A DNA stretch of 64,000 bases from contig CAMWQU010000001.1 in assembly GCA_947176535.1 (NCBI GenBank), positions 62,001 through 126,000 on the forward strand, given 5' to 3'. The notes beneath the pieces were generated by a model. The model searched no databases, was not told the DNA's origin, and was given only the letters and a program-made list of their open reading frames with translations. Positions within the stretch are counted from its first letter, which is position 1. Each line of letters starts with the position of its first letter. This document shows positions 1 to 64,000 of the stretch, piece by piece. A program made the translations under genes and the position numbers. This DNA comes from an uncultured Prevotellaceae bacterium. Lineage in GTDB: Bacteria; Bacteroidota; Bacteroidia; Bacteroidales; Bacteroidaceae.

Positions 1-3000
1 CGCTGGCCAGCCACTCCCTGTGCATCTTCGGCGACCATCAGGACGTGATGGCTTGCCGCCAGACGGGATTTGCCATGCTGTGCGAAGGTTCGGTTCAGGA
101 GGTTATGGACTTGACGGCTGTTGCCCACCTGGCTTCTCTGGAGACCTGCGTTCCCTTTGTTAATTTCTTCGACGGCTTCCGTACCAGCCATGAGTACCAC
201 AAGGTTGAGCTCATGGACATGGAAGACATCCGTCCCCTCGTGAAAGACGAATACATCCAGCGTTTCCGCGACCGTGCCATGTCGCCCGAACGCCCCATCA
301 CCCGCGGTACGGCAGAGAACCCCGAAACGTTCTTCACCCACCGCGAGGCCTGCAACCCCTACTACGACAGCGTGCCCGAAGCCGTGGAGAAGTATCTGGG
401 TGAAATATCGAAGATTACCGGTCGCGAATACCACCTGTTCTCGTACTACGGTGCCGAGGATGCCGACCGCATGATTATCCTCATGGGCTCGGCCACCGAT
501 GCCGCCCGCGAGGCCATCGACTACCTGAATGCCCAGGGTCAGAAGGTAGGTATGATCAGTGTTCATCTGTATCGTCCCTTCAGCGTGAAGCACCTGTTGG
601 CCAGTGTGCCCGCTACGGTTAAGCGCATTGCCGTTCTCGACCGCACAAAGGAGCCCGGAGCCGACGGCGAACCTCTGTTCCTCGATGTCAAGGCTGCCTA
701 CTACGACGTGGAGAATCGTCCCCTCATTGTCGGCGGCCGCTACGGTCTGGGCTCACACGACACCACACCGGCGCAGATTATCTCCGTGTTCAACAATCTG
801 GCCATGCCCGAACCCAAGAACCACTTCACCGTGGGCATCGTGGACGACGTGACTTTCACGTCACTGCCCGCCGTCGAGGAAATCGCTCTGGGTGGCGACG
901 GTATGTTCCAGGCCAAGTTCTTCGGTTTGGGTGCCGACGGTACCGTAGGTGCCAACAAGAACTCGGTGAAGATTATCGGTGACAACACCGACAAATACTG
1001 CCAGGCCTACTTCTCTTACGACTCCAAGAAGTCGGGCGGTTTCACCTGCTCTCACCTGCGCTTCGGCGATACGCCCATCCGCTCTACCTACCTCGTAACC
1101 ACGCCTAACTTCGTGGCTTGCCACGTTCAGGCCTACCTGCACATGTACGACGTGACACGCGGTCTGCAGAAAGGCGGTACGTTCCTCCTGAACACCATCT
1201 TCGAAGGCGAGGAACTGGAGAAGTTCATGCCCAACAAGGTTAAGCGCTACTTCGCTCAGAACAACATCACCGTATATACCATCAATGCCACAAAGATTGC
1301 TCAGGAAATCGGTCTCGGCAACCGCACGAACACCATCCTGCAGTCGGCTTTCTTCCGCATCACCGGCGTTATTCCCGTTGAACTGGCGGTAGAGCAGATG
1401 AAGAAGTTCATCGTGAAGTCTTACGGCTCGAAGGGTGAGGATGTTGTGAACAAGAACTACGCTGCCGTAGACCGTGGCGGCGAATATAAGCAGCTTGTCG
1501 TGAAGCCCGAGTGGGCCAACCTGCCCGACGATGCAGAGAAGCAGGACGATGCTCCCGCATTCGTTAAGGAACTGGTGCGCCCCATCAACGCACAGGCCGG
1601 CGACCTGCTGAAGGTCAGCGACTTCGTGAAGCACAACACCGTAGACGGTTCCTGGGAGGTCGGCACTGCCGCTTACGAGAAGCGCGGTGTGGAGGCTTTC
1701 GTACCCGTATGGACTAAAGAGAACTGTATTCAGTGTAACCAGTGCGCATACATCTGTCCTCACGCTGCCATCCGTCCGTTCGTCCTCACCGACGAGGAAC
1801 TGGCCGGCTTCGAGGGTCTGGAGACTCTCGAAATGAAGGCTCCCGCAACGATGAAAGGCATGCACTTCATCATTCAGCCGAGCGTACTCGACTGTCTAGG
1901 CTGCGGCAACTGCGCCGACATCTGCCCCGGCAATCCCAAATTGGGCAAGGCCCTCACCATGGTTCCCTTCAATCCCGATGCCGCCGACATGAAGAAGGCT
2001 GCCAAGGACTGGGACGAACTGGTGAAGGTGCCCTCGAAGCAGCATCTCGTAGACATCAAGCAGTCGGTGAAGAACTCTCAGTTCGCCAAACCTCTGTTCG
2101 AGTTCAGCGGTGCCTGCTCCGGCTGCGGTGAGACTCCGTATGTGAAACTCATCAGCCAGCTCTTCGGCGACCGTCAGATGATTGCCAACGCAACCGGTTG
2201 CTCCAGCATCTACTCCGCATCCATCCCCTCTACTCCCTACTGCAAGAACGAGAAGGGACAGGGCCCTGCTTTCAACAACTCTCTGTTCGAGGACTTCTGC
2301 GAGTTCGGTCTCGGTATGGCTCTCGGAAACAAGAAGATGAAGGAACGCGTAGCCAAACTGCTCCTTGAGGCAAGCGAGAACGCTCCCGCCGAATTTAAGG
2401 CTTTGGCTACGGAATGGATTGAGAAGTGCGAGGATGCCGAGGAGACGAAGCGCATCGCTGCCGAACTGAAGCCCATGATTGCTGCCGGTGCCGCTCAGGG
2501 TTGCGCATGCTGCAAGGAATTGCAGACGCTCGACCACTATCTGGTGAAACGCTCGCAGTGGATTATCGGTGGCGACGGTGCCTCTTACGACATCGGTTAC
2601 GGCGGTCTCGACCACGTTATCGCTACCGGCGAGGATGTGAACATTCTCGTGCTCGACACCGAGGTTTACTCCAACACGGGCGGTCAGGCCTCCAAGGCTA
2701 CTCCTCTCGGTGCCATCGCTCAGTTTGCCGCACAGGGTAAGCGCATCCGCAAGAAAGACCTCGGCATGATTGCCACCACCTACGGTTACGTCTACGTGGC
2801 TCAGATTGCCATGGGCGCCGACCACAGCCAGTGCCTCAAGGCCATCCGCGAGGCTGAAGCATGGCACGGCCCCAGCGTGGTTATCGCCTACGCTCCCTGT
2901 ATCAACCACGGTTTGAAGGCCAAGGGCGGAATGGGTAAGAGCCAGGCCGAGGAGAAGAAAGCCGTTGAATGCGGTTACTGGCACCTCTGGCGCTACAATC

Positions 3001-3224
3001 CCGCACTGGCCGAGGAAGGCAAGAATCCGTTCTCGCTTGACTCGAAAGAGCCCCAGTGGGATAAGTTCCACGACTTCCTCATGGGTGAGGTTCGCTACCT
3101 TTCGGTCAAGAAAGCCTACCCCAACGAGGCCGAAGAACTCTTCGCCGAGGCTCAGCGCATGGCTCAGCTCCGCTACAAGACTTACATCCGCAAGACACAG
3201 GAAGACTGGAGCAACGAGGAATAA
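1..3224 (+). CDS. nifJ: Pyruvate:ferredoxin (flavodoxin) oxidoreductase, 5'-truncated by the window
   Basis: Oxidises pyruvate with CoA to acetyl-CoA and CO2, passing electrons to ferredoxin or flavodoxin; a central cytosolic enzyme of anaerobic fermentation. The reading frame is open from base 3 (LASHSLCIFGDHQDVM, a conserved PFOR stretch), so the gene begins upstream. About 1,073 residues are visible of a family length near 1,180, so roughly the first 110 are missing. In order: part of the pyruvate-binding region, the domain with GRYGLGSHD, the EKR-type region, two 4Fe-4S motifs (CIQCNQCAYICPH near base 1727, CLGCGNCADICPG near 1892), then the thiamine-diphosphate domain with CSGCGE, GCSSIYS, GDGASYDIGYGG and EVYSNTGGQ. 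All expected cofactor ligands are present. A strong terminator follows the stop. The internal GTG at 45 is not the true start. Confidence 0.97.
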   Translation, partial: LASHSLCIFGDHQDVMACRQTGFAMLCEGSVQEVMDLTAVAHLASLETCVPFVNFFDGFRTSHEYHKVELMDMEDIRPLVKDEYIQRFRDRAMSPERPITRGTAENPETFFTHREACNPYYDSVPEAVEKYLGEISKITGREYHLFSYYGAEDADRMIILMGSATDAAREAIDYLNAQGQKVGMISVHLYRPFSVKHLLASVPATVKRIAVLDRTKEPGADGEPLFLDVKAAYYDVENRPLIVGGRYGLGSHDTTPAQIISVFNNLAMPEPKNHFTVGIVDDVTFTSLPAVEEIALGGDGMFQAKFFGLGADGTVGANKNSVKIIGDNTDKYCQAYFSYDSKKSGGFTCSHLRFGDTPIRSTYLVTTPNFVACHVQAYLHMYDVTRGLQKGGTFLLNTIFEGEELEKFMPNKVKRYFAQNNITVYTINATKIAQEIGLGNRTNTILQSAFFRITGVIPVELAVEQMKKFIVKSYGSKGEDVVNKNYAAVDRGGEYKQLVVKPEWANLPDDAEKQDDAPAFVKELVRPINAQAGDLLKVSDFVKHNTVDGSWEVGTAAYEKRGVEAFVPVWTKENCIQCNQCAYICPHAAIRPFVLTDEELAGFEGLETLEMKAPATMKGMHFIIQPSVLDCLGCGNCADICPGNPKLGKALTMVPFNPDAADMKKAAKDWDELVKVPSKQHLVDIKQSVKNSQFAKPLFEFSGACSGCGETPYVKLISQLFGDRQMIANATGCSSIYSASIPSTPYCKNEKGQGPAFNNSLFEDFCEFGLGMALGNKKMKERVAKLLLEASENAPAEFKALATEWIEKCEDAEETKRIAAELKPMIAAGAAQGCACCKELQTLDHYLVKRSQWIIGGDGASYDIGYGGLDHVIATGEDVNILVLDTEVYSNTGGQASKATPLGAIAQFAAQGKRIRKKDLGMIATTYGYVYVAQIAMGADHSQCLKAIREAEAWHGPSVVIAYAPCINHGLKAKGGMGKSQAEEKKAVECGYWHLWRYNPALAEEGKNPFSLDSKEPQWDKFHDFLMGEVRYLSVKKAYPNEAEELFAEAQRMAQLRYKTYIRKTQEDWSNEE

Positions 3225-3241
3225 ACTAACATTACGATATG

Positions 3242-3279
3242 AAAAGGGGGAATCCGACATCGGATTCCCCTTTTTGTTT
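3242..3279 (+). terminator. Rho-independent terminator of nifJ
   Basis: A near-perfect inverted repeat (arms AAAAGGGGGAATCCG and CGGATTCCCCTTTT, loop ACAT) ends in a T run 18 bases after the nifJ stop. The A-rich left arm means it could also work for leftward transcription. Confidence 0.9.
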
Positions 3280-3321
3280 GTCCAATAAAAAGCATCCCTA
3301 CGACGACGCGTCTCGGTTCCG

Positions 3322-3440
3322 CTATGGTCGAGGCCCAATCCTGCTATTGTCGAGCCTCCGTCCCGCTATGGACCGAGGCCCGTCCTCCTATACGTGTGCG
3401 CACGCACACGCACGAGCGCGATTCCTTAAAATTATTGTGG
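3322..3440 (+). repeat. Interspersed composite repeat, copy 1
   Basis: Three tandem GC-rich units of exactly 22 bp, each beginning CTAT (3322, 3344, 3366), are followed by a 26-base uninterrupted alternating pyrimidine-purine tract (3389-3414) and the tail TTCCTTAAAATTATT. The same order occurs at 15.2, 22.6, 44.7 and 54.2 kb. It lies between nifJ and the convergent HNH gene and holds no plausible gene. Confidence 0.85.
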
Positions 3441-3525
3441 TGGGAACAATACTATGCCTTATTCAGCATTTCATTGATAAAAGATACAGAGAAACTATAC
3501 TATTTCTTTATACACAAAACTCAAG

Positions 3526-4251
3526 CTACCGCTTATTCTGTTTTACAATTTGTCTTAACTCTTCTACCGAAACATTTCCCCTATGTAACATTGCATGACA
3601 ATTAGGACAGACAGGTATTAAATTAGCTTCATCAATAACATGCAACTTTTTCTGTTTAAATAACGAAATGATATGATGAACATGAATAAATCCTTCACCT
3701 ATTTCACCATAAACGTCTCTAAAATTCATGCCGCAGACATAACATTTGGTTCCAAATTTCTTTATACAACGCTTGCGTGCTTCGGGATTACGCTCGTATC
3801 TATTTATAGAGACTTGCTTTACTCCACCTTCGAATAGCTCTATTTTGACATCCTTTAATCGCCAATATTTTCTTTGAGTATTTCTCATTTCTTTGGGTTT
3901 TGCTCCTATTTTTGCGCAAAAGTCCAAATACAGTTCTTCGAGTTCATCATCATACTCCCGCGTTTTATGCAATATTTTATCTATCCGAGGAGATGTTTCA
4001 CGTCCATCTTTATTATTAGATACAAGATGTACCTTCAAAGAATTGTTTAAGTATCCGATAAAACGACTTGGGGCAAAGTGAAACTCATTAGAGTCTCCTA
4101 GCTGGTATGCCACAAAATTAGTTCCATTACCTATCAATTTCAAAATCTCATGTACCGCAGCATCGTCAGAATCATGCAAATATCTTTCTACCTGTTCTAA
4201 ATTTGCTTTTAATTCATCAATTGTTTCAATTTGCCTACCTAATCTTTCCAT
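3526..4251 (-). CDS. HNH endonuclease domain protein
   Basis: A 241-residue protein with a C-terminal HNH nuclease module: structural zinc cysteines C170/C173 and C215/C218, the HVHH motif (residues 190-193), N210 and H219. The N-terminal ~165 residues are charged, probably helical, and not recognised; they may give specificity or bind a partner. HNH domains cut DNA in restriction, intron-homing and phage contexts; nothing here shows which applies. It is clearly richer in AT than dapA/ligA next to it, stands alone between a dispersed repeat and the dapA end, and has no methyltransferase neighbour. It may be an acquired orphan nuclease (inference). The domain call is secure, the biological role unknown. 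Confidence 0.85.
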   Translation of the reverse strand: MERLGRQIETIDELKANLEQVERYLHDSDDAAVHEILKLIGNGTNFVAYQLGDSNEFHFAPSRFIGYLNNSLKVHLVSNNKDGRETSPRIDKILHKTREYDDELEELYLDFCAKIGAKPKEMRNTQRKYWRLKDVKIELFEGGVKQVSINRYERNPEARKRCIKKFGTKCYVCGMNFRDVYGEIGEGFIHVHHIISLFKQKKLHVIDEANLIPVCPNCHAMLHRGNVSVEELRQIVKQNKR

Positions 4252-4321
4252 TGTTCGTTTTGGCTACAATTAAAAAATTAAATATACTCTTTCTTCTCAA
4301 AATAGACAAATCATACTTCTT

Positions 4322-5254
4322 TTAGAAAGAACACAGCACCGCTGCGATGCGCTGGTGCGTTCGTTGGCCAACGGGCACAAGAGGCAACCGGAGGTTGTTC
4401 TCCGCCAGTCCCAAGGTTGCCAGTGCCGACTTCACGCCCGCCGGGTTACCCTCGATGAACATCAAACTGTACAGTTCATACAACCGGTCGTTGATGATTG
4501 TCGCTTCGGCCAGCCGGCCCTCTTGCATCAGGTGTACCATCCGGGCAAACTCACCCGGAATGGCATTTCCCACGACACTGATGATTCCTACCCCACCCCG
4601 CTGCATGATGGAGAGCGTGAGGCTGTCATCGCCGGAAATTACGGAAAAGCCCTCGGGCTTCTTCTCCAAAATGACCTTAATCTGATCCATCATGCCGGAA
4701 GCCTCCTTTATGGCAACGATGCGGGGGCAGTCATGAGCCAGACGGAGGGTCGTCTCCGCCATCATATTCACTCCCGTGCGGCCCGGCACATTGTAAAGCA
4801 CCACCGGCAGTGGACTAGCCTCGGCTATGGCACGATAATGCTGATACAGACCCTCCTGCGTGGGTTTGTTGTACATCGGGCAAACGGACAGAATGCCGTC
4901 GATGCCCGTCCAGTCCGTCTTTCTGATTTCCTCCGTCACTGCGGCCGTACAATTACCACCGCAACCCATGAGCAAGGGCAGCCGGCCCTTCACCTGCTTT
5001 ACAATATGCTCCTTGATGCACTTTTTCTCGTCGGGAGAGAGACAGGGCGTTTCGGCCGTCGTACCCAGAATGCAAAGAAAATCCACACCGGCTTTCAGTT
5101 GGTAATCAACAAGTCGCGTCAGCGCCTCATAGTCCACACTACCATCCGCCTTGAAAGGGGTCACCAGAGCGATGCCCAGTCCGGCGAAAGGAGAAAGCGG
5201 TTTCCCGTTTGCAGAGCAAGAAAGATTGGTCGTAAAAAGTGAAGAATCAGCCAT
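4322..5254 (-). CDS. dapA: 4-hydroxy-tetrahydrodipicolinate synthase
   Basis: Condenses pyruvate with aspartate semialdehyde in the diaminopimelate/lysine pathway, in the cytosol. It is a TIM-barrel class I aldolase family member: LGTTAE (T65, T66, substrate contact), VVLYNVPGRTG (Y154) and IVAIKEASG with the Schiff-base lysine at K183. At 310 residues it is slightly longer than the usual ~295 because of about 18 extra N-terminal residues before SPFAGLGIALVTPF. The start is therefore slightly uncertain, though no nearer ATG sits just before the conserved region. It lies 33 bases downstream of ligA on the same strand and is probably the last gene of the divIC-ligA run. Confidence 0.95.
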   Translation of the reverse strand: MADSSLFTTNLSCSANGKPLSPFAGLGIALVTPFKADGSVDYEALTRLVDYQLKAGVDFLCILGTTAETPCLSPDEKKCIKEHIVKQVKGRLPLLMGCGGNCTAAVTEEIRKTDWTGIDGILSVCPMYNKPTQEGLYQHYRAIAEASPLPVVLYNVPGRTGVNMMAETTLRLAHDCPRIVAIKEASGMMDQIKVILEKKPEGFSVISGDDSLTLSIMQRGGVGIISVVGNAIPGEFARMVHLMQEGRLAEATIINDRLYELYSLMFIEGNPAGVKSALATLGLAENNLRLPLVPVGQRTHQRIAAVLCSF

Positions 5255-5287
5255 GATATGCTTGTTTTTGTTCAGTTATCTAAATTC

Positions 5288-7318
<2,031 letters not shown>

Positions 7319-7328
7319 TTACAGTCCT

Positions 7329-8036
7329 TTACTGCTGTTGCAGCTTTTCCATATTCTCGTTCGCCACCCTCAGATATTCCTTTACATACGGATGGTTGAG
7401 AAAGTACGACGGTGCCCCGAGCACCAGTTCCTCTATCTGCGGGGTCTGTATGGGATAGGCATACTCCGAGGTCATAATCATGAAAACGCCCGGGCCAAGC
7501 ACGTTCGTGTAGTTGCGTTTGATGAAGCCCGTCACTAATTGGTCGCTCTGGAAGTTCAACTGCCGCGCCTCCGCTCTCAACCGTGCCAGCACTTCGTCGT
7601 GGTCCATGCCGTCCATCACCATGCGTCCTTCCTTGCGGGGAAGCTCGGCCAGTTGATTGTCGAGTTGCGTCTTGCGCTGAATGAAGCTGTACAGAGAATC
7701 GTTCAGCGGACTGCCCGACACCATCTGGGACACATCGTCTATCTTGAGCACGATGTCGCCACCCTCTATGACAACCGGCATCAGGCTTTGCTCGCCGAGA
7801 AAGAGGTTGGCCATCATCGTGGTATCGAGGCTCCCCTTGAACACGAACTTTCCATGCGTGACGTAGCACGAATCCAGATTCTTCAAATCCTTGTTCTCGT
7901 AGACTTTCAGATAAAGCATTTTCCCCTCCATGCCGTGTACGGTGGTGGAGCCATCCACCATGTACTGGTCCGCACAAGCCGCCCACACGAACGAAGAGGC
8001 CAAAAGTAAAAGTAACGTCCGGATATTCTTTTTCAT
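7329..8036 (-). CDS. DUF4369-type lipoprotein
   Basis: A 235-residue exported protein. The start at 8036 is chosen because it gives MKKNIRTLLLLLASSFVWAAC, a short basic N-terminus, hydrophobic core and a lipobox-like WAAC; upstream in-frame codons lie inside the neighbouring gene. The ATG overlaps the stop of that gene as ATGA. The body (mature residues ~20-130, with TTVHGMEGKMLYLKVYENKD and GKFVFKGSLD) follows the DUF4369 pattern common in Bacteroidales cell-envelope proteins, often seen ahead of thioredoxin-like domains. No CxxC is present here, so it is not a redox protein. Function unknown; envelope location inferred from the signal. Confidence 0.8.
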   Translation of the reverse strand: MKKNIRTLLLLLASSFVWAACADQYMVDGSTTVHGMEGKMLYLKVYENKDLKNLDSCYVTHGKFVFKGSLDTTMMANLFLGEQSLMPVVIEGGDIVLKIDDVSQMVSGSPLNDSLYSFIQRKTQLDNQLAELPRKEGRMVMDGMDHDEVLARLRAEARQLNFQSDQLVTGFIKRNYTNVLGPGVFMIMTSEYAYPIQTPQIEELVLGAPSYFLNHPYVKEYLRVANENMEKLQQQ

Positions 8037-8404
8037 TTTTTCTCCTTTTCCAGTTCCATTGATATACGCAACGTCGTGTACAGCTCCACAAGGGCGCCGA
8101 CGAGCAGACAGATGACCCACTCATTGTGCTGTGTGGCATTGTAGCCGAAGAGTTGCGACGTCATGGCCGCGCCCGACAGCACCAGCATGGACGCGCCGAA
8201 CAACTGCTGACGGCGCAGACGGGCAACGATGAAGTTCCGGCCCTCATACACCATCTGTAACTGCATAGACGCAAACAACAGCACTCCCGACAGAAAAACG
8301 ACCGTGGCCGGCACCTCATAGAACAGGTGCAACACCGCCCCCGCGAGCATCAGCAAGGCCCCCAGGCGGAACAGTAGATTCTGCAAATCAGACAGTTTCC
8401 TCAT
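8033..8404 (-). CDS. Small conserved membrane protein, function unknown
   Basis: A 123-residue protein with about four hydrophobic segments (LLFRLGALLMLAGAVLHLFY, ATVVFLSGVLLFASMQL, LFGASMLVLSGAAM and WVICLLVGALVELYTTL) and a charged lysine/glutamate tail. The start at 8404 (MRKLSDLQNL) overlaps the last 17 bases of divIC and is preferred because upstream codons give an Arg-rich stretch read out of the divIC frame. It overlaps the next gene by ATGA. Its position between divIC and an envelope lipoprotein suggests an envelope role, but no motif supports a specific one. Confidence 0.75.
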   Translation of the reverse strand: MRKLSDLQNLLFRLGALLMLAGAVLHLFYEVPATVVFLSGVLLFASMQLQMVYEGRNFIVARLRRQQLFGASMLVLSGAAMTSQLFGYNATQHNEWVICLLVGALVELYTTLRISMELEKEKK

Positions 8405-8732
8405 CTTCCGGCGTTCCGTCCGACTTCTCCGGAGCCTCGTCCACAAACACGTAGACATCCTCATCGGGGTACTTCATCAGATACTGCTCACGCGCCACGC
8501 GCACCACGGCTTCGGGGTTGCTTTCCAGCTCCTCCAGTTTCCGGCTGTCCTCCTCATAGCGGTTCCGGAACTCTCGCATTTCCGACTTCAGCCGGGCAAT
8601 TTCCTGCCGGCACTTGTAACGCTCCCACAGACTGTTCTCGTCCACCATTCCCACGACAACGAGGAAGAATGCCACCACGACAGAATACTTATGGCGGCGC
8701 AGAAATCCCAGTACGGTATAGATACTGCTCAT
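8388..8732 (-). CDS. Septum formation initiator, DivIC/FtsB-type
   Basis: A 114-residue single-pass protein: short cytoplasmic tail, one transmembrane helix (YSVVVAFFLVVVGMV), a coiled coil (about residues 38-75, ARLKSEMREFRNRYEEDSR) and the family end motif NPEAVVRVAREQYLMKYPDEDVY. FtsB/DivIC proteins bridge FtsL and FtsQ/DivIB in the divisome at the inner membrane. The ATG at 8732 (MSSIYTVLG) is chosen; the in-frame TTG at 8774 lies next to the divergent promoter. First gene of a leftward operon ending at ligA/dapA. Confidence 0.9.
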   Translation of the reverse strand: MSSIYTVLGFLRRHKYSVVVAFFLVVVGMVDENSLWERYKCRQEIARLKSEMREFRNRYEEDSRKLEELESNPEAVVRVAREQYLMKYPDEDVYVFVDEAPEKSDGTPEDEETV

Positions 8733-8763
8733 GGTCTTACTTTTTGCTTCTTGGTTTACCGGA

Positions 8764-8823
8764 CAAAGATACAAATAAATTGAGAATTAAGAATTGGGAA
8801 TTGAGAATTTATTCGTACTTTTG
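8764..8823. promoter_or_regulatory. Divergent Bacteroides-type promoters for divIC and dnaX
   Basis: Leftward TATCTTTG (8764-8771) precedes divIC. Rightward TACTTTTG (8816-8823), with TTG 19 bases upstream (8794-8796), precedes dnaX by about 30 bases. Both fit the TAnnTTTG -7 consensus. Confidence 0.65.
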
Positions 8824-8853
8824 CAAAGAAATAAGAAATATTAACTTTTCGTC

Positions 8854-10644
8854 ATGGAACAATACATCGTATCTGCCCGTAAATACAGGCCCGCCACCTT
8901 CGACATGGTTGTGGGACAGCGGGCACTGACTACGACACTGCTCAACGCCATACGAACGGGGAAACTGGCCCACGCCTACCTGTTCTGCGGGCCGCGCGGA
9001 GTGGGAAAAACCACTTGCGCACGTATTTTCGCAAAGACCATCAACTGCATGAACCTCGGAGCCGACGGACAGCCGTGCTGCGAGTGTGAGTCGTGCCGGG
9101 CTTTCGAGGAGGGACGTTCGATGAACATCCACGAACTGGATGCCGCATCCAACAACTCCGTGGACGACATCCGCGAACTCATCGACCAGGTGCGCATTCC
9201 GCCGCAGGTGGGCCGATACAAGGTATTCATCATCGACGAGGTGCACATGCTGTCGCAGCAGGCTTTCAACGCCTTCCTGAAGACGCTGGAGGAGCCGCCC
9301 AAGTACGTCATCTTCATCCTCGCCACCACCGAAAAGCACAAGATACTCCCCACGATTCTCAGCCGCTGCCAGGTCTACGACTTCGCGCGCATTACCATAC
9401 AGAATACCATCGACCACCTCAAGTCTGTGGCTCAGAAAGAGGGCTACAACGTCGAGGAGGAAGCCCTGAGCCTGATAGCCCGAAAAGCCGACGGCGGCAT
9501 GCGCGACGCACTCAGCATCTTCGACCAGATGGTTTCGTTCACGCAGGGCAACATCACCTACCAGAGCACGCTCGAGAACCTCAACATTCTGGATTCGGAA
9601 TACTACTTCCGTCTCGTAGACCACCTGCTGAACAAAGAGGTGGAAGCCTCGTTGCTGTTGTTCAACGAAGTGGTGGAGAAAGGTTTCGACGGCGGCAATT
9701 TCATCGCCGGACTGGCCTCGCACCTGCGCAACCTGCTTGTCAGCCGCGATGCCAAGACACTGCCTCTGCTCGAAGTGGGAGAAACGCAGCGGCAACGCTA
9801 CCACGAACAGGCCCTGCGCTGCCGGCCGCAGTTTCTCTATCGCACCATCAGGCTCTGCAACGACTGCGACCTGGGCTACCGGCAGAGCCGCAACAAGCGT
9901 CTGCAGGTGGAAATCTGTCTCATACAGGCCGCCCAAAGCGCCGACGACGATGGAGATGGTGCGGGGCGCCGCCCCGCGAAGATTCTTAAACCCCTGTTCA
10001 AGCAACTGACTGCGCCAAGGGCGGAGACGGTTGCAACTGCTCAGCGCACCAGTGCTGACAGTCCTGCGGCGGGAGGTGCGGCTGCCGCACAGCGCACGCC
10101 GTCCATACCCGAAAAGAAAATTCCCTCCGTCTCACAGCCGGCCGCAAAGCCGAAAGACACGATTGCGATAAGCCTCAACAGCATCAGCATACGCAACATC
10201 CGGCCTGCCTCGTCACAGCCGCAGACCGCCCCGACGACACAGCAGCCCTCTCCGGCGCAAACGTCCTCTTCCGCAAAGGCGGGGCACCTCGACACCGACA
10301 ACCTCATCCTCTTCTGGCAGCAATATGCCAACAGCCTGCCTCAGTCCGAGGTGGCCACGGCGCAGCGCATGCGAGGCACCACGCCCGAACTGATTTCTCC
10401 GGAGGAATTTGTCGTCACGGTGAACAATCCGCTCATCGAGAAGCAGTTGCTGAAGATGCAGAAGAGCATCGAAGACTACTTCAGCCGGCAACTGAACGGC
10501 AGCCGGGTGAGCATGAAAGTGCGCGTCATCGAAGTCGAAATTGCCGTAAAGTCGTACAACAAGGCCGAGCAATTTCAACAGTTGTTACGGGAAAATCCCA
10601 ACTTTGCCAAACTACACGAAGAGTTCGCTCTGGAACTTAATTGA
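8854..10644 (+). CDS. dnaX: DNA polymerase III subunit gamma/tau
   Basis: Clamp-loader ATPase that loads the beta sliding clamp and ties polymerase cores together. The 596 residues contain Walker A GPRGVGKT (46-53), zinc cysteines C65, C75, C78 and C81, Walker B/DExx VFIIDEVHML and the SRC sensor ILSRCQVYDF. The AAA+ region ends near residue 370. A low-complexity Ala/Pro/Gln/Ser stretch (about 390-475) then leads to a C-terminal domain (about 475-596) in the tau position. No obvious slippery A run is seen that would produce a short gamma form. Divergent from divIC. Confidence 0.96.
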   Translation: MEQYIVSARKYRPATFDMVVGQRALTTTLLNAIRTGKLAHAYLFCGPRGVGKTTCARIFAKTINCMNLGADGQPCCECESCRAFEEGRSMNIHELDAASNNSVDDIRELIDQVRIPPQVGRYKVFIIDEVHMLSQQAFNAFLKTLEEPPKYVIFILATTEKHKILPTILSRCQVYDFARITIQNTIDHLKSVAQKEGYNVEEEALSLIARKADGGMRDALSIFDQMVSFTQGNITYQSTLENLNILDSEYYFRLVDHLLNKEVEASLLLFNEVVEKGFDGGNFIAGLASHLRNLLVSRDAKTLPLLEVGETQRQRYHEQALRCRPQFLYRTIRLCNDCDLGYRQSRNKRLQVEICLIQAAQSADDDGDGAGRRPAKILKPLFKQLTAPRAETVATAQRTSADSPAAGGAAAAQRTPSIPEKKIPSVSQPAAKPKDTIAISLNSISIRNIRPASSQPQTAPTTQQPSPAQTSSSAKAGHLDTDNLILFWQQYANSLPQSEVATAQRMRGTTPELISPEEFVVTVNNPLIEKQLLKMQKSIEDYFSRQLNGSRVSMKVRVIEVEIAVKSYNKAEQFQQLLRENPNFAKLHEEFALELN

Positions 10645-10646
10645 CA

Positions 10647-10686
10647 AACCTGCCCCGGCTGCGCCGGCAGGTTCATATCCCCTTTT
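10647..10686 (+). terminator. Probable terminator of dnaX
   Basis: Arms AACCTGCC (10647-10654) and GGCAGGTT (10666-10673), with an inner alternative CCGGC/GCCGG stem, lie just after the stop. The T run (CCCCTTTTTG) comes 9 bases later, so it is not a textbook terminator. Confidence 0.5.
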
Positions 10687-10711
10687 TGTCACCTCCGCAA
10701 GACATTCTCCA

Positions 10712-10797
10712 TTCATCGGCCGATGAACACACATTCATCGTCGATGAACGTGCAGCCGTCGTCGATGAATGTTCGTCCGCCGACCGATGAACGGAAA
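10712..10797. repeat. Cluster of TTCATCG/CGATGAA palindromes
   Basis: Between dnaX and the GH74-like gene: a perfect 16-bp palindrome TTCATCGGCCGATGAA (10712-10727), TTCATCGTCGATGAA (10734-10748), then two degenerate copies around 10760 and 10771-10792. The remaining bases up to 10955 are AT-rich leader or promoter sequence with no gene. Confidence 0.75.
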
Positions 10798-10955
10798 ATA
10801 CATTCCGACTCTGTCATTTTTTGTCCGAAAAAAGATATACTTATCCTATGCGTTCTCGAATTTTAGTGCTACCTTTATACGCGAAAAGTTAGGAACGAGT
10901 TAAAAATAACCGCGTATAACCATAAAATAAGTATTCACAAGAAACACAGAAATGT

Positions 10956-13244
10956 ATGATGAAGAATGCCGGTAAGTACATCGGAAATCTGTTCATAGCG
11001 GCAATGACTGCATTATCTGCTACAACAGTTTACGCCCAGACGGGACATTATGAATGGAATTCGCTTCCGTTTGGCGGAGCGGGCTTCGTCTCAGGAATCA
11101 TTACTTGCCCACAGGAACCGGGCGTAGTGTATGCGCGTACCGACGTGGGCGGTGCCTACCGGTGGGATGCCGGACAGGAAGCGTGGCAACCTATCACCGA
11201 CTTCCTCGGTGCCGACAAGGCGGGACTGATGGGAGTGGAAAGCCTTGCCATCGACCCCTCATCGCCGAACAAGGTGTATATGTATTGCGGAACGTCTTAC
11301 TGGAATAACGGACTGACGGCCATGCTGTATTCGGAGGACTATGGTGAGACCTTCACACAATTATCCATCGTAACCAGTCTGTTCCCGGCTCACGGCAATG
11401 ACTACGGACGGCAAAGCGGTGAGCGACTGGCGGTATGTCCCGCAGGCGGGCAGTTGCTGTTGTGCGGTTCGCGCACCCGTGGATTGTGGAAGTCCGAGAA
11501 CAGCGGCAAGACGTGGCGGCGTATGGCAGCTACGACGTTTGTGAACGACCGTAAGATGTCATTCGTGCAGTTCATAGACAGTGCCACCGTCGTTGCAGGC
11601 ATGCTCTATAAGGGCGGTGACAACCTGTTCCGGTCTGCCGACGGAGGCACGACATGGAGTGTCATAGAGGGTGCGCGCACGGACTATATGCCCCATCGCT
11701 GCCGACTGGCCCCCGACGGCAAGACACTCTACGTGGCCTACAGCGACAGTGAAGGCCCCGGTACGGGCGGAGCAGGAGCACTGATGAAGCTCGACCTTGC
11801 CACAGACACATGGACTGACATTTCGCCGCAAAAAGTATCGTTTGGCGACATATCGGTGGCTTACGACAATCCGGATTGCCTGATGACCGTATCAATGGGC
11901 TTATGGTGGGGACAGTACTGGACCGGTGGCGACACCACATGGGGCGACCAAATATGGATTTCAAAGAACGGCGGAAAAACATGGACGAACCTGATGGAAA
12001 GCGGACGAAGCACTTACAGCGAGAGCCGCATCAAATGGCTTGCATCAGGTTGTCAGCTACACTGGTGCGGCAGTGCCCAGTTGGATCCGTTCGACAGCAA
12101 TCGCGCATGGTTCACCTCCGGTAACGGCATCGTCGGCACAACCAATCTCTGGGCCGCGAAACCACGCTTCCGGATGTGCGTCACGGGACTGGAAGAAACC
12201 GTACCTCTGAACATCGTTAGCGTGACCGGTGCTCCGTTGGCCGTCACCATCGGCGATTACGACGGTTGCCTGTATGCCGACGTTACCCAATACAATAAAC
12301 GCTTTACGCCGTCGATGGGTTCCACCGGTGCCTTTGCCATTGCCGCCCGCAATGTGAAAGTGATGTTACGCGGTGCGGGTGAGCTGTACCTGAGCCTGAA
12401 CGGCGGTACATCGTGGGTGAAAAAGAACAAGCCCGTGAGCGACAAAGGAATCTCCAGTTGTGCCGTATCAGCAGAGGGTACCATGCTCATAGCCCGCCCT
12501 TCAGACAACAGGCCCTATTACTCGCTCGACAAGGGAGCTACATGGAAAGAACTCACGGCCTCGCCGTCCGGAACAAATATCTTTGCCGACCCCGTGAACA
12601 ATAATGTGTTTTATGGCATGAACGGCAGTACGTTCTACATACACATCTACGACCCGGAAAGCGACACATTCACCACCAAGACCCGCACGGTGACAGGGGT
12701 TACCGGGCGCATGTGTGTAATCGACGGCAGGACGGGCGACGTATGGCTGCCCCGTGGCAGCGGTGGCGTGACCCATCTCACGGGATGCGACACCGGTTCC
12801 CCCACCGTGAAGAACATAGCCATGAGTTCGTGTACATGTATCGGGGCAGGCAAAGCCAAAGAGGCGGACGGCTATCCCTCACTCTACATCTGGGGACGGA
12901 AGAACGCAGCGCAGCGCCTCGGCCTCTATCGCAGTAACGATATGGGGGCCAAATGGGAACGTATCAACGATGACCTGCATCAGTTCGGCGGCCCCGGCAA
13001 TGCGCAGATTGTATCTGGCGACATGAACGAGTACGGACGCGTCTATATGAGCACCGTAGGCCGCGGAGTTGTCTGCGGCACCTTCATTGCTGACGAAGAA
13101 ACAAGCATCAGCATGCCGGCAGCAGCGCAAGACCCGTCTGCGCACCACAAAACGGTCTACGACTTGCAAGGCCGCCGGCAGCAGTCACGTCCAAAGACCT
13201 GCGGCGTGTATATACTCAATGGAAAGAAAACTTTATTTAGATAA
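10956..13244 (+). CDS. Secreted GH74-family-like glycosidase (xyloglucanase type)
   Basis: A 762-residue secreted protein built of BNR/sialidase-like beta-propeller repeats (SEDYGETFTQL, SENSGKTWRRM, SADGGTTWSVI, SKNGGKTWTNL, SLNGGTSWVKK, SLDKGATWKEL). An N-terminal signal peptide ends near AQTG (residue ~28). GH74 hallmarks: VYARTDVGGAYRW with D63 and IGDYDGCLYADV with D434, matching the two catalytic aspartates of GH74 endo- or oligo-xyloglucanases. The C-terminus (VYDLQGRRQQSRPKTCGVYI, then an NGKK end) resembles a type IX secretion sorting domain, so surface or extracellular location is inferred. It sits 14 bases before a GH29 fucosidase, a pairing that fits fucosylated xyloglucan. The exact substrate cannot be proved from sequence. 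Confidence 0.82.
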   Translation: MMKNAGKYIGNLFIAAMTALSATTVYAQTGHYEWNSLPFGGAGFVSGIITCPQEPGVVYARTDVGGAYRWDAGQEAWQPITDFLGADKAGLMGVESLAIDPSSPNKVYMYCGTSYWNNGLTAMLYSEDYGETFTQLSIVTSLFPAHGNDYGRQSGERLAVCPAGGQLLLCGSRTRGLWKSENSGKTWRRMAATTFVNDRKMSFVQFIDSATVVAGMLYKGGDNLFRSADGGTTWSVIEGARTDYMPHRCRLAPDGKTLYVAYSDSEGPGTGGAGALMKLDLATDTWTDISPQKVSFGDISVAYDNPDCLMTVSMGLWWGQYWTGGDTTWGDQIWISKNGGKTWTNLMESGRSTYSESRIKWLASGCQLHWCGSAQLDPFDSNRAWFTSGNGIVGTTNLWAAKPRFRMCVTGLEETVPLNIVSVTGAPLAVTIGDYDGCLYADVTQYNKRFTPSMGSTGAFAIAARNVKVMLRGAGELYLSLNGGTSWVKKNKPVSDKGISSCAVSAEGTMLIARPSDNRPYYSLDKGATWKELTASPSGTNIFADPVNNNVFYGMNGSTFYIHIYDPESDTFTTKTRTVTGVTGRMCVIDGRTGDVWLPRGSGGVTHLTGCDTGSPTVKNIAMSSCTCIGAGKAKEADGYPSLYIWGRKNAAQRLGLYRSNDMGAKWERINDDLHQFGGPGNAQIVSGDMNEYGRVYMSTVGRGVVCGTFIADEETSISMPAAAQDPSAHHKTVYDLQGRRQQSRPKTCGVYILNGKKTLFR

Positions 13245-13258
13245 CCTCAATCCACTAA

Positions 13259-15028
13259 ATGACAATGAAACGAATACTATTTACGACAGTTCTTGCCTGC
13301 ATGATGGGTTCCGGCACTCATGCGCAACAGACATTGAAAGAAGGTGCGATGCCTGAGTTACCGCCTTTCCCGGAGATTCCGGCACCGTTGCCGGTGGGCT
13401 CCGTGAAGATGGGCGACAGCAACAAGTTTGCAGAAGTGCAGCTCGACATCCCCATCACCGACGGCCCCTACAAGGCCAGTTGGGCGAGCATCGAACAGAA
13501 CTATCCCGGTACGCCCGAGTGGCTGCGGGACGCGAAGTTCGGCATCTGGGTACACTTCGGCCCGCAGGCAGCGGGCGAGAGCGGCGACTGGTATGCCCGC
13601 AATCTGTATAAGGAGCGGGAAAATCACCACGCCTACCACAACCACCTGCGCCGCTACGGCCATCCGTCGGAAGTTGGCTACAAGGAAGTTTTGCGCGACT
13701 GGAATCCCACAAAGCTCGACCCGGAGGCACTGACGCAGCTTTACCAGAAGGCTGGCGCACGATTCCTGATGATTCAGGGAGTGCACCACGACAACTATGA
13801 CCTTTGGAACTCGCAGTATCACCCCTGGAACTCGGTGAACATCGGCCCGAAGCGCGACATCCTGCGCGAATGGGCGGATGCCTGCCATAAGTATGGCATG
13901 CGCTACGGCGTCACTTTCCACCATGAATATACGTGGTGGTGGTGGCAGACGGCTTTCAGCTCCGACTCGAAAGGTGAAAAGGCGGACGTGCCCTACGACG
14001 GGCATCTTACGCTCGAGGACGGCAAGGGAAAGTGGTGGCAGGGCTACGACCCGCGTCTGCTCTACGGCATCGACCTGCGGGAGTATGAGACCGTGGACAA
14101 GAATGCGCATTCCCCTTGGTCGCCTCCAAAAGCCGGCATCTTCAGCCGCCATCTGGATTACTGCAAGTGGTATGCCACGCAGTGGGTACTGCGCATGATG
14201 GACGTCTGCGCTCACTACGACCCGGACTTCATCTATACCGACGGCACCGTGCAGGGCCCTTTCACGGGTGACGGAACGGGTACGGGCTATAAGTGCAACG
14301 CCATGCAGACCGTCATGGCCGACTACTACAACCGTATGCTGAAGAAACGCGGCAAGGTGGATGTCTTCAGCATCATCAAGTTCCGCCGTCCCACGAACGG
14401 GGCGGTGAACACGGCCGAATTCGACTTCCCCGACACCATAAACGCCTCGCAACCCTGGATTCGCGAGGCTCCCGTCGGCGACTGGTTCTACGCTCCCGGC
14501 TTCACTTACGACGCCGGTTCCATGATTCGCTTCATCATCGAGGCCATCTGTCGCGACGGCAATGCCGCACTCAACATCCCCATGCGTCCGGACGGCAGCA
14601 TCGAGCCGGAGTGCATCGCAATGCTTGAGGAGGTGGGCCGCTGGATGCAGGTGAACGGCGAGGCGGTCTATGGCAGCAAGGCATGGCATACCCTTGGCGA
14701 GGGGCAGATGGTGGACGGCAAACTGAAGAAGCTGCCCGGCGGCGGACTTGGCAAACATCATGCAGACTTCCGCTTCTCGCCTCAGGACATCCGCTTCACC
14801 GTAGGCAAGGACGGCAGCCTTTATGCCTTCACCTTAGCCGTGCCTGAGGCAGGCAGCCAACTGACCATCCGCAGCCTTGCCAAAGGGAAAGCGAAAGTGA
14901 AACGTTTGTCGCTGCTGGGATATAACGGCAAAGTGAAATGGCATCAGTCTCCCGACGGACTCGTCATCTCGTGCCCCAACAATCTGGACTTCGCCACCTC
15001 GTTAGTATTCAAAATTACGACTAAATAA
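13259..15028 (+). CDS. Alpha-L-fucosidase, GH29 family
   Basis: Predicted to hydrolyse terminal alpha-L-fucose. The 589 residues begin with a signal peptide (MKRILFTTVLACMMGSGTHAQ, cleavage near residue 23); ATG codons at 13259 and 13265 are both possible. GH29 features: WLRDAKFGIWVHFGPQ, GARFLMIQGVHHDNYDLW, KYGMRYGVTFHHEYTWWWW and PDFIYTDG, in which D328 aligns with the family nucleophile. The C-terminal ~90 residues look like the usual beta-sandwich. It directly follows the GH74-like gene, so the two are probably co-transcribed. No SusC/SusD pair or regulator is adjacent, unlike a full polysaccharide-utilisation locus. Confidence 0.9.
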   Translation: MTMKRILFTTVLACMMGSGTHAQQTLKEGAMPELPPFPEIPAPLPVGSVKMGDSNKFAEVQLDIPITDGPYKASWASIEQNYPGTPEWLRDAKFGIWVHFGPQAAGESGDWYARNLYKERENHHAYHNHLRRYGHPSEVGYKEVLRDWNPTKLDPEALTQLYQKAGARFLMIQGVHHDNYDLWNSQYHPWNSVNIGPKRDILREWADACHKYGMRYGVTFHHEYTWWWWQTAFSSDSKGEKADVPYDGHLTLEDGKGKWWQGYDPRLLYGIDLREYETVDKNAHSPWSPPKAGIFSRHLDYCKWYATQWVLRMMDVCAHYDPDFIYTDGTVQGPFTGDGTGTGYKCNAMQTVMADYYNRMLKKRGKVDVFSIIKFRRPTNGAVNTAEFDFPDTINASQPWIREAPVGDWFYAPGFTYDAGSMIRFIIEAICRDGNAALNIPMRPDGSIEPECIAMLEEVGRWMQVNGEAVYGSKAWHTLGEGQMVDGKLKKLPGGGLGKHHADFRFSPQDIRFTVGKDGSLYAFTLAVPEAGSQLTIRSLAKGKAKVKRLSLLGYNGKVKWHQSPDGLVISCPNNLDFATSLVFKITTK

Positions 15029-15068
15029 CAGCTAACGAAGGCTCCCTTAAACTGAAAGTTGTTTGTAC

Positions 15069-15113
15069 AAAAATAATGAGCATGCGTCAGTCGATGCATG
15101 CTCATTATTTTTA
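15069..15113 (+). terminator. Strong terminator after the fucosidase gene
   Basis: Perfect 17-bp stem (AAAAATAATGAGCATGC and its complement GCATGCTCATTATTTTT) with a 10-base loop. Symmetry of the A/T flanks makes it likely to be bidirectional. Confidence 0.9.
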
Positions 15114-15159
15114 TACGGATTGCGGATTACTTCCGCAACAGTACGTCTGTAGGTCTACA

Positions 15160-15295
15160 CCTCGTTAAAAAGAGAAAGGACGCGCACGTACACACGTGCA
15201 TAGGAGACCACCGACGCGACAATAGCGGGACAAGGGCCCGTCAATAGCGAGACCGAGGTCGGACAATAGCGGGATCGCCGCCCGACGACGGGGCG
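15160..15295 (-). repeat. Interspersed composite repeat, copy 2
   Basis: Read leftward, this has 22-bp units beginning CTAT at 15269, 15247 and 15225, preceded by a degenerate unit (15291-15270). An alternating tract (CACGTGTGTACGTGCGCG) and a tail beginning TCCTTT follow. It lies between the convergent fucosidase and XRE genes. More diverged than the other copies. Confidence 0.75.
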
Positions 15296-15385
15296 ACCAA
15301 AATGCGCCATCGAGAGAATGGCGGAGCAACGCTAAGAAAACGCAACAAAAAGAAGCAGGACGGCAGGGGGCAAAAGTAGACCCAA

Positions 15386-15859
15386 TCAATGACCGGGGCC
15401 CAAGAAAGTCTCAAATGTTCCGTCGTCGAAGAATATACGAACCTCTGTTATCTTCCGCTTAGGTTTGTCAATATATTTTACTACCTCCCGAACCACGTGA
15501 GTGTGCCGAGGAGCCTCTTCCGCATCGAGCTGTCGGGTAGGAGAATCGGAAACGGAAGCAGAGGACGCTTCATTGCCAAAGGCACCGCCAAACAAATCGC
15601 CGCTGTCCGCCGCGTCCACGCTTGCCCGTTTCTTCTCACCGGCGGCATCCGGCACGTACATGTCTCCCTCTCCAAACATAAGCCACGACATACTGAGCTG
15701 CGGAAACCTCCGATGCAACGCTTCGGCGTGATTGAGTGTCGGACTGGTGCGTCCGTTAAAAATACTTGACAAAGTAGCAGGACTGATTCCTGTTGTCGCA
15801 GCAAAATCTTTTTGGTTCAGATTCTCCTGCTTCATGATTTTGAGGATGCGATCTTTCAT
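15386..15859 (-). CDS. XRE-family helix-turn-helix regulator
   Basis: A 157-residue predicted DNA-binding protein from the preferred start at 15859 (MKDRILKIMKQENLNQKDFA); an in-frame ATG at 15916 would add 19 residues. The HTH lies in about residues 1-55, with QKDFAATTGISPATLSSIFN as the helix-turn-helix and SWLMFGEGDMY closing the domain. A low-complexity linker (60-110) leads to a C-terminal segment VVREVVKYIDKPKRKITEVR then FFDDGTFE, a motif often seen in Bacteroidales XRE proteins. Target unknown. It stands alone, convergent with the fucosidase gene and next to a long AT-rich gap. Confidence 0.85.
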   Translation of the reverse strand: MKDRILKIMKQENLNQKDFAATTGISPATLSSIFNGRTSPTLNHAEALHRRFPQLSMSWLMFGEGDMYVPDAAGEKKRASVDAADSGDLFGGAFGNEASSASVSDSPTRQLDAEEAPRHTHVVREVVKYIDKPKRKITEVRIFFDDGTFETFLGPGH

Positions 15860-15919
15860 GTCTATGGACTCGGGGAGCGGGTTATCCCTCGATTTTAGCT
15901 TTTTAATTCGATACAAAGT

Positions 15920-16576
15920 TATAAATTTCGGTTTAATTAGCCAAATTTACAACTCAATAATTAAATCAATGCCGTAGAGATTCCTGTTTATGCTTCTAAT
16001 TTACGATTCAGAATTGAGAATTATTGATTAAGGCAATAAAGCAAACTCTACATCTATTCATCCTATAAATCCATTTATAGAGCGCAATTGAATAAAATCG
16101 ATTCAATAGGCTGGTATTGCGCCTTATATAGCCATACGAAGGTCATTTTTCGATAAAAATGAATACAAAAGCCTTAACAGATAGCCTAAAATCTATATAA
16201 AAGCTCATATAGTGGATATATAAATCACTGGTTTCAATACAATTATAAATAGGAGGTATTTTAAGATGAATATTCATTCAGATTTATAAACACAAGAATG
16301 ACTATTACTGAATCTATATTTACAACCGTAAATAATCATGTATAGAGAAACGATTTTGATTTTAATATTCTAAATTAGATTTTATTCTATAAAGAATATC
16401 AATTTAGTGTTTTGAACTTTGCGAAATTAAGAATTATAAATCCAAATTCAAAGGCGCTGATTATGGACAAGAATTGAATCCTTGCGGAAATTCCGAACAA
16501 ATAGACGGATGAAAAAATCTACGCCATTCTCAGCAAGCGAGAACCGACGGCAAGCCCTTTGTTCTTAGCAATATAT
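15920..16576. other. AT-rich intergenic stretch without a recognisable gene
   Basis: About 650 bp, strikingly AT-rich compared with both sides, with no credible open frame on either strand. Short motifs recur imperfectly (TATAAAT, CTATATA, GATTTTA). I found no convincing DnaA-box cluster, tRNA or phage gene. It could be a decayed gene, a large regulatory region or acquired DNA. Confidence 0.5.
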
Positions 16577-16579
16577 ATG

Positions 16580-16610
16580 AAAAAAATTGCCTCGCGGGAA
16601 CGAGGCAAAT
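16580..16610 (-). terminator. Terminator of holA
   Basis: On the minus strand an 8-bp stem (TTGCCTCG/CGAGGCAA, loop TTCCCG) is followed by TTTTTT, ten bases after the holA stop. Confidence 0.85.
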
Positions 16611-16619
16611 AGAAACGAA

Positions 16620-17645
16620 TTAGTGAAGAATGAAAAATATAAGCTCTTTCAGGAGGTCACCCGGCAACGTTTTACAGCCTCCTACTCCCTTCAACTTGCC
16701 GTCAATTCGGCGTATTTCACTTATTATATTCATGAGTTTCTCCCCGGAGTAATTTCGCCGTACCGGAATCACTGCCTGCCGCGCCACCCACGTGGAGCGC
16801 CCCAAGTACTGGGCTATTCCGTCATCGGTCTGCGAGGGAGCGAAGTAGGCCAACAACGCATCCGAGAAAAGATTGAACAGTGAGGACAACGTTGCAGGAA
16901 GAGCGAAAGAACGTGGATTACTGTCAAAATATTTTACTATCCGATTAGCCTTATAAACGTCGCGCAGAGCAAGTGCACTTTGGAGTTCGAAGTTGTTGAA
17001 GTCCTTGCTCACGCCCGTAAGCTCTTCCACGAGAGCCGCCCCCACCCGGGTCTCTCCCTGAGGCAAAGCCATCAGGAGTTTATCCATTTCCGCCGCCAAT
17101 CGGCCAAGGTCACTGCCGACATGGTCGCAGAGCATTTCCACAGCAGCCGGCTCAATGGTTTTCTGCTGGCGCTGCATATAGGACGTGACGAAAGCCGGAA
17201 GTTCCCGATCATACAGTCGTCTGGAGTCAAAGGCTACGCCCTGCTTGCGGATTTCCGCTCCTATCGACCGTCGGCCGTCGAGCTTTCCGTGCTTGTGGCA
17301 GAGAACGAGAATTGTAGTGGGAGTGGGACTCTTGACGTAAGCCAGCAAAGTGTTCTTGTCCGACAGTGCCTGAAACTCGCGCACCATCACCACACGGCGG
17401 TCTGCCATCATGGGAAACTGGCGGGCGATGGAGATAATGTCGTTCGCGCGTGTCTCGGCACCGTAGAGCAAATCATAATTAAAGTCGCGCTCTTCCGGCT
17501 TCAAAGACTGTTCGAGGATGTACTGGCTGAGTTTATCTATATAGTAGTCCTCCTCGCCCATCAGAAGATAGACAGGAGCAAACTTTCCCGCCCGTACATC
17601 CTTCACAATGTCCATGTATGTCGGGCCCGCTTCCGTTTTTGCCAT
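16620..17645 (-). CDS. holA: DNA polymerase III subunit delta
   Basis: Clamp-loader subunit that opens the beta clamp, working with DnaX. The 341 residues match the family, with N-terminal KFAPVYLLMGEEDYYIDKL, MADRRVVMVREFQAL in the AAA+-like domain, the helical linker with GSDLGRLAAEMDKLLMAL, and the C-terminal collar ending in KGVGGCKTLPGDLLKELIFF. As expected for delta, no functional Walker A is present. It lies 75 bases downstream of amn on the same strand and is followed by a clear terminator. Confidence 0.93.
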   Translation of the reverse strand: MAKTEAGPTYMDIVKDVRAGKFAPVYLLMGEEDYYIDKLSQYILEQSLKPEERDFNYDLLYGAETRANDIISIARQFPMMADRRVVMVREFQALSDKNTLLAYVKSPTPTTILVLCHKHGKLDGRRSIGAEIRKQGVAFDSRRLYDRELPAFVTSYMQRQQKTIEPAAVEMLCDHVGSDLGRLAAEMDKLLMALPQGETRVGAALVEELTGVSKDFNNFELQSALALRDVYKANRIVKYFDSNPRSFALPATLSSLFNLFSDALLAYFAPSQTDDGIAQYLGRSTWVARQAVIPVRRNYSGEKLMNIISEIRRIDGKLKGVGGCKTLPGDLLKELIFFILH

Positions 17646-17720
17646 TTTCAGACTCGTGTTTATTCGTCAATCCGTCAGTTCCGAGATTCCGTTATCTCTT
17701 CCTACGTCACTCTACGTCGG

Positions 17721-18497
17721 TCAATAATCGAATTTCAGATGGCGCACCGTCTTCTTCTCTTGCTTAATCATCTCCAGGGCCTCGATACCGATTTCCACAT
17801 GGTCGCGGACGAAGTTGGCAGTCACCAAATTGTCGCTCTCCGTCGTTTTCACGCCCTCGGGCGTCATCGGGTTATCGGAAACGAGAAGCAGCGCGCCCGT
17901 GGGAATGCGATTGGCAAACCCACAGATAAAAAGCGTTGCTGTCTCCATATCGACAGCCATGGCACGGGTTTTCCGAAGATAAGCCTTGAACTCATCGTCG
18001 TGTTCCCAGACCCGGCGGTTGGTGGTGTAGACCGTCCCCGTCCAGTAATCATGGCCGAGGTCGCGGATGGCGGAAGACACGGCACGCTGCATCATGAATG
18101 CAGGCAGGGCCGGCACTTCGGGCGGGAAGTAATCGTTACTCGTCCCCTCACCGCGTATGCCGGCAATGGGCAGAATGAGATCGCCTTTCTTCGTCTTCGC
18201 CGAAATGCCGCCACACTTGCCCAGAAACAGGCAAGCCTTGGGATTGATGCCGGAAAGCAAATCCATGATGATGGCTGCATTCGGAGAGCCCATACCAAAG
18301 TTGATGATGGTGATGCCCTCTGCCGTGGCCGTGCGCATATTCGACTTGTGGTCGGGGAGCGCAATGCCATAGCGTTCGCAGAAGATGTCTACGTAGTTGT
18401 TGAAATTGGTCAGCAGGATATACTCCCCAAAGTCCTCAAGCGACCGGTTCGTATAGCGGGGCAACCAATTCTGCACGATCTCCTCTTTTGTTTTCAT
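17721..18497 (-). CDS. amn: AMP nucleosidase, short Bacteroidota form
   Basis: Predicted to cleave AMP to adenine and ribose-5-phosphate in purine salvage. The 258 residues belong to the nucleoside phosphorylase/AMP nucleosidase fold: TIINFGMGSPNAAIIMDLL, CLFLGKCGGISAKTKKGDLI, ETATLFICGFANRIP and the purine-binding LLVSDNPMTPEG. It lacks the large N-terminal domain of E. coli Amn, as is normal in Bacteroidota. Family members are easily mislabelled as other phosphorylases, so exact activity is slightly uncertain. Divergent from the HsdR_N-type gene, with a leftward TACATTTG promoter element at 18520-18527. Confidence 0.88.
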   Translation of the reverse strand: MKTKEEIVQNWLPRYTNRSLEDFGEYILLTNFNNYVDIFCERYGIALPDHKSNMRTATAEGITIINFGMGSPNAAIIMDLLSGINPKACLFLGKCGGISAKTKKGDLILPIAGIRGEGTSNDYFPPEVPALPAFMMQRAVSSAIRDLGHDYWTGTVYTTNRRVWEHDDEFKAYLRKTRAMAVDMETATLFICGFANRIPTGALLLVSDNPMTPEGVKTTESDNLVTANFVRDHVEIGIEALEMIKQEKKTVRHLKFDY

Positions 18498-18519
18498 GCC
18501 TTATTGACTTAATAGGTCA

Positions 18520-18568
18520 CAAATGTACGAAATAATTTTTACTTTCTGAGTTTTAATTTTTAATTTTG
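18520..18568. promoter_or_regulatory. Divergent promoter elements between amn and the HsdR_N gene
   Basis: Leftward TACATTTG (18520-18527) and rightward TAATTTTG (18561-18568). The rightward element ends only five bases before the ATG at 18574, leaving almost no 5' untranslated leader. Confidence 0.6.
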
Positions 18569-18573
18569 TCGTC

Positions 18574-19029
18574 ATGATAGCACTAAATCTGCCCCCGGCC
18601 GACCTAAAACTGTCGCAGCGCGACGGGCACACCTACGTATTCGACATACTGCGCCGCCGCCACATCAGGGTGACTCCCGAAGAGTGGGTCCGGCAGCACT
18701 TTGTACATTTCCTGATAGAACAGAAGGGCTACCCCGGCGCACTGCTGGCCAACGAGATTTCGCTCTCGCTGAACTCCACGACCAAGCGTTGCGACACGGT
18801 GCTCTACGATGCCCACGCCCGGCCGCACATGATTATCGAATACAAAGCGCCGCACATCTCCATCTCCCAGCGCGTATTCGACCAGATTTCGCGCTACAAC
18901 ATCGTGTTGCGTGTCCCCTACCTCATCGTTTCCAACGGATTGCAGCATTACTGCTGCCGCATCGACTACGAACGGGGGCAGTATGAGTTTCTGCGCGAAG
19001 TCCCCCACTACGCAGAGATTAAGGTGTAA
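18574..19029 (+). CDS. HsdR_N-type PD-(D/E)XK domain protein
   Basis: A 151-residue stand-alone nuclease-fold protein of the type I restriction R-subunit N-terminal kind (HSDR_N_2). Core residues: D in KRCDTVLYDAHARP, E and K in HMIIEYKAP, with a helix after them (ISQRVFDQISRYN). There is no helicase domain and no hsdM/hsdS nearby, so it is not a restriction system. Such proteins are widely conserved in Bacteroidota near holA/amn and their role is not established. Catalytic residues are intact, so a nucleic-acid processing role is possible (inference). Confidence 0.82.
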   Translation: MIALNLPPADLKLSQRDGHTYVFDILRRRHIRVTPEEWVRQHFVHFLIEQKGYPGALLANEISLSLNSTTKRCDTVLYDAHARPHMIIEYKAPHISISQRVFDQISRYNIVLRVPYLIVSNGLQHYCCRIDYERGQYEFLREVPHYAEIKV

Positions 19030-19102
19030 CCCCGGTGCGGTATTGAACAATAGATAAAAAGAAAGGCATCAAACATACAGTTATCCCTATATCAGCATAA
19101 AC

Positions 19103-20317
19103 ATGGACGGACAAACCATCAAAACGCATCCGGACGAAGCGACTACGCTCTGGAACAGGCAGTACATAAAAGTGATGCTCTGCAATTTTCTGATGTTCTT
19201 TGCTTTCTATCTGCTCACCCCGCTGTTGCCGCTGTATCTTGACGAACAATTCCGGGCCGATAAAGACACGATAGGCATTGTTCTTTCCGGTTATGTCGTA
19301 GCCACGCTGATTGTCCGCCCGTTCAGCGGTTTCATTGTCGATACCTTTGACAGAAAGACAGTCCTGATGGTATGTTTCTTTCTGTTCTTCATCTGCTTCA
19401 CCGGATATGTCGGAGCCGGCACGCTGCTCATGTTCGCTATTGTCAGAACCCTACACGGCATACCGTTTGGCGCAACGACTGTGGTAAACAGTACCGTGGC
19501 CATCGACGTACTCCCTTCACGCCGTCGCAACGAGGGTATCGGTTACTACGGTCTCAGCAACAATGTTGCCATGGCAATAGCCCCGAGCACCGGAATATAC
19601 ATCTATCACGTTACCGGGAACTTCAGCCTGCTGTTCTGGCTCTCGCTCCTGCTCGCGTTCGCCGGATTTCTCTGTTCCACATCCGTCAAGTTGCCCCGCA
19701 GGGAGCCGGTGACAGGCAAACCTCGGTTGAGCCTCGACCACTTCTTCCTCAGTCGGGCATGGCTTCTCGCTCTGAATATCAGTTTTTTCAGCCTATGCTG
19801 GGGAGTGATGAGCAACTATGTCGCCATCTACGGCAAGGAGCGACTGGGCATAACCGACGGTACCGGTCTCTTTTTCATGATGTTGTCGGCGGGACTGGTC
19901 ATGTCTCGCCTTTTCGGGGCAAAGGGCCTCAGAGAAGGACGCATGACGCACAATGCTCTGGTTGGCGTCATCCTGTCATTTGCGGGCTATTCCCTGTTTG
20001 CGTTTCTCATCAGTCCTCTAAGTTATTATCTGTCGGCCCTGCTTATCGGATTAGGCAACGGGCAGATGTACCCGGCATTCCTGAATATGTTCATCAAAGT
20101 CGCACGACACGACCAACGCGGAACGGCCAACTCGTCCATTCTGATTTCTTGGGATTTAGGCATGGGGCTTGGTATCCTCGCCGGCGGCGTGCTGGCCGAA
20201 TATATCGGATTTGATGCGGCATTTCGAACCGTTGCGCTGATGCAAGGCATAGGGACACTGCTGTTTATCTGTTTCACAGCAAGATTTTTCGAACGCAGGA
20301 AGCTCGATGAGAATTAA
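19103..20317 (+). CDS. MFS transporter
   Basis: A 404-residue inner-membrane protein with about 12 transmembrane segments, e.g. VMLCNFLMFFAFYLLTPLLP, VLMVCFFLFFICFTGYVGAG and LGMGLGILAGGVLAEYIGF. The MFS loop signature between TM2 and TM3 appears as GFIVDTFDRK. The N-terminal half has GATTVVNSTVAIDVLP and a second loop with PSRRRNEGIGYYGL, typical of the drug/metabolite efflux MFS groups in Bacteroidota. Substrate not predictable. It lies 46 bases upstream of the duplicated phosphatase and could be co-transcribed. Confidence 0.9.
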   Translation: MDGQTIKTHPDEATTLWNRQYIKVMLCNFLMFFAFYLLTPLLPLYLDEQFRADKDTIGIVLSGYVVATLIVRPFSGFIVDTFDRKTVLMVCFFLFFICFTGYVGAGTLLMFAIVRTLHGIPFGATTVVNSTVAIDVLPSRRRNEGIGYYGLSNNVAMAIAPSTGIYIYHVTGNFSLLFWLSLLLAFAGFLCSTSVKLPRREPVTGKPRLSLDHFFLSRAWLLALNISFFSLCWGVMSNYVAIYGKERLGITDGTGLFFMMLSAGLVMSRLFGAKGLREGRMTHNALVGVILSFAGYSLFAFLISPLSYYLSALLIGLGNGQMYPAFLNMFIKVARHDQRGTANSSILISWDLGMGLGILAGGVLAEYIGFDAAFRTVALMQGIGTLLFICFTARFFERRKLDEN

Positions 20318-20362
20318 ACGTATGCACGAAGTCGATACCAAAACTAAAAAATACTATTTACT

Positions 20363-21388
20363 ATGACACAAAGAAGTTTCTTTTCCTTCATTCTTTTCCT
20401 CGTATGCTTCCATACGGCATCGGCCATAAAGATTATCTCCGGCCCCTACCTTCAGAACGTCACCGACAGCGAAGTCACCATCATCTGGCGGACGGACGCT
20501 GACGCCCTCTCGTGGGTGGAACTGGCTCCCGACGGCTCCGACAGTTTCTACGCCACCGCACATCCGCGGTACTACGCGGCCGACATGGGACGGGCCGTCA
20601 TCGGCCGACTGCATAAAGTAACCATACGGAAACTGCAACCGAATACGACCTACCGGTATAGAATCCTCTCGTCGGAGGTGCTGGTGGAAGAACCGTACTA
20701 CGTGGGTTACGGACGAACGACAGCCACCGACGTCTACGGTCGCGAAGCTCTCCGTTTCACCACCACGGGCCCGGCCGACGATTCGTTGGAGTTCCTCATG
20801 GTCAATGACATACACGGCGACAACAAGAAGTTCGAGGAACTCATGGCGGGTTTCCGGAAAGGCGAGACCGATTTTGTCCTCTTCAACGGTGACATGGTCA
20901 GCTTCATGGACAACGAGAACCAACTGTTCGAGGGCTTCCTCAACAAGGCCGTGGACATGTTTGCCTCCGAAACGCCGTTCATCATGGTACGCGGCAATCA
21001 CGAGAGCCGAGGTAAATTCGCACAGAAGTACATGAACTACTTCCCCACTCCGACCGGCAAACCCTACTACGCCCTGCAACGCGGGCCGGTCTATTTCATC
21101 TTCCTCGACGGCGGGGAGGACAAGCCCGACAACTGCATGGAGTATTACGGCACGGCCTTTGGCGACGATTACAGAGCGGAACAAGCGGAATGGCTTGAAC
21201 AGGTTGTTGCAAGCGAGGATTTCAGAAAGGCTCCCTACCACATTGTCGTCTGCCACGTGCCTCCCGTGGGTGACACGTGGCACGGCCCCGCCCACTCCAA
21301 GGCACTGTGGCTCCCGATTCTGAACAAGGCCGGCATCGACATCATGCTCTGCGGCCATCTCCACCAGCACGAATGGCATCGGCCATAA
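20363..21388 (+). CDS. Secreted metallophosphatase, copy 1 (C-terminally truncated by tandem duplication)
   Basis: A purple-acid-phosphatase-like metallophosphoesterase: signal peptide (residues 1-20, FSFILFLVCFHTASA), N-terminal fibronectin-like domain (GPYLQNVTDSEVTIIWRTD), then the metal-site motifs NDIHGD, NGDMV, RGNHE, CHVPP and GHLHQHE. Predicted to hydrolyse phosphomonoesters in the periplasm or outside the cell. The frame crosses a duplication junction at 21374/21375 and ends four residues later (WHRP, stop), losing the last ~48 residues of the ancestral 388-residue protein. All visible metal ligands remain, so activity is possible but folding is uncertain. Copy 2 overlaps its last 16 bases. 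Confidence 0.85.
   Translation: MTQRSFFSFILFLVCFHTASAIKIISGPYLQNVTDSEVTIIWRTDADALSWVELAPDGSDSFYATAHPRYYAADMGRAVIGRLHKVTIRKLQPNTTYRYRILSSEVLVEEPYYVGYGRTTATDVYGREALRFTTTGPADDSLEFLMVNDIHGDNKKFEELMAGFRKGETDFVLFNGDMVSFMDNENQLFEGFLNKAVDMFASETPFIMVRGNHESRGKFAQKYMNYFPTPTGKPYYALQRGPVYFIFLDGGEDKPDNCMEYYGTAFGDDYRAEQAEWLEQVVASEDFRKAPYHIVVCHVPPVGDTWHGPAHSKALWLPILNKAGIDIMLCGHLHQHEWHRP
20416..21374 (+). repeat. 959-bp tandem direct repeat, unit 1
   Basis: Bases 20416-21374 recur immediately at 21375-22333 with an offset of 959. The encoded residues from AIKIISG to LHQHE are identical in both units, and every stretch I compared by eye is identical in DNA. 959 is not a multiple of three, so the repeat shifts the frame. 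No substantial microhomology is visible at the breakpoint. Confidence 0.95.
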
Positions 21389-22488
21389 AGATTATCTCCG
21401 GCCCCTACCTTCAGAACGTCACCGACAGCGAAGTCACCATCATCTGGCGGACGGACGCTGACGCCCTCTCGTGGGTGGAACTGGCTCCCGACGGCTCCGA
21501 CAGTTTCTACGCCACCGCACATCCGCGGTACTACGCGGCCGACATGGGACGGGCCGTCATCGGCCGACTGCATAAAGTAACCATACGGAAACTGCAACCG
21601 AATACGACCTACCGGTATAGAATCCTCTCGTCGGAGGTGCTGGTGGAAGAACCGTACTACGTGGGTTACGGACGAACGACAGCCACCGACGTCTACGGTC
21701 GCGAAGCTCTCCGTTTCACCACCACGGGCCCGGCCGACGATTCGTTGGAGTTCCTCATGGTCAATGACATACACGGCGACAACAAGAAGTTCGAGGAACT
21801 CATGGCGGGTTTCCGGAAAGGCGAGACCGATTTTGTCCTCTTCAACGGTGACATGGTCAGCTTCATGGACAACGAGAACCAACTGTTCGAGGGCTTCCTC
21901 AACAAGGCCGTGGACATGTTTGCCTCCGAAACGCCGTTCATCATGGTACGCGGCAATCACGAGAGCCGAGGTAAATTCGCACAGAAGTACATGAACTACT
22001 TCCCCACTCCGACCGGCAAACCCTACTACGCCCTGCAACGCGGGCCGGTCTATTTCATCTTCCTCGACGGCGGGGAGGACAAGCCCGACAACTGCATGGA
22101 GTATTACGGCACGGCCTTTGGCGACGATTACAGAGCGGAACAAGCGGAATGGCTTGAACAGGTTGTTGCAAGCGAGGATTTCAGAAAGGCTCCCTACCAC
22201 ATTGTCGTCTGCCACGTGCCTCCCGTGGGTGACACGTGGCACGGCCCCGCCCACTCCAAGGCACTGTGGCTCCCGATTCTGAACAAGGCCGGCATCGACA
22301 TCATGCTCTGCGGCCATCTCCACCAGCACGAATTTCACGAGAAAGGCTTCGAGGGCGCGCAGTTCCCCGTACTCGTCAATTCCAACAAAGACGTCGTGAA
22401 AGTGAAAGCCGACTCCTCCGCGCTCCGTCTCGACATCTCGAACCGCAAGGGAGAGGCGGTCGGCAAGCCCCTTGTCATCAAACGATAG
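21373..22488 (+). CDS. Metallophosphatase, copy 2 (lacks signal peptide)
   Basis: 371 residues from an ATG created at the duplication junction (ATGGCATCGGCC, giving MASAIKIISG), restoring the phosphatase frame. It has the fibronectin-like and metallophosphoesterase domains with all five metal motifs and the full C-terminus (FHEKGFEGAQFPVLVNSNKD, ending KPLVIKR), but not the signal peptide. If translated it should stay in the cytosol. Its ATG overlaps the stop of copy 1, so translation would depend on coupling; no independent promoter is visible. An in-frame GTG/ATG from 21277 would read copy 1 out of frame and is less likely. Confidence 0.7.
   Translation: MASAIKIISGPYLQNVTDSEVTIIWRTDADALSWVELAPDGSDSFYATAHPRYYAADMGRAVIGRLHKVTIRKLQPNTTYRYRILSSEVLVEEPYYVGYGRTTATDVYGREALRFTTTGPADDSLEFLMVNDIHGDNKKFEELMAGFRKGETDFVLFNGDMVSFMDNENQLFEGFLNKAVDMFASETPFIMVRGNHESRGKFAQKYMNYFPTPTGKPYYALQRGPVYFIFLDGGEDKPDNCMEYYGTAFGDDYRAEQAEWLEQVVASEDFRKAPYHIVVCHVPPVGDTWHGPAHSKALWLPILNKAGIDIMLCGHLHQHEFHEKGFEGAQFPVLVNSNKDVVKVKADSSALRLDISNRKGEAVGKPLVIKR
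21375..22333 (+). repeat. 959-bp tandem direct repeat, unit 2
   Basis: Second unit of the head-to-tail duplication. It ends at GCACGAAT; beyond 22333 the sequence continues with the original gene 3' end (TTCACGAGAAAGG). Confidence 0.95.
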
Positions 22489-22590
22489 ATTCCCGCCCCT
22501 GCTCCACCCCCTGCCGTTTATCCGGAACGTGAGGGAATAACACATTTCGATGTAGCCCATTTTAGGGACTGCCCCACCAAGGGGGGGGCT

Positions 22591-22720
22591 AACGTCGGAC
22601 CTCAGTCCATAGCGGGACCGAGGCCCGACAATAGTATTGTCTCGGCTCCGTCCCGCTATGGACTGAAGCCCGTCCTGCCTACGTGCGCGCCCGCACACGC
22701 GTATGCGCGTTCCTTATTTA
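22591..22720 (+). repeat. Interspersed composite repeat, copy 3
   Basis: Here the CTAT units occur in both orientations: 22596-22634 is largely the reverse complement of 22634-22672, giving an imperfect hairpin of about 36 bp per arm. It is followed by TACGTGCGCGC, CCGCACACGCGTATGCGCG and the tail TTCCTTATTTATTATA. A run of eight G lies just upstream. The rest of 22489-23050 holds no gene beyond the small hairpins listed separately. Confidence 0.8.
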
Positions 22721-22753
22721 TTATATCATGAATGGAATGTCGGGAAATCGTAA

Positions 22754-22950
22754 TCCCTCTCTTGCTAAGAGAGGGAATGAGTGGTGCAAAGATACATAAA
22801 AGAATATAAAATAGGAAATTATGGGCGATGAAACTATCCCTGTCGGCTGAAAAAATGTACAAATGTCGAGCAAAACGGCCCCTGTGAGAAATAGAATCCC
22901 TTGATTCATTGTCCATTGTCTTTTTGTTCCCTCTCTTAGCAAGAGATGGA
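22754..22950. repeat. Pair of 23-nt hairpins in inverted orientation bounding 150 bp
   Basis: 22754-22776 is a perfect hairpin (TCCCTCTCTT, loop GCT, AAGAGAGGGA). 22928-22950 is its reverse-complement version (loop AGC) with one stem mismatch. The enclosed 150 bp codes for nothing obvious. It could be a small non-autonomous element or two related terminators. Confidence 0.55.
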
Positions 22951-23050
22951 ACGTTTGGAAAGAAGAAAGGAGAGACGTTCAGGCCCCGTTTTTCCCGATA
23001 AAAATAGTAACGTCTGCCGGGCCTGCAGACAACAAAACTTAATAAACAAC

Positions 23051-23188
23051 ATGAAAAAGTTTCTCTTCTTATTGGGTGCGGCAATGTTGGTTACCTCTTG
23101 CATATGCATCACCAAAACATCTAAAACTGCAACGACAGCGACTTCACTAAATTCCACTACGATGGCACTCCTCAATGTGGCTCCCTGA
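23051..23188 (+). CDS. Very short lipoprotein, possibly a truncated paralogue
   Basis: 45 residues: MKKFLFLLGAAMLVTSC is a clear lipoprotein signal with lipobox LVTSC. It is followed by a Thr/Ser-rich stretch (TKTSKTATTATS) and the end MALLNVAP. The codon choice, position and a strong terminator 26 bases after the stop support a real transcription unit. The mature part is under 30 residues. Larger Bacteroidales lipoproteins begin in a similar way, so a premature stop or deletion is possible; I recall this family pattern only loosely. Confidence 0.5.
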   Translation: MKKFLFLLGAAMLVTSCICITKTSKTATTATSLNSTTMALLNVAP

Positions 23189-23213
23189 GCGCATTACAGT
23201 CACCAATTAAGTT

Positions 23214-23253
23214 ATACACAAAAAAGGAGGCCGCAGCCTCCTTTTTTGTGTAT
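23214..23253 (+). terminator. Strong bidirectional terminator
   Basis: 18-bp perfect stem around the loop CGCA (23232-23235), with arms containing AAAAAAGGAGGC and GCCTCCTTTTTT. It serves the small lipoprotein gene (+) and the convergent symporter gene (-). Confidence 0.9.
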
Positions 23254-23262
23254 TTGAGTTCT

Positions 23263-24423
23263 TCAATTCTTTTCTCGATAATACTTATCGACTATCAACG
23301 CAATAGCACCGTCACCCGCCACATTGCAGGCCGTACCGAACGAGTCCATGGCAATGTACAGGGCTATCATCAGTGCCTGCTGTTCGGACGAGAAACCCAG
23401 AATGCTGCTCAGGATGCCCAAGGCGGCCATAATGCAACCGCCGGGAACTCCAGGAGCCGCCACCATGACGACACCCAGCATCATGATGAAATGAACGAAA
23501 AGAACGGGGTCGTGCGGCAGACCGGCCAACAGACAGATAGTCAATGCGCAGGCCGTTATCTTCATGGCCGAACCCGACATGTGAATCGTTGCGCAGAGGG
23601 GAATCGTGAAACCGGCAATCCCCTCCGACACCCCATTTTCCCGGGTCTGCCTCAACGTTACGGGAATGGTGGCGGCACTCGACGAGGTGCCCAATGCCAT
23701 CATATAGGCCGGCACCATCGTCCAAAACAACCGGAAAGGATTCCTCCTTACGATAATGCCCGCTATGCAGAACTCATAAAACAGGATGAGCAGGTGCAGG
23801 ACAAAGATAACCACAATAATCTTTGCGAACACAAGCACGATGCGGTACGCCTCGCCCGTGACGGCCATCGTAAGGAATATGCCGAAGATGTAGAGCGGCA
23901 GCAAGGGGATAACGGCCTTCTCTATCGTCTTGCCGACCACTTCGCGAAACTCCTGCGCCACACTCTTCAAAGCACTTTGCGCAGGGCCATAGGCAATTCC
24001 GAGACCCAACAGGAAAGAGAATACAAGGGCCGACATCACGTCAAGCATGGCTGGAATACGAACCGTAAAGTAAGGCAGGACGGCCGACGATTCCTCCACC
24101 CGCACCGTGGCCAATGTCTGTTCCACCATGCCGGAAAACAGCACCGAGCCGGCTCCGTAAGCCAGAAAACCAGCCAAAGCCGTGTCGATGTAGGCAATGA
24201 GAACCGTAACGATGAGCAACTTGCCAGCACTGCGGCCCACCTCACCTATGGCGGGCGTCACCAGACCGACAATAATAAGAGGAATCAGGAAGTTGAGAAA
24301 CTGGCTGAACACGCCGTTGAACGTTGCGAACAGCCGTACACCGCCCATCGGAAGTAACTGACCCGCGACGAGGCCGAGCACGATGGCAATGAGAATACGG
24401 GGAAGAAGTCCTATCTTTTTCAT
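23263..24423 (-). CDS. Dicarboxylate/amino acid:cation symporter (DAACS family)
   Basis: A 386-residue inner-membrane transporter with about eight hydrophobic segments and re-entrant loops. The serine-rich family signature is present (ALGTSSSAATIPVTLR), as are PLCATIHMSGSAMKIT in the transport core and the C-terminal AMDSFGTACNVAGDG in place of the usual NxxxD motif. Members import glutamate, aspartate, serine/threonine or C4-dicarboxylates with Na+ or H+; the substrate here is not resolved. The ATG overlaps the cstA stop (ATGA), so both transporters are co-expressed. Confidence 0.92.
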   Translation of the reverse strand: MKKIGLLPRILIAIVLGLVAGQLLPMGGVRLFATFNGVFSQFLNFLIPLIIVGLVTPAIGEVGRSAGKLLIVTVLIAYIDTALAGFLAYGAGSVLFSGMVEQTLATVRVEESSAVLPYFTVRIPAMLDVMSALVFSFLLGLGIAYGPAQSALKSVAQEFREVVGKTIEKAVIPLLPLYIFGIFLTMAVTGEAYRIVLVFAKIIVVIFVLHLLILFYEFCIAGIIVRRNPFRLFWTMVPAYMMALGTSSSAATIPVTLRQTRENGVSEGIAGFTIPLCATIHMSGSAMKITACALTICLLAGLPHDPVLFVHFIMMLGVVMVAAPGVPGGCIMAALGILSSILGFSSEQQALMIALYIAMDSFGTACNVAGDGAIALIVDKYYREKN

Positions 24424-25898
24424 GCGTTCCGCTTATCCGAATTTCTATTCTTTTCCTTACGATACCACAGAGTGAAGCACACAACGGCCGCCAGCAGGCA
24501 CACGCCGCTGATGGAGTACCCCACGGCTCTGGGCAGATAAAGCATCTGTTTCGAGACAAAGAGGTAGGAAGTGCAGACGGCCGTCATGAAGAGAGCCGGA
24601 ATAAGACTTATCCAAAAGCACTTACGCTCGCACACTAAATAAACCGTAGCCGTCCACAGCGCAAAGGCCGCGAGCGTCTGATTCGACCACCCGAAATATT
24701 GCCAGATGGTATTGAAACCGTCGGCATTCTCTATCTGCCAATAGAGCAACAAGATAGAAAGCAGGAACATCGGCACGCAGACGAACAGCCGCTTCGGTAT
24801 GGGACGCTGGTCCATACCAAGCCCCTCCGCCACAATGAGGCGGGCCGAACGGAAAGCCGTGTCACCGGAAGTTATCGGTGCAGCCACCACGCCCAGCATA
24901 GCCAGTACGGCGCCGGCCACTCCCAACCAACTGTTGCAGACCAGATGAACCACGGCCGCCGATGACGTGTGGAAACCGTTCACGGCACCGGCTATCGAGG
25001 CGTAGCCCGGAACGGGCTCGTTGTAGAAGAACCACGAAGCCACAGTGGCCCATATCAGGGCAACAATTCCCTCGGTTATCATGGCACCGTAAAACATGGG
25101 CCGCCCCATACGCTCGTGCTTCACGCAACGGGCCATCAGCGGGGTCTGCGTGGCATGAAATCCACTGATGGCTCCGCAAGCCACCGTGATAAACAGGCAG
25201 GGAAAAATCTGATCCGTCCACGTCTCCGGTTCTGCGGAAGCCCCCATATTGTAGAAATGCTCCCACACTTCGGGCAAAGCCGGCCACCTGACAAGCAGCA
25301 CTGCCAACAAAGCGGCGGCCATGAAAAGCAGGGATACGGCAAACAGAGGATATACTTTTCCGATGATTTTGTCAATCGGTAACATCGTGGCAATGACGTA
25401 GTAAACGAATATCACTCCCACCCACATCATCTTCTCACCGCCGAGGCCACCGAGGATTTCGGCAGGCGAATAAACGAACACCGTCCCGACCATCAGCAGC
25501 AAAATGACGGTGAAGACAAGCACCACGGCCTTCATGCCCCGTCCCAGATAGCGGCCCACCAGTTCGGGCAGTCCCGCTCCGTCGTGACGCATCGAGAGCA
25601 TACCCACCAGATAGTCGTGTACGGCTCCGGCAAAGATGCAACCGAACACAATCCACAGGTAGGCCACGGGACCGAACTTCGCGCCCATGATGGCCCCGAA
25701 GATGGGGCCGGTGCCGGCGATATTCAGGAACTGAATCATGAACACCTTCCAACCGGGCATCACGATGTAATCCAGTCCGTCGGCCTTCGCCACGGCGGGC
25801 GTCACACGTTCGTCCGGGGCAATCACCCGCTCCACGAACTTACCATAACACACATAGCCCACCACAAGGGCCACGAGACTCAGCAGAAATGTAATCAT
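24420..25898 (-). CDS. cstA: Carbon starvation protein CstA-family transporter
   Basis: A 492-residue polytopic membrane protein with CstA-family sequence throughout: VMPGWKVFMIQFLNIAGTGP, IFGAIMGAKFGPVAYLW, FAGAVHDYLVGMLSMRHDG and the C-terminal YFGWSNQTLAAFALWTATVY. Known relatives import peptides (CstA) or pyruvate (BtsT/YjiY); this protein is shorter than E. coli CstA (~700 residues), as in many Bacteroidales. Paired with the DAACS symporter it suggests uptake of small organic or amino acids, possibly when carbon is scarce (inference). Confidence 0.9.
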   Translation of the reverse strand: MITFLLSLVALVVGYVCYGKFVERVIAPDERVTPAVAKADGLDYIVMPGWKVFMIQFLNIAGTGPIFGAIMGAKFGPVAYLWIVFGCIFAGAVHDYLVGMLSMRHDGAGLPELVGRYLGRGMKAVVLVFTVILLLMVGTVFVYSPAEILGGLGGEKMMWVGVIFVYYVIATMLPIDKIIGKVYPLFAVSLLFMAAALLAVLLVRWPALPEVWEHFYNMGASAEPETWTDQIFPCLFITVACGAISGFHATQTPLMARCVKHERMGRPMFYGAMITEGIVALIWATVASWFFYNEPVPGYASIAGAVNGFHTSSAAVVHLVCNSWLGVAGAVLAMLGVVAAPITSGDTAFRSARLIVAEGLGMDQRPIPKRLFVCVPMFLLSILLLYWQIENADGFNTIWQYFGWSNQTLAAFALWTATVYLVCERKCFWISLIPALFMTAVCTSYLFVSKQMLYLPRAVGYSISGVCLLAAVVCFTLWYRKEKNRNSDKRNA

Positions 25899-25999
25899 GC
25901 GATTGTATCAAAATGAAGCCGCACCGACCGCATAATGTGGGCGGGCGGTGCGGCATACGGTATAACGGGACATAGCCGGAATCAACGTTCTCTCTTCAG

Positions 26000-26824
26000 T
26001 TACTCCGCAGACTTCTTGGTCGAGCGGCGTGCCGTGCGCTTCGGTTTCTCCTCTGCGGGCTTGTCGATTTTCACGCCGGCCAGTTCCGGGTCAATCATGA
26101 TGCGTCCGCAGTATTCGCACACGATAATCTTCTTACGCATACGGATGTCGAGCTGACGCTGGGGCGGAATCTTGTTGAAGCAACCGCCGCAGGCATCACG
26201 TTGCACATACACGATTCCGAGTCCGTTTCGTGAATTGCGGCGAATGCGCTTGAAGGCAGCCAGCAGACGCTGTTCGATCTGCACCTCAAGGTTCTTTGAA
26301 CGCTCGCGCAACTTCTCCTCGTCGGCTTTCGTCTCGGAAATGATTTCTTCCAGTTCCGACTTCTTGATGTCGAGGTCGGTGCGACGCTCCGTCACGGCCT
26401 CGGTGCTTGCGGCCAGTTCCTCCGTCTTGCGATGGATAGCCTCGTCGGCCTCGCGTATCTTCTTTTGGTTCAGCTCGATGTCCAGTGACTGAAACTCAAT
26501 CTCCTTGTTCAGAGAGTCGTACTCACGGTTGTTACGGACGTTGTCCATCTGCTCCTTGTACTTCTCAATGGCTGCGGTAGCCGTCTCGATGGTGGCACGG
26601 CGGTCGGCAATCTCACGCTTCAGTTCCACAATCTCGTTCTGAATCTTCTCGATACGGGTAGTGAGTCCCTCGATTTCGTCCTCCAAGTCCTGAACCTCCA
26701 GGGGAAGTTCGCCGCGCAGGGTCTTAATCTTGTCGATTTCACTCAGCATCGTCTGCAACTGGTAGAGGTTCTTCAGTTTCTCCTCTACGGTCAGTTCCGT
26801 CGGGTCTTTTACTTTTGTTGCCAT
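26000..26824 (-). CDS. Coiled-coil protein with C-terminal C4 zinc ribbon
   Basis: 274 residues: a long two-part coiled coil (about 15-185, rich in Glu/Lys/Arg with heptad Leu/Ile), then a zinc ribbon CGGCFNKIPPQ and CEYCGRIM, then a Lys/Arg-rich tail (KPKRTARRSTKK). It matches the conserved zf-RING_7/C4-type zinc ribbon family, often linked to nucleic-acid or ribosome-related roles, with no firmly assigned function. It is seven bases downstream of the Nif3 gene, an association conserved in many bacteria. Confidence 0.88.
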   Translation of the reverse strand: MATKVKDPTELTVEEKLKNLYQLQTMLSEIDKIKTLRGELPLEVQDLEDEIEGLTTRIEKIQNEIVELKREIADRRATIETATAAIEKYKEQMDNVRNNREYDSLNKEIEFQSLDIELNQKKIREADEAIHRKTEELAASTEAVTERRTDLDIKKSELEEIISETKADEEKLRERSKNLEVQIEQRLLAAFKRIRRNSRNGLGIVYVQRDACGGCFNKIPPQRQLDIRMRKKIIVCEYCGRIMIDPELAGVKIDKPAEEKPKRTARRSTKKSAE

Positions 26825-26831
26825 AATTTGT

Positions 26832-27632
26832 TTATAGGTATTTTATAGGATTTGTATCTACTCCGGTGACGAACAGGGGGAGTTCGGGTGCCAGTTCGCT
26901 GATAATCTGATAGAAAATCTCACGCGTGTATTGCTCGCTCTGATAGTGCCCCATCACGGCCAACTGTATCTCCTGCTCGTGGCCGAAGAACTGGTGGTAC
27001 GACATTTCGCCCGTCAGGAACGCGTCGGCCTCGAGGCGCAATGCCTCGCCAAGCAGGAAAGCTCCTGCACCACCGCATACGGCGACCGACTGGATGGGCC
27101 GGCCGAGGAGCTCGTTATGCTGTAGGCACTCGATGTGGAAAACATCTTTCACCCGCTGCAGGAAAGCTAAAGAATCCTCCGGACCGGGCAGGTAACCCAG
27201 CACCCCGCTGCCGGCCGTCACCTCCTGACCGCCCACGCTCACCCGGCGGGGCTGCATCATCTGCACATCCACCAGTCCGAGCTTCTCGGCGATGCGATAG
27301 TTCACGCCATCCTCGGCATTGTCGAGGTTGGTGTGGGCCGCATAAATGGCAATGTCGTTGCGGACGGCCAGACGCACGCAACGTTCCACCTGCGTCCGTT
27401 CGGTCACCCGGCTCAGGGGGCGGAACAGCAGGGGATGGTGACTGACGATGAGGTTGCAGCCCAAATCAATGGCCTCGCGGATGACTTCCTCGGTCACATC
27501 CAAACACAACAATGCCCCTGAGGCCTCCTGCTCCGCTGTCAATCCAATCTGCAGGCCGGCATTATCATAGCTCTCCTGCAGCGGCAACGGCGCAAAACGT
27601 TCAAGGGCGCATAGGATTTCCTTTATTTTCAC
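26832..27632 (-). CDS. Nif3/YbgI-family dinuclear metal-binding protein
   Basis: 266 residues from a GTG at 27632 (MKIKEILCALERFAPLPLQE). The upstream TTG at 27656 is rejected because it falls inside a TACTTTTG promoter element. Family motifs: SYDNAGLQIG, LIVSHHPLLF and YAAHTNLDNA for the metal site, ADAFLTGEMSYHQFF and the late MGHYQSEQ. Related proteins form toroidal hexamers and some act as GTP cyclohydrolase-like or metal-chaperone enzymes; the function is unsettled. Upstream gene of the zinc-ribbon protein. Confidence 0.9.
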   Translation of the reverse strand: MKIKEILCALERFAPLPLQESYDNAGLQIGLTAEQEASGALLCLDVTEEVIREAIDLGCNLIVSHHPLLFRPLSRVTERTQVERCVRLAVRNDIAIYAAHTNLDNAEDGVNYRIAEKLGLVDVQMMQPRRVSVGGQEVTAGSGVLGYLPGPEDSLAFLQRVKDVFHIECLQHNELLGRPIQSVAVCGGAGAFLLGEALRLEADAFLTGEMSYHQFFGHEQEIQLAVMGHYQSEQYTREIFYQIISELAPELPLFVTGVDTNPIKYL

Positions 27633-27653
27633 GCTGTATGAAGTATGTGAGTG

Positions 27654-27661
27654 CAAAAGTA
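27654..27661 (-). promoter_or_regulatory. -7 promoter element for the Nif3 gene
   Basis: Reverse strand TACTTTTG, about 22 bases before the GTG start. It decides against the TTG start at 27656. Confidence 0.6.
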
Positions 27662-27779
27662 CGAAATATATTCGGAATATCCACGGCCGCGCCTCTTTTT
27701 TTGCTACATTTTCCGCAGATTCGCCGAAAACGGGGCCGACACGACGTCAGGAACGGAAACAAAGCTACGGAGGACTACA

Positions 27780-27845
27780 TTATTCAGAGGTGAGCGGTTA
27801 ATTATTCGGTCGCCTTTGAATAATTAACCGCTCACCTCTGAATAA
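27780..27845. repeat. 66-nt perfect hairpin repeat, copy 1
   Basis: 28-bp uninterrupted stem around the loop GGTCGCCTTT; the arms start TTATTCAGAGGTGAGCGG and end GAATAA. A second copy with the same loop lies at 59437-59504. The flanks share CGGAGGACT on the left and a CCCnTCC stretch on the right, so the mobile or conserved unit is somewhat longer than the stem. Confidence 0.92.
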
Positions 27846-27897
27846 ACCCATCCTCCCGCCGACGGGAACATAAAGCCCGCGCGGAAGGGACGCATCG

Positions 27898-29076
27898 TCA
27901 CAGTTCCATAGCGGAAAGTTCGGCAAGGGATTTCTGATACTCGCGTTCGGTGTCGAGCGCACGGTCTACCGTCTCATAGTACACGGCAAGTTGTATGAAG
28001 TATTCCACGATGGAAATTTCGCCGGCTTCGAGGGCCGTCTTCAGAAAGGCGGTATTGTCGGCGGTAAGAAGCGTCTCCCGATAAACGTCGGCTGCGGCCC
28101 GGAGCCCCTGCGTGCGGCGGAAGAGGGTCTCAAGATTACCGTAGAACTGCTGTCGGGCATCCGTGCGGCGCAGTTCGGCGGCGCGTACCTCCGCACGGGC
28201 CTGCTTCATGCGGTTGCGGTTCGACCACAGCGGAACGGACATGCCGAGCGCGAGGCCCCGGAAATGCTCTCCGGAGGTTTTCTCGCTCATGTAGCCGGCC
28301 GAGAACGAGGGCAGACCCATCTGCCGGCTCAGTGCCAACTGCCGATGGCTCAACTCCACGTCCCCGCCCACGTAGGCCAGCACGGGGTTCTTCGCCTCAG
28401 CGGAACGGTACCACTCCGAGAAGTATGCCGGTAGCAGCACGGGGTCATAGTCCGTGGCCGAAAGTTCCACCGGTTGGCCGCCATTCAGCCTCGCAAGCTG
28501 TGCCGCCACGGCCTCGCGTTCGGCTGCCGCACGGGCCAGTTCGGCCCCGACGGAGGCGGCGTTGAGCCTCGCACTGTTGTATTCGGGCAGCGAGATGTCG
28601 CCGTCGTCGAGACGCCTTTTCTGGGCGGCCTCTATGCTCCGGACGTTGTCCATGCGCGTGTGCAGTTCCTTCAGGAGCGCGTTATAATAAATAAGGTCTA
28701 TGCAGTATTGCTTGGCCTCCAGCAAGAGGTTCATGCGGTCGGCCCGGTATTGCCAGTCCAGCAGTTCGTTCTTCTTGGCGGTCACCTTACCTTTGGCGCC
28801 CGAAAGTGTCGCAATGTCGAAACTCTGACTCACGGTGACGTCTCTGCGGTTACCGATGGCCGAGGGGCTGCCCCAAAGGTAATTGAATCCCACTTCGGGG
28901 TCGGCCGGCAGCAGGTCGGTGCGGTTCTCCAGTTTTTGCGCTCCGGCCATCTCGCGCAGGGCCTTCAGCGTCGTGTTGTTTTCCTCGATGGAGGCAAGCA
29001 CTTCGTTCATGCCTCCTTGGGCATGCAGCAGCACGGATATGGCCGCTGCCATCAGGGTATGTAACAGTCGTTTCAT
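27898..29076 (-). CDS. TolC-family outer membrane efflux protein
   Basis: A 392-residue exported protein: signal peptide (MKRLLHTLMAAAISVLLHAQ), then two TolC/OEP repeats made of long helices (NEVLASIEENNTTLKALREM; LLPADPEVGFNYLWGSPSAI; GLALGMSVPLWSNRNRMKQA). It would form the outer-membrane channel of the RND pump encoded just upstream, as CusC/CzcC-type proteins do. Its ATG overlaps the RND stop (ATGA). No lipobox cysteine, unlike CusC. Confidence 0.9.
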   Translation of the reverse strand: MKRLLHTLMAAAISVLLHAQGGMNEVLASIEENNTTLKALREMAGAQKLENRTDLLPADPEVGFNYLWGSPSAIGNRRDVTVSQSFDIATLSGAKGKVTAKKNELLDWQYRADRMNLLLEAKQYCIDLIYYNALLKELHTRMDNVRSIEAAQKRRLDDGDISLPEYNSARLNAASVGAELARAAAEREAVAAQLARLNGGQPVELSATDYDPVLLPAYFSEWYRSAEAKNPVLAYVGGDVELSHRQLALSRQMGLPSFSAGYMSEKTSGEHFRGLALGMSVPLWSNRNRMKQARAEVRAAELRRTDARQQFYGNLETLFRRTQGLRAAADVYRETLLTADNTAFLKTALEAGEISIVEYFIQLAVYYETVDRALDTEREYQKSLAELSAMEL

Positions 29077-32000
29077 TCTTCTATACTCCTTTCCGTTGCG
29101 TTTTCGGTTATGAATTTCTTACTCGTCAGCATATACATTATCGGGATAATAAACCCGTTCAGGAACGTAGAGGTGAACAGTCCGCCCAGTATGACTTTGG
29201 CCATGGGGCTCTGTATCTCATTGCCCGGCAGGTCACCGCCCAAGACCATGGGAACAAGGGCGAGAGCCGACGTCAAGGCCGTCATGAAGATGGGGTTGAG
29301 TCGGTCGGCGGAGCCTTGCATAATGCTTTCGAGCAGGGGCAGACCCTCGGCTCGCAGGTCGTTGTAGCGGGCAATGAGCAGCATACCGTTGCGCGTGGCT
29401 ATGCCAAAGAGCGAGATGAAGCCGATGATGGAGGGAATACTGAGCACCCCGCCGGTGCACCACACGGCAAACACGCCGCCGATGAGGGCCAACGGCAGGT
29501 TGAGCAGGATGACGAGCGACAACACGACACTGCGGAACTGACTGAACAGCAGCATGAATATCACAAGTACCGAGAAGACGGAGGCGATGAGCAATATGCG
29601 CGAGGCGGCCTGCTCGCTCTCAAACTGTCCGCCGTAGGCGATGTGGTAACCGTCGGGTAGGGTGATGTTTTTCGCGATGTTGGCCTGTATGTCGTTTACG
29701 ACGCTGCGCAGGTCGCGTCCCTGCACGTTGGCCGAGATGACTATTTTGCGCGCCACGTTCTCACGGTTGATCGTGTTCGGCCCTATGTCCGACCTGACCT
29801 CGGCAATGTGACCGAACGGGATTTTCCGGCCGCCGGCGTCCACTATCATGTTCCGGATTTGCTCGGCAGTATGGCGGCTGTCGTCGGAGACTTTCAGCGT
29901 GAGGTCGAAGGCCTTATTGCCTTCATACACCTGCGAGACGGTCTCTCCGAGGAGCAGCACACTGACCATTTCGGCAAACTGCGGCATGGTGACTCCGTAC
30001 TTGGCCATCATCCCGCGCCGAGGCTCAATGCGCAACTGCGGACGGTCTACCTGCTGTTCCACATTCAGGTCGGCAAGGCCTTCTATGCCGCCGATACTTT
30101 CTTTGATTTCGTTACCGATGGCATACATCCGGTTGAGGTCGGTGCCAAAGAGTTTGATGGCAATGTTGGCCTGCGTGCCCGAAAGCATGGCATCTATGCG
30201 GTGGCTGATGGGCGAACCCACCTCGACGGAAATTCCCGGCAGCAGTTGCAAGCGCTCGCGGATGTCCTTCATCACCGCTTCCTTGCTGCGCCCGTCAAGC
30301 ACGTAGGGGGCCTCTATCTCCGAGACATTCACCCCGAGGGCGTGTTCGTCCAGTTCGGCGCGACCCGTTTTCCGGCCTACGGTCTGTATCTCCGGGATGT
30401 CGAGCAGCAGCCGCTCGGCCCTGGCGCCGAGTTTGTCCGACTCCTCAAGCGATATGCCCGGCAGCGTGCTGATGTTGATGGTAAACGAACCTTCATTGAA
30501 CGGGGGCAGGAAACTGCGGCCAAGCCCCATAAAGCCGATAAGTGCCGCAAGTGTCAGCACAACCGTGGTCGCAAGGACGATGCGCGGACGACGCATGACG
30601 GCCGCAAGGGCTTTCACATAGAGTTGCCGCAGCTTACGCGACACGAAAGGTTCTTTCTGTTCGCCACCCTCCTTTTGCCGGCCGAGCAGGTAGCTGCACA
30701 ACACGGGGGTTAGCGTGAGGGCTACAATCGTAGAGGCCACGAGAGAGGTGATGAAGGCGATGCCGAGGGGCACCAGCATGCGGCCCTCCATGCCGGAAAG
30801 GAAGAACAGGGGGACAAAGCCGGCTATGATGATCAGAGTGGAATTGAGAATCGGCATACGCACCTCGCGCGAGGCATCATAGATAACGGTCATGCGAGGA
30901 CGACGCTCAGCAGGGGGGAGCTGACTGTTCTCGCGCAGCCGGCGGAATACGTTCTCCACATCGACGATGGCGTCATCCACCAGCGAACCTATGGCTATCG
31001 CCATTCCGCCGAGGCTCATGGTATTGATGGTAAGTCCCATGAAATGAAGTGAAAGGACGGATACCAGAAGCGAAAGCGGTATCGTGACAAGCGATATTAC
31101 CGTGGTGCGCACGTTCGCCAAGAAGAGGAACAGCACGATGATAACGAATAGACCACCCTCAAGAAGTGACTGCTTCACGTTGTCCACCGAACTGCTTATA
31201 AACCGCTCCTGACGATAGATGTCTGTTGCCATTTTTACGTCGTGGGGCAGTTCCGCCTGCAGGTCAGCCAGCACAGCATCCAACCGTTCGGACAGGTCTA
31301 ATGTTCCGGTATGGGGCTGTTTGGTAACGGTAAGCATCACGGCCGGCCGGGTATTGTGTGAGGCGACGCCGGTCTTCGGTGCCTTGTTTCCTATCCGCAC
31401 TTCGGCAATGTCGGCAAGCGTCACCGAGACATCGCCGTTACTCTTCACCACAGCACGGCTGATGGCTTCCACACGGTTTGTGGCGAGCATTCCGCGTATG
31501 ATGTATTCGTTGCCATACTCATAGAGCACGCCTCCGGCGACGTTGCCGTTCATGTCCTGCACGGCGGCACGCACCTCGTCGAGACTGACCTCGTAGTGCT
31601 TCATTCGGGCCGGATTGAGCAGTATTTGGTATTCCTTTGTCTCCCCGCCGATAACGGAAACCTGCGCCACGCCGCCCACGGCAAGCAAGCGCGGACGGAG
31701 AGTCCAGTCGGCAATGGTGCGCAGCTCCTGCAATGAGGTGGTATCGGCCGTCAGAGCCACGAACATAACCTCACCCTGTATCGACGACTGCGGGCCGAGC
31801 ATCGGGGAACCGACATTCGGAGGTAGTTCCTCTTTCACTACGGCTATCTTTTCCGATACAATCTGGCGCGCACGGTAGATGTCCATACCCCAATTAAATT
31901 CGACCCACACCACGGAGAAACCCGTAGTGGAGGAAGAGCGCACACGGCGCACGTCCGTGGCTCCGTTTACAGCCGTCTCAACGGGGAAAGTAACCAGTCG

Positions 32001-32186
32001 CTCCACTTCCTCGGGAGCCATGCCGCCGGCCTCAGTCATTACCACCACGGTGGGGGCATTCAGGTCGGGAAACACATCCACGTCCATCGTCGCGGAAGTA
32101 TATAGGCCCGCCAACATCAGCAGCACAGCCGCCACAAGCACCGGCATACGGTTGGATAAAGAGAATTTTATAATTTTATTCAGCAT
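29073..32186 (-). CDS. Heavy-metal-type RND efflux pump (CusA/CzcA family)
   Basis: A 1,037-residue inner-membrane proton antiporter with 12 transmembrane helices and two large periplasmic loops. TM1 is followed by YTSATMDVDVFPDLNAPTVV, typical of the HME family. TM4 carries acidic residues D404, D405, D409 and E411 in GSLVDDAIVDVENVFRRL, the proton-relay region. The ion exported (Cu/Ag, Zn/Co/Cd or other) cannot be read safely; the usual CusA methionine triad was not located by eye. Middle gene of the adaptor-pump-channel operon. Confidence 0.93.
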   Translation of the reverse strand: MLNKIIKFSLSNRMPVLVAAVLLMLAGLYTSATMDVDVFPDLNAPTVVVMTEAGGMAPEEVERLVTFPVETAVNGATDVRRVRSSSTTGFSVVWVEFNWGMDIYRARQIVSEKIAVVKEELPPNVGSPMLGPQSSIQGEVMFVALTADTTSLQELRTIADWTLRPRLLAVGGVAQVSVIGGETKEYQILLNPARMKHYEVSLDEVRAAVQDMNGNVAGGVLYEYGNEYIIRGMLATNRVEAISRAVVKSNGDVSVTLADIAEVRIGNKAPKTGVASHNTRPAVMLTVTKQPHTGTLDLSERLDAVLADLQAELPHDVKMATDIYRQERFISSSVDNVKQSLLEGGLFVIIVLFLFLANVRTTVISLVTIPLSLLVSVLSLHFMGLTINTMSLGGMAIAIGSLVDDAIVDVENVFRRLRENSQLPPAERRPRMTVIYDASREVRMPILNSTLIIIAGFVPLFFLSGMEGRMLVPLGIAFITSLVASTIVALTLTPVLCSYLLGRQKEGGEQKEPFVSRKLRQLYVKALAAVMRRPRIVLATTVVLTLAALIGFMGLGRSFLPPFNEGSFTINISTLPGISLEESDKLGARAERLLLDIPEIQTVGRKTGRAELDEHALGVNVSEIEAPYVLDGRSKEAVMKDIRERLQLLPGISVEVGSPISHRIDAMLSGTQANIAIKLFGTDLNRMYAIGNEIKESIGGIEGLADLNVEQQVDRPQLRIEPRRGMMAKYGVTMPQFAEMVSVLLLGETVSQVYEGNKAFDLTLKVSDDSRHTAEQIRNMIVDAGGRKIPFGHIAEVRSDIGPNTINRENVARKIVISANVQGRDLRSVVNDIQANIAKNITLPDGYHIAYGGQFESEQAASRILLIASVFSVLVIFMLLFSQFRSVVLSLVILLNLPLALIGGVFAVWCTGGVLSIPSIIGFISLFGIATRNGMLLIARYNDLRAEGLPLLESIMQGSADRLNPIFMTALTSALALVPMVLGGDLPGNEIQSPMAKVILGGLFTSTFLNGFIIPIMYMLTSKKFITENATERSIEE

Positions 32187-32246
32187 CGGTCTGTATGTTC
32201 TTCTAACGGTTCATTGATAAGTATTACAGTTCATCAGTTTCCGCAT

Positions 32247-33383
32247 TCAATGGTTATGCGTATGTTCGGGTATCGCCCGGCTCATGGAGGCCAGTCTCAC
32301 AAGGTATGCGCCTTCCGTTACAACTACATCGCCGGCAGTCAGTCCTTTCCGAATCTCCGTGCGCAGGCCGTCGCTCTGCCCGACAACCACTTCCTGCTTC
32401 CGAAACACTTCATCGGCTTCCTGCACATACACGAAATACATTCCCTGTTCTTCCGTAAGGGCAGATACCGGCAGTGTTATCACTGGCTGCTTGCTGTCCG
32501 CAACGAGGTAAATATCGGCAAAGGCTCCCGGCAGCACGTCCCCAACATTGTCAAACTCAAAGAGAACAGGGATGTAGGGGGAACCGCTGTCCGTTGCCTT
32601 TCCGTAAGACAATAATTTTCCGTTCATCTGCGCCAGACTGTAAACCGTGTCGCAGTACGCCGGCCGGAAGTTCGCGCTTCTGATGTTCTTCAGTTGGCCG
32701 AAATAGTTTTCCGGGACGTCTGCCCTCAGTTGCAGATGACGGTTCCGGGCCACCACGGCCACGGGCTGCCCGGTGGTCAGATATTCGCCGTTATTCACCA
32801 AGCATCTTTTGATATATCCCGTTATTGGCGATGTCACGCTCACACCGGCCGGATTTAGTTTTCCGGACAATCCCTCATAGGCTGCCTTGGCCGTCTCGTA
32901 ACGCATACGTACTTCTTCAAAGGTTTTCTCCGATACAATCCGGTCGGCAACTAACTTTTCAGCTCTGCGATATTCGGCCTCCACGGCATCATAGGCGACT
33001 TTTGCTTTCATCACCGGGTCGCCGTCTTTCAGGGCGTGTGCCGAAAGAGTCACCAAAGTCTCTCCTTTTCTCACGGCTGTACCCTCGCCCATTGACGGCT
33101 TCGCAAAATATGCCACACCGTCGGAAGTGGCCACTACGGTCTGCTCATCTCCCGGTAAAGCCTGAATGCGTCCGCTCACCGGTATCACCGCACTAAACGG
33201 GCGGAGCACTACCCTTTCTGTCTGCAAACCGGCTTCCTTTGCCTGCATCTTACTGAAATAGATTTCTCCTTCGTGCTTTTTCACGCCATTTTCCTCACCG
33301 GCCGCTTCATCGTGTTTGTGGCCGCAACTTACTGAAAGTGTTGCGACAAATGCAACCATCGTTAGCTTCATCAGTCCTTTCAT
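32247..33383 (-). CDS. RND efflux periplasmic adaptor lipoprotein (CusB/CzcB type)
   Basis: 378 residues: lipoprotein signal with lipobox LSVSC (C20) followed at once by GHKHDE, a barrel-sandwich hybrid/lipoyl part (VVATSDGVAYFAKPSMGEGT and ITGYIKRCLVNNGEY), a helical hairpin (about 115-165) and beta-barrel and membrane-proximal domains. Histidines at both ends (GHKHDE and EHTHNH) could bind metal ions (inference). It joins the pump to the TolC protein. First gene of the operon; a TAATTTTG element lies 28 bases upstream. Confidence 0.92.
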   Translation of the reverse strand: MKGLMKLTMVAFVATLSVSCGHKHDEAAGEENGVKKHEGEIYFSKMQAKEAGLQTERVVLRPFSAVIPVSGRIQALPGDEQTVVATSDGVAYFAKPSMGEGTAVRKGETLVTLSAHALKDGDPVMKAKVAYDAVEAEYRRAEKLVADRIVSEKTFEEVRMRYETAKAAYEGLSGKLNPAGVSVTSPITGYIKRCLVNNGEYLTTGQPVAVVARNRHLQLRADVPENYFGQLKNIRSANFRPAYCDTVYSLAQMNGKLLSYGKATDSGSPYIPVLFEFDNVGDVLPGAFADIYLVADSKQPVITLPVSALTEEQGMYFVYVQEADEVFRKQEVVVGQSDGLRTEIRKGLTAGDVVVTEGAYLVRLASMSRAIPEHTHNH

Positions 33384-33410
33384 CGTTCATCTGGTTTAAT
33401 GTTTCGGGTA

Positions 33411-33418
33411 CAAAATTA
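33411..33418 (-). promoter_or_regulatory. -7 promoter element of the efflux operon
   Basis: Reverse strand TAATTTTG upstream of the adaptor gene. No well-spaced TTTG was found, so the match is partial. Confidence 0.45.
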
Positions 33419-33483
33419 CGACATTGTCGCCGCAACTCAGTTGCAAACTGCACATCTGCCCATAAAAGATAAAAAGGGAGCGA

Positions 33484-33515
33484 TTTGCTTTTTCAGACAG
33501 AGAGTAGTATCTTTG
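33484..33515 (+). promoter_or_regulatory. Promoter of the MGMT-like gene
   Basis: TTTG (33484-33487), 20-base gap, TATCTTTG (33508-33515): a full match to the Bacteroides promoter pattern, 40 bases before the ATG. Confidence 0.75.
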
Positions 33516-33555
33516 CAGGGAGTAACATTCACCGAGACACAATACATACAGATAA

Positions 33556-33891
33556 ATGAAAGACACACCTTGCCGCATGAGCCCCGAAGAAGCACGGGCA
33601 TTTCAGGATGCCGTACTGGAGATCGTTGCCCAGATACCGCGGGGGCGGGTAACGACTTACGGCACCATCGCGACACTGGCCGGTTGGCCCGATCACTCGC
33701 GCATGGTCGGACGCACATTGCGCTACACACCGGGGGCAGAAAAACTGCCCTGCCATCGTGTGGTAAATGTCGCAGGGCGCACTGCTCCGGGATGGATGCA
33801 GCATCGCCCCTTATTGGAAGCGGAAGGTGTTCATTTTCTGCCAAACGGCCATGTAGACCTGAAACGGCATCTGTGGGAACTCAGACAATAG
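33556..33891 (+). CDS. MGMT-family DNA alkyl repair protein, single-domain
   Basis: A 111-residue protein equal to the C-terminal DNA-binding/active-site domain of O6-alkylguanine-DNA alkyltransferase: IPRGRVTTYGTIATLAGWPD (helix-turn-helix), then LPCHRVVN. The PCHRV cysteine that accepts the alkyl group is present, whereas alkyltransferase-like (ATL) proteins have Trp there. Like ATLs it lacks the N-terminal domain. It may be an active minimal methyltransferase or a damage-recognition protein; the cysteine favours activity. Own promoter, divergent from the efflux operon. Confidence 0.88.
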   Translation: MKDTPCRMSPEEARAFQDAVLEIVAQIPRGRVTTYGTIATLAGWPDHSRMVGRTLRYTPGAEKLPCHRVVNVAGRTAPGWMQHRPLLEAEGVHFLPNGHVDLKRHLWELRQ

Positions 33892-33994
33892 AACTATAAA
33901 ATAAACAAAGGATGCTAAAAAAATAGGGCCGGCCGATGAGAAGTAATACTTTTATTTTGTAACTTCGCACCAATAACCATTAAAACATTGTATT

Positions 33995-34582
33995 ATGAAT
34001 AAATTTGAATTGATGGTTCTACCCTACGCCCACGAGGCATTGGAACCCGTGATTAGCCGTGAGACCATTGCTTTCCACTACGAAAAGCATTTGGCCACTT
34101 ACGTGAACAACCTGAATGCTCTGCTGCCCAGAAGCGGATTGGAGGATTTGCCTTTAGCGGAGATTGTGAAACAGGCGAAAGGCGGCATCGCCAACAATGC
34201 CGGACAGATTATGAATCATGAAATGTATTTCGGTCAGTTCCGCAAGCCTCAGGAGAATAATATGCCCGACGGTGAACTGCTGGAAGCCATTGATGAAACA
34301 TTCGGCTCGTTTGCCAAGTTCAAGGAAGAGTTCGTAAAGGCCGGCACAACGCTGTTCGGCTCCGGCTGGGTATGGTTGTCTGCCAAGGAAGACGGTTCCC
34401 TTGTCATCACACAGGAGACGAATGCTGCCAATCCCGTGCAGCACGGTCTACGCCCTCTGCTCACATTCGACGTTTGGGAACATGCCTACTACCTCGACTA
34501 CCAGAACCGCCGCGCCGACCATCTCGCCGCATTATGGGATATCATTGACTGGGACATCGTAGAGAAGCGCGCCACACGATAA
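33995..34582 (+). CDS. Superoxide dismutase, Fe/Mn family
   Basis: Converts superoxide to hydrogen peroxide and oxygen in the cytosol, protecting an anaerobe during oxygen exposure. The 195 residues carry the metal ligands: H in FHYEKHLATYV, H in IMNHEMYF, and D and H in FDVWEHAYYLDYQNRR. Fe versus Mn use is not fixed by these motifs, and Bacteroides enzymes can use both. A weak TAACTTCG element precedes the gene. A strong terminator, shared with the convergent GHL10 gene, follows. Confidence 0.95.
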   Translation: MNKFELMVLPYAHEALEPVISRETIAFHYEKHLATYVNNLNALLPRSGLEDLPLAEIVKQAKGGIANNAGQIMNHEMYFGQFRKPQENNMPDGELLEAIDETFGSFAKFKEEFVKAGTTLFGSGWVWLSAKEDGSLVITQETNAANPVQHGLRPLLTFDVWEHAYYLDYQNRRADHLAALWDIIDWDIVEKRATR

Positions 34583-34611
34583 AATAGGTTCATTACCTAC
34601 TTAATAAAAGA

Positions 34612-34650
34612 AAGTGCCGTATCATTAAATCTTGATACGGCACTTCTTTT
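34612..34650 (+). terminator. Terminator after the superoxide dismutase gene
   Basis: 13-bp perfect stem AAGTGCCGTATCA/TGATACGGCACTT, loop TTAAATCT, then CTTTTT. It also abuts the convergent GHL10 gene end. Confidence 0.9.
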
Positions 34651-36164
34651 TATAGCGTCACTTTCTTCTTAACGGGTCGGGACTCGTTTTGCAAACGGTC
34701 GAGTGCTGTAATAATGTAAGTGTACTTTATCTGTCCACCGGCATAAGGCAGACGCAGGAACGTATCCGAAGTAACGGCTACAATATGCGAAGGGTCGCCA
34801 ATGTCCTGCGGTTCGCCCGGAGCAAAACGATAAACAACGTACTTCACAGCCTTTTCCATTTCTATGGACAGATTCTTCTTTGCCTTCAACTTGGGAGCCG
34901 TCCAAAAGAGTACCGGCCCGTCAGGCATCCACAGCACTTTCGCCTTGCGCACCTTTCCGGGTGCCTTTCCGTCCATCCACGGCATCAAGGGTTGCAGGGC
35001 CAGATATGGATGATACGACTGACGGAGGATGGTAGTGTAGTTGGCAGGATTGTCCACACATGCCTTGGCGTACCACTGACAAGAACCTTGTACGGCGGGC
35101 AAACTGCGCTGGAGATTGTATTTCTGATAGACCTGATGTACCTGCGGATTGGTGGTGTCGGTGTATTTGACGGTGCGCTCCACATCCTGACCAATGATGA
35201 GCGGACGCTGCGGAGCGTTATCATTCCACCACCGGGCAAGCGTGGCATAGTCAGCGGCACGGTTACCAATCTCCCAATAGAGCTGCGGAATGTTGTAATC
35301 CACCCATCCCCGGCGCACCCATTCAAGCACATCGGCGTAAAGGTCGTCATAGTTCTGCAGACCGTTTGTCGCACTGCCATTGGGGTCGTTCCTCTGATTA
35401 CGGTAAATGCCGAAAGGTGACACGCCGAACTTCACCCACGGTTTGGTCTGACGAATAGTCTGGTAAAGCTCGTAAATGAACATATTGACATTCTGTCTGC
35501 GCCAGTCCTCGCGGTTCATGCCTTGCCCGTAGGCAGCATACGATCTATCATCGGGAATGGGGAGGCCTGCCACAGGATAGGGATAAAAATAGTCGTCAAT
35601 GTGCAGACCGTCTATGTCATAGCGGCTGACAATGTCCTGCACCACCTGACAGATGTACTGCCGGTTTTCGGGAATACCGGGGTCGAAGAGCAAAAGGCCG
35701 TCGTATGAGAAAAAGCGGTCGGGATGCTGCAAATAGTACGCACTCGTCAGTTCGGGTGTGCCTTTCGTCTTTGCCCGATAAGGGTTTATCCACGCATGCA
35801 GCTCCATTCCCCGCCGGTGGCACTCGGCGACCATCCACTCCAAGGGGTCCCACATGGGATTGGGAGCCATGCCCTGCCGCCCTGTCAGGAAACGACTCCA
35901 AGGCTCAAAACGGCTCTGATACAACGCATCGCCCTCGGCACGTACCTGAAAGAGTATGACATTGATGTTGGCCTTCTGCAACTCATCAAGCTGATAGGTC
36001 AGCGTCTGCTGCATGCGATCGCGTCCCATGCCGCACCACTGGTTATTGACACACTGAATCCACGCACCGCGAAACTCACGCTTCGGCTGCGTCTGCGCCG
36101 GGCAATGGGCTATCCATAACTGACAACCGACAGCCAGCAACAGCATAAAAAGTCTTTTACTCAT
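34650..36164 (-). CDS. Family 10 glycosyl hydrolase-like (GHL10/DUF187) secreted protein
   Basis: 504 residues with a signal peptide (MSKRLFMLLLAVGCQLWIAH, cleavage before QTQP). The GHL10 TIM barrel spans about 28-370: REFRGAWIQCVNNQWCG, NVILFQVRAEGDALYQS, RGMELHAWINPYRA, YDIDGLHIDDYFYPYP and VKFGVSPFGIYRN. A fibronectin-like C-terminal domain (about 420-504) follows. Relatives are thought to act on glycans, possibly peptidoglycan-related or capsule polysaccharides; activity is not established for this protein. A leftward TATCTTTG element lies at 36190-36197. Confidence 0.88.
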   Translation of the reverse strand: MSKRLFMLLLAVGCQLWIAHCPAQTQPKREFRGAWIQCVNNQWCGMGRDRMQQTLTYQLDELQKANINVILFQVRAEGDALYQSRFEPWSRFLTGRQGMAPNPMWDPLEWMVAECHRRGMELHAWINPYRAKTKGTPELTSAYYLQHPDRFFSYDGLLLFDPGIPENRQYICQVVQDIVSRYDIDGLHIDDYFYPYPVAGLPIPDDRSYAAYGQGMNREDWRRQNVNMFIYELYQTIRQTKPWVKFGVSPFGIYRNQRNDPNGSATNGLQNYDDLYADVLEWVRRGWVDYNIPQLYWEIGNRAADYATLARWWNDNAPQRPLIIGQDVERTVKYTDTTNPQVHQVYQKYNLQRSLPAVQGSCQWYAKACVDNPANYTTILRQSYHPYLALQPLMPWMDGKAPGKVRKAKVLWMPDGPVLFWTAPKLKAKKNLSIEMEKAVKYVVYRFAPGEPQDIGDPSHIVAVTSDTFLRLPYAGGQIKYTYIITALDRLQNESRPVKKKVTL

Positions 36165-36189
36165 ATTCTTCGAGAAGTTAATATCTCCA

Positions 36190-36197
36190 CAAAGATA
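36190..36197 (-). promoter_or_regulatory. -7 promoter element of the GHL10 gene
   Basis: Reverse strand TATCTTTG, 25 bases before the ATG at 36164. No matching TTTG 20 bases further upstream. Confidence 0.5.
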
Positions 36198-36265
36198 TAA
36201 AATAATTATGAATTGTATGTCCGGCTGCTACGAAAAAGTTATGAAGAAGGGTTATTGATGTAGTT

Positions 36266-36982
36266 CTATGAGTATACCATTAGTCCTAATATAAATATCC
36301 CTAAGACTATAAATAAAATAGTCTTTAAAGCAAAAACTTCTTCTTTCAGATCATCAAGTTGTCTTTGCAGTTCCTGCTTCTCTTTATACAACTTGCTCAT
36401 CCCCTCTTTATAACTGTTGAATTGTGCTATATTGAAACCTTTGAACTTGTAAATGAAAGTGTAACCATTGGTATAACTGGATTTGATTATCTCGTCTTGG
36501 TCATCATCTACAACGAAATCTTTACAGGAGTCTTTAGACGTTCCATAACTAACAGCAGGGAGAGATGTACAATCGTGTTCTAACCTGCTAAAACCAGCTC
36601 TTAGAAATTCTGTCAAAGGTTCTATATCTTCTTTGTTCAAATACAAATTCTCCATACTTGTAACGAGGTCGTCTCGCCTATTGAAACGAACTAATTTACC
36701 GTTCGTAGCAAGGTAGAATATTGTGTTCTCAAACAAAGAGAAAAGGCCATCAATGCGCACAAGCATCAAAGCATTCAAAACAACACACAAGCCAATGTAT
36801 CTATCTTGTTGGAGTTTGCGGATGTAAGCATAGTACATGAGATTACCATCTCTATGGATCGCAATCTGTGTGGTTGATTTCACATTAGCGGAAAACTTTT
36901 GGAAAATTGAAGAGGTATAATCGTCAGGATATTGAGAATAGCCACTATTAAATTCTCCAAACAGATAAACCGATACATTCAT
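36266..36982 (-). CDS. Unknown tail-anchored protein (cassette gene 5)
   Basis: Not recognised. 238 residues: an N-terminal alpha/beta region (1-95, with NVSVYLFGEFNSGY and RYIGLCVVLNALMLVRIDGL), a middle acidic stretch (VDDDQDEI), a short coiled coil (about 192-218, KEKQELQRQLDDLKEEV) and one C-terminal transmembrane helix (220-237, ILFIVLGIFILGLMVY). There is no signal peptide, so the bulk should face the cytosol. The alternating strand/helix pattern of the first 95 residues loosely resembles that of cassette gene 3 and small longin/roadblock-like domains (weak inference). It starts three bases after the retropepsin gene stop, at the end of a compact AT-rich operon. Confidence 0.75.
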   Translation of the reverse strand: MNVSVYLFGEFNSGYSQYPDDYTSSIFQKFSANVKSTTQIAIHRDGNLMYYAYIRKLQQDRYIGLCVVLNALMLVRIDGLFSLFENTIFYLATNGKLVRFNRRDDLVTSMENLYLNKEDIEPLTEFLRAGFSRLEHDCTSLPAVSYGTSKDSCKDFVVDDDQDEIIKSSYTNGYTFIYKFKGFNIAQFNSYKEGMSKLYKEKQELQRQLDDLKEEVFALKTILFIVLGIFILGLMVYS

Positions 36983-36985
36983 AAT

Positions 36986-37546
36986 TTATTTCAGTTTGAA
37001 GTTAATAGTTTGACTCTCATTATCAACAGCGTATGCCGCTAGTCGATTCAGTACCTCATTGCCTAAAAGAAGAGGGGCATTGTTGTTCGCTGATACGGTC
37101 GCAGTTACATCTGTACAACGAATCTTACCATCAAGGACAACTTCCTTCAGATTGACAACCATGTTCTCGACAATACTGCCATCAGCTATTTGCGACTGAC
37201 TAACGCCGATAATATCATCCTGCGTTAGGTAGCCTTTCTGATAAAGATAGTTTGCTTCTGCTACTGAAATCAATGTTCCGGAACAACCCGTATCAAAAAC
37301 CATTTCAAAACCAAAGCCATTTACAGAAACCTTAACGTACTTTACACCATTTTTCTCTGTAAATGGTATAGAAACAATTTCTGCATCCGTCATTCGCTCA
37401 TAATCTGAACTGATGCTATTCTCATAAGCGAGCGTATCTATCTCTGTATCTGCTCCGCTATCATAGAAAGCGGGATTTTTCTTCTTTCCGCCACATGCTA
37501 CAACCAATATAGCAGCGAAAAATAGTGTACTATATTTTACCATCAT
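36986..37546 (-). CDS. Retropepsin-like aspartic protease lipoprotein (cassette gene 4)
   Basis: 186 residues. Lipoprotein signal MMVKYSTLFFAAILVVACGG (lipobox VVAC, C18), linker, then a single retropepsin-like domain (about 60-186): VKVSVNGFGFEMVFDTGCSG with the catalytic D85-T86-G87, the flap region (VSQSQIADGSIVENMVV) and a late hydrophobic LLLGNEVLNRL. As with retroviral proteases, one domain supplies one aspartate, so a dimer would be needed. Predicted to sit on the periplasmic side, processing a partner (inference). Overlaps the preceding gene by ATGA. Confidence 0.85.
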   Translation of the reverse strand: MMVKYSTLFFAAILVVACGGKKKNPAFYDSGADTEIDTLAYENSISSDYERMTDAEIVSIPFTEKNGVKYVKVSVNGFGFEMVFDTGCSGTLISVAEANYLYQKGYLTQDDIIGVSQSQIADGSIVENMVVNLKEVVLDGKIRCTDVTATVSANNNAPLLLGNEVLNRLAAYAVDNESQTINFKLK

Positions 37547-39099
37547 TGTTTTACCGTAATTCTTTTTGTTAGGAATTCTACTCCATTGACTTTATAGGTA
37601 ATAGTACAAAATCCTGCACGTTTGGGAATAATCTTGTTCTCTTGAATCTCAAAGTCTTTTGAATCATAACCCCACTCTCCCTTAAGTTCTTCTGATACGC
37701 CTTGTATGGACAGAGTGTAATTTGTTTTAGAACCAACCTGCATAAATAGACCTTGGCTTTCATATATGTTCGAAATATCAATTCTTGCCTCTGGATACTT
37801 TTCTTTCAAAGATTGTAAGGTTTTCTGAATTACCTCAGCTCCCACAGCATCTTCTTCATGTTCTTCTTCCTCACCTAAGGTAGCAGCACTTTCAGCAACC
37901 GATTCTTGTTGCTGTTGAGTCTGCTCTACCGGGACTTTTTTCACATTCGGATTGTCTTTACTATCACAACTCTTAAAAAGCGTCACTCCGATAAATCCCA
38001 AAAGAACTATCATTACGGAAAAAGCGGTAAGTGGATGGATTTTCTTGATAAATGACATTAACCCGTAGGACTTTTCATTTTCATCATACCCTCTTGTTCC
38101 AATAGAAGAAATACCAAGCAACTCAGAGATTCCACTCAAACCGGAAAGATTATTCTTAATCTCAGCAATGAGATTTTCCATTTTTTCTACTTTCTTTTGG
38201 CTTTCTTCGTAATGTCTTTTATAAGATTGAGCCTTTTGCAACTTAGCATTCAAGTCATTAACCTGACCATTTAACCTATTTATTTCTTTCTCTGCCTTAT
38301 CATTTTGGGCACTAAGCTGGCCGATTCTTTTGTCTGCCTCCTTATATTCATTCTTGACGGCCAGAATCCCCTGTTCTTTATCTTTTTGGGCGGACAAGAC
38401 ATCCTGTTGGGCCTTTTGTAGAGCTGCAGATATTTGCTGCTGAGCATTAGTCGTTACAGCTTGTATTTCAGCATTCATCTTATTGATGATCTGCTGCTCT
38501 TTTGAACTCGGATAAAACGATGATACGGAAATTTTACCCGTTGCCTTTACCTGCTTTATTACAACATTAGGAGTTGCCTCCAACACATTGATTGTAACAC
38601 TATCATTTTGCCCATTACTTTTGAAATCGCCCAGCGAAATGAAATCCTTATCGCTTGAGAACTGCATCAAGTAATTCTGCAACTCTTTTTCAAGTGCTTT
38701 GAGAATATCATTTGCATGATTCAACTGCGATACCAAGAAACGACATCCACCTCCCGCTGTATATTCTAACACACTACCTATAATGAACTTATTAAAAGCA
38801 ACTTCAAGAAGATTGTAGATGTTGGGAATATCTGCATAATAAAAGTTGATGCGTAATGTCAGAGCAAAGTAGCCACCGGTGCGGTTTGATTTGTCCTGAA
38901 TTTTGTCATTATAATAAAAATATGTATAGTATGCGTTGGTCTCGCCTGCGAATTGCATGACCTCCAAAAACATCTGAGAAAGCACATTTGACTTACGACC
39001 ATAAAACGTCTCTATGTACTTTGAGTCTGCACCAGGGTTCCCCCAAATGTCGTGCCCATTAGGAACACCATGAACGAAAAGTTTGATATTATATGCCAT
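37543..39099 (-). CDS. Unknown coiled-coil single-pass membrane protein (cassette gene 3)
   Basis: Not recognised. 518 residues: N-terminal alpha/beta domain (1-140, NIKLFVHGVPNGHDIWG; YYTYFYYNDKIQD), a second small domain (140-195), a long coiled coil (about 200-315, rich in Gln/Lys/Glu), one transmembrane helix (357-376, LTAFSVMIVLLGFIGVTLF), a Gln/Glu-rich linker (388-418) and a C-terminal beta-rich domain (423-518, IPKRAGFCTITYKVNGVEF, Ig-like by pattern). The N-terminal part should be cytosolic and the C-terminal domain periplasmic, so the protein could carry a signal across the membrane between the GTPase-like protein and the periplasmic protease (inference). Confidence 0.8.
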   Translation of the reverse strand: MAYNIKLFVHGVPNGHDIWGNPGADSKYIETFYGRKSNVLSQMFLEVMQFAGETNAYYTYFYYNDKIQDKSNRTGGYFALTLRINFYYADIPNIYNLLEVAFNKFIIGSVLEYTAGGGCRFLVSQLNHANDILKALEKELQNYLMQFSSDKDFISLGDFKSNGQNDSVTINVLEATPNVVIKQVKATGKISVSSFYPSSKEQQIINKMNAEIQAVTTNAQQQISAALQKAQQDVLSAQKDKEQGILAVKNEYKEADKRIGQLSAQNDKAEKEINRLNGQVNDLNAKLQKAQSYKRHYEESQKKVEKMENLIAEIKNNLSGLSGISELLGISSIGTRGYDENEKSYGLMSFIKKIHPLTAFSVMIVLLGFIGVTLFKSCDSKDNPNVKKVPVEQTQQQQESVAESAATLGEEEEHEEDAVGAEVIQKTLQSLKEKYPEARIDISNIYESQGLFMQVGSKTNYTLSIQGVSEELKGEWGYDSKDFEIQENKIIPKRAGFCTITYKVNGVEFLTKRITVKQ

Positions 39100-39110
39100 A
39101 GTTCTAAATA

Positions 39111-40061
39111 TTAACCGGTGATTTTACTCATAATGCACTTCCACAATTTTACGCAATACTCACGTGGCCCTTCTTGATAGGTAAGACCATTTACAGCTTC
39201 TGTGTAGAATCCAGTCTGAAAAGGAACGAAATCACAATTGTATTCTCTCCAGAGCTTTGTTATAGGATTCTGATTCATAAAAGGTACGAAGATGCTTGGG
39301 TAAAGATTCTTAATTTCTGTAATTGCAGCAGACATATTTATGTTTCCTACACTGCGAACAAAGTTTGTTTTGTCTATTTTGTTAAAAATGAATACGGCAT
39401 TATCCTTGGGTCTCATACTCTGCTTCAGACGAGTAATCTTGCTCACGTAGTTAGCTCTGTCGGTATGATCCATCCAGTCCGGTTCAACCATAATTGTCCA
39501 AACTTTGCGATTTGAACTTGCGATGATAGTATTGACATAATTGGGGAACTGAGCATTGGGTTTCTTGGGGTCGAAATAATACTCACCGGGAGCTTCAAGA
39601 ATTTGACAAATGCGGCGACCATTCTTTATGACTTCTACGAGCATAAAGCTGATACGGTTGGTTGAAGTTGCCGCGTTATCGCTGTTCATTGTCTCATCAA
39701 AGCGTTCACAGATGTCCGTATAGTTTGTATCGGACGTTGGACGGAATGTGCGAATAGGTGATACAGTGTACCCTTCAGCCTGCAAGAAACGAGTCATTCT
39801 TACTAGAGTCATCGTCTTACCACAGGCAGGAGGGCCAAAAAGAATTACGAGTGGCGCATTATGGTCAGAAATGGTAACTCGGATGCTGTTAGGGTCATTC
39901 AATTCTGTTGCACTCAGGCCGTGTACTCCACTGTCTTGCTGTACAGGAGTTTCAAACACCGGGATTGGAGCCTGCTCGGATTGTTCTGTTACTACAGGAA
40001 TTTCGTTTTCTACTACAGGAGCTGTCTCCATTGTAGGTATGGGATTGTTAGATACTGGCAT
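39111..40061 (-). CDS. GTPase-like P-loop protein (cassette gene 2)
   Basis: 316 residues. A disordered Pro/Glu/Thr-rich N-terminus (1-60) leads to a P-loop domain: Walker A GPPACGKT (76-83), LEAPGEYYFD (155-164) where small GTPases have DxxG, and NKID (227-230), a canonical guanine-specifying NKxD motif. The C-terminus (PREYCVKLWKCIMSKITG) is amphipathic. No signal peptide or transmembrane segment. Together these support a cytosolic GTP-binding protein of a divergent family; the Glu in the switch II position is unusual. It lies between two membrane-protein genes of the same operon, 11 bases before gene 3. Confidence 0.8.
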   Translation of the reverse strand: MPVSNNPIPTMETAPVVENEIPVVTEQSEQAPIPVFETPVQQDSGVHGLSATELNDPNSIRVTISDHNAPLVILFGPPACGKTMTLVRMTRFLQAEGYTVSPIRTFRPTSDTNYTDICERFDETMNSDNAATSTNRISFMLVEVIKNGRRICQILEAPGEYYFDPKKPNAQFPNYVNTIIASSNRKVWTIMVEPDWMDHTDRANYVSKITRLKQSMRPKDNAVFIFNKIDKTNFVRSVGNINMSAAITEIKNLYPSIFVPFMNQNPITKLWREYNCDFVPFQTGFYTEAVNGLTYQEGPREYCVKLWKCIMSKITG

Positions 40062-40089
40062 AATGCTTTATATTTTTATCAAGTAATTG

Positions 40090-41148
40090 TTATTCCTCAC
40101 TTTTCTTGAATGCTATATCAAAGAATATGAATGCTGCAACATCGACAAGAATTGAAATGAGCACCCAAAAGAAGAAGCCATGACCGGCGTACTCGCCTTT
40201 AAGGAAGTCCTCCCAAACATCAAAAACACTTATCATACGTTTAACCTTGGTTACTGCATTAGGTGATGTGTAAGCAGCTTGATCTGTTTCATCCTTGAAA
40301 TCAACAAACTGCTTATAAGTACGGATGGTCGCATAACCTGCATTAAGCCTATCGCAGATTGTCTTGATATCATTCGCATCATTCAGGTCTAATGTACCGT
40401 CTTCTATGTACTTCTTCACCAGTTCTAGGTTCTTGTAATCCTTCCCGGCCTGTTTTTGGTGATTGTTATTGGGAGGAGTCATCTCCTTGACGATGTTTAG
40501 CAATCGACTGTCAAGAAGAATATAAATCTTTGTACGATAAGCGTCATAGAGGCGCTGACGATCCTGAACGGATGTACCCTTGAAAGTAAGAGGCTCTATT
40601 TTTGCCACGCCAAGCAATTCTGCAAACTCTCTGAGAATCTCCTTGGCCTTTGGCCCGAATCCGGGATTGGCATCATTTTCAATTTCTGCCTTCAATTCGC
40701 CCAGTTTTACATCTACCTTGTTCCTAAGCTCGGCACACTTTATTTGAATCTTTGTGTCTGTAACAATATTGTCCTTTATCTGAACAAGATAACCCTCTGT
40801 GGCAGAAATGTCACTTGTCACCTTGTCGTTAATCATACTTCTATAAAAGAATGTGTGCGTGTTAGTAGGCATACTGCATGCAAGCCAAAAGATAAGAAGA
40901 ATAATTACACCGCCCAATAGACGCAATCCTCTTTTCTCCAAATAGATTTTCTGATTAAGGCTGTCCACAATCATTTTGGTACCCCATGAGGCAATGAAGA
41001 AGAAGCCAACAGTAACAATCCAACACATGGCAACAGGCCATGAAGAAAGAAGCAGGTGTAAGGATTCAGCGGTTGCCCAACAACTGACTGCTGCAAAGGC
41101 CAAAAAGGCAAGAATGCCAAAGATTTTCAAGAACTTGTTTTCGTTCAT
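40090..41148 (-). CDS. Unknown polytopic membrane protein with a large extracytoplasmic loop (cassette gene 1)
   Basis: Not recognised. 352 residues with three N-terminal transmembrane helices (about 8-27, 37-56, 77-94), a soluble ~225-residue loop of mostly helical character (95-320, e.g. EGYLVQIKDNIVTDTKIQIK and AKEILREFAELLGV) and a fourth helix near the end (about 323-345, GFFFWVLISILVDVAAFIFF). With three helices first, the loop is probably periplasmic. It could be a sensor or scaffold. First gene of the operon; a weak leftward promoter-like TTTG plus TAGCCTTC lies 25-60 bases upstream. Confidence 0.75.
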   Translation of the reverse strand: MNENKFLKIFGILAFLAFAAVSCWATAESLHLLLSSWPVAMCWIVTVGFFFIASWGTKMIVDSLNQKIYLEKRGLRLLGGVIILLIFWLACSMPTNTHTFFYRSMINDKVTSDISATEGYLVQIKDNIVTDTKIQIKCAELRNKVDVKLGELKAEIENDANPGFGPKAKEILREFAELLGVAKIEPLTFKGTSVQDRQRLYDAYRTKIYILLDSRLLNIVKEMTPPNNNHQKQAGKDYKNLELVKKYIEDGTLDLNDANDIKTICDRLNAGYATIRTYKQFVDFKDETDQAAYTSPNAVTKVKRMISVFDVWEDFLKGEYAGHGFFFWVLISILVDVAAFIFFDIAFKKSEE

Positions 41149-41224
41149 AATTATTATACATTTCCTCAGGTTCCCATCTGAAGAAGGCTAATTTGTTAAT
41201 AATCTGAACGAACAAATAAAAGAA

Positions 41225-41310
41225 GCGTGGGAACTGCCTGTCGTCTATCCCACTCACTGAGGCCTTCGCGTTGCCTAATCTTGTTGAACAGACAACGCTA
41301 GAGCCCACGC
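41225..41310. ncRNA. Candidate structured RNA (strand unresolved)
   Basis: GCGTGGG and CCCACGC about 85 bases apart can close a stem that encloses an inner GCGTTG/CAACGC hairpin and a second GCCT/AGGC pairing, like a multi-branch RNA. There is no open frame here. I could not match it to tmRNA, RNase P or SRP RNA. It lies about 80-160 bases upstream of the cassette's first gene, so it may be a leader element or a separate small RNA. Confidence 0.3.
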
Positions 41311-41319
41311 CGATATGAT

Positions 41320-41690
41320 TTTTCACACACCATTCGGAATAACTTTAACCACACGAATTGCAAGGATACAATTTATGCTGTCAGTACAGTCCTATGGCTG
41401 TGAATAGAATCACACCCGGGTCATCTACCATTGCTAAGTTCCAGACAAGATTTAGAAGTTGCGAAGTTCCAGTGAGTCAAGAACAAAGCGCCAAGTAAAC
41501 GCCTTTCTATAAGTTCTCGTCTTCTGCCCACCCATCCTCCTCTGATGACAGGTTGCCGCACCAAAGGCTCGGCGTGTGCTTAGACGATGCAAATGTCAAA
41601 TGATACTTAGTAAGGCACAAGTCCTTTGCTCAGATAAACAATTTGCACGTGCAAAGTTACACATTTTTTATAAATAAAGGCAAGAAACGT
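41320..41690. other. Non-coding stretch upstream of the AT-rich cassette
   Basis: No credible gene on either strand. On the minus strand CTGGAACTTCGCAA and CTGGAACTTAGCAA occur 28 bases apart near 41440-41475. A GCCG/CGGC hairpin lies near 41560. Base composition is more balanced than in the cassette itself. It could hold an RNA gene or a former junction. Confidence 0.35.
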
Positions 41691-41794
41691 TATCAAAATC
41701 CCGTTTGTGCAATGATTTTTCTATAAAAGCACCTGAAGCGAAAGCAAATGCAATGAAAAAGTAAAGCCCGAATAAGTTTTTTATGAACCGGGAA

Positions 41795-41825
41795 TTGCGA
41801 ATTGTTGAATTGTTTCGTATTTTTG
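41795..41825 (+). promoter_or_regulatory. Promoter of uvrA
   Basis: TTG (41795-41797), 20-base gap, TATTTTTG (41818-41825), 21 bases before the ATG at 41847. Confidence 0.65.
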
Positions 41826-41846
41826 TATTTTAAATATCGGAACAGC

Positions 41847-44678
41847 ATGGAAAACAGCATTAAGATAAAAGGGGCAAGGGTGAACAACCTGAAAGGTATC
41901 GACCTGGAGATTCCACGAAACAAGTTGATTGTCATCACCGGTGTGAGCGGAAGCGGCAAGTCCTCACTGGCTTTCGACACACTATATGCCGAGGGGCAGC
42001 GTCGCTACGTGGAGAGCTTGTCAGCCTACGCCCGTCAGTTTCTGGGTCGTATGCAGAAACCCGAATGCGACTACATCAAAGGCATCCCCCCCTCCATCGC
42101 CATCGAACAAAAAGTGTCGAGCCGCAATCCGCGTTCCACCGTGGGCACTTCCACGGAAATCTATGACTACATGCGGCTGCTCTTCTCCCGTGTGGGGCAC
42201 ACGTTCTCGCCCGTCAGCGGCAAAGAAGTGAAGAGACACACCACGGAGGACGTCGTGCAGACGATGCTCAGCTACGGCCGCGGCACGAAGTTTACCGTTC
42301 TCTGCCCCCTGCACGTTCCCGAAGGACGCACACTCCGCGAGCAACTGGAGATGAAACTGAAAGCCGGTTTCGTGCGCATAGAGTCGAACTACGAGATTCT
42401 GAGGATAGAGGACATGATAAACGGTGAGGTTCCGAGCGAAACGGATTCACTCTACCTCGTCATCGACCGCATGTCGGTGAGTGACGAGAAAGATACTATT
42501 TCCCGTTTGGTAGACTCTGCCGAGACGGCTTTCTACGAAGGCGGCGGAGAGATGATGCTCCGTTTCTATCCGGCCGGCATCCTGCACACATTCAGTATGC
42601 ACTACGAGGCGGACGGGATTACGTTCGAGGAACCCTCTGACAAACTCTTTGCCTTCAACTCACCCGTCGGTGCCTGCCCCGAATGTGAAGGTTTCGGACG
42701 CATTATCGGCATCGACGAACAATTAGTCATCCCCAATTCCGCCCTTTCGGTCTACGAAGGCGCCGTCATGTGTTGGCGGGGCGAGAAGATGAACGAATGG
42801 AAGAACTGGTTTATGAACTTCAACGCCCTACGCGGTTTCCCCATACACAAACCTTACTTCCAACTCTCGCGGGAGGAGAAGGACTGGCTGTGGCACGGCA
42901 CTTTTCCCTCCTCGCTCACCGAGGAGCAGCGTCGCCTGACACCGGAGGAACAGGAGTGGGGAGTCGTCTCGATAGATGCCTTTTTCAACTATCTGCGCGA
43001 GGGGCAATACAAGATACAGAACCGCGTCATGCTGGCCCGTTACCGGGGCAAGACGCTTTGCCCGAAATGCCACGGCACGCGTCTGCGACCTGAAGCCGGC
43101 TACGTGAAAGTGGGCGGACGCAGCATTACGGACTTGGTGGAAATCCCCGTCACGGAACTGAAACGCTGGTTCGACCATCTGCAATTAGACGAGCACGAGC
43201 AGCAGATTGCCAAACGCATCCTTGCAGAAATCAACAGCCGCCTGCAATTCCTGCTCGACGTCGGACTGGGCTATCTGACCCTGAACCGCCTCTCCAGCTC
43301 GCTGTCCGGAGGCGAAAGCCAGCGCATCAATCTCTCCACTTCGCTCGGAAGCAGCCTCGTCGGGTCGCTCTACATTCTGGACGAACCGAGCATCGGACTG
43401 CACAGCCGCGACACGCAACGTCTCATCAACGTCCTGCGCCAGTTGCGCGACCTGGGCAACACGGTCGTGATTGTGGAGCATGAGGAGGAAATCATGAGGG
43501 CCGCCGACTGGATTATCGACATCGGCCCCGACGCCGGCCGGCTGGGCGGACAAGTCGTGTGGCAGGGTGCTCCCGATGCCATGCCCTCCTCCGGAGAGGC
43601 CATGTCCCACACGCTCCGCTTCCTGACCGGCGAGGAGACGCTTCCCGTGCCGCAAAGCCGCAGAAAATGGAACAACTACATCGAAATAAAAGGGGCCCGT
43701 GCCAACAATCTGAAAGGCATAGACGTGCGCTTCCCCCTGAACGTCATGACCTGTGTGACGGGAGTGAGCGGCAGCGGAAAGTCCACGCTTGTGCGCAACA
43801 TTCTGTATCCGGCCATGAAGCGGTACTTCGACGAAGCGGCCGACCGACCGGGCGAACATCTGTCTTTAGAGGGCGACATGCGGCAACTGCGCCACATCGA
43901 GTTCATCGACCAGAACCCCATCGGGAAATCCACCCGCTCCAATCCCGTCACTTACGTAAAGGCATGGGACGAAATCCGCAAACTCTTCGCAGACCAGCCG
44001 CTGTCCAAGCAGATGGGCTACACGGCCGGCTACTTCAGTTTCAACACCGAAGGCGGACGCTGCGAGGAGTGTAAGGGCGAGGGGACGGTCACGGTGGAGA
44101 TGCAGTTCATGGCCGACCTCATACTGGAATGCGAATCGTGCCACGGCCGGCGCTTCAAGAATGACCTGCTGGAAGTGAAATTCGGAGGTAAGAACGTCTG
44201 CGACATACTGGACATGACGGTGAATCAGGCGATAGAGTTTTTCGAGGAACACAAGCAGCATCGCATCATCAATCGCCTAAAGCCCTTACAGAACGTGGGA
44301 CTGGGCTACATCAAACTGGGACAGTCCTCCTCCACCCTGTCCGGCGGCGAGAACCAGCGCGTCAAGCTGGCTTACTACTTGGGACAGGAGAAACACGAGC
44401 CTACGATGTTCATCTTCGACGAACCGACCACCGGACTGCACTTTCACGACATCCGCAAACTGCTCACGGCCTTCGACGGACTGATTGCACACGGTCATAC
44501 CCTCATCATCATCGAACACAACATGGATGTCATCAAAATGGCCGACCACGTCATCGACCTCGGTCCGGAGGGAGGCGACCGGGGCGGAAACCTTGTGGTC
44601 TGCGGCCCCCCGGAGCAGGTGGCGGCACACGCCGAAAGTTACACCGGAAAATACCTGAAGCCGAAACTCGCCCGGTAG
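41847..44678 (+). CDS. uvrA: Excinuclease ABC subunit A
   Basis: Damage-recognition ATPase of nucleotide excision repair, acting with UvrB. The 943 residues match the family. The ATG at 41847 (MENSIKIKGARVNNLKGIDL) is chosen; the upstream frame runs into the promoter. It has two ABC modules: Walker A GVSGSGKSSLAFDT and GVSGSGKSTLVRN, signatures LSGGESQRI and LSGGENQRV, and zinc-binding cysteines (CPECEGFG; CPKCHGTRL; CEECKGEGTV with CESCHGRRF). All are intact. The last 15 codons plus stop recur, inverted and diverged, at 54364-54409. Confidence 0.97.
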   Translation: MENSIKIKGARVNNLKGIDLEIPRNKLIVITGVSGSGKSSLAFDTLYAEGQRRYVESLSAYARQFLGRMQKPECDYIKGIPPSIAIEQKVSSRNPRSTVGTSTEIYDYMRLLFSRVGHTFSPVSGKEVKRHTTEDVVQTMLSYGRGTKFTVLCPLHVPEGRTLREQLEMKLKAGFVRIESNYEILRIEDMINGEVPSETDSLYLVIDRMSVSDEKDTISRLVDSAETAFYEGGGEMMLRFYPAGILHTFSMHYEADGITFEEPSDKLFAFNSPVGACPECEGFGRIIGIDEQLVIPNSALSVYEGAVMCWRGEKMNEWKNWFMNFNALRGFPIHKPYFQLSREEKDWLWHGTFPSSLTEEQRRLTPEEQEWGVVSIDAFFNYLREGQYKIQNRVMLARYRGKTLCPKCHGTRLRPEAGYVKVGGRSITDLVEIPVTELKRWFDHLQLDEHEQQIAKRILAEINSRLQFLLDVGLGYLTLNRLSSSLSGGESQRINLSTSLGSSLVGSLYILDEPSIGLHSRDTQRLINVLRQLRDLGNTVVIVEHEEEIMRAADWIIDIGPDAGRLGGQVVWQGAPDAMPSSGEAMSHTLRFLTGEETLPVPQSRRKWNNYIEIKGARANNLKGIDVRFPLNVMTCVTGVSGSGKSTLVRNILYPAMKRYFDEAADRPGEHLSLEGDMRQLRHIEFIDQNPIGKSTRSNPVTYVKAWDEIRKLFADQPLSKQMGYTAGYFSFNTEGGRCEECKGEGTVTVEMQFMADLILECESCHGRRFKNDLLEVKFGGKNVCDILDMTVNQAIEFFEEHKQHRIINRLKPLQNVGLGYIKLGQSSSTLSGGENQRVKLAYYLGQEKHEPTMFIFDEPTTGLHFHDIRKLLTAFDGLIAHGHTLIIIEHNMDVIKMADHVIDLGPEGGDRGGNLVVCGPPEQVAAHAESYTGKYLKPKLAR

Positions 44679-44840
44679 ACGGAAATGGGTCCCCCTATTG
44701 TCGGGCCTCCATCCTCCTATGGACAGACGTCCGTCCATAGTATTGTCGAGCCTCCGTCCTCCTATGGACGAGGACGGGTCGTGCCCTACACGTGTGCGTG
44801 TGTACGCGCACGTGCGTGTTTCCTAATATTATATATTTCT
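44633..44840 (+). repeat. uvrA 3' end plus composite repeat (member A of an inverted duplicated block)
   Basis: Bases 44633-44840 (last 15 uvrA codons and the following repeat) match the reverse complement of about 54205-54409 with only scattered substitutions, no large indel, over about 205 bp. Confidence 0.9.
44695..44835 (+). repeat. Interspersed composite repeat, copy 4
   Basis: Units beginning CTAT/GTAT at 44697, 44719, about 44741 and 44762 include an inner hairpin CTATGGAC/GTCCATAG. A 33-base uninterrupted alternating purine-pyrimidine tract follows (44787-44819), then the tail TTTCCTAATATTATATA. It starts 17 bases after the uvrA stop. Confidence 0.88.
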
Positions 44841-44874
44841 ACCGGGGGAAAAGAGGTATATCGGATATTATTTG

Positions 44875-44882
44875 TAACTTTG
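44875..44882 (+). promoter_or_regulatory. -7 element for the gene at 44906
   Basis: TAACTTTG followed by C, 23 bases before the ATG; good -7 match but no clear TTTG upstream. Confidence 0.5.
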
Positions 44883-44905
44883 CTCACGAACTAATCCTTT
44901 AGGAT

Positions 44906-45367
44906 ATGAAACAAGGACAGCATACAGTCGGTATAATTGTTGGAGCGGTAATGGGGTTATTCCTTTCCAACATATATAGTTGCTCTATGTCAGTTGATAG
45001 TTTCGGTGGCTCGACAGTGTCATTCACAGACTTGCCAAAGGAGGTGCAGGATAGCATTTCTTTTTGGGTTGAGCACGATATGGTAAATACATTTACAGCG
45101 TCCTATGACACAAGTCAATTAGCCATTCTTGACAAGCCTGAGATAATTAGTTTCGATGGGACTTATTCGCTAAAGTGCAATGAATGGGGGCCTTGGGTTA
45201 CGAACAAGGTACTAACAAGAAACTCCGATGGGAAGAAATTCAAACTGGCAGGAAATGCTCCGGAACCGATAATTATACATAATGGAAACATTATAATACC
45301 CGATGAATATAACATACTGACTGTATGGAAGCCGAATGTTACATTCACGGTCTATAAACTACACTAA
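44906..45367 (+). CDS. Unknown small exported protein
   Basis: Not recognised. 153 residues with an N-terminal hydrophobic stretch (VGIIVGAVMGLFLSNIYSC) that reads as a signal peptide or lipobox-like end, followed by a Ser-rich linker. The rest is probably beta-rich (ISFDGTYSLKCNEWGPWVTN; IIIHNGNIIIPDEYNILTVW). More AT-rich than uvrA before it. It starts just after repeat copy 4 and is followed one base later by a small membrane-protein gene, so the two form a pair of unknown role. Confidence 0.7.
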   Translation: MKQGQHTVGIIVGAVMGLFLSNIYSCSMSVDSFGGSTVSFTDLPKEVQDSISFWVEHDMVNTFTASYDTSQLAILDKPEIISFDGTYSLKCNEWGPWVTNKVLTRNSDGKKFKLAGNAPEPIIIHNGNIIIPDEYNILTVWKPNVTFTVYKLH

Positions 45368-45368
45368 C

Positions 45369-45707
45369 ATGAAATTACCCCATAGAGTATTTTGGATAGC
45401 GTGGTCGGTGCTCTCGTTACTATTCGCGTTGAATTGTATAAGAGAGGGTTGGACAGAAGATACCGCATTGCTTGGCGTGGCCTACGGACTGTCACTCCTA
45501 TCGACGTGGCTATGCCATAGCGTAAAACCCGGTGTGGCGTTGGGTAATCTTATTGTGATGATTGTCTATAATGCGATATGGAGTTATAACCTTGCTTTTA
45601 ACAGTCAATACGGAGCCGGAATTGTGTGGTGGTTTCTCGCCTTTTTTACGAATACCTACCAATCACTGGCATTGCTGATTTACTATCTTTATATTCGTCT
45701 TAAATGA
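45369..45707 (+). CDS. Unknown small membrane protein
   Basis: Not recognised. 112 residues with about four hydrophobic segments (VFWIAWSVLSLLFALNCI, LGVAYGLSLLSTWLCHSV, ALGNLIVMIVYNAIWSYNLA and WWFLAFFTNTYQSLALLIYY). The ATG at 45369 follows the stop of the exported protein gene by one base; an upstream in-frame start lies inside that gene. Convergent with mutY, with an 11-base gap. Confidence 0.7.
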   Translation: MKLPHRVFWIAWSVLSLLFALNCIREGWTEDTALLGVAYGLSLLSTWLCHSVKPGVALGNLIVMIVYNAIWSYNLAFNSQYGAGIVWWFLAFFTNTYQSLALLIYYLYIRLK

Positions 45708-45718
45708 CGAAGTCCCTA

Positions 45719-46744
45719 TCAGAGTTGCACTTCCTTCATCAGTTCTTCCACAATACGAGGCACCGCATAACTGCCGCGTTCCGTTTCCTTTATCCACAGA
45801 CCGGCAAACGGAGGCTGAGTGATGCATTCCAACAAATAAAAGTCCGCATGAAGTCGCTGATGGGAAAGTTGATGCAGGACACCGGAGCGGAGCAACACGA
45901 GCCGACCACTGTCCCCGGTGCGTTCCGCAACCTCGGCCGAAGTCAGTGCCTGCGGGGTTTCATACATCGGCGTCTGATAGAGTCCTTGCCAGATGTCCCC
46001 TGCCCCGCGCCGCTGCAGAAGCGTCTGCCCCTGATACCTCACATATACGTAAGTGAAATAGCGGTCACGCTGTTTGGTTCTATGCTGCTTTACGGGCAAC
46101 TGCTCCACAGTGCCCGCTTTCAACGCCAGACAGCTCTCGGCCAACGGACACAAACGGCATTGGGGTGACTTCGGCGTACACTGCAACGCTCCGAAGTCCA
46201 TAATGGCCTGATTGTAATCGGCCGGACACGACTCTGCAAGCATCTCCTGCGCCAAGGCCGTAAACAGTTTGCGCCCCTCGGTGGTGTCAATCGGTGTGTC
46301 GATACCGAAGTAGCGGGACAATACGCGATAGACATTCCCGTCCACCACCGCGCGGGGGAGTCCGAACGCCAATGAGGCAATGGCGGCCGCCGTATAGTCT
46401 CCGACACCTTTCAGCGAACGGATGCTCTCGTAGTCGCCGGGAAAACCACCCATTTCCACAATCTGACGAGCCGCAGCATGCAGATTCCGAGCCCGGGAAT
46501 AATAGCCCAGCCCCTGCCATTCATTCAGCACTTCATCTTCCGAGGCGGCTGCCAACGTCCCGACATCGGGAAAACGTTTTACGAAGCGCAGAAAATAGTC
46601 GTAGCCCTGAGCCACACGGGTCTGTTGCAGGATAATCTCGCTTATCCATATCCGATAAGGGTCATCCGTTCCGCGCCAAGGCAAGTTGCGCCCATGTTCG
46701 GCATACCAGTCGAGCAGGTTTCCGGTGAAATCGTTGTGAGCCAT
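45719..46744 (-). CDS. mutY: A/G-specific adenine DNA glycosylase
   Basis: Removes adenine mispaired with 8-oxoguanine. 341 residues: catalytic E in SEIILQQTRVAQGYDY, helix-hairpin-helix LKGVGDYTAAAIAS, catalytic D in VVDGNVYRVLSRYFG, the 4Fe-4S cluster cysteines C-x6-C-x2-C-x5-C in CTPKSPQCRLCPLAESC, and a C-terminal NUDIX-like domain (about 225-341) that reads 8-oxoG. It lies 22 bases downstream of the GH78 gene on the same strand. Confidence 0.95.
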   Translation of the reverse strand: MAHNDFTGNLLDWYAEHGRNLPWRGTDDPYRIWISEIILQQTRVAQGYDYFLRFVKRFPDVGTLAAASEDEVLNEWQGLGYYSRARNLHAAARQIVEMGGFPGDYESIRSLKGVGDYTAAAIASLAFGLPRAVVDGNVYRVLSRYFGIDTPIDTTEGRKLFTALAQEMLAESCPADYNQAIMDFGALQCTPKSPQCRLCPLAESCLALKAGTVEQLPVKQHRTKQRDRYFTYVYVRYQGQTLLQRRGAGDIWQGLYQTPMYETPQALTSAEVAERTGDSGRLVLLRSGVLHQLSHQRLHADFYLLECITQPPFAGLWIKETERGSYAVPRIVEELMKEVQL

Positions 46745-46766
46745 GATGTTCAGATTATATCAATCT

Positions 46767-49529
46767 TCACGGACGCATCCGCTTGTGCTTCTTTCCTGCG
46801 GTGCCTTTCTTCCGAACTTCCCACAGATAATCGCCACCGCCACACACAACAGTGCTCCGGACATCGGCATAGCTCACACTCTGGACACCCACCGCACGGT
46901 CAGTCAGAGGCTTACCTTTTTCCGTCAGGTACTCATCCTCGCCGCACGGCACAACAATAGTGGCAACAGAGCCCATCGGCACACTGAACCGGAACGTTAA
47001 ACCCGTATCGGTTCTGTTCCAGGCGGAACGTATTTTGCCGTAAGGTGTCTCCGTGGAAATATCGCATTTCTGTAAGTCTGCGGGAATAAAAGGCTCCATA
47101 CGGAAACTGTTGAACGCCATACCTGTATTCCGGATGCCTCCAAGCTGCGTGAAGAACCACTCCTCGATGTGATCCATCATGCAATGGTTCTGAGAGAATG
47201 CCCCCACATCCCAGTATTCAGGCGTGGTGGTATATCCCTCTTTCACCCAATATCCATAACTGGGACAATCGGTCTGATTGGCCATTTGCCATACGATGTC
47301 ATTATAACCGTACTGCGCAAGGCTCATAAATACGGACTTGAGTGCAATCTCGCCCGTCTTAATCTTATAGCCGTCCTGCTTCACACGTTCAGCTAGAACA
47401 CGACACACTTTTTCCTCGTCGCCCTCAGGCACCAGACCGTAATACAGCGGCATGGCTTGCTCACTCTGTCGGCCGCCGCCACCGGCAATGCTGGTGTAAA
47501 CTCCCGTCACAGCGTCATAGAACTTGAGATTGAAAGCCTTCTTGATGTCAGAGGCCAATGCCGAATACGTGGCGGCATCATCCTCATATCCCATTTCTGC
47601 CGCCATCTCCGCCATGACCGCTGCAAGGTAATAATAGGTACACGTTTCCGTAAACTCGGTAGGCACCATAGGAGACACACCTGCCGTCTCCTGTCCCCAG
47701 TCGGAAAGCACACTGAAGGAATTATTGATAAGGCAGCCCGTTGTGTTCTCTGTATAGTGCGCCATCAGCCGTTTCATCTGCGGGTAGTAACGGTGCATCT
47801 GACCGGAATCACCATAGTAGCGCCAATAACGATAAGGTATGAGTATGGCAGTTCCTCCCCAGTTGGGATCATCGCCATAGACATTCATATAGAACGGTGC
47901 AACGGAGGGCACCCAACCGTTAGGCTGCTGCGCATCGAAGCAGTCCATGACAATCTTCTTATAAAAGTTCTGCATATCGAAATTCATGTTCAGCGAAACG
48001 AACATCTCGTTGGGCACGTCGAGCCATCCCAGTTTCTCACGGTGCGGACAATCGGTGAGACTATTGTAGAGCTGCGAAGCGATGGCATCCCGACATATCA
48101 CATGTATATCGTTGATGAGCGGATTGGAAGTCTCCACTGTGCCCACATTGTCCATTGCGGAACGTATTCGCAAAGCGGTAAATGCAGAAGCCTCGGGTTC
48201 TTCCTCCAGACCGATGATTTGCAGATAGCGGAAACCGTGATACATAAATTCCGGCCCCCATTCCTCGCCCTCCTCATCACCTCGGAAAGTGTATTCGTCG
48301 TAGGTATCGGCAGGGCCGGTGTAGAAGTTTTCCATATATATGCTGCCGTCGGGATTCAGACTCTCACCGCACCGCAGACTGATTTTCTGTCCGGCCTTGC
48401 CTTTCAGGCGGAAACGATACTGCCCGGCGAAATTACGCCCGAAGTCTATCATGCGCAAAGTATATCCGCCGCTTTGTATGGTCTTGACGCCGACTGCCGG
48501 CCATTCCTCCACCACACGGAGAGGCTCATACATGCGACTGCGCAATACGCCGTGTCCGCTCACGCCGCTATGCGGACTGGTGAAACGCGGCGTCACAATG
48601 CTCACGGGGGCCCATCCCGAGAGGTTGAATCCGGCAAGCGTAATGCCCGGAATAACCAAACGGGCGTCGTAGTCCTCGCCTCCCCACCAGTTTGAACCTA
48701 ACGTAGGCCCGCTCTTGCTGCGCCACTGCTCGTCCGTGACGATTCGTTCACTCGTGCCGTCGGCGTATTCGATAAGCAGTTCGGCCAGTAGTGCCGACTG
48801 TCCGTGGTTTCTGACCTCTCCTTTAGAAAAACGCCCGGCAAGATACTCGATGTTATATATACCGCCGGCGACCTCCGCAAACAGTGTATTTATTCCTGCT
48901 TGAAGCAGACGCGTCACGTCATAAGTGGAATAAAGTATCGTCTTTTCGTACTCGCTTTCGCCGGGTTCAAGTACGGCATCCGTCACCTTCTGCCCGTTCA
49001 GCCGCATCGTAAACACACCTAAAGCCGAAGCATAGATGCGTGCCCGTTTCACCTTTCCGCGCACTTCAAAGTTTCGGCCCAGATAAGGCACTCGCGTATC
49101 ATCCGCAGCCGAAGATGGATTTTCTGCTTTCCCAATCCACTTTCCCGTCCATTCCTTATCATCCAAGAAGCCCGTCTCAAATACGGATGAAGACTCTGCT
49201 ACGCCGTCGGTCGTCCGCACACGGACAGTCCACGTATAAGCGGCACAGCTCACCAGTTGCGCACCTGCATAAGCAATACCGGACTGCTCTGAGCCGCTTA
49301 CCATACCGCTATTCCACACCTCTTTGCCCGAGGCATCGCACACGACTATCCGATAAGCCTTCTGCCTGCATCCCCGCTGCTTGCTCTCTATCTGCCAACT
49401 GAAATGGGGCGTCGGCGTATCTATGCCTAACGGCTCACGAAGATTCTCCACTTTCAGTTCCTTTACCGTTGCGGCATAACCGAAAAGATTCACCAACAGC
49501 ATACACAAGATTAGTATTTCGCGCTTCAT
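46767..49529 (-). CDS. Alpha-L-rhamnosidase, GH78 family
   Basis: Predicted to remove terminal alpha-L-rhamnose, e.g. from rhamnogalacturonan or flavonoid glycosides. 920 residues: signal peptide (MKREILILCMLLVNLFGYAA), N-terminal beta domains (VKELKVENLREPLGIDTPTP; RARIYASALGVFTMRLNG), and an (alpha/alpha)6 catalytic barrel from about 480 with DCPHREKLGWLDV, the conserved acidic segment around the general acid, then a C-terminal beta sandwich. It has its own promoter (TTTG-N21-TATCTTTG) and no polysaccharide-uptake genes nearby. Confidence 0.92.
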   Translation of the reverse strand: MKREILILCMLLVNLFGYAATVKELKVENLREPLGIDTPTPHFSWQIESKQRGCRQKAYRIVVCDASGKEVWNSGMVSGSEQSGIAYAGAQLVSCAAYTWTVRVRTTDGVAESSSVFETGFLDDKEWTGKWIGKAENPSSAADDTRVPYLGRNFEVRGKVKRARIYASALGVFTMRLNGQKVTDAVLEPGESEYEKTILYSTYDVTRLLQAGINTLFAEVAGGIYNIEYLAGRFSKGEVRNHGQSALLAELLIEYADGTSERIVTDEQWRSKSGPTLGSNWWGGEDYDARLVIPGITLAGFNLSGWAPVSIVTPRFTSPHSGVSGHGVLRSRMYEPLRVVEEWPAVGVKTIQSGGYTLRMIDFGRNFAGQYRFRLKGKAGQKISLRCGESLNPDGSIYMENFYTGPADTYDEYTFRGDEEGEEWGPEFMYHGFRYLQIIGLEEEPEASAFTALRIRSAMDNVGTVETSNPLINDIHVICRDAIASQLYNSLTDCPHREKLGWLDVPNEMFVSLNMNFDMQNFYKKIVMDCFDAQQPNGWVPSVAPFYMNVYGDDPNWGGTAILIPYRYWRYYGDSGQMHRYYPQMKRLMAHYTENTTGCLINNSFSVLSDWGQETAGVSPMVPTEFTETCTYYYLAAVMAEMAAEMGYEDDAATYSALASDIKKAFNLKFYDAVTGVYTSIAGGGGRQSEQAMPLYYGLVPEGDEEKVCRVLAERVKQDGYKIKTGEIALKSVFMSLAQYGYNDIVWQMANQTDCPSYGYWVKEGYTTTPEYWDVGAFSQNHCMMDHIEEWFFTQLGGIRNTGMAFNSFRMEPFIPADLQKCDISTETPYGKIRSAWNRTDTGLTFRFSVPMGSVATIVVPCGEDEYLTEKGKPLTDRAVGVQSVSYADVRSTVVCGGGDYLWEVRKKGTAGKKHKRMRP

Positions 49530-49562
49530 ATCATGAATGAGGTTTTATATGTTTTTACGCCG

Positions 49563-49631
49563 CAAAGATACTAATATTTATCGAAAATACGCAAATAATT
49601 TGGTATTTTACTCGCTTATTCGTACCTTTGC
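49563..49631. promoter_or_regulatory. Divergent promoters for GH78 and the small basic protein
   Basis: Leftward: TTTG (49592-49595), 21-base gap, TATCTTTG (49563-49570). Rightward: TTTG (49599-49602), 20-base gap, TACCTTTG then C (49623-49631). Their -33 elements are only three bases apart, so the two genes may compete for polymerase. Confidence 0.75.
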
Positions 49632-49705
49632 GCCTTGAATGCGCCCCAAACCATTCAAACCGTAAAGAATAAACAAAGTTATTAACCCAATAAACAGACA
49701 AAACT

Positions 49706-49795
49706 ATGCCAAGCGGAAAAAAGAAGAAGAGACACAAGATGTCTACTCACAAGCGTAAAAAAAGACTGCGCAAGAACAGACACAAGAGCAAATAA
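49706..49795 (+). CDS. AURKAIP1/COX24-like small basic protein
   Basis: 29 residues: MPSGKKKKRHKMSTHKRKKR, then LRKNRHKSK. Nearly all basic, matching the conserved Bacteroidota family annotated with an AURKAIP1/COX24 domain, related to the small mitochondrial ribosomal protein mS38/Cox24. A ribosome-associated role is therefore likely; it may sit on the 30S subunit. It has one of the best promoters in the window and lies directly upstream of the RNase E/G gene. Confidence 0.88.
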   Translation: MPSGKKKKRHKMSTHKRKKRLRKNRHKSK

Positions 49796-49855
49796 ACATT
49801 GTGTGTGAGTGAAAAAACGCTCCGCGCTTGAGTCGATAACACGGAGCAAAAACGG

Positions 49856-49921
49856 AGAGTGGAGCGTGAAGAATAACGAGGAACTCATTTTATTATTCTT
49901 CACTTTCCACTCTTCTTTTTT
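49856..49921 (+). terminator. Long hairpin with T run before rng
   Basis: AGAGTGGA and GTGAAGAATAA pair with TTATTCTTCAC and TCCACTCT (19 bp with one 2x2 internal loop), then TCTTTTTTC. It could end the small-protein transcript or act as an attenuator or processing site for rng. Confidence 0.65.
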
Positions 49922-49947
49922 CACATCTTTTCAAGAGACAAGAGACT

Positions 49948-51516
49948 ATGAATAGTGAAGTGTTCATTAGTGCCACCCCTCAAAAAATCTCCATTGCCCT
50001 GACAGAAGACAAACGGTTGATGGAGTTTCAGGAGGAGGGCCAAAGCGCATCTTACAGCGTAGGTAACATCTACCTTGCCAAAGTGCGTAAACTGATGCCC
50101 GGGCTCAATGCTTGCTTTGTGCACGCAGGGCACGAGCGCGATTCTTTTCTCCACTATCTTGATCTCGGAACTCAATTTCTATCTCTCGACAAGTACCTAA
50201 AGCATGTACGCAGCAAAGGGTACACCAGCATCAGCAAATTTCATATAGAAGCGGAATTGGGCAAAGAGGGAAGCATACAAAACACACTGCAACAGGGACA
50301 AGAAATGCTGGTACAGGTCATCAAGGAGCCCATCTCTACAAAAGGCCCGCGCATGACCTGCGACATATCTTTCCCCGGACGCTATTTAGTGCTTATCCCT
50401 TTTCAGGACAAAGTATCCGTCTCTTCCAAAATCAAGTCTGCCGCAGAACGGGCACGACTGAAACAGGTTATCCAAAGCATCAAACCCAAGAATTTCGGAG
50501 TCATCGTGCGCACTGTCGCCGAAGGCAGGCGCGTTGCGGAACTGGACACCGAGATGCACGTTTTGGTGAACCGCTGGGAAGAGACCGTCAATCGGGCTAT
50601 TGCAGTCAAGAATCTGCCGGCCCCCGTCTATGAGGAGACCGGCAGAGCTGTCGGTATGCTTCGCGATCTGTTCAACCCTTCTTATGAAAACATCTACGTA
50701 AACGATGAGCGCATCTTCCAGGAAGTAAAGGATTATGTAACACTCATCGCTCCCGAACGGGCAGACATTGTAAAACTGTACAAAGGCAAGCTGCCCATCT
50801 TCGATAACTTCGACATCACACGACAGATAAAATCCTCCTTTGGTAAAGTAGTTTCTTTCAAACGGGGAGCTTATCTCATCATCGAACACACCGAAGCCCT
50901 GCACGTCGTAGACGTAAACAGTGGTAACCGCACGCGCAATGCCGACGGACAGGAAGCCAATGCTCTGGACGTGAACTTGGGCGCTGCCGACGAACTGGCC
51001 CGCCAGTTACGCCTGCGTGACATGGGCGGCATCATTGTTGTTGATTTTATCGACATGAATCTGGCCGAAGACCGGCAAAAACTCTACGAGCGCATGTGCG
51101 AAAACATGAAGCAAGACCGCGCCCGCCACAACATTCTGCCCTTGAGCAAATTCGGTCTGATGCAGATTACCCGTCAGCGTGTACGCCCCGCTACGGAACT
51201 GAATGTCGAGGAAACCTGCCCCACCTGCCACGGTAAGGGTACTATAAAGAGTAGTTTTATGTTCACCGACGTATTGGAGAGCAAAATCGACATGCTCGTA
51301 AATAAGCTGAATATAAAATTCTTCACGTTACACGTTCACCCCTATGTCATGGCCTACATCAATCAGGGCCTGTGGAGCATCAAACGGCAGTGGCAGATGA
51401 AATACGGACTGGGAGTACGCATCATCCCCAGCCAAAAGTTGGCTTTCCTCGAATATGAGTTCTACGACAAGGCAGGACAAGAGATAGACATGAAAGAAGA
51501 AATCGAAATCAAGTAA
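49948..51516 (+). CDS. rng: Ribonuclease E/G family endoribonuclease
   Basis: Cleaves single-stranded RNA in rRNA maturation and mRNA decay. 522 residues: N-terminal S1-like domain (VGNIYLAKVRKLMPGLNACF), 5'-sensor region (GPRMTCDISFPGRYLVLIPF), DNase-I-like catalytic domain with magnesium aspartates in HVVDVNSGN and IIVVDFIDM, and the zinc-link CPTCHGKG. It lacks the long C-terminal degradosome scaffold of E. coli RNase E, so it is closer to RNase G in size. It follows the small ribosomal-type protein. Confidence 0.95.
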   Translation: MNSEVFISATPQKISIALTEDKRLMEFQEEGQSASYSVGNIYLAKVRKLMPGLNACFVHAGHERDSFLHYLDLGTQFLSLDKYLKHVRSKGYTSISKFHIEAELGKEGSIQNTLQQGQEMLVQVIKEPISTKGPRMTCDISFPGRYLVLIPFQDKVSVSSKIKSAAERARLKQVIQSIKPKNFGVIVRTVAEGRRVAELDTEMHVLVNRWEETVNRAIAVKNLPAPVYEETGRAVGMLRDLFNPSYENIYVNDERIFQEVKDYVTLIAPERADIVKLYKGKLPIFDNFDITRQIKSSFGKVVSFKRGAYLIIEHTEALHVVDVNSGNRTRNADGQEANALDVNLGAADELARQLRLRDMGGIIVVDFIDMNLAEDRQKLYERMCENMKQDRARHNILPLSKFGLMQITRQRVRPATELNVEETCPTCHGKGTIKSSFMFTDVLESKIDMLVNKLNIKFFTLHVHPYVMAYINQGLWSIKRQWQMKYGLGVRIIPSQKLAFLEYEFYDKAGQEIDMKEEIEIK

Positions 51517-51526
51517 AGTGAAACCT

Positions 51527-51569
51527 AAGGTCTCTCCGCTCTTCCGTGTGGAGGGGCCTTTATTTTTTT
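51527..51569 (+). terminator. Terminator of rng
   Basis: 13-bp stem (AAGGTCTCTCCGC/GTGGAGGGGCCTT, several G-U pairs in RNA), 7-base loop, then TATTTTTTT. The next gene starts 12 bases further on. Confidence 0.75.
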
Positions 51570-51581
51570 CAAGAGCCGGGG

Positions 51582-52382
51582 ATGTGGAAATTGTTATTCA
51601 TACTAAACTTTCTAACGCTGTTTATGCTTTCCGCACAAGCAGCGAGGAATAAAAAGATTATCTCCACTCCCCTCCAAGCCTCCTATCAGGAACCGGATCA
51701 CTTTCCGCAAGCCCGCCCTTCGGAGAAACCTTTAGAGAAGCAACAAGACCTCATCATCCGCCGGCGGCATTCTTTCGGCAAACGAGGCATCGACGTTTCT
51801 CACTATCAGGGACAAATCAACTGGCAGGCTGTCGCCGAGAATCCGGATGTCAATTACGTCTACATCAAGGCAACCGAAAATACCGGACTGAAAGACAAAA
51901 TGTTCTCCATCAACTTACGTGAGGCCCGTCGTGCAGGAATTCCTGTCGGTTGCTATCACTTTTTCAGTCCCACGGCTGCTCCGGCAGCTCAACTGAATAA
52001 TCTCACGTCTGCTGTCCCCAACCTCAAGGAGCATGACCTGATTCCCATGATCGACGTAGAAGTGAAAGGCAAAAAGACTTCTCCCGAGGAACTGCGCCGC
52101 CGCTTGAGAGTGTTCCTCAAAAGTGTAGAAAGCTACTATGGCGTAAAGCCCCTTATCTACACGGGACAGAACTTCTACAACAACTACCTTAGCGGGCACT
52201 TTGAAGACTATCTCTTCATGATTGCCAAATACAGCGAAGGTATTCCCGAGCTATACGGAAATCCCAGGTTCGCTCTTTGGCAGTTCAGTGCCAGCGGAAG
52301 TGTCAAAGGCATCAAAGGCGCCGTAGATTGCAGTTGTTTTATGGACAACTACAGTTTACACGATATTCTCATCAAGAAATAA
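51582..52382 (+). CDS. GH25-family lysozyme (N-acetylmuramidase)
   Basis: Predicted to cut the beta-1,4 bond after N-acetylmuramic acid in peptidoglycan. 266 residues from ATG 51582 (MWKLLFILNFLTLFMLSAQA, a signal peptide); a GTG at 51546 would read through the terminator hairpin. The GH25 barrel spans about 75-260: RGIDVSHYQGQINW, YVYIKATENTGLKD, GCYHFFSPTAAP and LIPMIDVEVKG, the last holding the DxE acid pair. Located outside the inner membrane, probably for wall remodelling. Confidence 0.92.
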   Translation: MWKLLFILNFLTLFMLSAQAARNKKIISTPLQASYQEPDHFPQARPSEKPLEKQQDLIIRRRHSFGKRGIDVSHYQGQINWQAVAENPDVNYVYIKATENTGLKDKMFSINLREARRAGIPVGCYHFFSPTAAPAAQLNNLTSAVPNLKEHDLIPMIDVEVKGKKTSPEELRRRLRVFLKSVESYYGVKPLIYTGQNFYNNYLSGHFEDYLFMIAKYSEGIPELYGNPRFALWQFSASGSVKGIKGAVDCSCFMDNYSLHDILIKK

Positions 52383-52385
52383 ACA

Positions 52386-52414
52386 AACCAACAGACACGC
52401 AGCCTGTTGGTTTC
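52386..52414 (-). terminator. Possible terminator between the GH25 gene and the gene at 52481
   Basis: 10-bp perfect stem AAACCAACAG/CTGTTGGTTT. The T-rich side (TTTGTTTA) lies on the minus-strand exit, so it best suits leftward transcripts. Confidence 0.5.
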
Positions 52415-52480
52415 AGCAATCACTCTTACTTGTTAGACTAAACCGGGCAAGAAAGAGTTTCTATTTCTTATTCCCTATCT

Positions 52481-53029
52481 TCAATTCCTCATCCCCAGAA
52501 ATTCGGCCTTAAAATTCCGACCTTTCACTGAAGGGAACTGACTGCGCTGATCCACATCGGCCCGATTGCGCAGATGATCCACAATACGATTATAGCAGTC
52601 CTGTACACTGTCGGCTTTCAATTTGGCCTCAAACTCCGTGTCCACATAACGGAACTTACTTGTTTCCTCCACTGGCAGCACACGCTTAAATTTAATATAA
52701 GCCTGATACCAACCGGGATTCTCCGCAACAATAGCAGAAGCCTGTATCTCCCTCTCGTTCTGCGCCCTCTCTTCCGAATTGCCGGCCTCCGCCGCATAGG
52801 ATTTGAATTCTTCCATGGTCTGAGCAGTTGTCTTTATCACGATGAAATAGACTTTCGGCCCAACCTTAAAGCGCTTCGGATAAGGGTTCTTTCCCTCGGC
52901 ATAGTGGCGAAGTTCCGTACATAGAGCCTCACTCATAGCAATTTCAGCAATACGGGAAAGAAAGTCTATCGCTTGTTCCACACTTTCTACAAGCACTTCG
53001 TCGTTAAAGAAACGGAGATACAAATTCAT
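52481..53029 (-). CDS. Conserved hypothetical protein
   Basis: Not recognised. 182 residues, no signal peptide or membrane helix. The first part is helical (VEQAIDFLSRIAEIAMSEAL), followed by strand-rich KRFKVGPKVYFIVIKTTAQT and a charged helix (SEERAQNEREIQASA). The C-terminus (RNFKAEFLGMRN) is well ordered by pattern. Codon use resembles neighbouring housekeeping genes. It stands alone, convergent with the lysozyme gene. Confidence 0.75.
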   Translation of the reverse strand: MNLYLRFFNDEVLVESVEQAIDFLSRIAEIAMSEALCTELRHYAEGKNPYPKRFKVGPKVYFIVIKTTAQTMEEFKSYAAEAGNSEERAQNEREIQASAIVAENPGWYQAYIKFKRVLPVEETSKFRYVDTEFEAKLKADSVQDCYNRIVDHLRNRADVDQRSQFPSVKGRNFKAEFLGMRN

Positions 53030-53210
53030 AAAGGATAATTAAACGGTTAAAAGATAATCGTGTTTAACGTTATTTACGGCTACAAAGATAATAAATAATG
53101 TTCAATGTTCAATGCCCGGAACGAATTTATTCGCCCGATTCCGTCAAGAATTATCAATAATTTCGTAACTTTGTACCTATGTTATAATACACGTTCACAT
53201 CCTTTGTAAC

Positions 53211-54173
53211 ATGATACAGCACATCATCACATTCCTTAAAAACTGGACACTCCTCATATCCATGCTGACGGGCGCTTTGGGATACATCGTTTACACCTCT
53301 ATACCCTCGCTTAACGGCACCCACCAACAGGCTCTCGCCATCGTCTCCGTCCTTCAGCCCCTCCTGCTTTTTGTCATGCTCTTCCTCACCTTCTGCAAGG
53401 TGAAACCGCACGACCTCCACTTGTCCCCTTGGCAGGGATGGCTCTTGCTCCTGCAATGCAGCACCTTTGCGGCAGGTGCGCTGCTACTGCATTTCTGTCC
53501 GAACACCCATTGGGGTATTGTTGTCGAAGGGGGCATGATCTGTATGATATGCCCCACGGCTTCCGCAGCAGCCGTCGTCACCCGCAAACTGGGCGGCAAT
53601 GCAGGTACACTGATGGCCTACACCATCATCATCAATCTCTCCGCAGCCATGCTCGTACCGGCTCTGGTACCCCTCGTTCATCCCCATCCCGACCAATCTT
53701 TCTTTCAGTCCTTTCTGCTCATCATCTGTCAGGTTTTCCCCTTGCTGCTCGGCCCGTTTTTTCTCTCCATCGTCGTGCGCCGATACTTTCCCAAACTCAC
53801 CGAATGGCTGGCCTCCCACCGCGACCTGCCGTTCTATTTGTGGGCCGTCGGCCTCTCGCTGGCCATTGCCATGACCGTCCGCAACATCGCACACACCACC
53901 CTTCCCCCGGTTTACCAGTTCGGCATAGCTCTCATCTCCCTACTAGCCTGCGCACTCCAGTTTTATGTCGGCCGCCGCATGGGCCTAAAGTACGACGACC
54001 CCATCAGTGCCGCACAAGCCTGCGGACAGAAAAACACCATTTTTGCCATCTGGATGGGCTACACGTTCATGACACCTATCACAAGCATTGCCGGCGGTTT
54101 CTACAGCGTATGGCACAACCTCTGGAACACGTACCAACTGCACCAGATAAAAAGAAGCAAAGGAATGCAATAA
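53211..54173 (+). CDS. BASS-family (bile acid:Na+ symporter-like) transporter
   Basis: A 320-residue inner-membrane protein with about nine or ten hydrophobic helices (LLISMLTGALGYIVYTSI; LQPLLLFVMLFLTFCKV). BASS-type core signatures: MICPTASAAAVVTRKLGGN with the helix-breaking motif, and ACGQKNTIFAIWMGYTF in the second repeat. Relatives carry bile acids, pantothenate, pyruvate or other organic acids with Na+; the substrate is not resolved. Own transcription unit, ending just before repeat copy 5. Confidence 0.85.
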   Translation: MIQHIITFLKNWTLLISMLTGALGYIVYTSIPSLNGTHQQALAIVSVLQPLLLFVMLFLTFCKVKPHDLHLSPWQGWLLLLQCSTFAAGALLLHFCPNTHWGIVVEGGMICMICPTASAAAVVTRKLGGNAGTLMAYTIIINLSAAMLVPALVPLVHPHPDQSFFQSFLLIICQVFPLLLGPFFLSIVVRRYFPKLTEWLASHRDLPFYLWAVGLSLAIAMTVRNIAHTTLPPVYQFGIALISLLACALQFYVGRRMGLKYDDPISAAQACGQKNTIFAIWMGYTFMTPITSIAGGFYSVWHNLWNTYQLHQIKRSKGMQ

Positions 54174-54204
54174 CCTCTATCTTTGGATTTGTCGAACTCA
54201 CGTT

Positions 54205-54360
54205 ATAATATATTTTAAGGAAACACGCACGTGCGCGTCCGCACGCACACGTGTAGGGCACGACCCGTCCTCGTCCATAGGAGGACGGAGGCCCGACAAT
54301 ACTATGGACGGACGTCTGTCCATAGGAGGATGGAGGCCCGACGATAGGGGGACTCGTTTC
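54205..54360 (-). repeat. Interspersed composite repeat, copy 5
   Basis: Reverse-strand version of the 44.7-kb copy with the same unit order and tail (TTTCCTTAAAATATATTATA); the alternating tract is broken once by GG. It lies between the BASS-transporter gene and the uvrA remnant. Confidence 0.88.
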
Positions 54361-54363
54361 CGG

Positions 54364-54409
54364 CTACCGGACGAATTTCGGCTTTAGGTATTTCCCGGTG
54401 CAACTTTCG
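54364..54409 (-). pseudogene. uvrA 3'-terminal remnant (15 codons incl. stop)
   Basis: On the minus strand it reads ESCTGKYLKPKFVR then TAG, aligned with ESYTGKYLKPKLAR-stop of uvrA. Homology stops abruptly at 54410 and no other uvrA sequence lies beyond it. It is joined to repeat copy 5 with the same spacing as in the intact gene, so gene end and repeat were copied or moved together. Possibly the end of a lost second uvrA. Confidence 0.85.
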
Positions 54410-54417
54410 AACAGCAA

Positions 54418-54580
54418 GAGGACTAATTGGCCTATTGGACTAATTGCAAAAAGTCATGAGACAGGCCTTATATAAACGAAACAATCCTCCGAAAAAGGAG
54501 GACATTCAAGAGAGGAGAAATTACACTGCTGTGTAAAATAAAAAGGGGTACTGCCTGATGCAGTTTAAGAACTTTCCGTG
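54418..54580. other. Short spacer with GGACTAATTG direct repeat
   Basis: GGACTAATTG occurs twice near 54420 and 54440 (17-18 base spacing). The rest has a small hairpin (next entry) and no gene. Confidence 0.5.
54474..54502 (-). terminator. Terminator of the tRNA operon
   Basis: Minus strand TCCTCC/GGAGGA stem with TTTTTC loop, followed by TTGTTTCGTTT, about 80 bases after the last tRNA. Confidence 0.7.
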
Positions 54581-54664
54581 TGAAGAGAAGGAGACTCGAA
54601 CTCCCACGTCACAATTGACACTACCCCCTCAAAGTAGCGCGTCTACCAATTCCGCCATCTCTCC
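54581..54664 (-). tRNA. tRNA-Leu (GAG)
   Basis: 84-nt class II tRNA: acceptor arms GGAGAGA/TCTCTTC, D-arm GGCGGAATTGGTAGACGC typical of tRNA-Leu, anticodon loop TTGAGGG giving GAG, long variable arm, T-arm with GTTCGAGTC. CCA is not encoded. Confidence 0.95.
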
Positions 54665-54675
54665 AACGTTGTATG

Positions 54676-54756
54676 TGCCCAGAACAGGACTCGAACCTGC
54701 ACGTCTCTCAACACTCGCACCTGAAACGAGCGCGTCTACCATTCCGCCACCTGGGC
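54676..54756 (-). tRNA. tRNA-Leu (CAG)
   Basis: 81-nt class II tRNA: acceptor GCCCAGG/TCTGGGC, D-arm TGGCGGAATGGTAGACGC, anticodon loop TTCAGGT giving CAG, variable arm, T-arm GGTTCGAGTCC. CCA is not encoded. Confidence 0.95.
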
Positions 54757-54782
54757 AAATACTGTTCACTAAATAAAAAGAG

Positions 54783-54855
<73 letters not shown>

Positions 54856-55050
54856 ATTCTTTCAACTTTTCTTTAAGGCAATCCCTCTGAATTGCGGGTA
54901 CAAAGGTAGCACCTTTTTCTGAATCGGCCAAATATTCTTCTGTTTTTTTCTTATATTTTTATTCAGACCGCTATTTCTTTGATTTAATTGCTTACATTTG
55001 CAGGCACAAACGAACGATAAAAGAGTGACAACCAAAAACGAAACAGAACC

Positions 55051-55428
55051 ATGCGTATCATAGGAAACTTACTCTGGTGGCTCTTTGGTGGCCTTGAGGC
55101 CGCCATCGGATATTTCACGGGCAGTCTGGCCATCGCCGCCACCATCATCGGCATCCCTTTTGCCCTGCAGACGTTCAAAATCGGCTTGCTCTGCCTCTGG
55201 CCATTCGGGGCCAAAGTGAAGCCGGCAGACTCCCCCTCCGGTTGCATCAGTGTACCGCTGAACATCATCTGGATTATATTCGGAGGTCTGTGGGCCTGCC
55301 TGATGCACATCTTTTTCGGCATTCTGCTGCTCATCACCATCATCGGCATACCTTTTGCCCACCAGCACTTCAAGATGGCCGTTCTGGCCCTCGCTCCGTT
55401 CGGCAAAGACATTACCCTAAATCTGTAA
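55051..55428 (+). CDS. YccF-domain inner membrane protein
   Basis: 125 residues made of two YccF repeats, each with a helix pair and the motif IGIPFA: NLLWWLFGGLEAAIGYF, IAATIIGIPFALQTFKI, then IIWIIFGGLWACLMHIFF, ITIIGIPFAHQHFKM, ending FGKDI. YccF proteins are small membrane proteins of unknown function. It is 12 bases upstream of the YbaK-type gene; co-transcription is likely. Confidence 0.9.
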   Translation: MRIIGNLLWWLFGGLEAAIGYFTGSLAIAATIIGIPFALQTFKIGLLCLWPFGAKVKPADSPSGCISVPLNIIWIIFGGLWACLMHIFFGILLLITIIGIPFAHQHFKMAVLALAPFGKDITLNL

Positions 55429-55440
55429 AACACGCTCCGC

Positions 55441-55983
55441 ATGAAACGTTTCACGGGCCATCCGCCCTACACGCCCGAAATGACAGAGGCGGAACGGAAG
55501 TGCTATCAGTTTCTCGACAGCCTCGACATCGCCTACGAGACACTCACCCACGCGTCCGCATTCACGATGGAAGAATGCGCTGCCGTCGAGCAGCAACTCG
55601 GTGCCCCCGTCTGCAAGAATCTGTTCCTGTGCAACCGGCAGCAGACGCAGTTCTACCTGCTCATGCTCCCCGGCGACAAAGTATTCAAGACCAAATTTCT
55701 GTCCTCGGAACTGGGCTGCGCAAGACTCTCTTTCGCAAGCGAGGAGCACATGATTGAACTGCTGGGCATACACCCCGGTGCCGTTTCACCCATGGGCCTG
55801 ATGAACGACACGCAAAAGAAAGTCTTATTGGTGATTGACAGCGATTTGCTGGATTCCGAATACTTCGGCTGTCACCCTTGTGTGAATACGGCTACCCTCC
55901 GGCTGCGGTATGACGACCTGATAGAGAAAATCATACCGGCCACCCGGCACGAGCATCGGATTATCCGTCTGCAGACGGAATAA
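55441..55983 (+). CDS. YbaK/ProX-type aminoacyl-tRNA editing protein
   Basis: 180 residues of the YbaK/prolyl-tRNA-synthetase INS fold: CKNLFLCNRQQTQFYLLMLP with the catalytic-site lysine region, VFKTKFLSSELGCARLSF, GIHPGAVSPMGLMND and the closing GCHPCVNTATLRL. Related trans-editing proteins (ProXp-ala, YbaK) hydrolyse Ala or Cys wrongly attached to tRNA-Pro; the closest functional class is probably ProXp-ala/PrdX, not proved here. Convergent with the Pif1-like gene. Confidence 0.88.
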   Translation: MKRFTGHPPYTPEMTEAERKCYQFLDSLDIAYETLTHASAFTMEECAAVEQQLGAPVCKNLFLCNRQQTQFYLLMLPGDKVFKTKFLSSELGCARLSFASEEHMIELLGIHPGAVSPMGLMNDTQKKVLLVIDSDLLDSEYFGCHPCVNTATLRLRYDDLIEKIIPATRHEHRIIRLQTE

Positions 55984-55992
55984 CGCTCCACG

Positions 55993-58191
55993 CTACTGCT
56001 GCCCTTTCCGAGCATCGTAGTTCTGCAACAACCGGATATCCTCGTAACTGACCTCGGGAGGACATACCTCCATGATGGCGCGCAAGGTACTCCCCTGCCC
56101 CGCTACGGTCATGGCCCGCCGAATGGCCCGGACATGCTCCGAGGGGATAAGTTCGTCAAGTGCCACCTCCCCTGAAACTACAAAGTTCAACAAATGACCG
56201 CGGATGGTTGTCACGGTCAGTCCCCGCTCCCGGGCAATGAGTTCGGGTGCCATGCCCTGCCGGTAGAGCCGGAAAGTGACATCCCGTGTATTTTCCTTTA
56301 CGGGTTTGGCCGGCTTCTCCGCTTTGGCCGTTTTCGTCTTTCGTTCCCGCTTCTTTTTCAGCATTTTCTCATCCAAGGCATCAAGCATCGACATCTGTTT
56401 CTCGTGCAGATAGCAGGCAATGGAAAATCCCCGTTCGGCTATCTGCATGAGCAGATAACGCCGTGCCAGCCACATCTGCCGCAGTTCGGGCAAGGCATTC
56501 GTCAGGCGGCGCATAGCCTGTTTGTTACCCGTTTTCACCTCGGCCGTCAGGCGGAGGGGGGCTTCGAGAATAGTCTCCAGTTCGCGGGCGAAGTAGGTGG
56601 CACTGCGGCGCACGCGTTCCTGAAATTCGGGACTGTGCAACGCATCGGCGGAAGCCTGCCGAATGAGCACGATCCAACGGTCGGCCACGTCCGCCACACG
56701 CTGCCGCAGGGCCTCAAGGGCCTGCTTGTGGAGATTGTCAAGCTGACTGTGACTGTGATAGAAGAACTCGGAGAAGAGCCGGAGCAGATGTTCCTCCCGG
56801 CTTACAATGGCTCGGAAATCAAACAGTTCGAGGACGAGGTAACGGAAATACTCTTCTTTCAGCGCAGGCAACTGTTCGATGCTGCGCCGGGCAGCCTCTT
56901 CCTGCTGACTGATGTAGCAGTCCACACGCCGGTCGTTGATGACGGCACGCGCCTCTAACGGCGAGGCCAACACTATGCCCTCCAGCGTGCGGCAGCGGCT
57001 CAGTGCCACGTACACCTGTCCCGGAGCAAAGGAGAGACCGGCGTCAATGATGGCGCGGTCGAACGTCAGTCCCTGGCTTTTGTGAATGGTTATGGCCCAT
57101 GCCGGCCGCAGTGGATACTGCCGGAACGTCCCCAGCACCTCGGTTTCTATCTCCCGCGTCTGCTCGTTGAGCGTGTAACGGGTATTCTCCCACGTGAGCG
57201 GCTCTACGTCGATGGGGGCCGTCTCGCCGATGCAGAGCACCTGCACGGCGTTGCGGCCGAGATGCGTCACGCGCCCGATGCACCCGTTGTAGTAGCGTCG
57301 GTCGGCCGAGGGGTCGTTCTTCACGAACATCACCTGTGCCCCCACTTTCAGTTCCAGCGTCTCCGCCGTGGGATAGGCATAGTCGGGGAAAGTACCCTTC
57401 AGCTCGGCTTCGTAGCGGAACGGCGGGGTGGAGAGTTTCCGCAGTTCCCCCACGTTATAGCGGTCGGCCAGATGATTGTGGGTCGTCAGGCGGATATAGC
57501 CATCGTCGGGCCGTGGCACAAAGTCCGGCCGGCAGCGGCGGTTCAGCGTGTCGAGGTCGGCCGCAGAGGGCTGCCCCTCGCGAATGTGGTTGAGAATGTC
57601 CAGGAAGTCGGTATTCTGCTGACGGTAAACGTGCTCCAGACGGATGGTCACATAGTCTATCTGCGCCAACGCCTTGGAGCCGAAGAAGTAAGGCGTGTCG
57701 TAGTAGGGCCGCAACATTTGCTCATCCTCCGGCGTAACAACGGGAGTCAGTTGGGCGAGGTCGCCAATCATAAGCAACTGCACGCCGCCAAAAGGCCGGT
57801 AACGGTCGCGGAAGCGACGGAGCACATTGTCGATGGCGTCCAGCAGGTCGCTTCTCACCATGGAGATTTCGTCGATAATCAGCAGGTCGAGCGAGGCGAT
57901 AATTTTTCGTTTCTCCCGTCCGAACTCAAATTTGCTCTCAATCTTGGCCCCCGGCACATACGGGGAGAAAGAGAGTTGAAAGAAAGAATGTATCGTCATG
58001 CCTCCGGCATTGATGGCGGCGACACCCGTCGGGGCCAGCACAATACTGCGCTTCTTCGACCGCCCGACCACGCTCCGCAGAAAAGTCGTCTTACCCGTTC
58101 CGGCCTTACCCGTCAGGAAGATGCTGCGCCCCGTGTGCTCCACGAAGTCCCAGGCCTGCTGCAACTGCTCGTTCTGTTCCGTCTCTTTCAT
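55993..58191 (-). CDS. Pif1-like helicase with C-terminal helix-turn-helix
   Basis: 732 residues from ATG 58191 (MKETEQNEQLQQAWDFVEHT); an upstream ATG at 58224 is rejected because a TACCTTTG promoter element lies between the two. Superfamily 1B helicase: Walker A GKAGTGKT (about 28-35), LLIIDEISMVRSDLLDAI, IGDLAQLTPV, and a UvrD-C-like part with ITIHKSQGLTFDRAIID and YVALSRCRTLEG. The C-terminal region (about 470-600) is helical, then a Lys-rich linker and an HTH-40-like domain (MAPELIARERGLTVTTIRGH). Unwinds DNA 5' to 3' in related enzymes, e.g. at G-quadruplexes. Confidence 0.92.
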   Translation of the reverse strand: MKETEQNEQLQQAWDFVEHTGRSIFLTGKAGTGKTTFLRSVVGRSKKRSIVLAPTGVAAINAGGMTIHSFFQLSFSPYVPGAKIESKFEFGREKRKIIASLDLLIIDEISMVRSDLLDAIDNVLRRFRDRYRPFGGVQLLMIGDLAQLTPVVTPEDEQMLRPYYDTPYFFGSKALAQIDYVTIRLEHVYRQQNTDFLDILNHIREGQPSAADLDTLNRRCRPDFVPRPDDGYIRLTTHNHLADRYNVGELRKLSTPPFRYEAELKGTFPDYAYPTAETLELKVGAQVMFVKNDPSADRRYYNGCIGRVTHLGRNAVQVLCIGETAPIDVEPLTWENTRYTLNEQTREIETEVLGTFRQYPLRPAWAITIHKSQGLTFDRAIIDAGLSFAPGQVYVALSRCRTLEGIVLASPLEARAVINDRRVDCYISQQEEAARRSIEQLPALKEEYFRYLVLELFDFRAIVSREEHLLRLFSEFFYHSHSQLDNLHKQALEALRQRVADVADRWIVLIRQASADALHSPEFQERVRRSATYFARELETILEAPLRLTAEVKTGNKQAMRRLTNALPELRQMWLARRYLLMQIAERGFSIACYLHEKQMSMLDALDEKMLKKKRERKTKTAKAEKPAKPVKENTRDVTFRLYRQGMAPELIARERGLTVTTIRGHLLNFVVSGEVALDELIPSEHVRAIRRAMTVAGQGSTLRAIMEVCPPEVSYEDIRLLQNYDARKGQQ

Positions 58192-58200
58192 TTCCGGAAA

Positions 58201-58208
58201 CAAAGGTA
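58201..58208 (-). promoter_or_regulatory. -7 element of the Pif1-like gene
   Basis: Reverse strand TACCTTTG, nine bases before the ATG at 58191; decides the start codon. Confidence 0.55.
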
Positions 58209-58256
58209 AACATTTACCTGTCATAATTTAGAAAAACATTTGTCATGTAGCCACGA

Positions 58257-59138
58257 TTATAACTCTTCGTCCATTACCTTACGCAGTTCCTCTTCTGTCG
58301 GAAGCACCTTTCGCACATCTTCGGCAGTCTTATAAGTTGCTACACCCATCGGATTTTCATATCCTTGAATAAGAAATTCCACAAAGCTCTTGTCAGCCTG
58401 TTTACACAAAATTATACCGACGCTCGGATTCTCGAACGGCTTCTTTACCTCGCTATCAAGTATGCGCAGATAGGCACTCAGTTGGCCAAGATAGGCGGGT
58501 TTGAACTCTCCTCGTTTCAACTCGACCACCACCAATGCCGCCAACTCACGGTTGTAAAACAGCAAATCGGGGAACGATTCATGGCCGTATTTCTCCAAAC
58601 GGTATTGGTTGCCCACAAAAGTAAAGTCATGCCCAAAAGTCATGATGAAGTTCTTTACATTGTGAACGATGGCTTTCTCCACCTCTCGCTCGTCAATATC
58701 TGCTTTGTCTCTCTCGCCAATTTCTACAAAGCCGGAAAATTCGCTAACCATTGGATAGCGATTTGGCAAAAATAACAAATCTACTTTGACACGGTCTTTC
58801 TGTAATTCGCTATCTGCGGTTAGCGAATTACAGGAAAACATAGCTACCGAATTGAAATAAGGTGCCCAACTTTCGTAGAACTGTCTCATGTTCTTAATAG
58901 AAGCAACTCCAAAACCTCTTAGCCCCGGCAGTTCCTTTTGGAGTTGTTTACTTATGGTCTCAATGGCATTTGTGCCCCAATATCCATTCCGGGAGTTTTC
59001 GGAGATATACCGCCCAATACCGAAATACAATGCCAACTGCTCGCGGTTCACCACCTTGGCAGCTCTGTACTGGCTCTGCAATATCGCCGTTTTAATAGCG
59101 ATGATTGCATCTTTTATTGTTGTCGAAATCTCGTTCAT
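58257..59138 (-). CDS. YhcG/DUF1016-family PD-(D/E)XK nuclease, internally shortened
   Basis: 293 residues. N-terminal helical domain (ILQSQYRAAKVVNREQLALY; GLRGFGVASIKNMRQFYESW), then the nuclease domain with PDLLFYNRELAALVVVELKR (PD...ExK) and LGQLSAYLRILDSEVKKPFE, VGIILCKQADK. Full-length relatives are typically ~340-380 residues and carry a middle segment of roughly 80-90 residues (the H/SFTHH-containing part); here residues 98-140 go straight to LPNRYPMVSEFSG, so it is missing. Catalytic residues stay. Has its own promoter (TTTG-N20-TACCTTTG, 59278-59309) and no restriction genes beside it. Confidence 0.88.
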   Translation of the reverse strand: MNEISTTIKDAIIAIKTAILQSQYRAAKVVNREQLALYFGIGRYISENSRNGYWGTNAIETISKQLQKELPGLRGFGVASIKNMRQFYESWAPYFNSVAMFSCNSLTADSELQKDRVKVDLLFLPNRYPMVSEFSGFVEIGERDKADIDEREVEKAIVHNVKNFIMTFGHDFTFVGNQYRLEKYGHESFPDLLFYNRELAALVVVELKRGEFKPAYLGQLSAYLRILDSEVKKPFENPSVGIILCKQADKSFVEFLIQGYENPMGVATYKTAEDVRKVLPTEEELRKVMDEEL

Positions 59139-59277
59139 GCTTCGTCAATTTTGATATCAATGCCCAAAATCGTTGTGTCTCTGCTCCATCCGGAACACGT
59201 GGAGGGCTTCAACTCAGAGACAACCTATGTATGGTCTTTTTACGAGTTGTTATATTAATATACAACTATATATTTTG

Positions 59278-59309
59278 CAAAGGTAAACATTTTGTCGGGC
59301 TTCTCCAAA
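59278..59309 (-). promoter_or_regulatory. Promoter of the YhcG-type gene
   Basis: Reverse strand TTTG (59306-59309), 20-base gap, TACCTTTG (59278-59285). The ~130-base leader contains an imperfect AT-rich palindrome near 59248-59268, a possible operator. Confidence 0.65.
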
Positions 59310-59436
59310 TATTCTCAGCCCCTCCGTGCAGATTATTCCCGCACCGCTGCGACAGCAACAGGAAGTCCGTCCCACAGTCCGGCAATTCCGTTTCCCTGTC
59401 CCCGCTCTGTCTTGTCCGGGAGACGCGGAGGACTTT

Positions 59437-59504
59437 ATTATTCAGAGGCGACCGGTTAATTATTCGGTCGCCTTTGAATAATTAACCGGTCGCCTCTGAA
59501 TAAT
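59437..59504. repeat. 68-nt perfect hairpin repeat, copy 2
   Basis: 29-bp uninterrupted stem around the same loop (GGTCGCCTTT) as copy 1 at 27780; the arms contain GAGGCGACCGG and CCGGTCGCCTC where copy 1 has GAGGTGAGCGG and CCGCTCACCTC. Remaining bases of 59139-59590 hold a promoter on each side and no gene. Confidence 0.92.
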
Positions 59505-59553
59505 CCCGTCCATGCCGGGATGGGGAACTGTCCGGGCATCTTCCGGCGCAATG

Positions 59554-59585
59554 TTTGGCCATGTGGGAGAATTGTCGTACCTTTG
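59554..59585 (+). promoter_or_regulatory. Promoter of the LMW-PTP gene, leaderless type
   Basis: TTTG (59554-59557), 20-base gap, TACCTTTG (59578-59585). Only five bases separate it from the ATG at 59591. Confidence 0.75.
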
Positions 59586-59590
59586 ACGGC

Positions 59591-60055
59591 ATGAAACGCA
59601 TACTATTTATCTGCCTCGGCAACATCTGCCGCAGCCCGATGGCGCAGACCATCATGCAACACATCGTGGACGAAGCCGGAGAGCAACAAGAGTTTGAGAT
59701 TGACTCGGCCGGCCTTATCAGTTACCACGAGGGTGAGGAGGCCGACCTGCGGATGAGGGTACATGCCACCCGCCACGGCTACCGGATTACGCACCGCTCG
59801 CGACCGGTTCGCGCTACGGACTTCCACTACTTCGACCTAATTATCGGCATGGACGATGCCAACATCGACCGGCTGAAGGAGTTGTCGCCCGATGTGGAGA
59901 CGGATGCCAAGATACACCGGATGACGGACTTCTGCCGGCAGAAAGTCGCCGACCACGTGCCCGACCCGTACTACGGCGGTGACCAAGGCTTCGAAAACGT
60001 CATAGAGCTTCTGGAGGACGCGTGCCGGGGACTCTACGACTCGCTGAAGGCCTAA
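59591..60055 (+). CDS. Low-molecular-weight protein tyrosine phosphatase
   Basis: 154 residues. The P-loop CLGNICRSP (C8, R14; CX5R) and the acid-loop DPYYGG near residue 128 are both intact. The ATG at 59591 gives MKRILFICLGNICRS, the normal family start. LMW-PTPs remove phosphate from tyrosines; in Gram-negatives they often act with BY-kinases in polysaccharide export, but no such partner lies here. Followed 20 bases later by the hemolysin-III-type gene. Confidence 0.93.
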   Translation: MKRILFICLGNICRSPMAQTIMQHIVDEAGEQQEFEIDSAGLISYHEGEEADLRMRVHATRHGYRITHRSRPVRATDFHYFDLIIGMDDANIDRLKELSPDVETDAKIHRMTDFCRQKVADHVPDPYYGGDQGFENVIELLEDACRGLYDSLKA

Positions 60056-60074
60056 CCCGAACCCAACGACAACG

Positions 60075-60719
60075 ATGGCTATACATTATACAAAGAAAGA
60101 GGAAATCATCAATTCATCGTCCCACGGGGCGGGCATACTGCTCGGTCTCATTGTGGGCGGACTGTTTCTGCACTGGGTCTACCGGCAGGGCGACGGCTGG
60201 GCCGAGTTCGGCGTGTGGCTCTACCTGTTCGGTATGCTCTCTTCTTACGTCGCCTCCACGGTCTACCACGCCATCCCCGGAAAACGGAAAGCCAAAGAGG
60301 TGCTGAGGAAATGGGACCATGCCGCCATATACTGGCACATCGCCGGTTCCTACTCCCCCATCACGCTCATCGCCCTGCGCCAGCAGGGAGCATGGGGCTG
60401 GGCGTTGTTCATCTTCATGTGGACGTGCGCCATCGTGGGAACGATAATGAGTTTCAATAAACTAAAGGAGCACAGCAATCTGGAGACCACCTGCTTCGTG
60501 CTCATGGGCCTGTCGGGCCTTGTGGCTCTGAAACCGCTTATCGACACCATTCCCGTCTCCATGGTATGGATTGTGGCAGAGGGGGTATGTTACATCACCG
60601 GGGCCATTTTCTACACCCGACACAAGCGTCCCTACATGCACTCCGTTTTCCACTTCTTCGTCCTTGCCGGCTCCGTCTGCCACATCATAGCCGTATGGGG
60701 CATACTCTTGAATAACTAA
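60075..60719 (+). CDS. Hemolysin III/PAQR-family membrane protein
   Basis: 214 residues with seven hydrophobic helices. Family metal-site motifs: SSSHGAGILLGL near the N-terminus, KWDHAAIYWHIAGSY in the middle, and HSVFHFFVLAGSVCHIIAVW at the end, supplying the conserved His/Ser/Asp set shared with adiponectin receptors. The haemolytic name is historical; relatives are thought to be hydrolases of membrane lipids. Probably co-transcribed with the phosphatase; a terminator follows. Confidence 0.9.
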   Translation: MAIHYTKKEEIINSSSHGAGILLGLIVGGLFLHWVYRQGDGWAEFGVWLYLFGMLSSYVASTVYHAIPGKRKAKEVLRKWDHAAIYWHIAGSYSPITLIALRQQGAWGWALFIFMWTCAIVGTIMSFNKLKEHSNLETTCFVLMGLSGLVALKPLIDTIPVSMVWIVAEGVCYITGAIFYTRHKRPYMHSVFHFFVLAGSVCHIIAVWGILLNN

Positions 60720-60736
60720 TAATAAATGTTAAATAT

Positions 60737-60767
60737 GAGGGGAACTGCAAAAGTTCCTCTTTTTTTG
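60737..60767 (+). terminator. Terminator after the hemolysin-III gene
   Basis: 10-bp stem GAGGGGAACT/AGTTCCTCTT (two G-U pairs), loop GCAAA, then TTTTTTT. Confidence 0.8.
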
Positions 60768-60800
60768 TTTGGTATTACTAAATTTTTAGTTTTACCTTTG
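60768..60800 (+). promoter_or_regulatory. Promoter of the BlaI/M56 pair
   Basis: TTTG (60768-60771), 21-base gap, TACCTTTG (60793-60800), 30 bases before the BlaI ATG. BlaI-type repressors usually bind their own promoter, so an operator may overlap; no clear dyad was picked out by eye. Confidence 0.7.
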
Positions 60801-60830
60801 CAACAGACAAACCAACCTATCGCAAGAACG

Positions 60831-61208
60831 ATGAAAAAGGAAAAGGAATATACACTGACGAAAAGTGAAATGCAGATAATGAACGTTTTATGGGCTGCCG
60901 GCAAGGCAGTGGACGTGCACGAGGTGATAGCACGCTACGAGGAGCCAAAACCGGCCTACACGACCATAAGCACCTTTATGAAGATTCTCACGACTAAAGG
61001 TTTCGTTGATTACAAGAAAGGCAACGGCAAGCAGTATCTCTACTTCCCCGTCATCTCGCGCGCCGAGTATACCAGCCGCGTAATGCGGGACGTGAAGGAC
61101 AACTTTTTCGGCGGCAGTGCTTCGTCGCTCGTCCGCTTCTTCGTGCAGGAGGAACAGCTCAGCGAGAAGGAACTAAACGAACTCATGGAACTTATCGCTC
61201 ACGAATAA
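60831..61208 (+). CDS. BlaI/MecI/CopY-family repressor
   Basis: 125 residues from ATG 60831 (MKKEKEYTLTKSEMQIMNVL). Winged helix-turn-helix (about 5-75): LWAAGKAVDVHEVIARYEE, AYTTISTFMKILTTKGFVDY; the C-terminal half is the dimerisation helix set (LVRFFVQEEQLSEKELNEL). In related systems the repressor is cleaved or released when the partner M56 sensor detects a signal. The partner gene begins 30 bases downstream. No beta-lactamase gene is present in the window. Confidence 0.93.
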   Translation: MKKEKEYTLTKSEMQIMNVLWAAGKAVDVHEVIARYEEPKPAYTTISTFMKILTTKGFVDYKKGNGKQYLYFPVISRAEYTSRVMRDVKDNFFGGSASSLVRFFVQEEQLSEKELNELMELIAHE

Positions 61209-61238
61209 CTGAATCACCCACACATCGCAGACACCACT

Positions 61239-62609
61239 ATGGGAACACTGACACTATACGCCCTCAAATCCGGCATCACGCTGCTATTGCTGTATCTGCC
61301 CTATACCCTGATACTGAGGAAGGAGACCTTCTTCCGTCTCAACCGCGCCATGCTGCTCACCATCATCGGGCTGTCACTCGCCGTTCCCGGCCTCGACATA
61401 CACATCTGGGACAATGCCTTCATGACGCAGTTCGAGCCGCAGAGCCAAGCCATCTCGGCCGTCATGCTGCCGCTCCTCGTCACGGCAGACAGTACCGGGC
61501 AGCCGGACGCTCTCCAGACCGACCATTCCGCCTACATCGGACTGAATATCCTTGTCGCCCTGTACATTGCGGGGGCAGTGACAGTCCTCCTTTGGAAGCT
61601 AATCGGGCTTGTCCGCCTCATCCGGTTTATCTCGCACGGATGCCTATGGACAAGCGAGACAGACGGTATCACCATCTACTGCCATGCCGGCAAAGTCAGC
61701 CCCTTCAGTTGGATGCACTCCGTAGTGGTCGGTGAAAGCGACGCACAGGACGGTTCGGCAGTCTTATGCCACGAACTCGCCCACATCCGCATGGGACACT
61801 CGTGGGACACGCTGTTCGTCTCCCTCGCCGAGGTACTCCAGTGGTTCAATCCCTGCATTTGGATGCTTGACGCCTCGTTGCGTGAAGTACACGAATATGA
61901 AGCCGACGACGCCGTACTGCGCAGAGGGGTCTCGGCACGCGATTATCAAATTTTACTAATCGAGAAGGCCGTAAACGGCAGTCCCTACACACTGGCGAAC
62001 GCCTTTAACCACAGCCTGCTCAAAAATCGTATCACTATGATGAAAAGAAACAGTTCCCCGCGTTGGGCACGCATGAAGGCCCTGTACGCACTCCCCCTCA
62101 CCCTCATCGCCATCGGTGCGTTTGCCACACCGAAAGTCATGAACCTACACACTCCCCTGCCGACTGCCGTCACGGATGTTCCTCAGAGTACGGCAACCGA
62201 CAATGCCCCCATCTGCGACAAACCCGAGGTACAGCCGGAGTTTAAAGGTGGCATGGAGAAGCTCTACGAATACCTGAGCCACAATATCCGTTATCCGGAA
62301 ATAGCCCAGAAGTATGGCGTGCAAGGCCGTATCCACCTTCAGTTCGTAGTGGAAAAAGACGGCAGCATCAGCGACATCAAGGAGATTGACATTCACAATA
62401 ATAAAAGAGCAGTCGTTGTCACGGCCTACAAAGCCCAGAACGATTCTCCCGAAGAGTTGAGGAAAGAAGGTGAGAGCAAAGGCAGAAAAGCGTTGCAGGA
62501 AGAAGCGATACGTGTGGTGAGAGCCATGCCGAACTGGACACCCGCCCGCAGCAAAGGCCAACCTGTACGCACGATATTCATCCTCCCCGTCATGTTCCGG
62601 CTGAAGTAA
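61239..62609 (+). CDS. M56 (BlaR1-like) sensor peptidase with C-terminal TonB-like domain
   Basis: 456 residues: about four transmembrane segments (e.g. ITLLLLYLPYTLIL; ILVALYIAGAVTVLLW; MKALYALPLTLIAIGAF). The M56 metallopeptidase site is HELAH (178-182) with downstream VHEYEADD (217-224). A periplasmic C-terminal TonB-like domain follows (about 330-456: NIRYPEIAQKYGVQGRIHLQ; AMPNWTPARSKGQPVRTIFI). Bacteroidales M56 proteins often carry this TonB part instead of a penicillin-sensor domain. It is expected to receive an envelope signal and inactivate the BlaI repressor. Terminator 62642-62687 follows. Confidence 0.92.
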   Translation: MGTLTLYALKSGITLLLLYLPYTLILRKETFFRLNRAMLLTIIGLSLAVPGLDIHIWDNAFMTQFEPQSQAISAVMLPLLVTADSTGQPDALQTDHSAYIGLNILVALYIAGAVTVLLWKLIGLVRLIRFISHGCLWTSETDGITIYCHAGKVSPFSWMHSVVVGESDAQDGSAVLCHELAHIRMGHSWDTLFVSLAEVLQWFNPCIWMLDASLREVHEYEADDAVLRRGVSARDYQILLIEKAVNGSPYTLANAFNHSLLKNRITMMKRNSSPRWARMKALYALPLTLIAIGAFATPKVMNLHTPLPTAVTDVPQSTATDNAPICDKPEVQPEFKGGMEKLYEYLSHNIRYPEIAQKYGVQGRIHLQFVVEKDGSISDIKEIDIHNNKRAVVVTAYKAQNDSPEELRKEGESKGRKALQEEAIRVVRAMPNWTPARSKGQPVRTIFILPVMFRLK

Positions 62610-62641
62610 TAAATTTAGTTAGTTAGGTTATAAATGTGTCT

Positions 62642-62687
62642 TCCCCCGGCTGATTTTTTAAGAAAGTCAGCCGGGGGATTTTTTTAT
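62642..62687 (+). terminator. Terminator of the BlaI/M56 operon
   Basis: 12-bp perfect stem TCCCCCGGCTGA/TCAGCCGGGGGA, loop TTTTTTAAGAAAG, then TTTTTTT. Confidence 0.92.
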
Positions 62688-62705
62688 TAAACGCAGTCCG
62701 AATCG

Positions 62706-63980
62706 TTACATGTGGAGATAGGAATCCTTGAAGCCGAGGAAATAGAGAACTCCGTCGATGCCGATGGTGTTGATGCTCTGACGGGCATTGGCCACGACAC
62801 GGGGTTTGGCATGGAACGCAATTCCGAGACCGGCAAGCGAGAGCATTGGCAGGTCGTTGGAACCGTCCCCGACGGCAATGGTCTGTTCGAGGTTCACCTT
62901 CTCCACCTGAGCTATCAGGCGCAGCAGTTCGGCCTTGCGCTGCCCATCGACGATGTCGCCCACGTAGCGGCCGGTCAGTTTGCCGTCCTCACCGACTTCC
63001 AGTTCGTTGGCATAGACGTAATCTATGCCCAGTTTGCGTTGCAAGTATTCACCGAAGAACGTAAATCCGCCGCTCAGCAGGGCAATCTTGTAACCGTAAC
63101 GCTTCAAGACCATCATCAGGCGCTCCACTCCCTCGGTCATGGGCAGATGTTCGGCGATGTCCTGCATCACGCTCACATCCAGTCCCTTCAGCAGGGCCAC
63201 ACGACGGGTAAAACTCTCTTTGAAGTCGATTTCCCCACGCATGGCACTCTCCGTGATGGCGCGCACCTCGGCACCCACCCCGTTGCGCTCCGCCAATTCG
63301 TCGATGCACTCCGTCTGTATGAGCGTCGAATCCATGTCGAAGCATATCAGGCGGCGCATACGGCGGTACATATCGTCTTTTTGGAACGAGCAGTCCATTT
63401 CCATCTCCGACGAGAGTTTCATCAACTGTCCGTGCAGTTCGCTCTTGTCTTTCGGGGTGCCTCGGACGCTAAATTCGATGCAGGCCTTGGTAGTCTCCAT
63501 GTCGGCATGCAGAGGCGGCCGCCCCGTCAGGCGGCGTATGGAGTCGATGTTCAGTCCTTGGTCGGCGATGACTTTTGTCACGGCACCTATCTGGCGGGCC
63601 TCGAGCCGGCGACCGAGCACAGTCAGGATGGCGCGGTTCTTGCCCTGACGCTCAACCCACGCATTGTACTCTTTCTCGCTGACAGGGGCGAAATGTACGG
63701 TGACACCCAGTTCCGACGCCTTGAAGAGGACATGCTTCATCACCTGCCCGGAGTTAGCCTCATCTACGTAAATCATGATGCCCAGCGACAGGGTATTGTG
63801 AATGTCGGCCTGACCGATGTCCATGACGTCGGCGTTGTACCGCGCCAGTATCTCCATGAAGCCGGCAGTCAGTCCGGGACGATCCTCTCCCGTGATGCGC
63901 AACAGTATCAGTTCTTTTTTCGCGTCGCACGACGGTTCGCCATGCACTTCCGAAACGATTTCCTTTTTCTGTGTTTCCAT
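62706..63980 (-). CDS. serB: Phosphoserine phosphatase with N-terminal ACT domains
   Basis: Last step of serine synthesis: phosphoserine to serine. 424 residues: two ACT-type domains (about 22-100, LILLRITGEDRPGLTAGF; and 115-195) that can bind serine as a regulator, then a HAD domain with D215/D217 in ICFDMDSTLIQTE, LSGGFTFFGEYL and VGDGSNDLPML. All HAD motifs are intact. The ATG at 63980 is close to the window edge; its promoter lies beyond. Convergent with the M56 gene. Confidence 0.95.
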   Translation of the reverse strand: METQKKEIVSEVHGEPSCDAKKELILLRITGEDRPGLTAGFMEILARYNADVMDIGQADIHNTLSLGIMIYVDEANSGQVMKHVLFKASELGVTVHFAPVSEKEYNAWVERQGKNRAILTVLGRRLEARQIGAVTKVIADQGLNIDSIRRLTGRPPLHADMETTKACIEFSVRGTPKDKSELHGQLMKLSSEMEMDCSFQKDDMYRRMRRLICFDMDSTLIQTECIDELAERNGVGAEVRAITESAMRGEIDFKESFTRRVALLKGLDVSVMQDIAEHLPMTEGVERLMMVLKRYGYKIALLSGGFTFFGEYLQRKLGIDYVYANELEVGEDGKLTGRYVGDIVDGQRKAELLRLIAQVEKVNLEQTIAVGDGSNDLPMLSLAGLGIAFHAKPRVVANARQSINTIGIDGVLYFLGFKDSYLHM

Positions 63981-64000
63981 AGCAGTAATATGATGTAGGG

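Follow-up and report, generated by a model that had tools for sequence, protein, structure and literature searches.

Longin domains, most familiar from the membrane-sorting machinery of eukaryotic cells, are known mainly from eukaryotes and Asgard archaea, and their structural elements follow the order b1-b2-a1-b3-b4-b5-a2-a3. For bacteria, the only longin report found concerns TagF, a T6SS regulator described as similar to the Sec22b longin in the excerpted text of the source (PMC3325213). Related pairings are those of MglA-MglB (PMC4316618) and the Streptomyces conservons (PMC13343842), in which, as far as the excerpts of both sources go, a GTPase gene lies beside a regulator of the Roadblock/longin superfamily, joined in the conservons by a membrane sensor. 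GTPase-centric conflict systems were defined by Kaur et al. 2020 (PMC7159879) with a conserved Walker-B Glu in the DO-GTPase, and passages of that report describe TRAFAC GTPases with this residue, membrane-bound partners, variable domains including FGS, and two GTPase copies at some loci. The operon analyzed here shares these traits with the DO-GTPase/GAP1 systems but has no recognised GAP1 (GAP1-N1 was compared); its partners are instead two longin-type transmembrane (TM) proteins, together with a retropepsin-like lipoprotein and a four-TM protein with a large loop. This five-gene cassette appears to be a novel type of bacterial switch for sensing or conflict.

The window, i.e., the whole analyzed stretch of 64,000 nucleotides from an uncultured Prevotellaceae bacterium, carries the operon on its minus strand as g1 (41148-40090, 352 aa), g2 (40061-39111, 316 aa), g3 (39099-37543, 518 aa), g4 (37546-36986, 186 aa), and g5 (36982-36266, 238 aa), with spacings of 28, 11, -4, and 3 bases from g1 to g5 calculated from the coordinates. 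Open reading frames (ORFs) were taken from the first ATG, GTG, or TTG, and some N-termini are consequently too long. A preliminary description had reported five leftward genes with these spacings and motifs, differing in composition from the flanking uvrA and GHL10 genes, and both points were borne out, with a GC content of 39.2% in the operon vs 53.5% in the window minus the insert. The same description had called the combination unrecognised, and the window's set indeed matched no described system in Pfam, NCBIfam, and PADLOC. It did not include the longin fold, the homology between the g3 and g5 N-termini, the swappable g5 tails, or the leader RNA.

Comparison with empty sites placed the operon within an unstranded insert (36215..41808, boundaries approximate) that separates the divergently oriented promoters of GHL10 and uvrA, the gap between uvrA and GHL10 being 81-131 bp in 7 of 29 same-genus loci; among loci, the operon was inserted at different sites. 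The operon was patchily present, in 31 of 399 family genomes, for one of which (G028, E 6.6e-4) the match is weak and partial, and some same-genus copies were more distant than copies of other genera. Together, the empty sites, AT-richness, patchy presence, and these unequal distances support the horizontal transfer that had been suggested from composition. Hosts included Segatella copri, Parabacteroides distasonis, and Porphyromonas endodontalis according to sequence-record titles, covering gut and oral genera, while titles of metagenome-assembled genomes naming Clostridiales, Roseburia, Lachnospiraceae, and Opitutales possibly reflect mis-binned contigs.

A search for the gene order across Bacteroidota, proposed earlier as a check, revealed contiguous g1-g2-g3 in 85 of the 89 loci compared, with g1 directly upstream of g2 in 87, a g5-type gene in 78, and g4 in 60. 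The homologues thus do co-occur, and since gene order is kept in relatives, the operon is not a chance series of ORFs. In these counts, g3 and g5 were assigned by position because iterated-profile family labels drift onto coiled coils; the g3 label on a 175-aa protein that opens L071 is probably a false one from such drift. Other Bacteroidota have a distant version of g1-g2-g3, accompanied by g4 in 2 of 8 copies.

For g2, the preliminary assignment as a P-loop GTPase agrees with both the predicted model and Foldseek. The protein carries GPPACGKT, LE(156)APGE in the Walker-B region, and NKID, and G81, K82, E156, K228, and D230 were invariant in 84 g2 sequences. Its AlphaFold model (mean pLDDT 89) retrieved GTPases or GTPase-holding complexes throughout the best 50 rows each from Foldseek and VIA. 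With the fold and the G1 and G4 motifs of the class, g2 is, on its predicted model, a TRAFAC-fold GTPase distantly related to DO-GTPases, and we read E156, from sequence, as the Walker-B Glu of the DO-GTPase definition. The operon could accordingly belong to the conflict systems of Kaur et al. 2020, with a GAP1 that diverged beyond recognition into g3/g5, a possibility that we consider doubtful. The invariant Walker-B-region Glu in a TRAFAC GTPase fits the definition as excerpted (PMC7159879), and profile comparison links g2 distantly to relatives that in many cases contain PF19975, a family found only in these distant relatives and not in window-type g2. The FGE-sulfatase tails, the second g2 copy in 4 of 89 loci (L045, L048, L114, and L138), and a caspase-like gene downstream in three loci (L045, L058, and L140; a blastp cluster, with a Pfam check of L140 only) point the same way. 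Nevertheless, DO-GTPase2 matched just 11 of 84 g2 members, at best with 0.0053 and below the cutoff. DO-GTPase1 was absent from the first 25 of 81 families listed for g2 members, and no DO-GTPase model was among the Pfam matches of the window's g2 at E up to 10. A kinship of the g3 and g5 N-termini to GAP1-N, prompted by a similar motif order, was unsupported against 119 GAP1-N1 proteins (120 minus one without the region), as E-values of 0.28 for g3 and 0.098 for g5 fell within the range of unrelated controls. No GAP1 partner was recognised in the operon by a profile comparison covering GAP1-N1, and the GAP1-N2 model matched in 0 of 118 Bacteroidota genomes, the operon's own genome included.

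The AlphaFold model of g5 (pLDDT 96) begins with E3-11, E14-18, H24-32, E38-45, E48-56, E62-70, H78-94, short strands, and H113-133, reproducing the succession of strands and helices seen in longins. The closest solved structures were the Lst4, Lokiarchaeal Roadblock-Longin, folliculin complex, and VAMP7 longin domains, and longin-containing chains filled Foldseek rows 1-9 and VIA rows 1-10, a close structural match to solved longins. No Roadblock-only chain was present in the best 50 VIA rows, and no DENN domain was seen in the model. Thus, as modelled, the g5 N-terminus (about 1-136, with an extension to about 180) appears to be a longin-fold domain. The Foldseek search of AlphaFold models recommended earlier has returned GTPases for g2 and longins for g5. 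The longin match might instead reflect convergence, the g3/g5 N-termini being PAS-like sensor domains and g2 independent of them, since the Foldseek E-values were weak, the bacterial sensor domain CpxA stood at rank 11, and no sequence match to longins was seen among the families listed. We regard this as rather improbable given the longin-containing chains in the leading Foldseek and VIA rows and given that 85 of 89 loci link these proteins to a GTPase gene. Longin families were absent among the first 25 families listed, HMMER being not very sensitive at such distance, and a C9orf72-like match in 2 of 72 g5 members was weak (best 0.02).

In g3, an N-terminal domain (about 1-200) precedes a coiled coil (about 200-320), one TM segment (357-375), and a C-terminal region, in line with the single-pass coiled-coil protein described earlier. 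Its N-terminus aligned with that of g5 at an hhalign E of 3.5e-18, compared with 0.057 or worse for unrelated controls. By this profile comparison the two N-termini are homologous, and through its homology to the modelled g5, the g3 N-terminus also appears longin-like. The operon differs from MglB and CvnB, which are Roadblock proteins in the excerpted sources, in having the longin strand order, two TM-tethered paralogues, and parts beyond the membrane. Among solved structures, the folds closest to g5 and, in a tie, to g2 are those of the eukaryotic Rag GTPases with FLCN-FNIP/Lst4-Lst7 and the longin SNAREs (VAMP7), whereas the operon is bacterial, lacks detectable sequence kinship to these systems, and has TM and periplasmic parts. 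TagF, in contrast to the operon, is a T6SS accessory protein, and we know of no TagF beside a DO-type GTPase. No description of this gene set or of bacterial longins of this kind was found in the open-licence PMC literature, and the predicted longin fold of g5 is newly recognised here.

After its longin domain, g5 continues with a short coil and a C-terminal TM segment (216-234 of 238 residues, by hydropathy); a hydropathy flag at 63-81 was rejected as a TM segment, lying inside the folded domain of the model. The order of longin, coil, and C-terminal TM helix is that of VAMP7, and a bacterial SNARE-like or vesicle machine, in which membranes are zipped by longin-coil-TM proteins working with a Rab/Rag-like GTPase, would show the same layout. 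Such a machine seems very improbable. A SNARE motif is an extended heptad coil preceding the TM helix, and the g5 coil, spanning only about 30 residues from the last strand to the TM segment, is too short for one; further, the Pfam SNARE family PF05739 was found in 3 of 72 g5 members (best 0.23). The preliminary description of g5 as tail-anchored holds for the window protein, which is the tail-less form, but not for most relatives, which extend beyond the TM helix, so that this helix is not a terminal anchor there. These presumably periplasmic tails were often exchanged between loci (blastp, E 1e-3), the tail comprising everything right after the TM segment, coil included, and some loci carried tandem g5 copies.

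Regarding g1, a simple hydropathy scan found TM segments at 9-27, 32-50, 75-93, and 325-343, matching the four-helix membrane protein with a large loop reported previously. From the flanking charges, we read the loop of about 230 aa, between three TM segments and the C-terminal one, as periplasmic. No Pfam family was found for g1, and NCBIfam gave only AmaP, far below the cutoff; a distant Bacteroidota version matched at a profile E of 7e-14. The g4 protein has an N-terminal hydrophobic segment in the hydropathy scan, carries FDTGC, and matches gag-asp_proteas (PF13975) at E 1.3e-10, above the Pfam cutoff. Among 64 g4 proteins, D[TS]G occurred in 61 and a lipobox-like pattern in 46. The motif and family profile are those of retropepsin-like (clan AA) proteins, and g4 is probably a lipoprotein whose protease domain is of the retropepsin-like aspartic type, as had been proposed from its sequence. 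In 29 of 89 loci, some of them ended by contig edges, no g4 was detected, and the protein therefore looks like an accessory rather than a core component. The trans-envelope arrangement suggested earlier is likewise consistent with the hydropathy results, which assign portions of the system to either side of the inner membrane.

In addition to the genes, the insert holds a leader of about 600 bp with conserved RNA structure. The leader RNA (41205..41515, minus strand) has at its end a G+C-rich hairpin with a U-rich stretch behind it, resembling an attenuator; its helices covary in a 17-sequence alignment, and 41205-41315 gave a z of -2.67. No Rfam match was obtained at the gathering score; at E up to 1, a single snoRNA match on the opposite strand (E 0.71) was dismissed as chance-level. 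The leader also occurs at two other operons of the window's genome, one of which we read as encoding BACON/FN3-like lipoproteins. This sharing would suit a GTPase-longin switch serving envelope stress or house-keeping, by which the cell regulates its own surface like MglAB or the actinobacterial conservons. The neighbourhood is also compatible with such a role: near-flank Pfam families were mostly ordinary (best 25 of 167), and the enrichment near defence systems that the preliminary description had proposed to look for gave no sign in the flanks, sampled near vs far for PADLOC defence families, among the matches listed. Even so, the patchiness (31/399), the variety of insertion sites, the exchange of tails, and the occurrence of g5 in tandem fit conflict genes better than house-keeping ones, and we think the house-keeping role unlikely, if still a serious competitor.

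A clear restriction-modification context was seen in two loci only (L130, and L174 by an HsdS fragment); AbiE genes, read from two ORFs in L174, were discarded, as PADLOC returned 0 families for both. In L069, L090, and L106, the operon directly adjoins a MotA/MotB-like pair, recalling ZorA/ZorB of Zorya, and a MotB-like gene stands alone in L071. However, ZorA/B-like genes recur in 4 of 89 loci only, and the window's five genes had no match to the PADLOC Zor models. No plasmid or phage carriage of g2 was matched; one element in a viral collection, with integrase-like ORFs, looks on their basis like a Bacteroides mobile element rather than a phage.

On balance, we lean towards the operon being a membrane-anchored GTPase switch, with g2 on a g3/g5 longin platform coupled to variable periplasmic parts. 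In this mechanism, g2 would be a cytosolic GTPase, and the N-terminal longins of g3 and g5, placed by the predicted topology at the cytosolic side of the inner membrane, would most likely pair into a platform to which g2 docks and which either sets or detects whether g2 carries GTP or GDP, on the model of the eukaryotic Rab and Rag GTPases served by paired longins. The coiled coils and single TM helices may relay the change to the periplasm, where the g3 C-terminal region and, in most relatives, the exchangeable g5 tail would sense or act. With its large loop read as periplasmic, g1 could be a membrane sensor or pore partner, and g4, as a putative periplasmic aspartic protease, may trim or release a periplasmic part in loci that have it. 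The leader RNA, with its terminator-like hairpin, would gate expression. The likeliest use may be conflict or envelope surveillance in a horizontally carried cassette, and a conflict or surveillance role is plausible. More tentatively, the operon may be a Bacteroidota counterpart of the eukaryotic Rag/Rab-longin module, in which a dedicated GTPase and a longin hetero-pair anchored in the inner membrane would pass the GTP state across that membrane to swappable periplasmic effectors for anti-phage or inter-bacterial defence, the whole moving horizontally.

Two longin-type proteins and a GTPase in one bacterial operon offer a small, testable model of GTPase control by longin platforms, and the operon also bears on the origin of such platforms. 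If the Rag/Rab-longin counterpart is true, longin-GTPase platforms would exist as complete signalling machines beyond eukaryotes and Asgard archaea. Should the exchangeable tails prove to be sensors or effectors, the operon would represent a new trans-envelope conflict or surveillance family in common gut and oral genera.

The gene combination of the operon is real, conserved and mobile. A recheck of the window sequence agreed with the preliminary description in its five ORFs, spacings, motifs and composition, and g4, the retropepsin-like lipoprotein gene, was the sole one of the five above cutoff in curated libraries, where it was recognised as a gag-type aspartic protease (PADLOC models were run without cutoffs, and their matches to g3, the coiled-coil protein with one transmembrane (TM) helix, were coiled-coil hits). 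The g2 product is almost certainly a GTPase, and its gene was detected in 31 of 399 family genomes (a total that counts the own genome and a single match that is weak and partial), spread over 12 of 30 genera. At order level, matches at E <= 0.001 occurred in 17/392 genomes, four of them, own included, covering most of the length; at phylum level, 8/392 genomes had matches, full-length in the own genome only. Scanning genome contigs yielded 109 relatives; the 80 best were retained, and by title almost all of them are Bacteroidales or their families. The proposed neighbourhood search bore out a shared order, g1 (four-TM protein)-g2-g3 being kept in 85 of 89 non-duplicate loci, 78 of these with a g5-type gene and 60 with g4. 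Same-genus g2 copies ranged from 86% down to 36% identity and copies from other genera reached 77%, a pattern that fits transfer.

The insert, comprising operon and leader, spans ~5.6 kb between uvrA and the GHL10 gene, both named from the preliminary description and by reading rather than by family search. The GHL10 gene served to fetch 29 same-genus loci, those with the top scores among 58 other genomes that matched. Of these, 20 had uvrA within the fetched stretch, on one side or the other, and in seven the two genes were divergent and 81-131 bp apart. By alignment and reading, the two promoters can still be made out at either edge of the insert in the window.

Genes flanking the operon vary between loci. 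A BACON-repeat-type protein was encoded mostly directly downstream in L053, L078, L086, L088, L102, L116 and L124 (Pfam checked for L053), and an extra gene of ~100-240 aa, one family by blastp, lay between g3 and g4 in L048, L118, L122, L125, L136 and L140. Pfam also identified tandem GH25 lysozyme-like and caspase-type genes downstream in L140 (12137-14196) and a TIR-domain protein (TIR_2) convergent to the operon in L106 (8990-9703, minus strand).

The g5 proteins combine a constant N-terminus, for which the predicted model makes a longin fold highly probable, with variable tails beyond the TM helix. N-termini were mutually detectable in 90% of 2016 locus pairs and tails in 14%; among 72 pairs with similar N-termini, 39 had no detectable tail similarity. 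Tails from 64 loci sorted into 26 clusters, of which 20 comprised a single locus each and the biggest comprised 29, and Pfam domains in 81 g5 proteins included DUF805 in three, FGE-sulfatase in two and Big_2 in two. In addition, L041 and L042 carried tandem g5 copies with different tails, and 5 of 73 copies with a detected TM segment, the window's among them, had <=15 residues after it. This constant-plus-swappable design is the strongest evidence that the operon serves in sensing or conflict.

Regarding conflict, a metallophosphoesterase-like (calcineurin-like) protein fused to a g2-type GTPase (L130:8642-10501) sits, by reading, between HsdS-like and HsdR-like genes in an apparent type I restriction operon; type I restriction families were among the PADLOC flank matches, where the member is not named. 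The L174 element had integrase-like ORFs (by reading) and an HsdS fragment before the operon (PADLOC, 2e-31). A MotA/MotB-like pair resembling ZorA/ZorB directly adjoins the operon in L069, L090 and L106, with ZorB1 matches of 1e-9 to 3e-12 for the MotB-like genes and ZorA2 matches of 5.8e-9 in L069, 5.7e-6 in L106 and none in L090; in L071 a MotB-like gene alone was visible. A caspase-like gene lay downstream in three loci. These restriction, Zor-like and caspase-like contexts speak for a conflict role, whereas the rarity of each context and the flanks speak against it: the earlier-proposed enrichment near defence systems left no sign among the matches listed for the sampled flanks.

A distant three-gene version encodes a 4TM protein, a GTPase and a coiled-coil TM protein whose N-terminus is similar. 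Of its eight loci, three (L173, L223, L224) come from a different class of the phylum and five (L225-L229) from a different order within the class, Flavobacteriales by names of relatives; two of the eight also have g4 (L228, E 1e-44; L229, E 1e-43). Directly upstream, the three loci from the other class, all of one genus, had a large ORF (L173:1756-7101, L223:5227-10563, L224:169-3792), which reads as RHS/YD-repeat-like in L173 and L223 and in L224 resembles part of that of L173. Profile comparison links this version to the window's g1 (E 7e-14), g2 (E 4e-7) and g3 N-terminus (E 9e-5, hhalign probability 60%), with E 0.027 only for the g5 N-terminus. Many among 120 listed relatives of its GTPase carried PF19975, which we take to be DO-GTPase1. 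Kaur et al. (PMC7159879) define DO-GTPases by a conserved Walker-B Glu. By reading, the window's g2 likewise has this Glu; profile comparison with GAP1-N1 proteins gave no support in this operon for GAP1, the partner of DO-GTPases.

Upstream of g1, a conserved covarying leader RNA (window 41205-41515, minus strand; 17 loci aligned) ends in a hairpin of 23 pairs followed by a U-rich run. In the alignment, one row of which lacks the 3' arm, 98.9% of hairpin cells were paired and eight pairs had changed on both sides; none of 500 shuffles scored as high on either measure, 7/500 did so for further pair types, and slid versions were 41-50% paired. No Rfam family was found for it, and it is a candidate new cis-regulatory RNA of Bacteroidales. 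The gene next after the leader belonged to a NusG-family cluster in L045, L051 and L056 (Pfam NusG checked for L056 only) and lay outside it in L052. The own genome has two further copies (L208:1177-1460, C5; L209:1025-1310, C4), which by reading include the hairpin and precede operons for BACON/FN3-like lipoproteins and for TerB-like, 425-aa membrane and vWA-like proteins. The leader likely acts as an attenuator that a NusG-like antiterminator would override.

As far as the searches reached, the combination is undescribed, as had been surmised, and its full proposed mechanism is slightly favoured. We file the operon as a variant of GTPase-plus-Roadblock/longin signalling, bordering on GTPase-centric conflict systems; new in it are a putative pair of longin proteins, their tether in the membrane (TM) and tails that can be exchanged.
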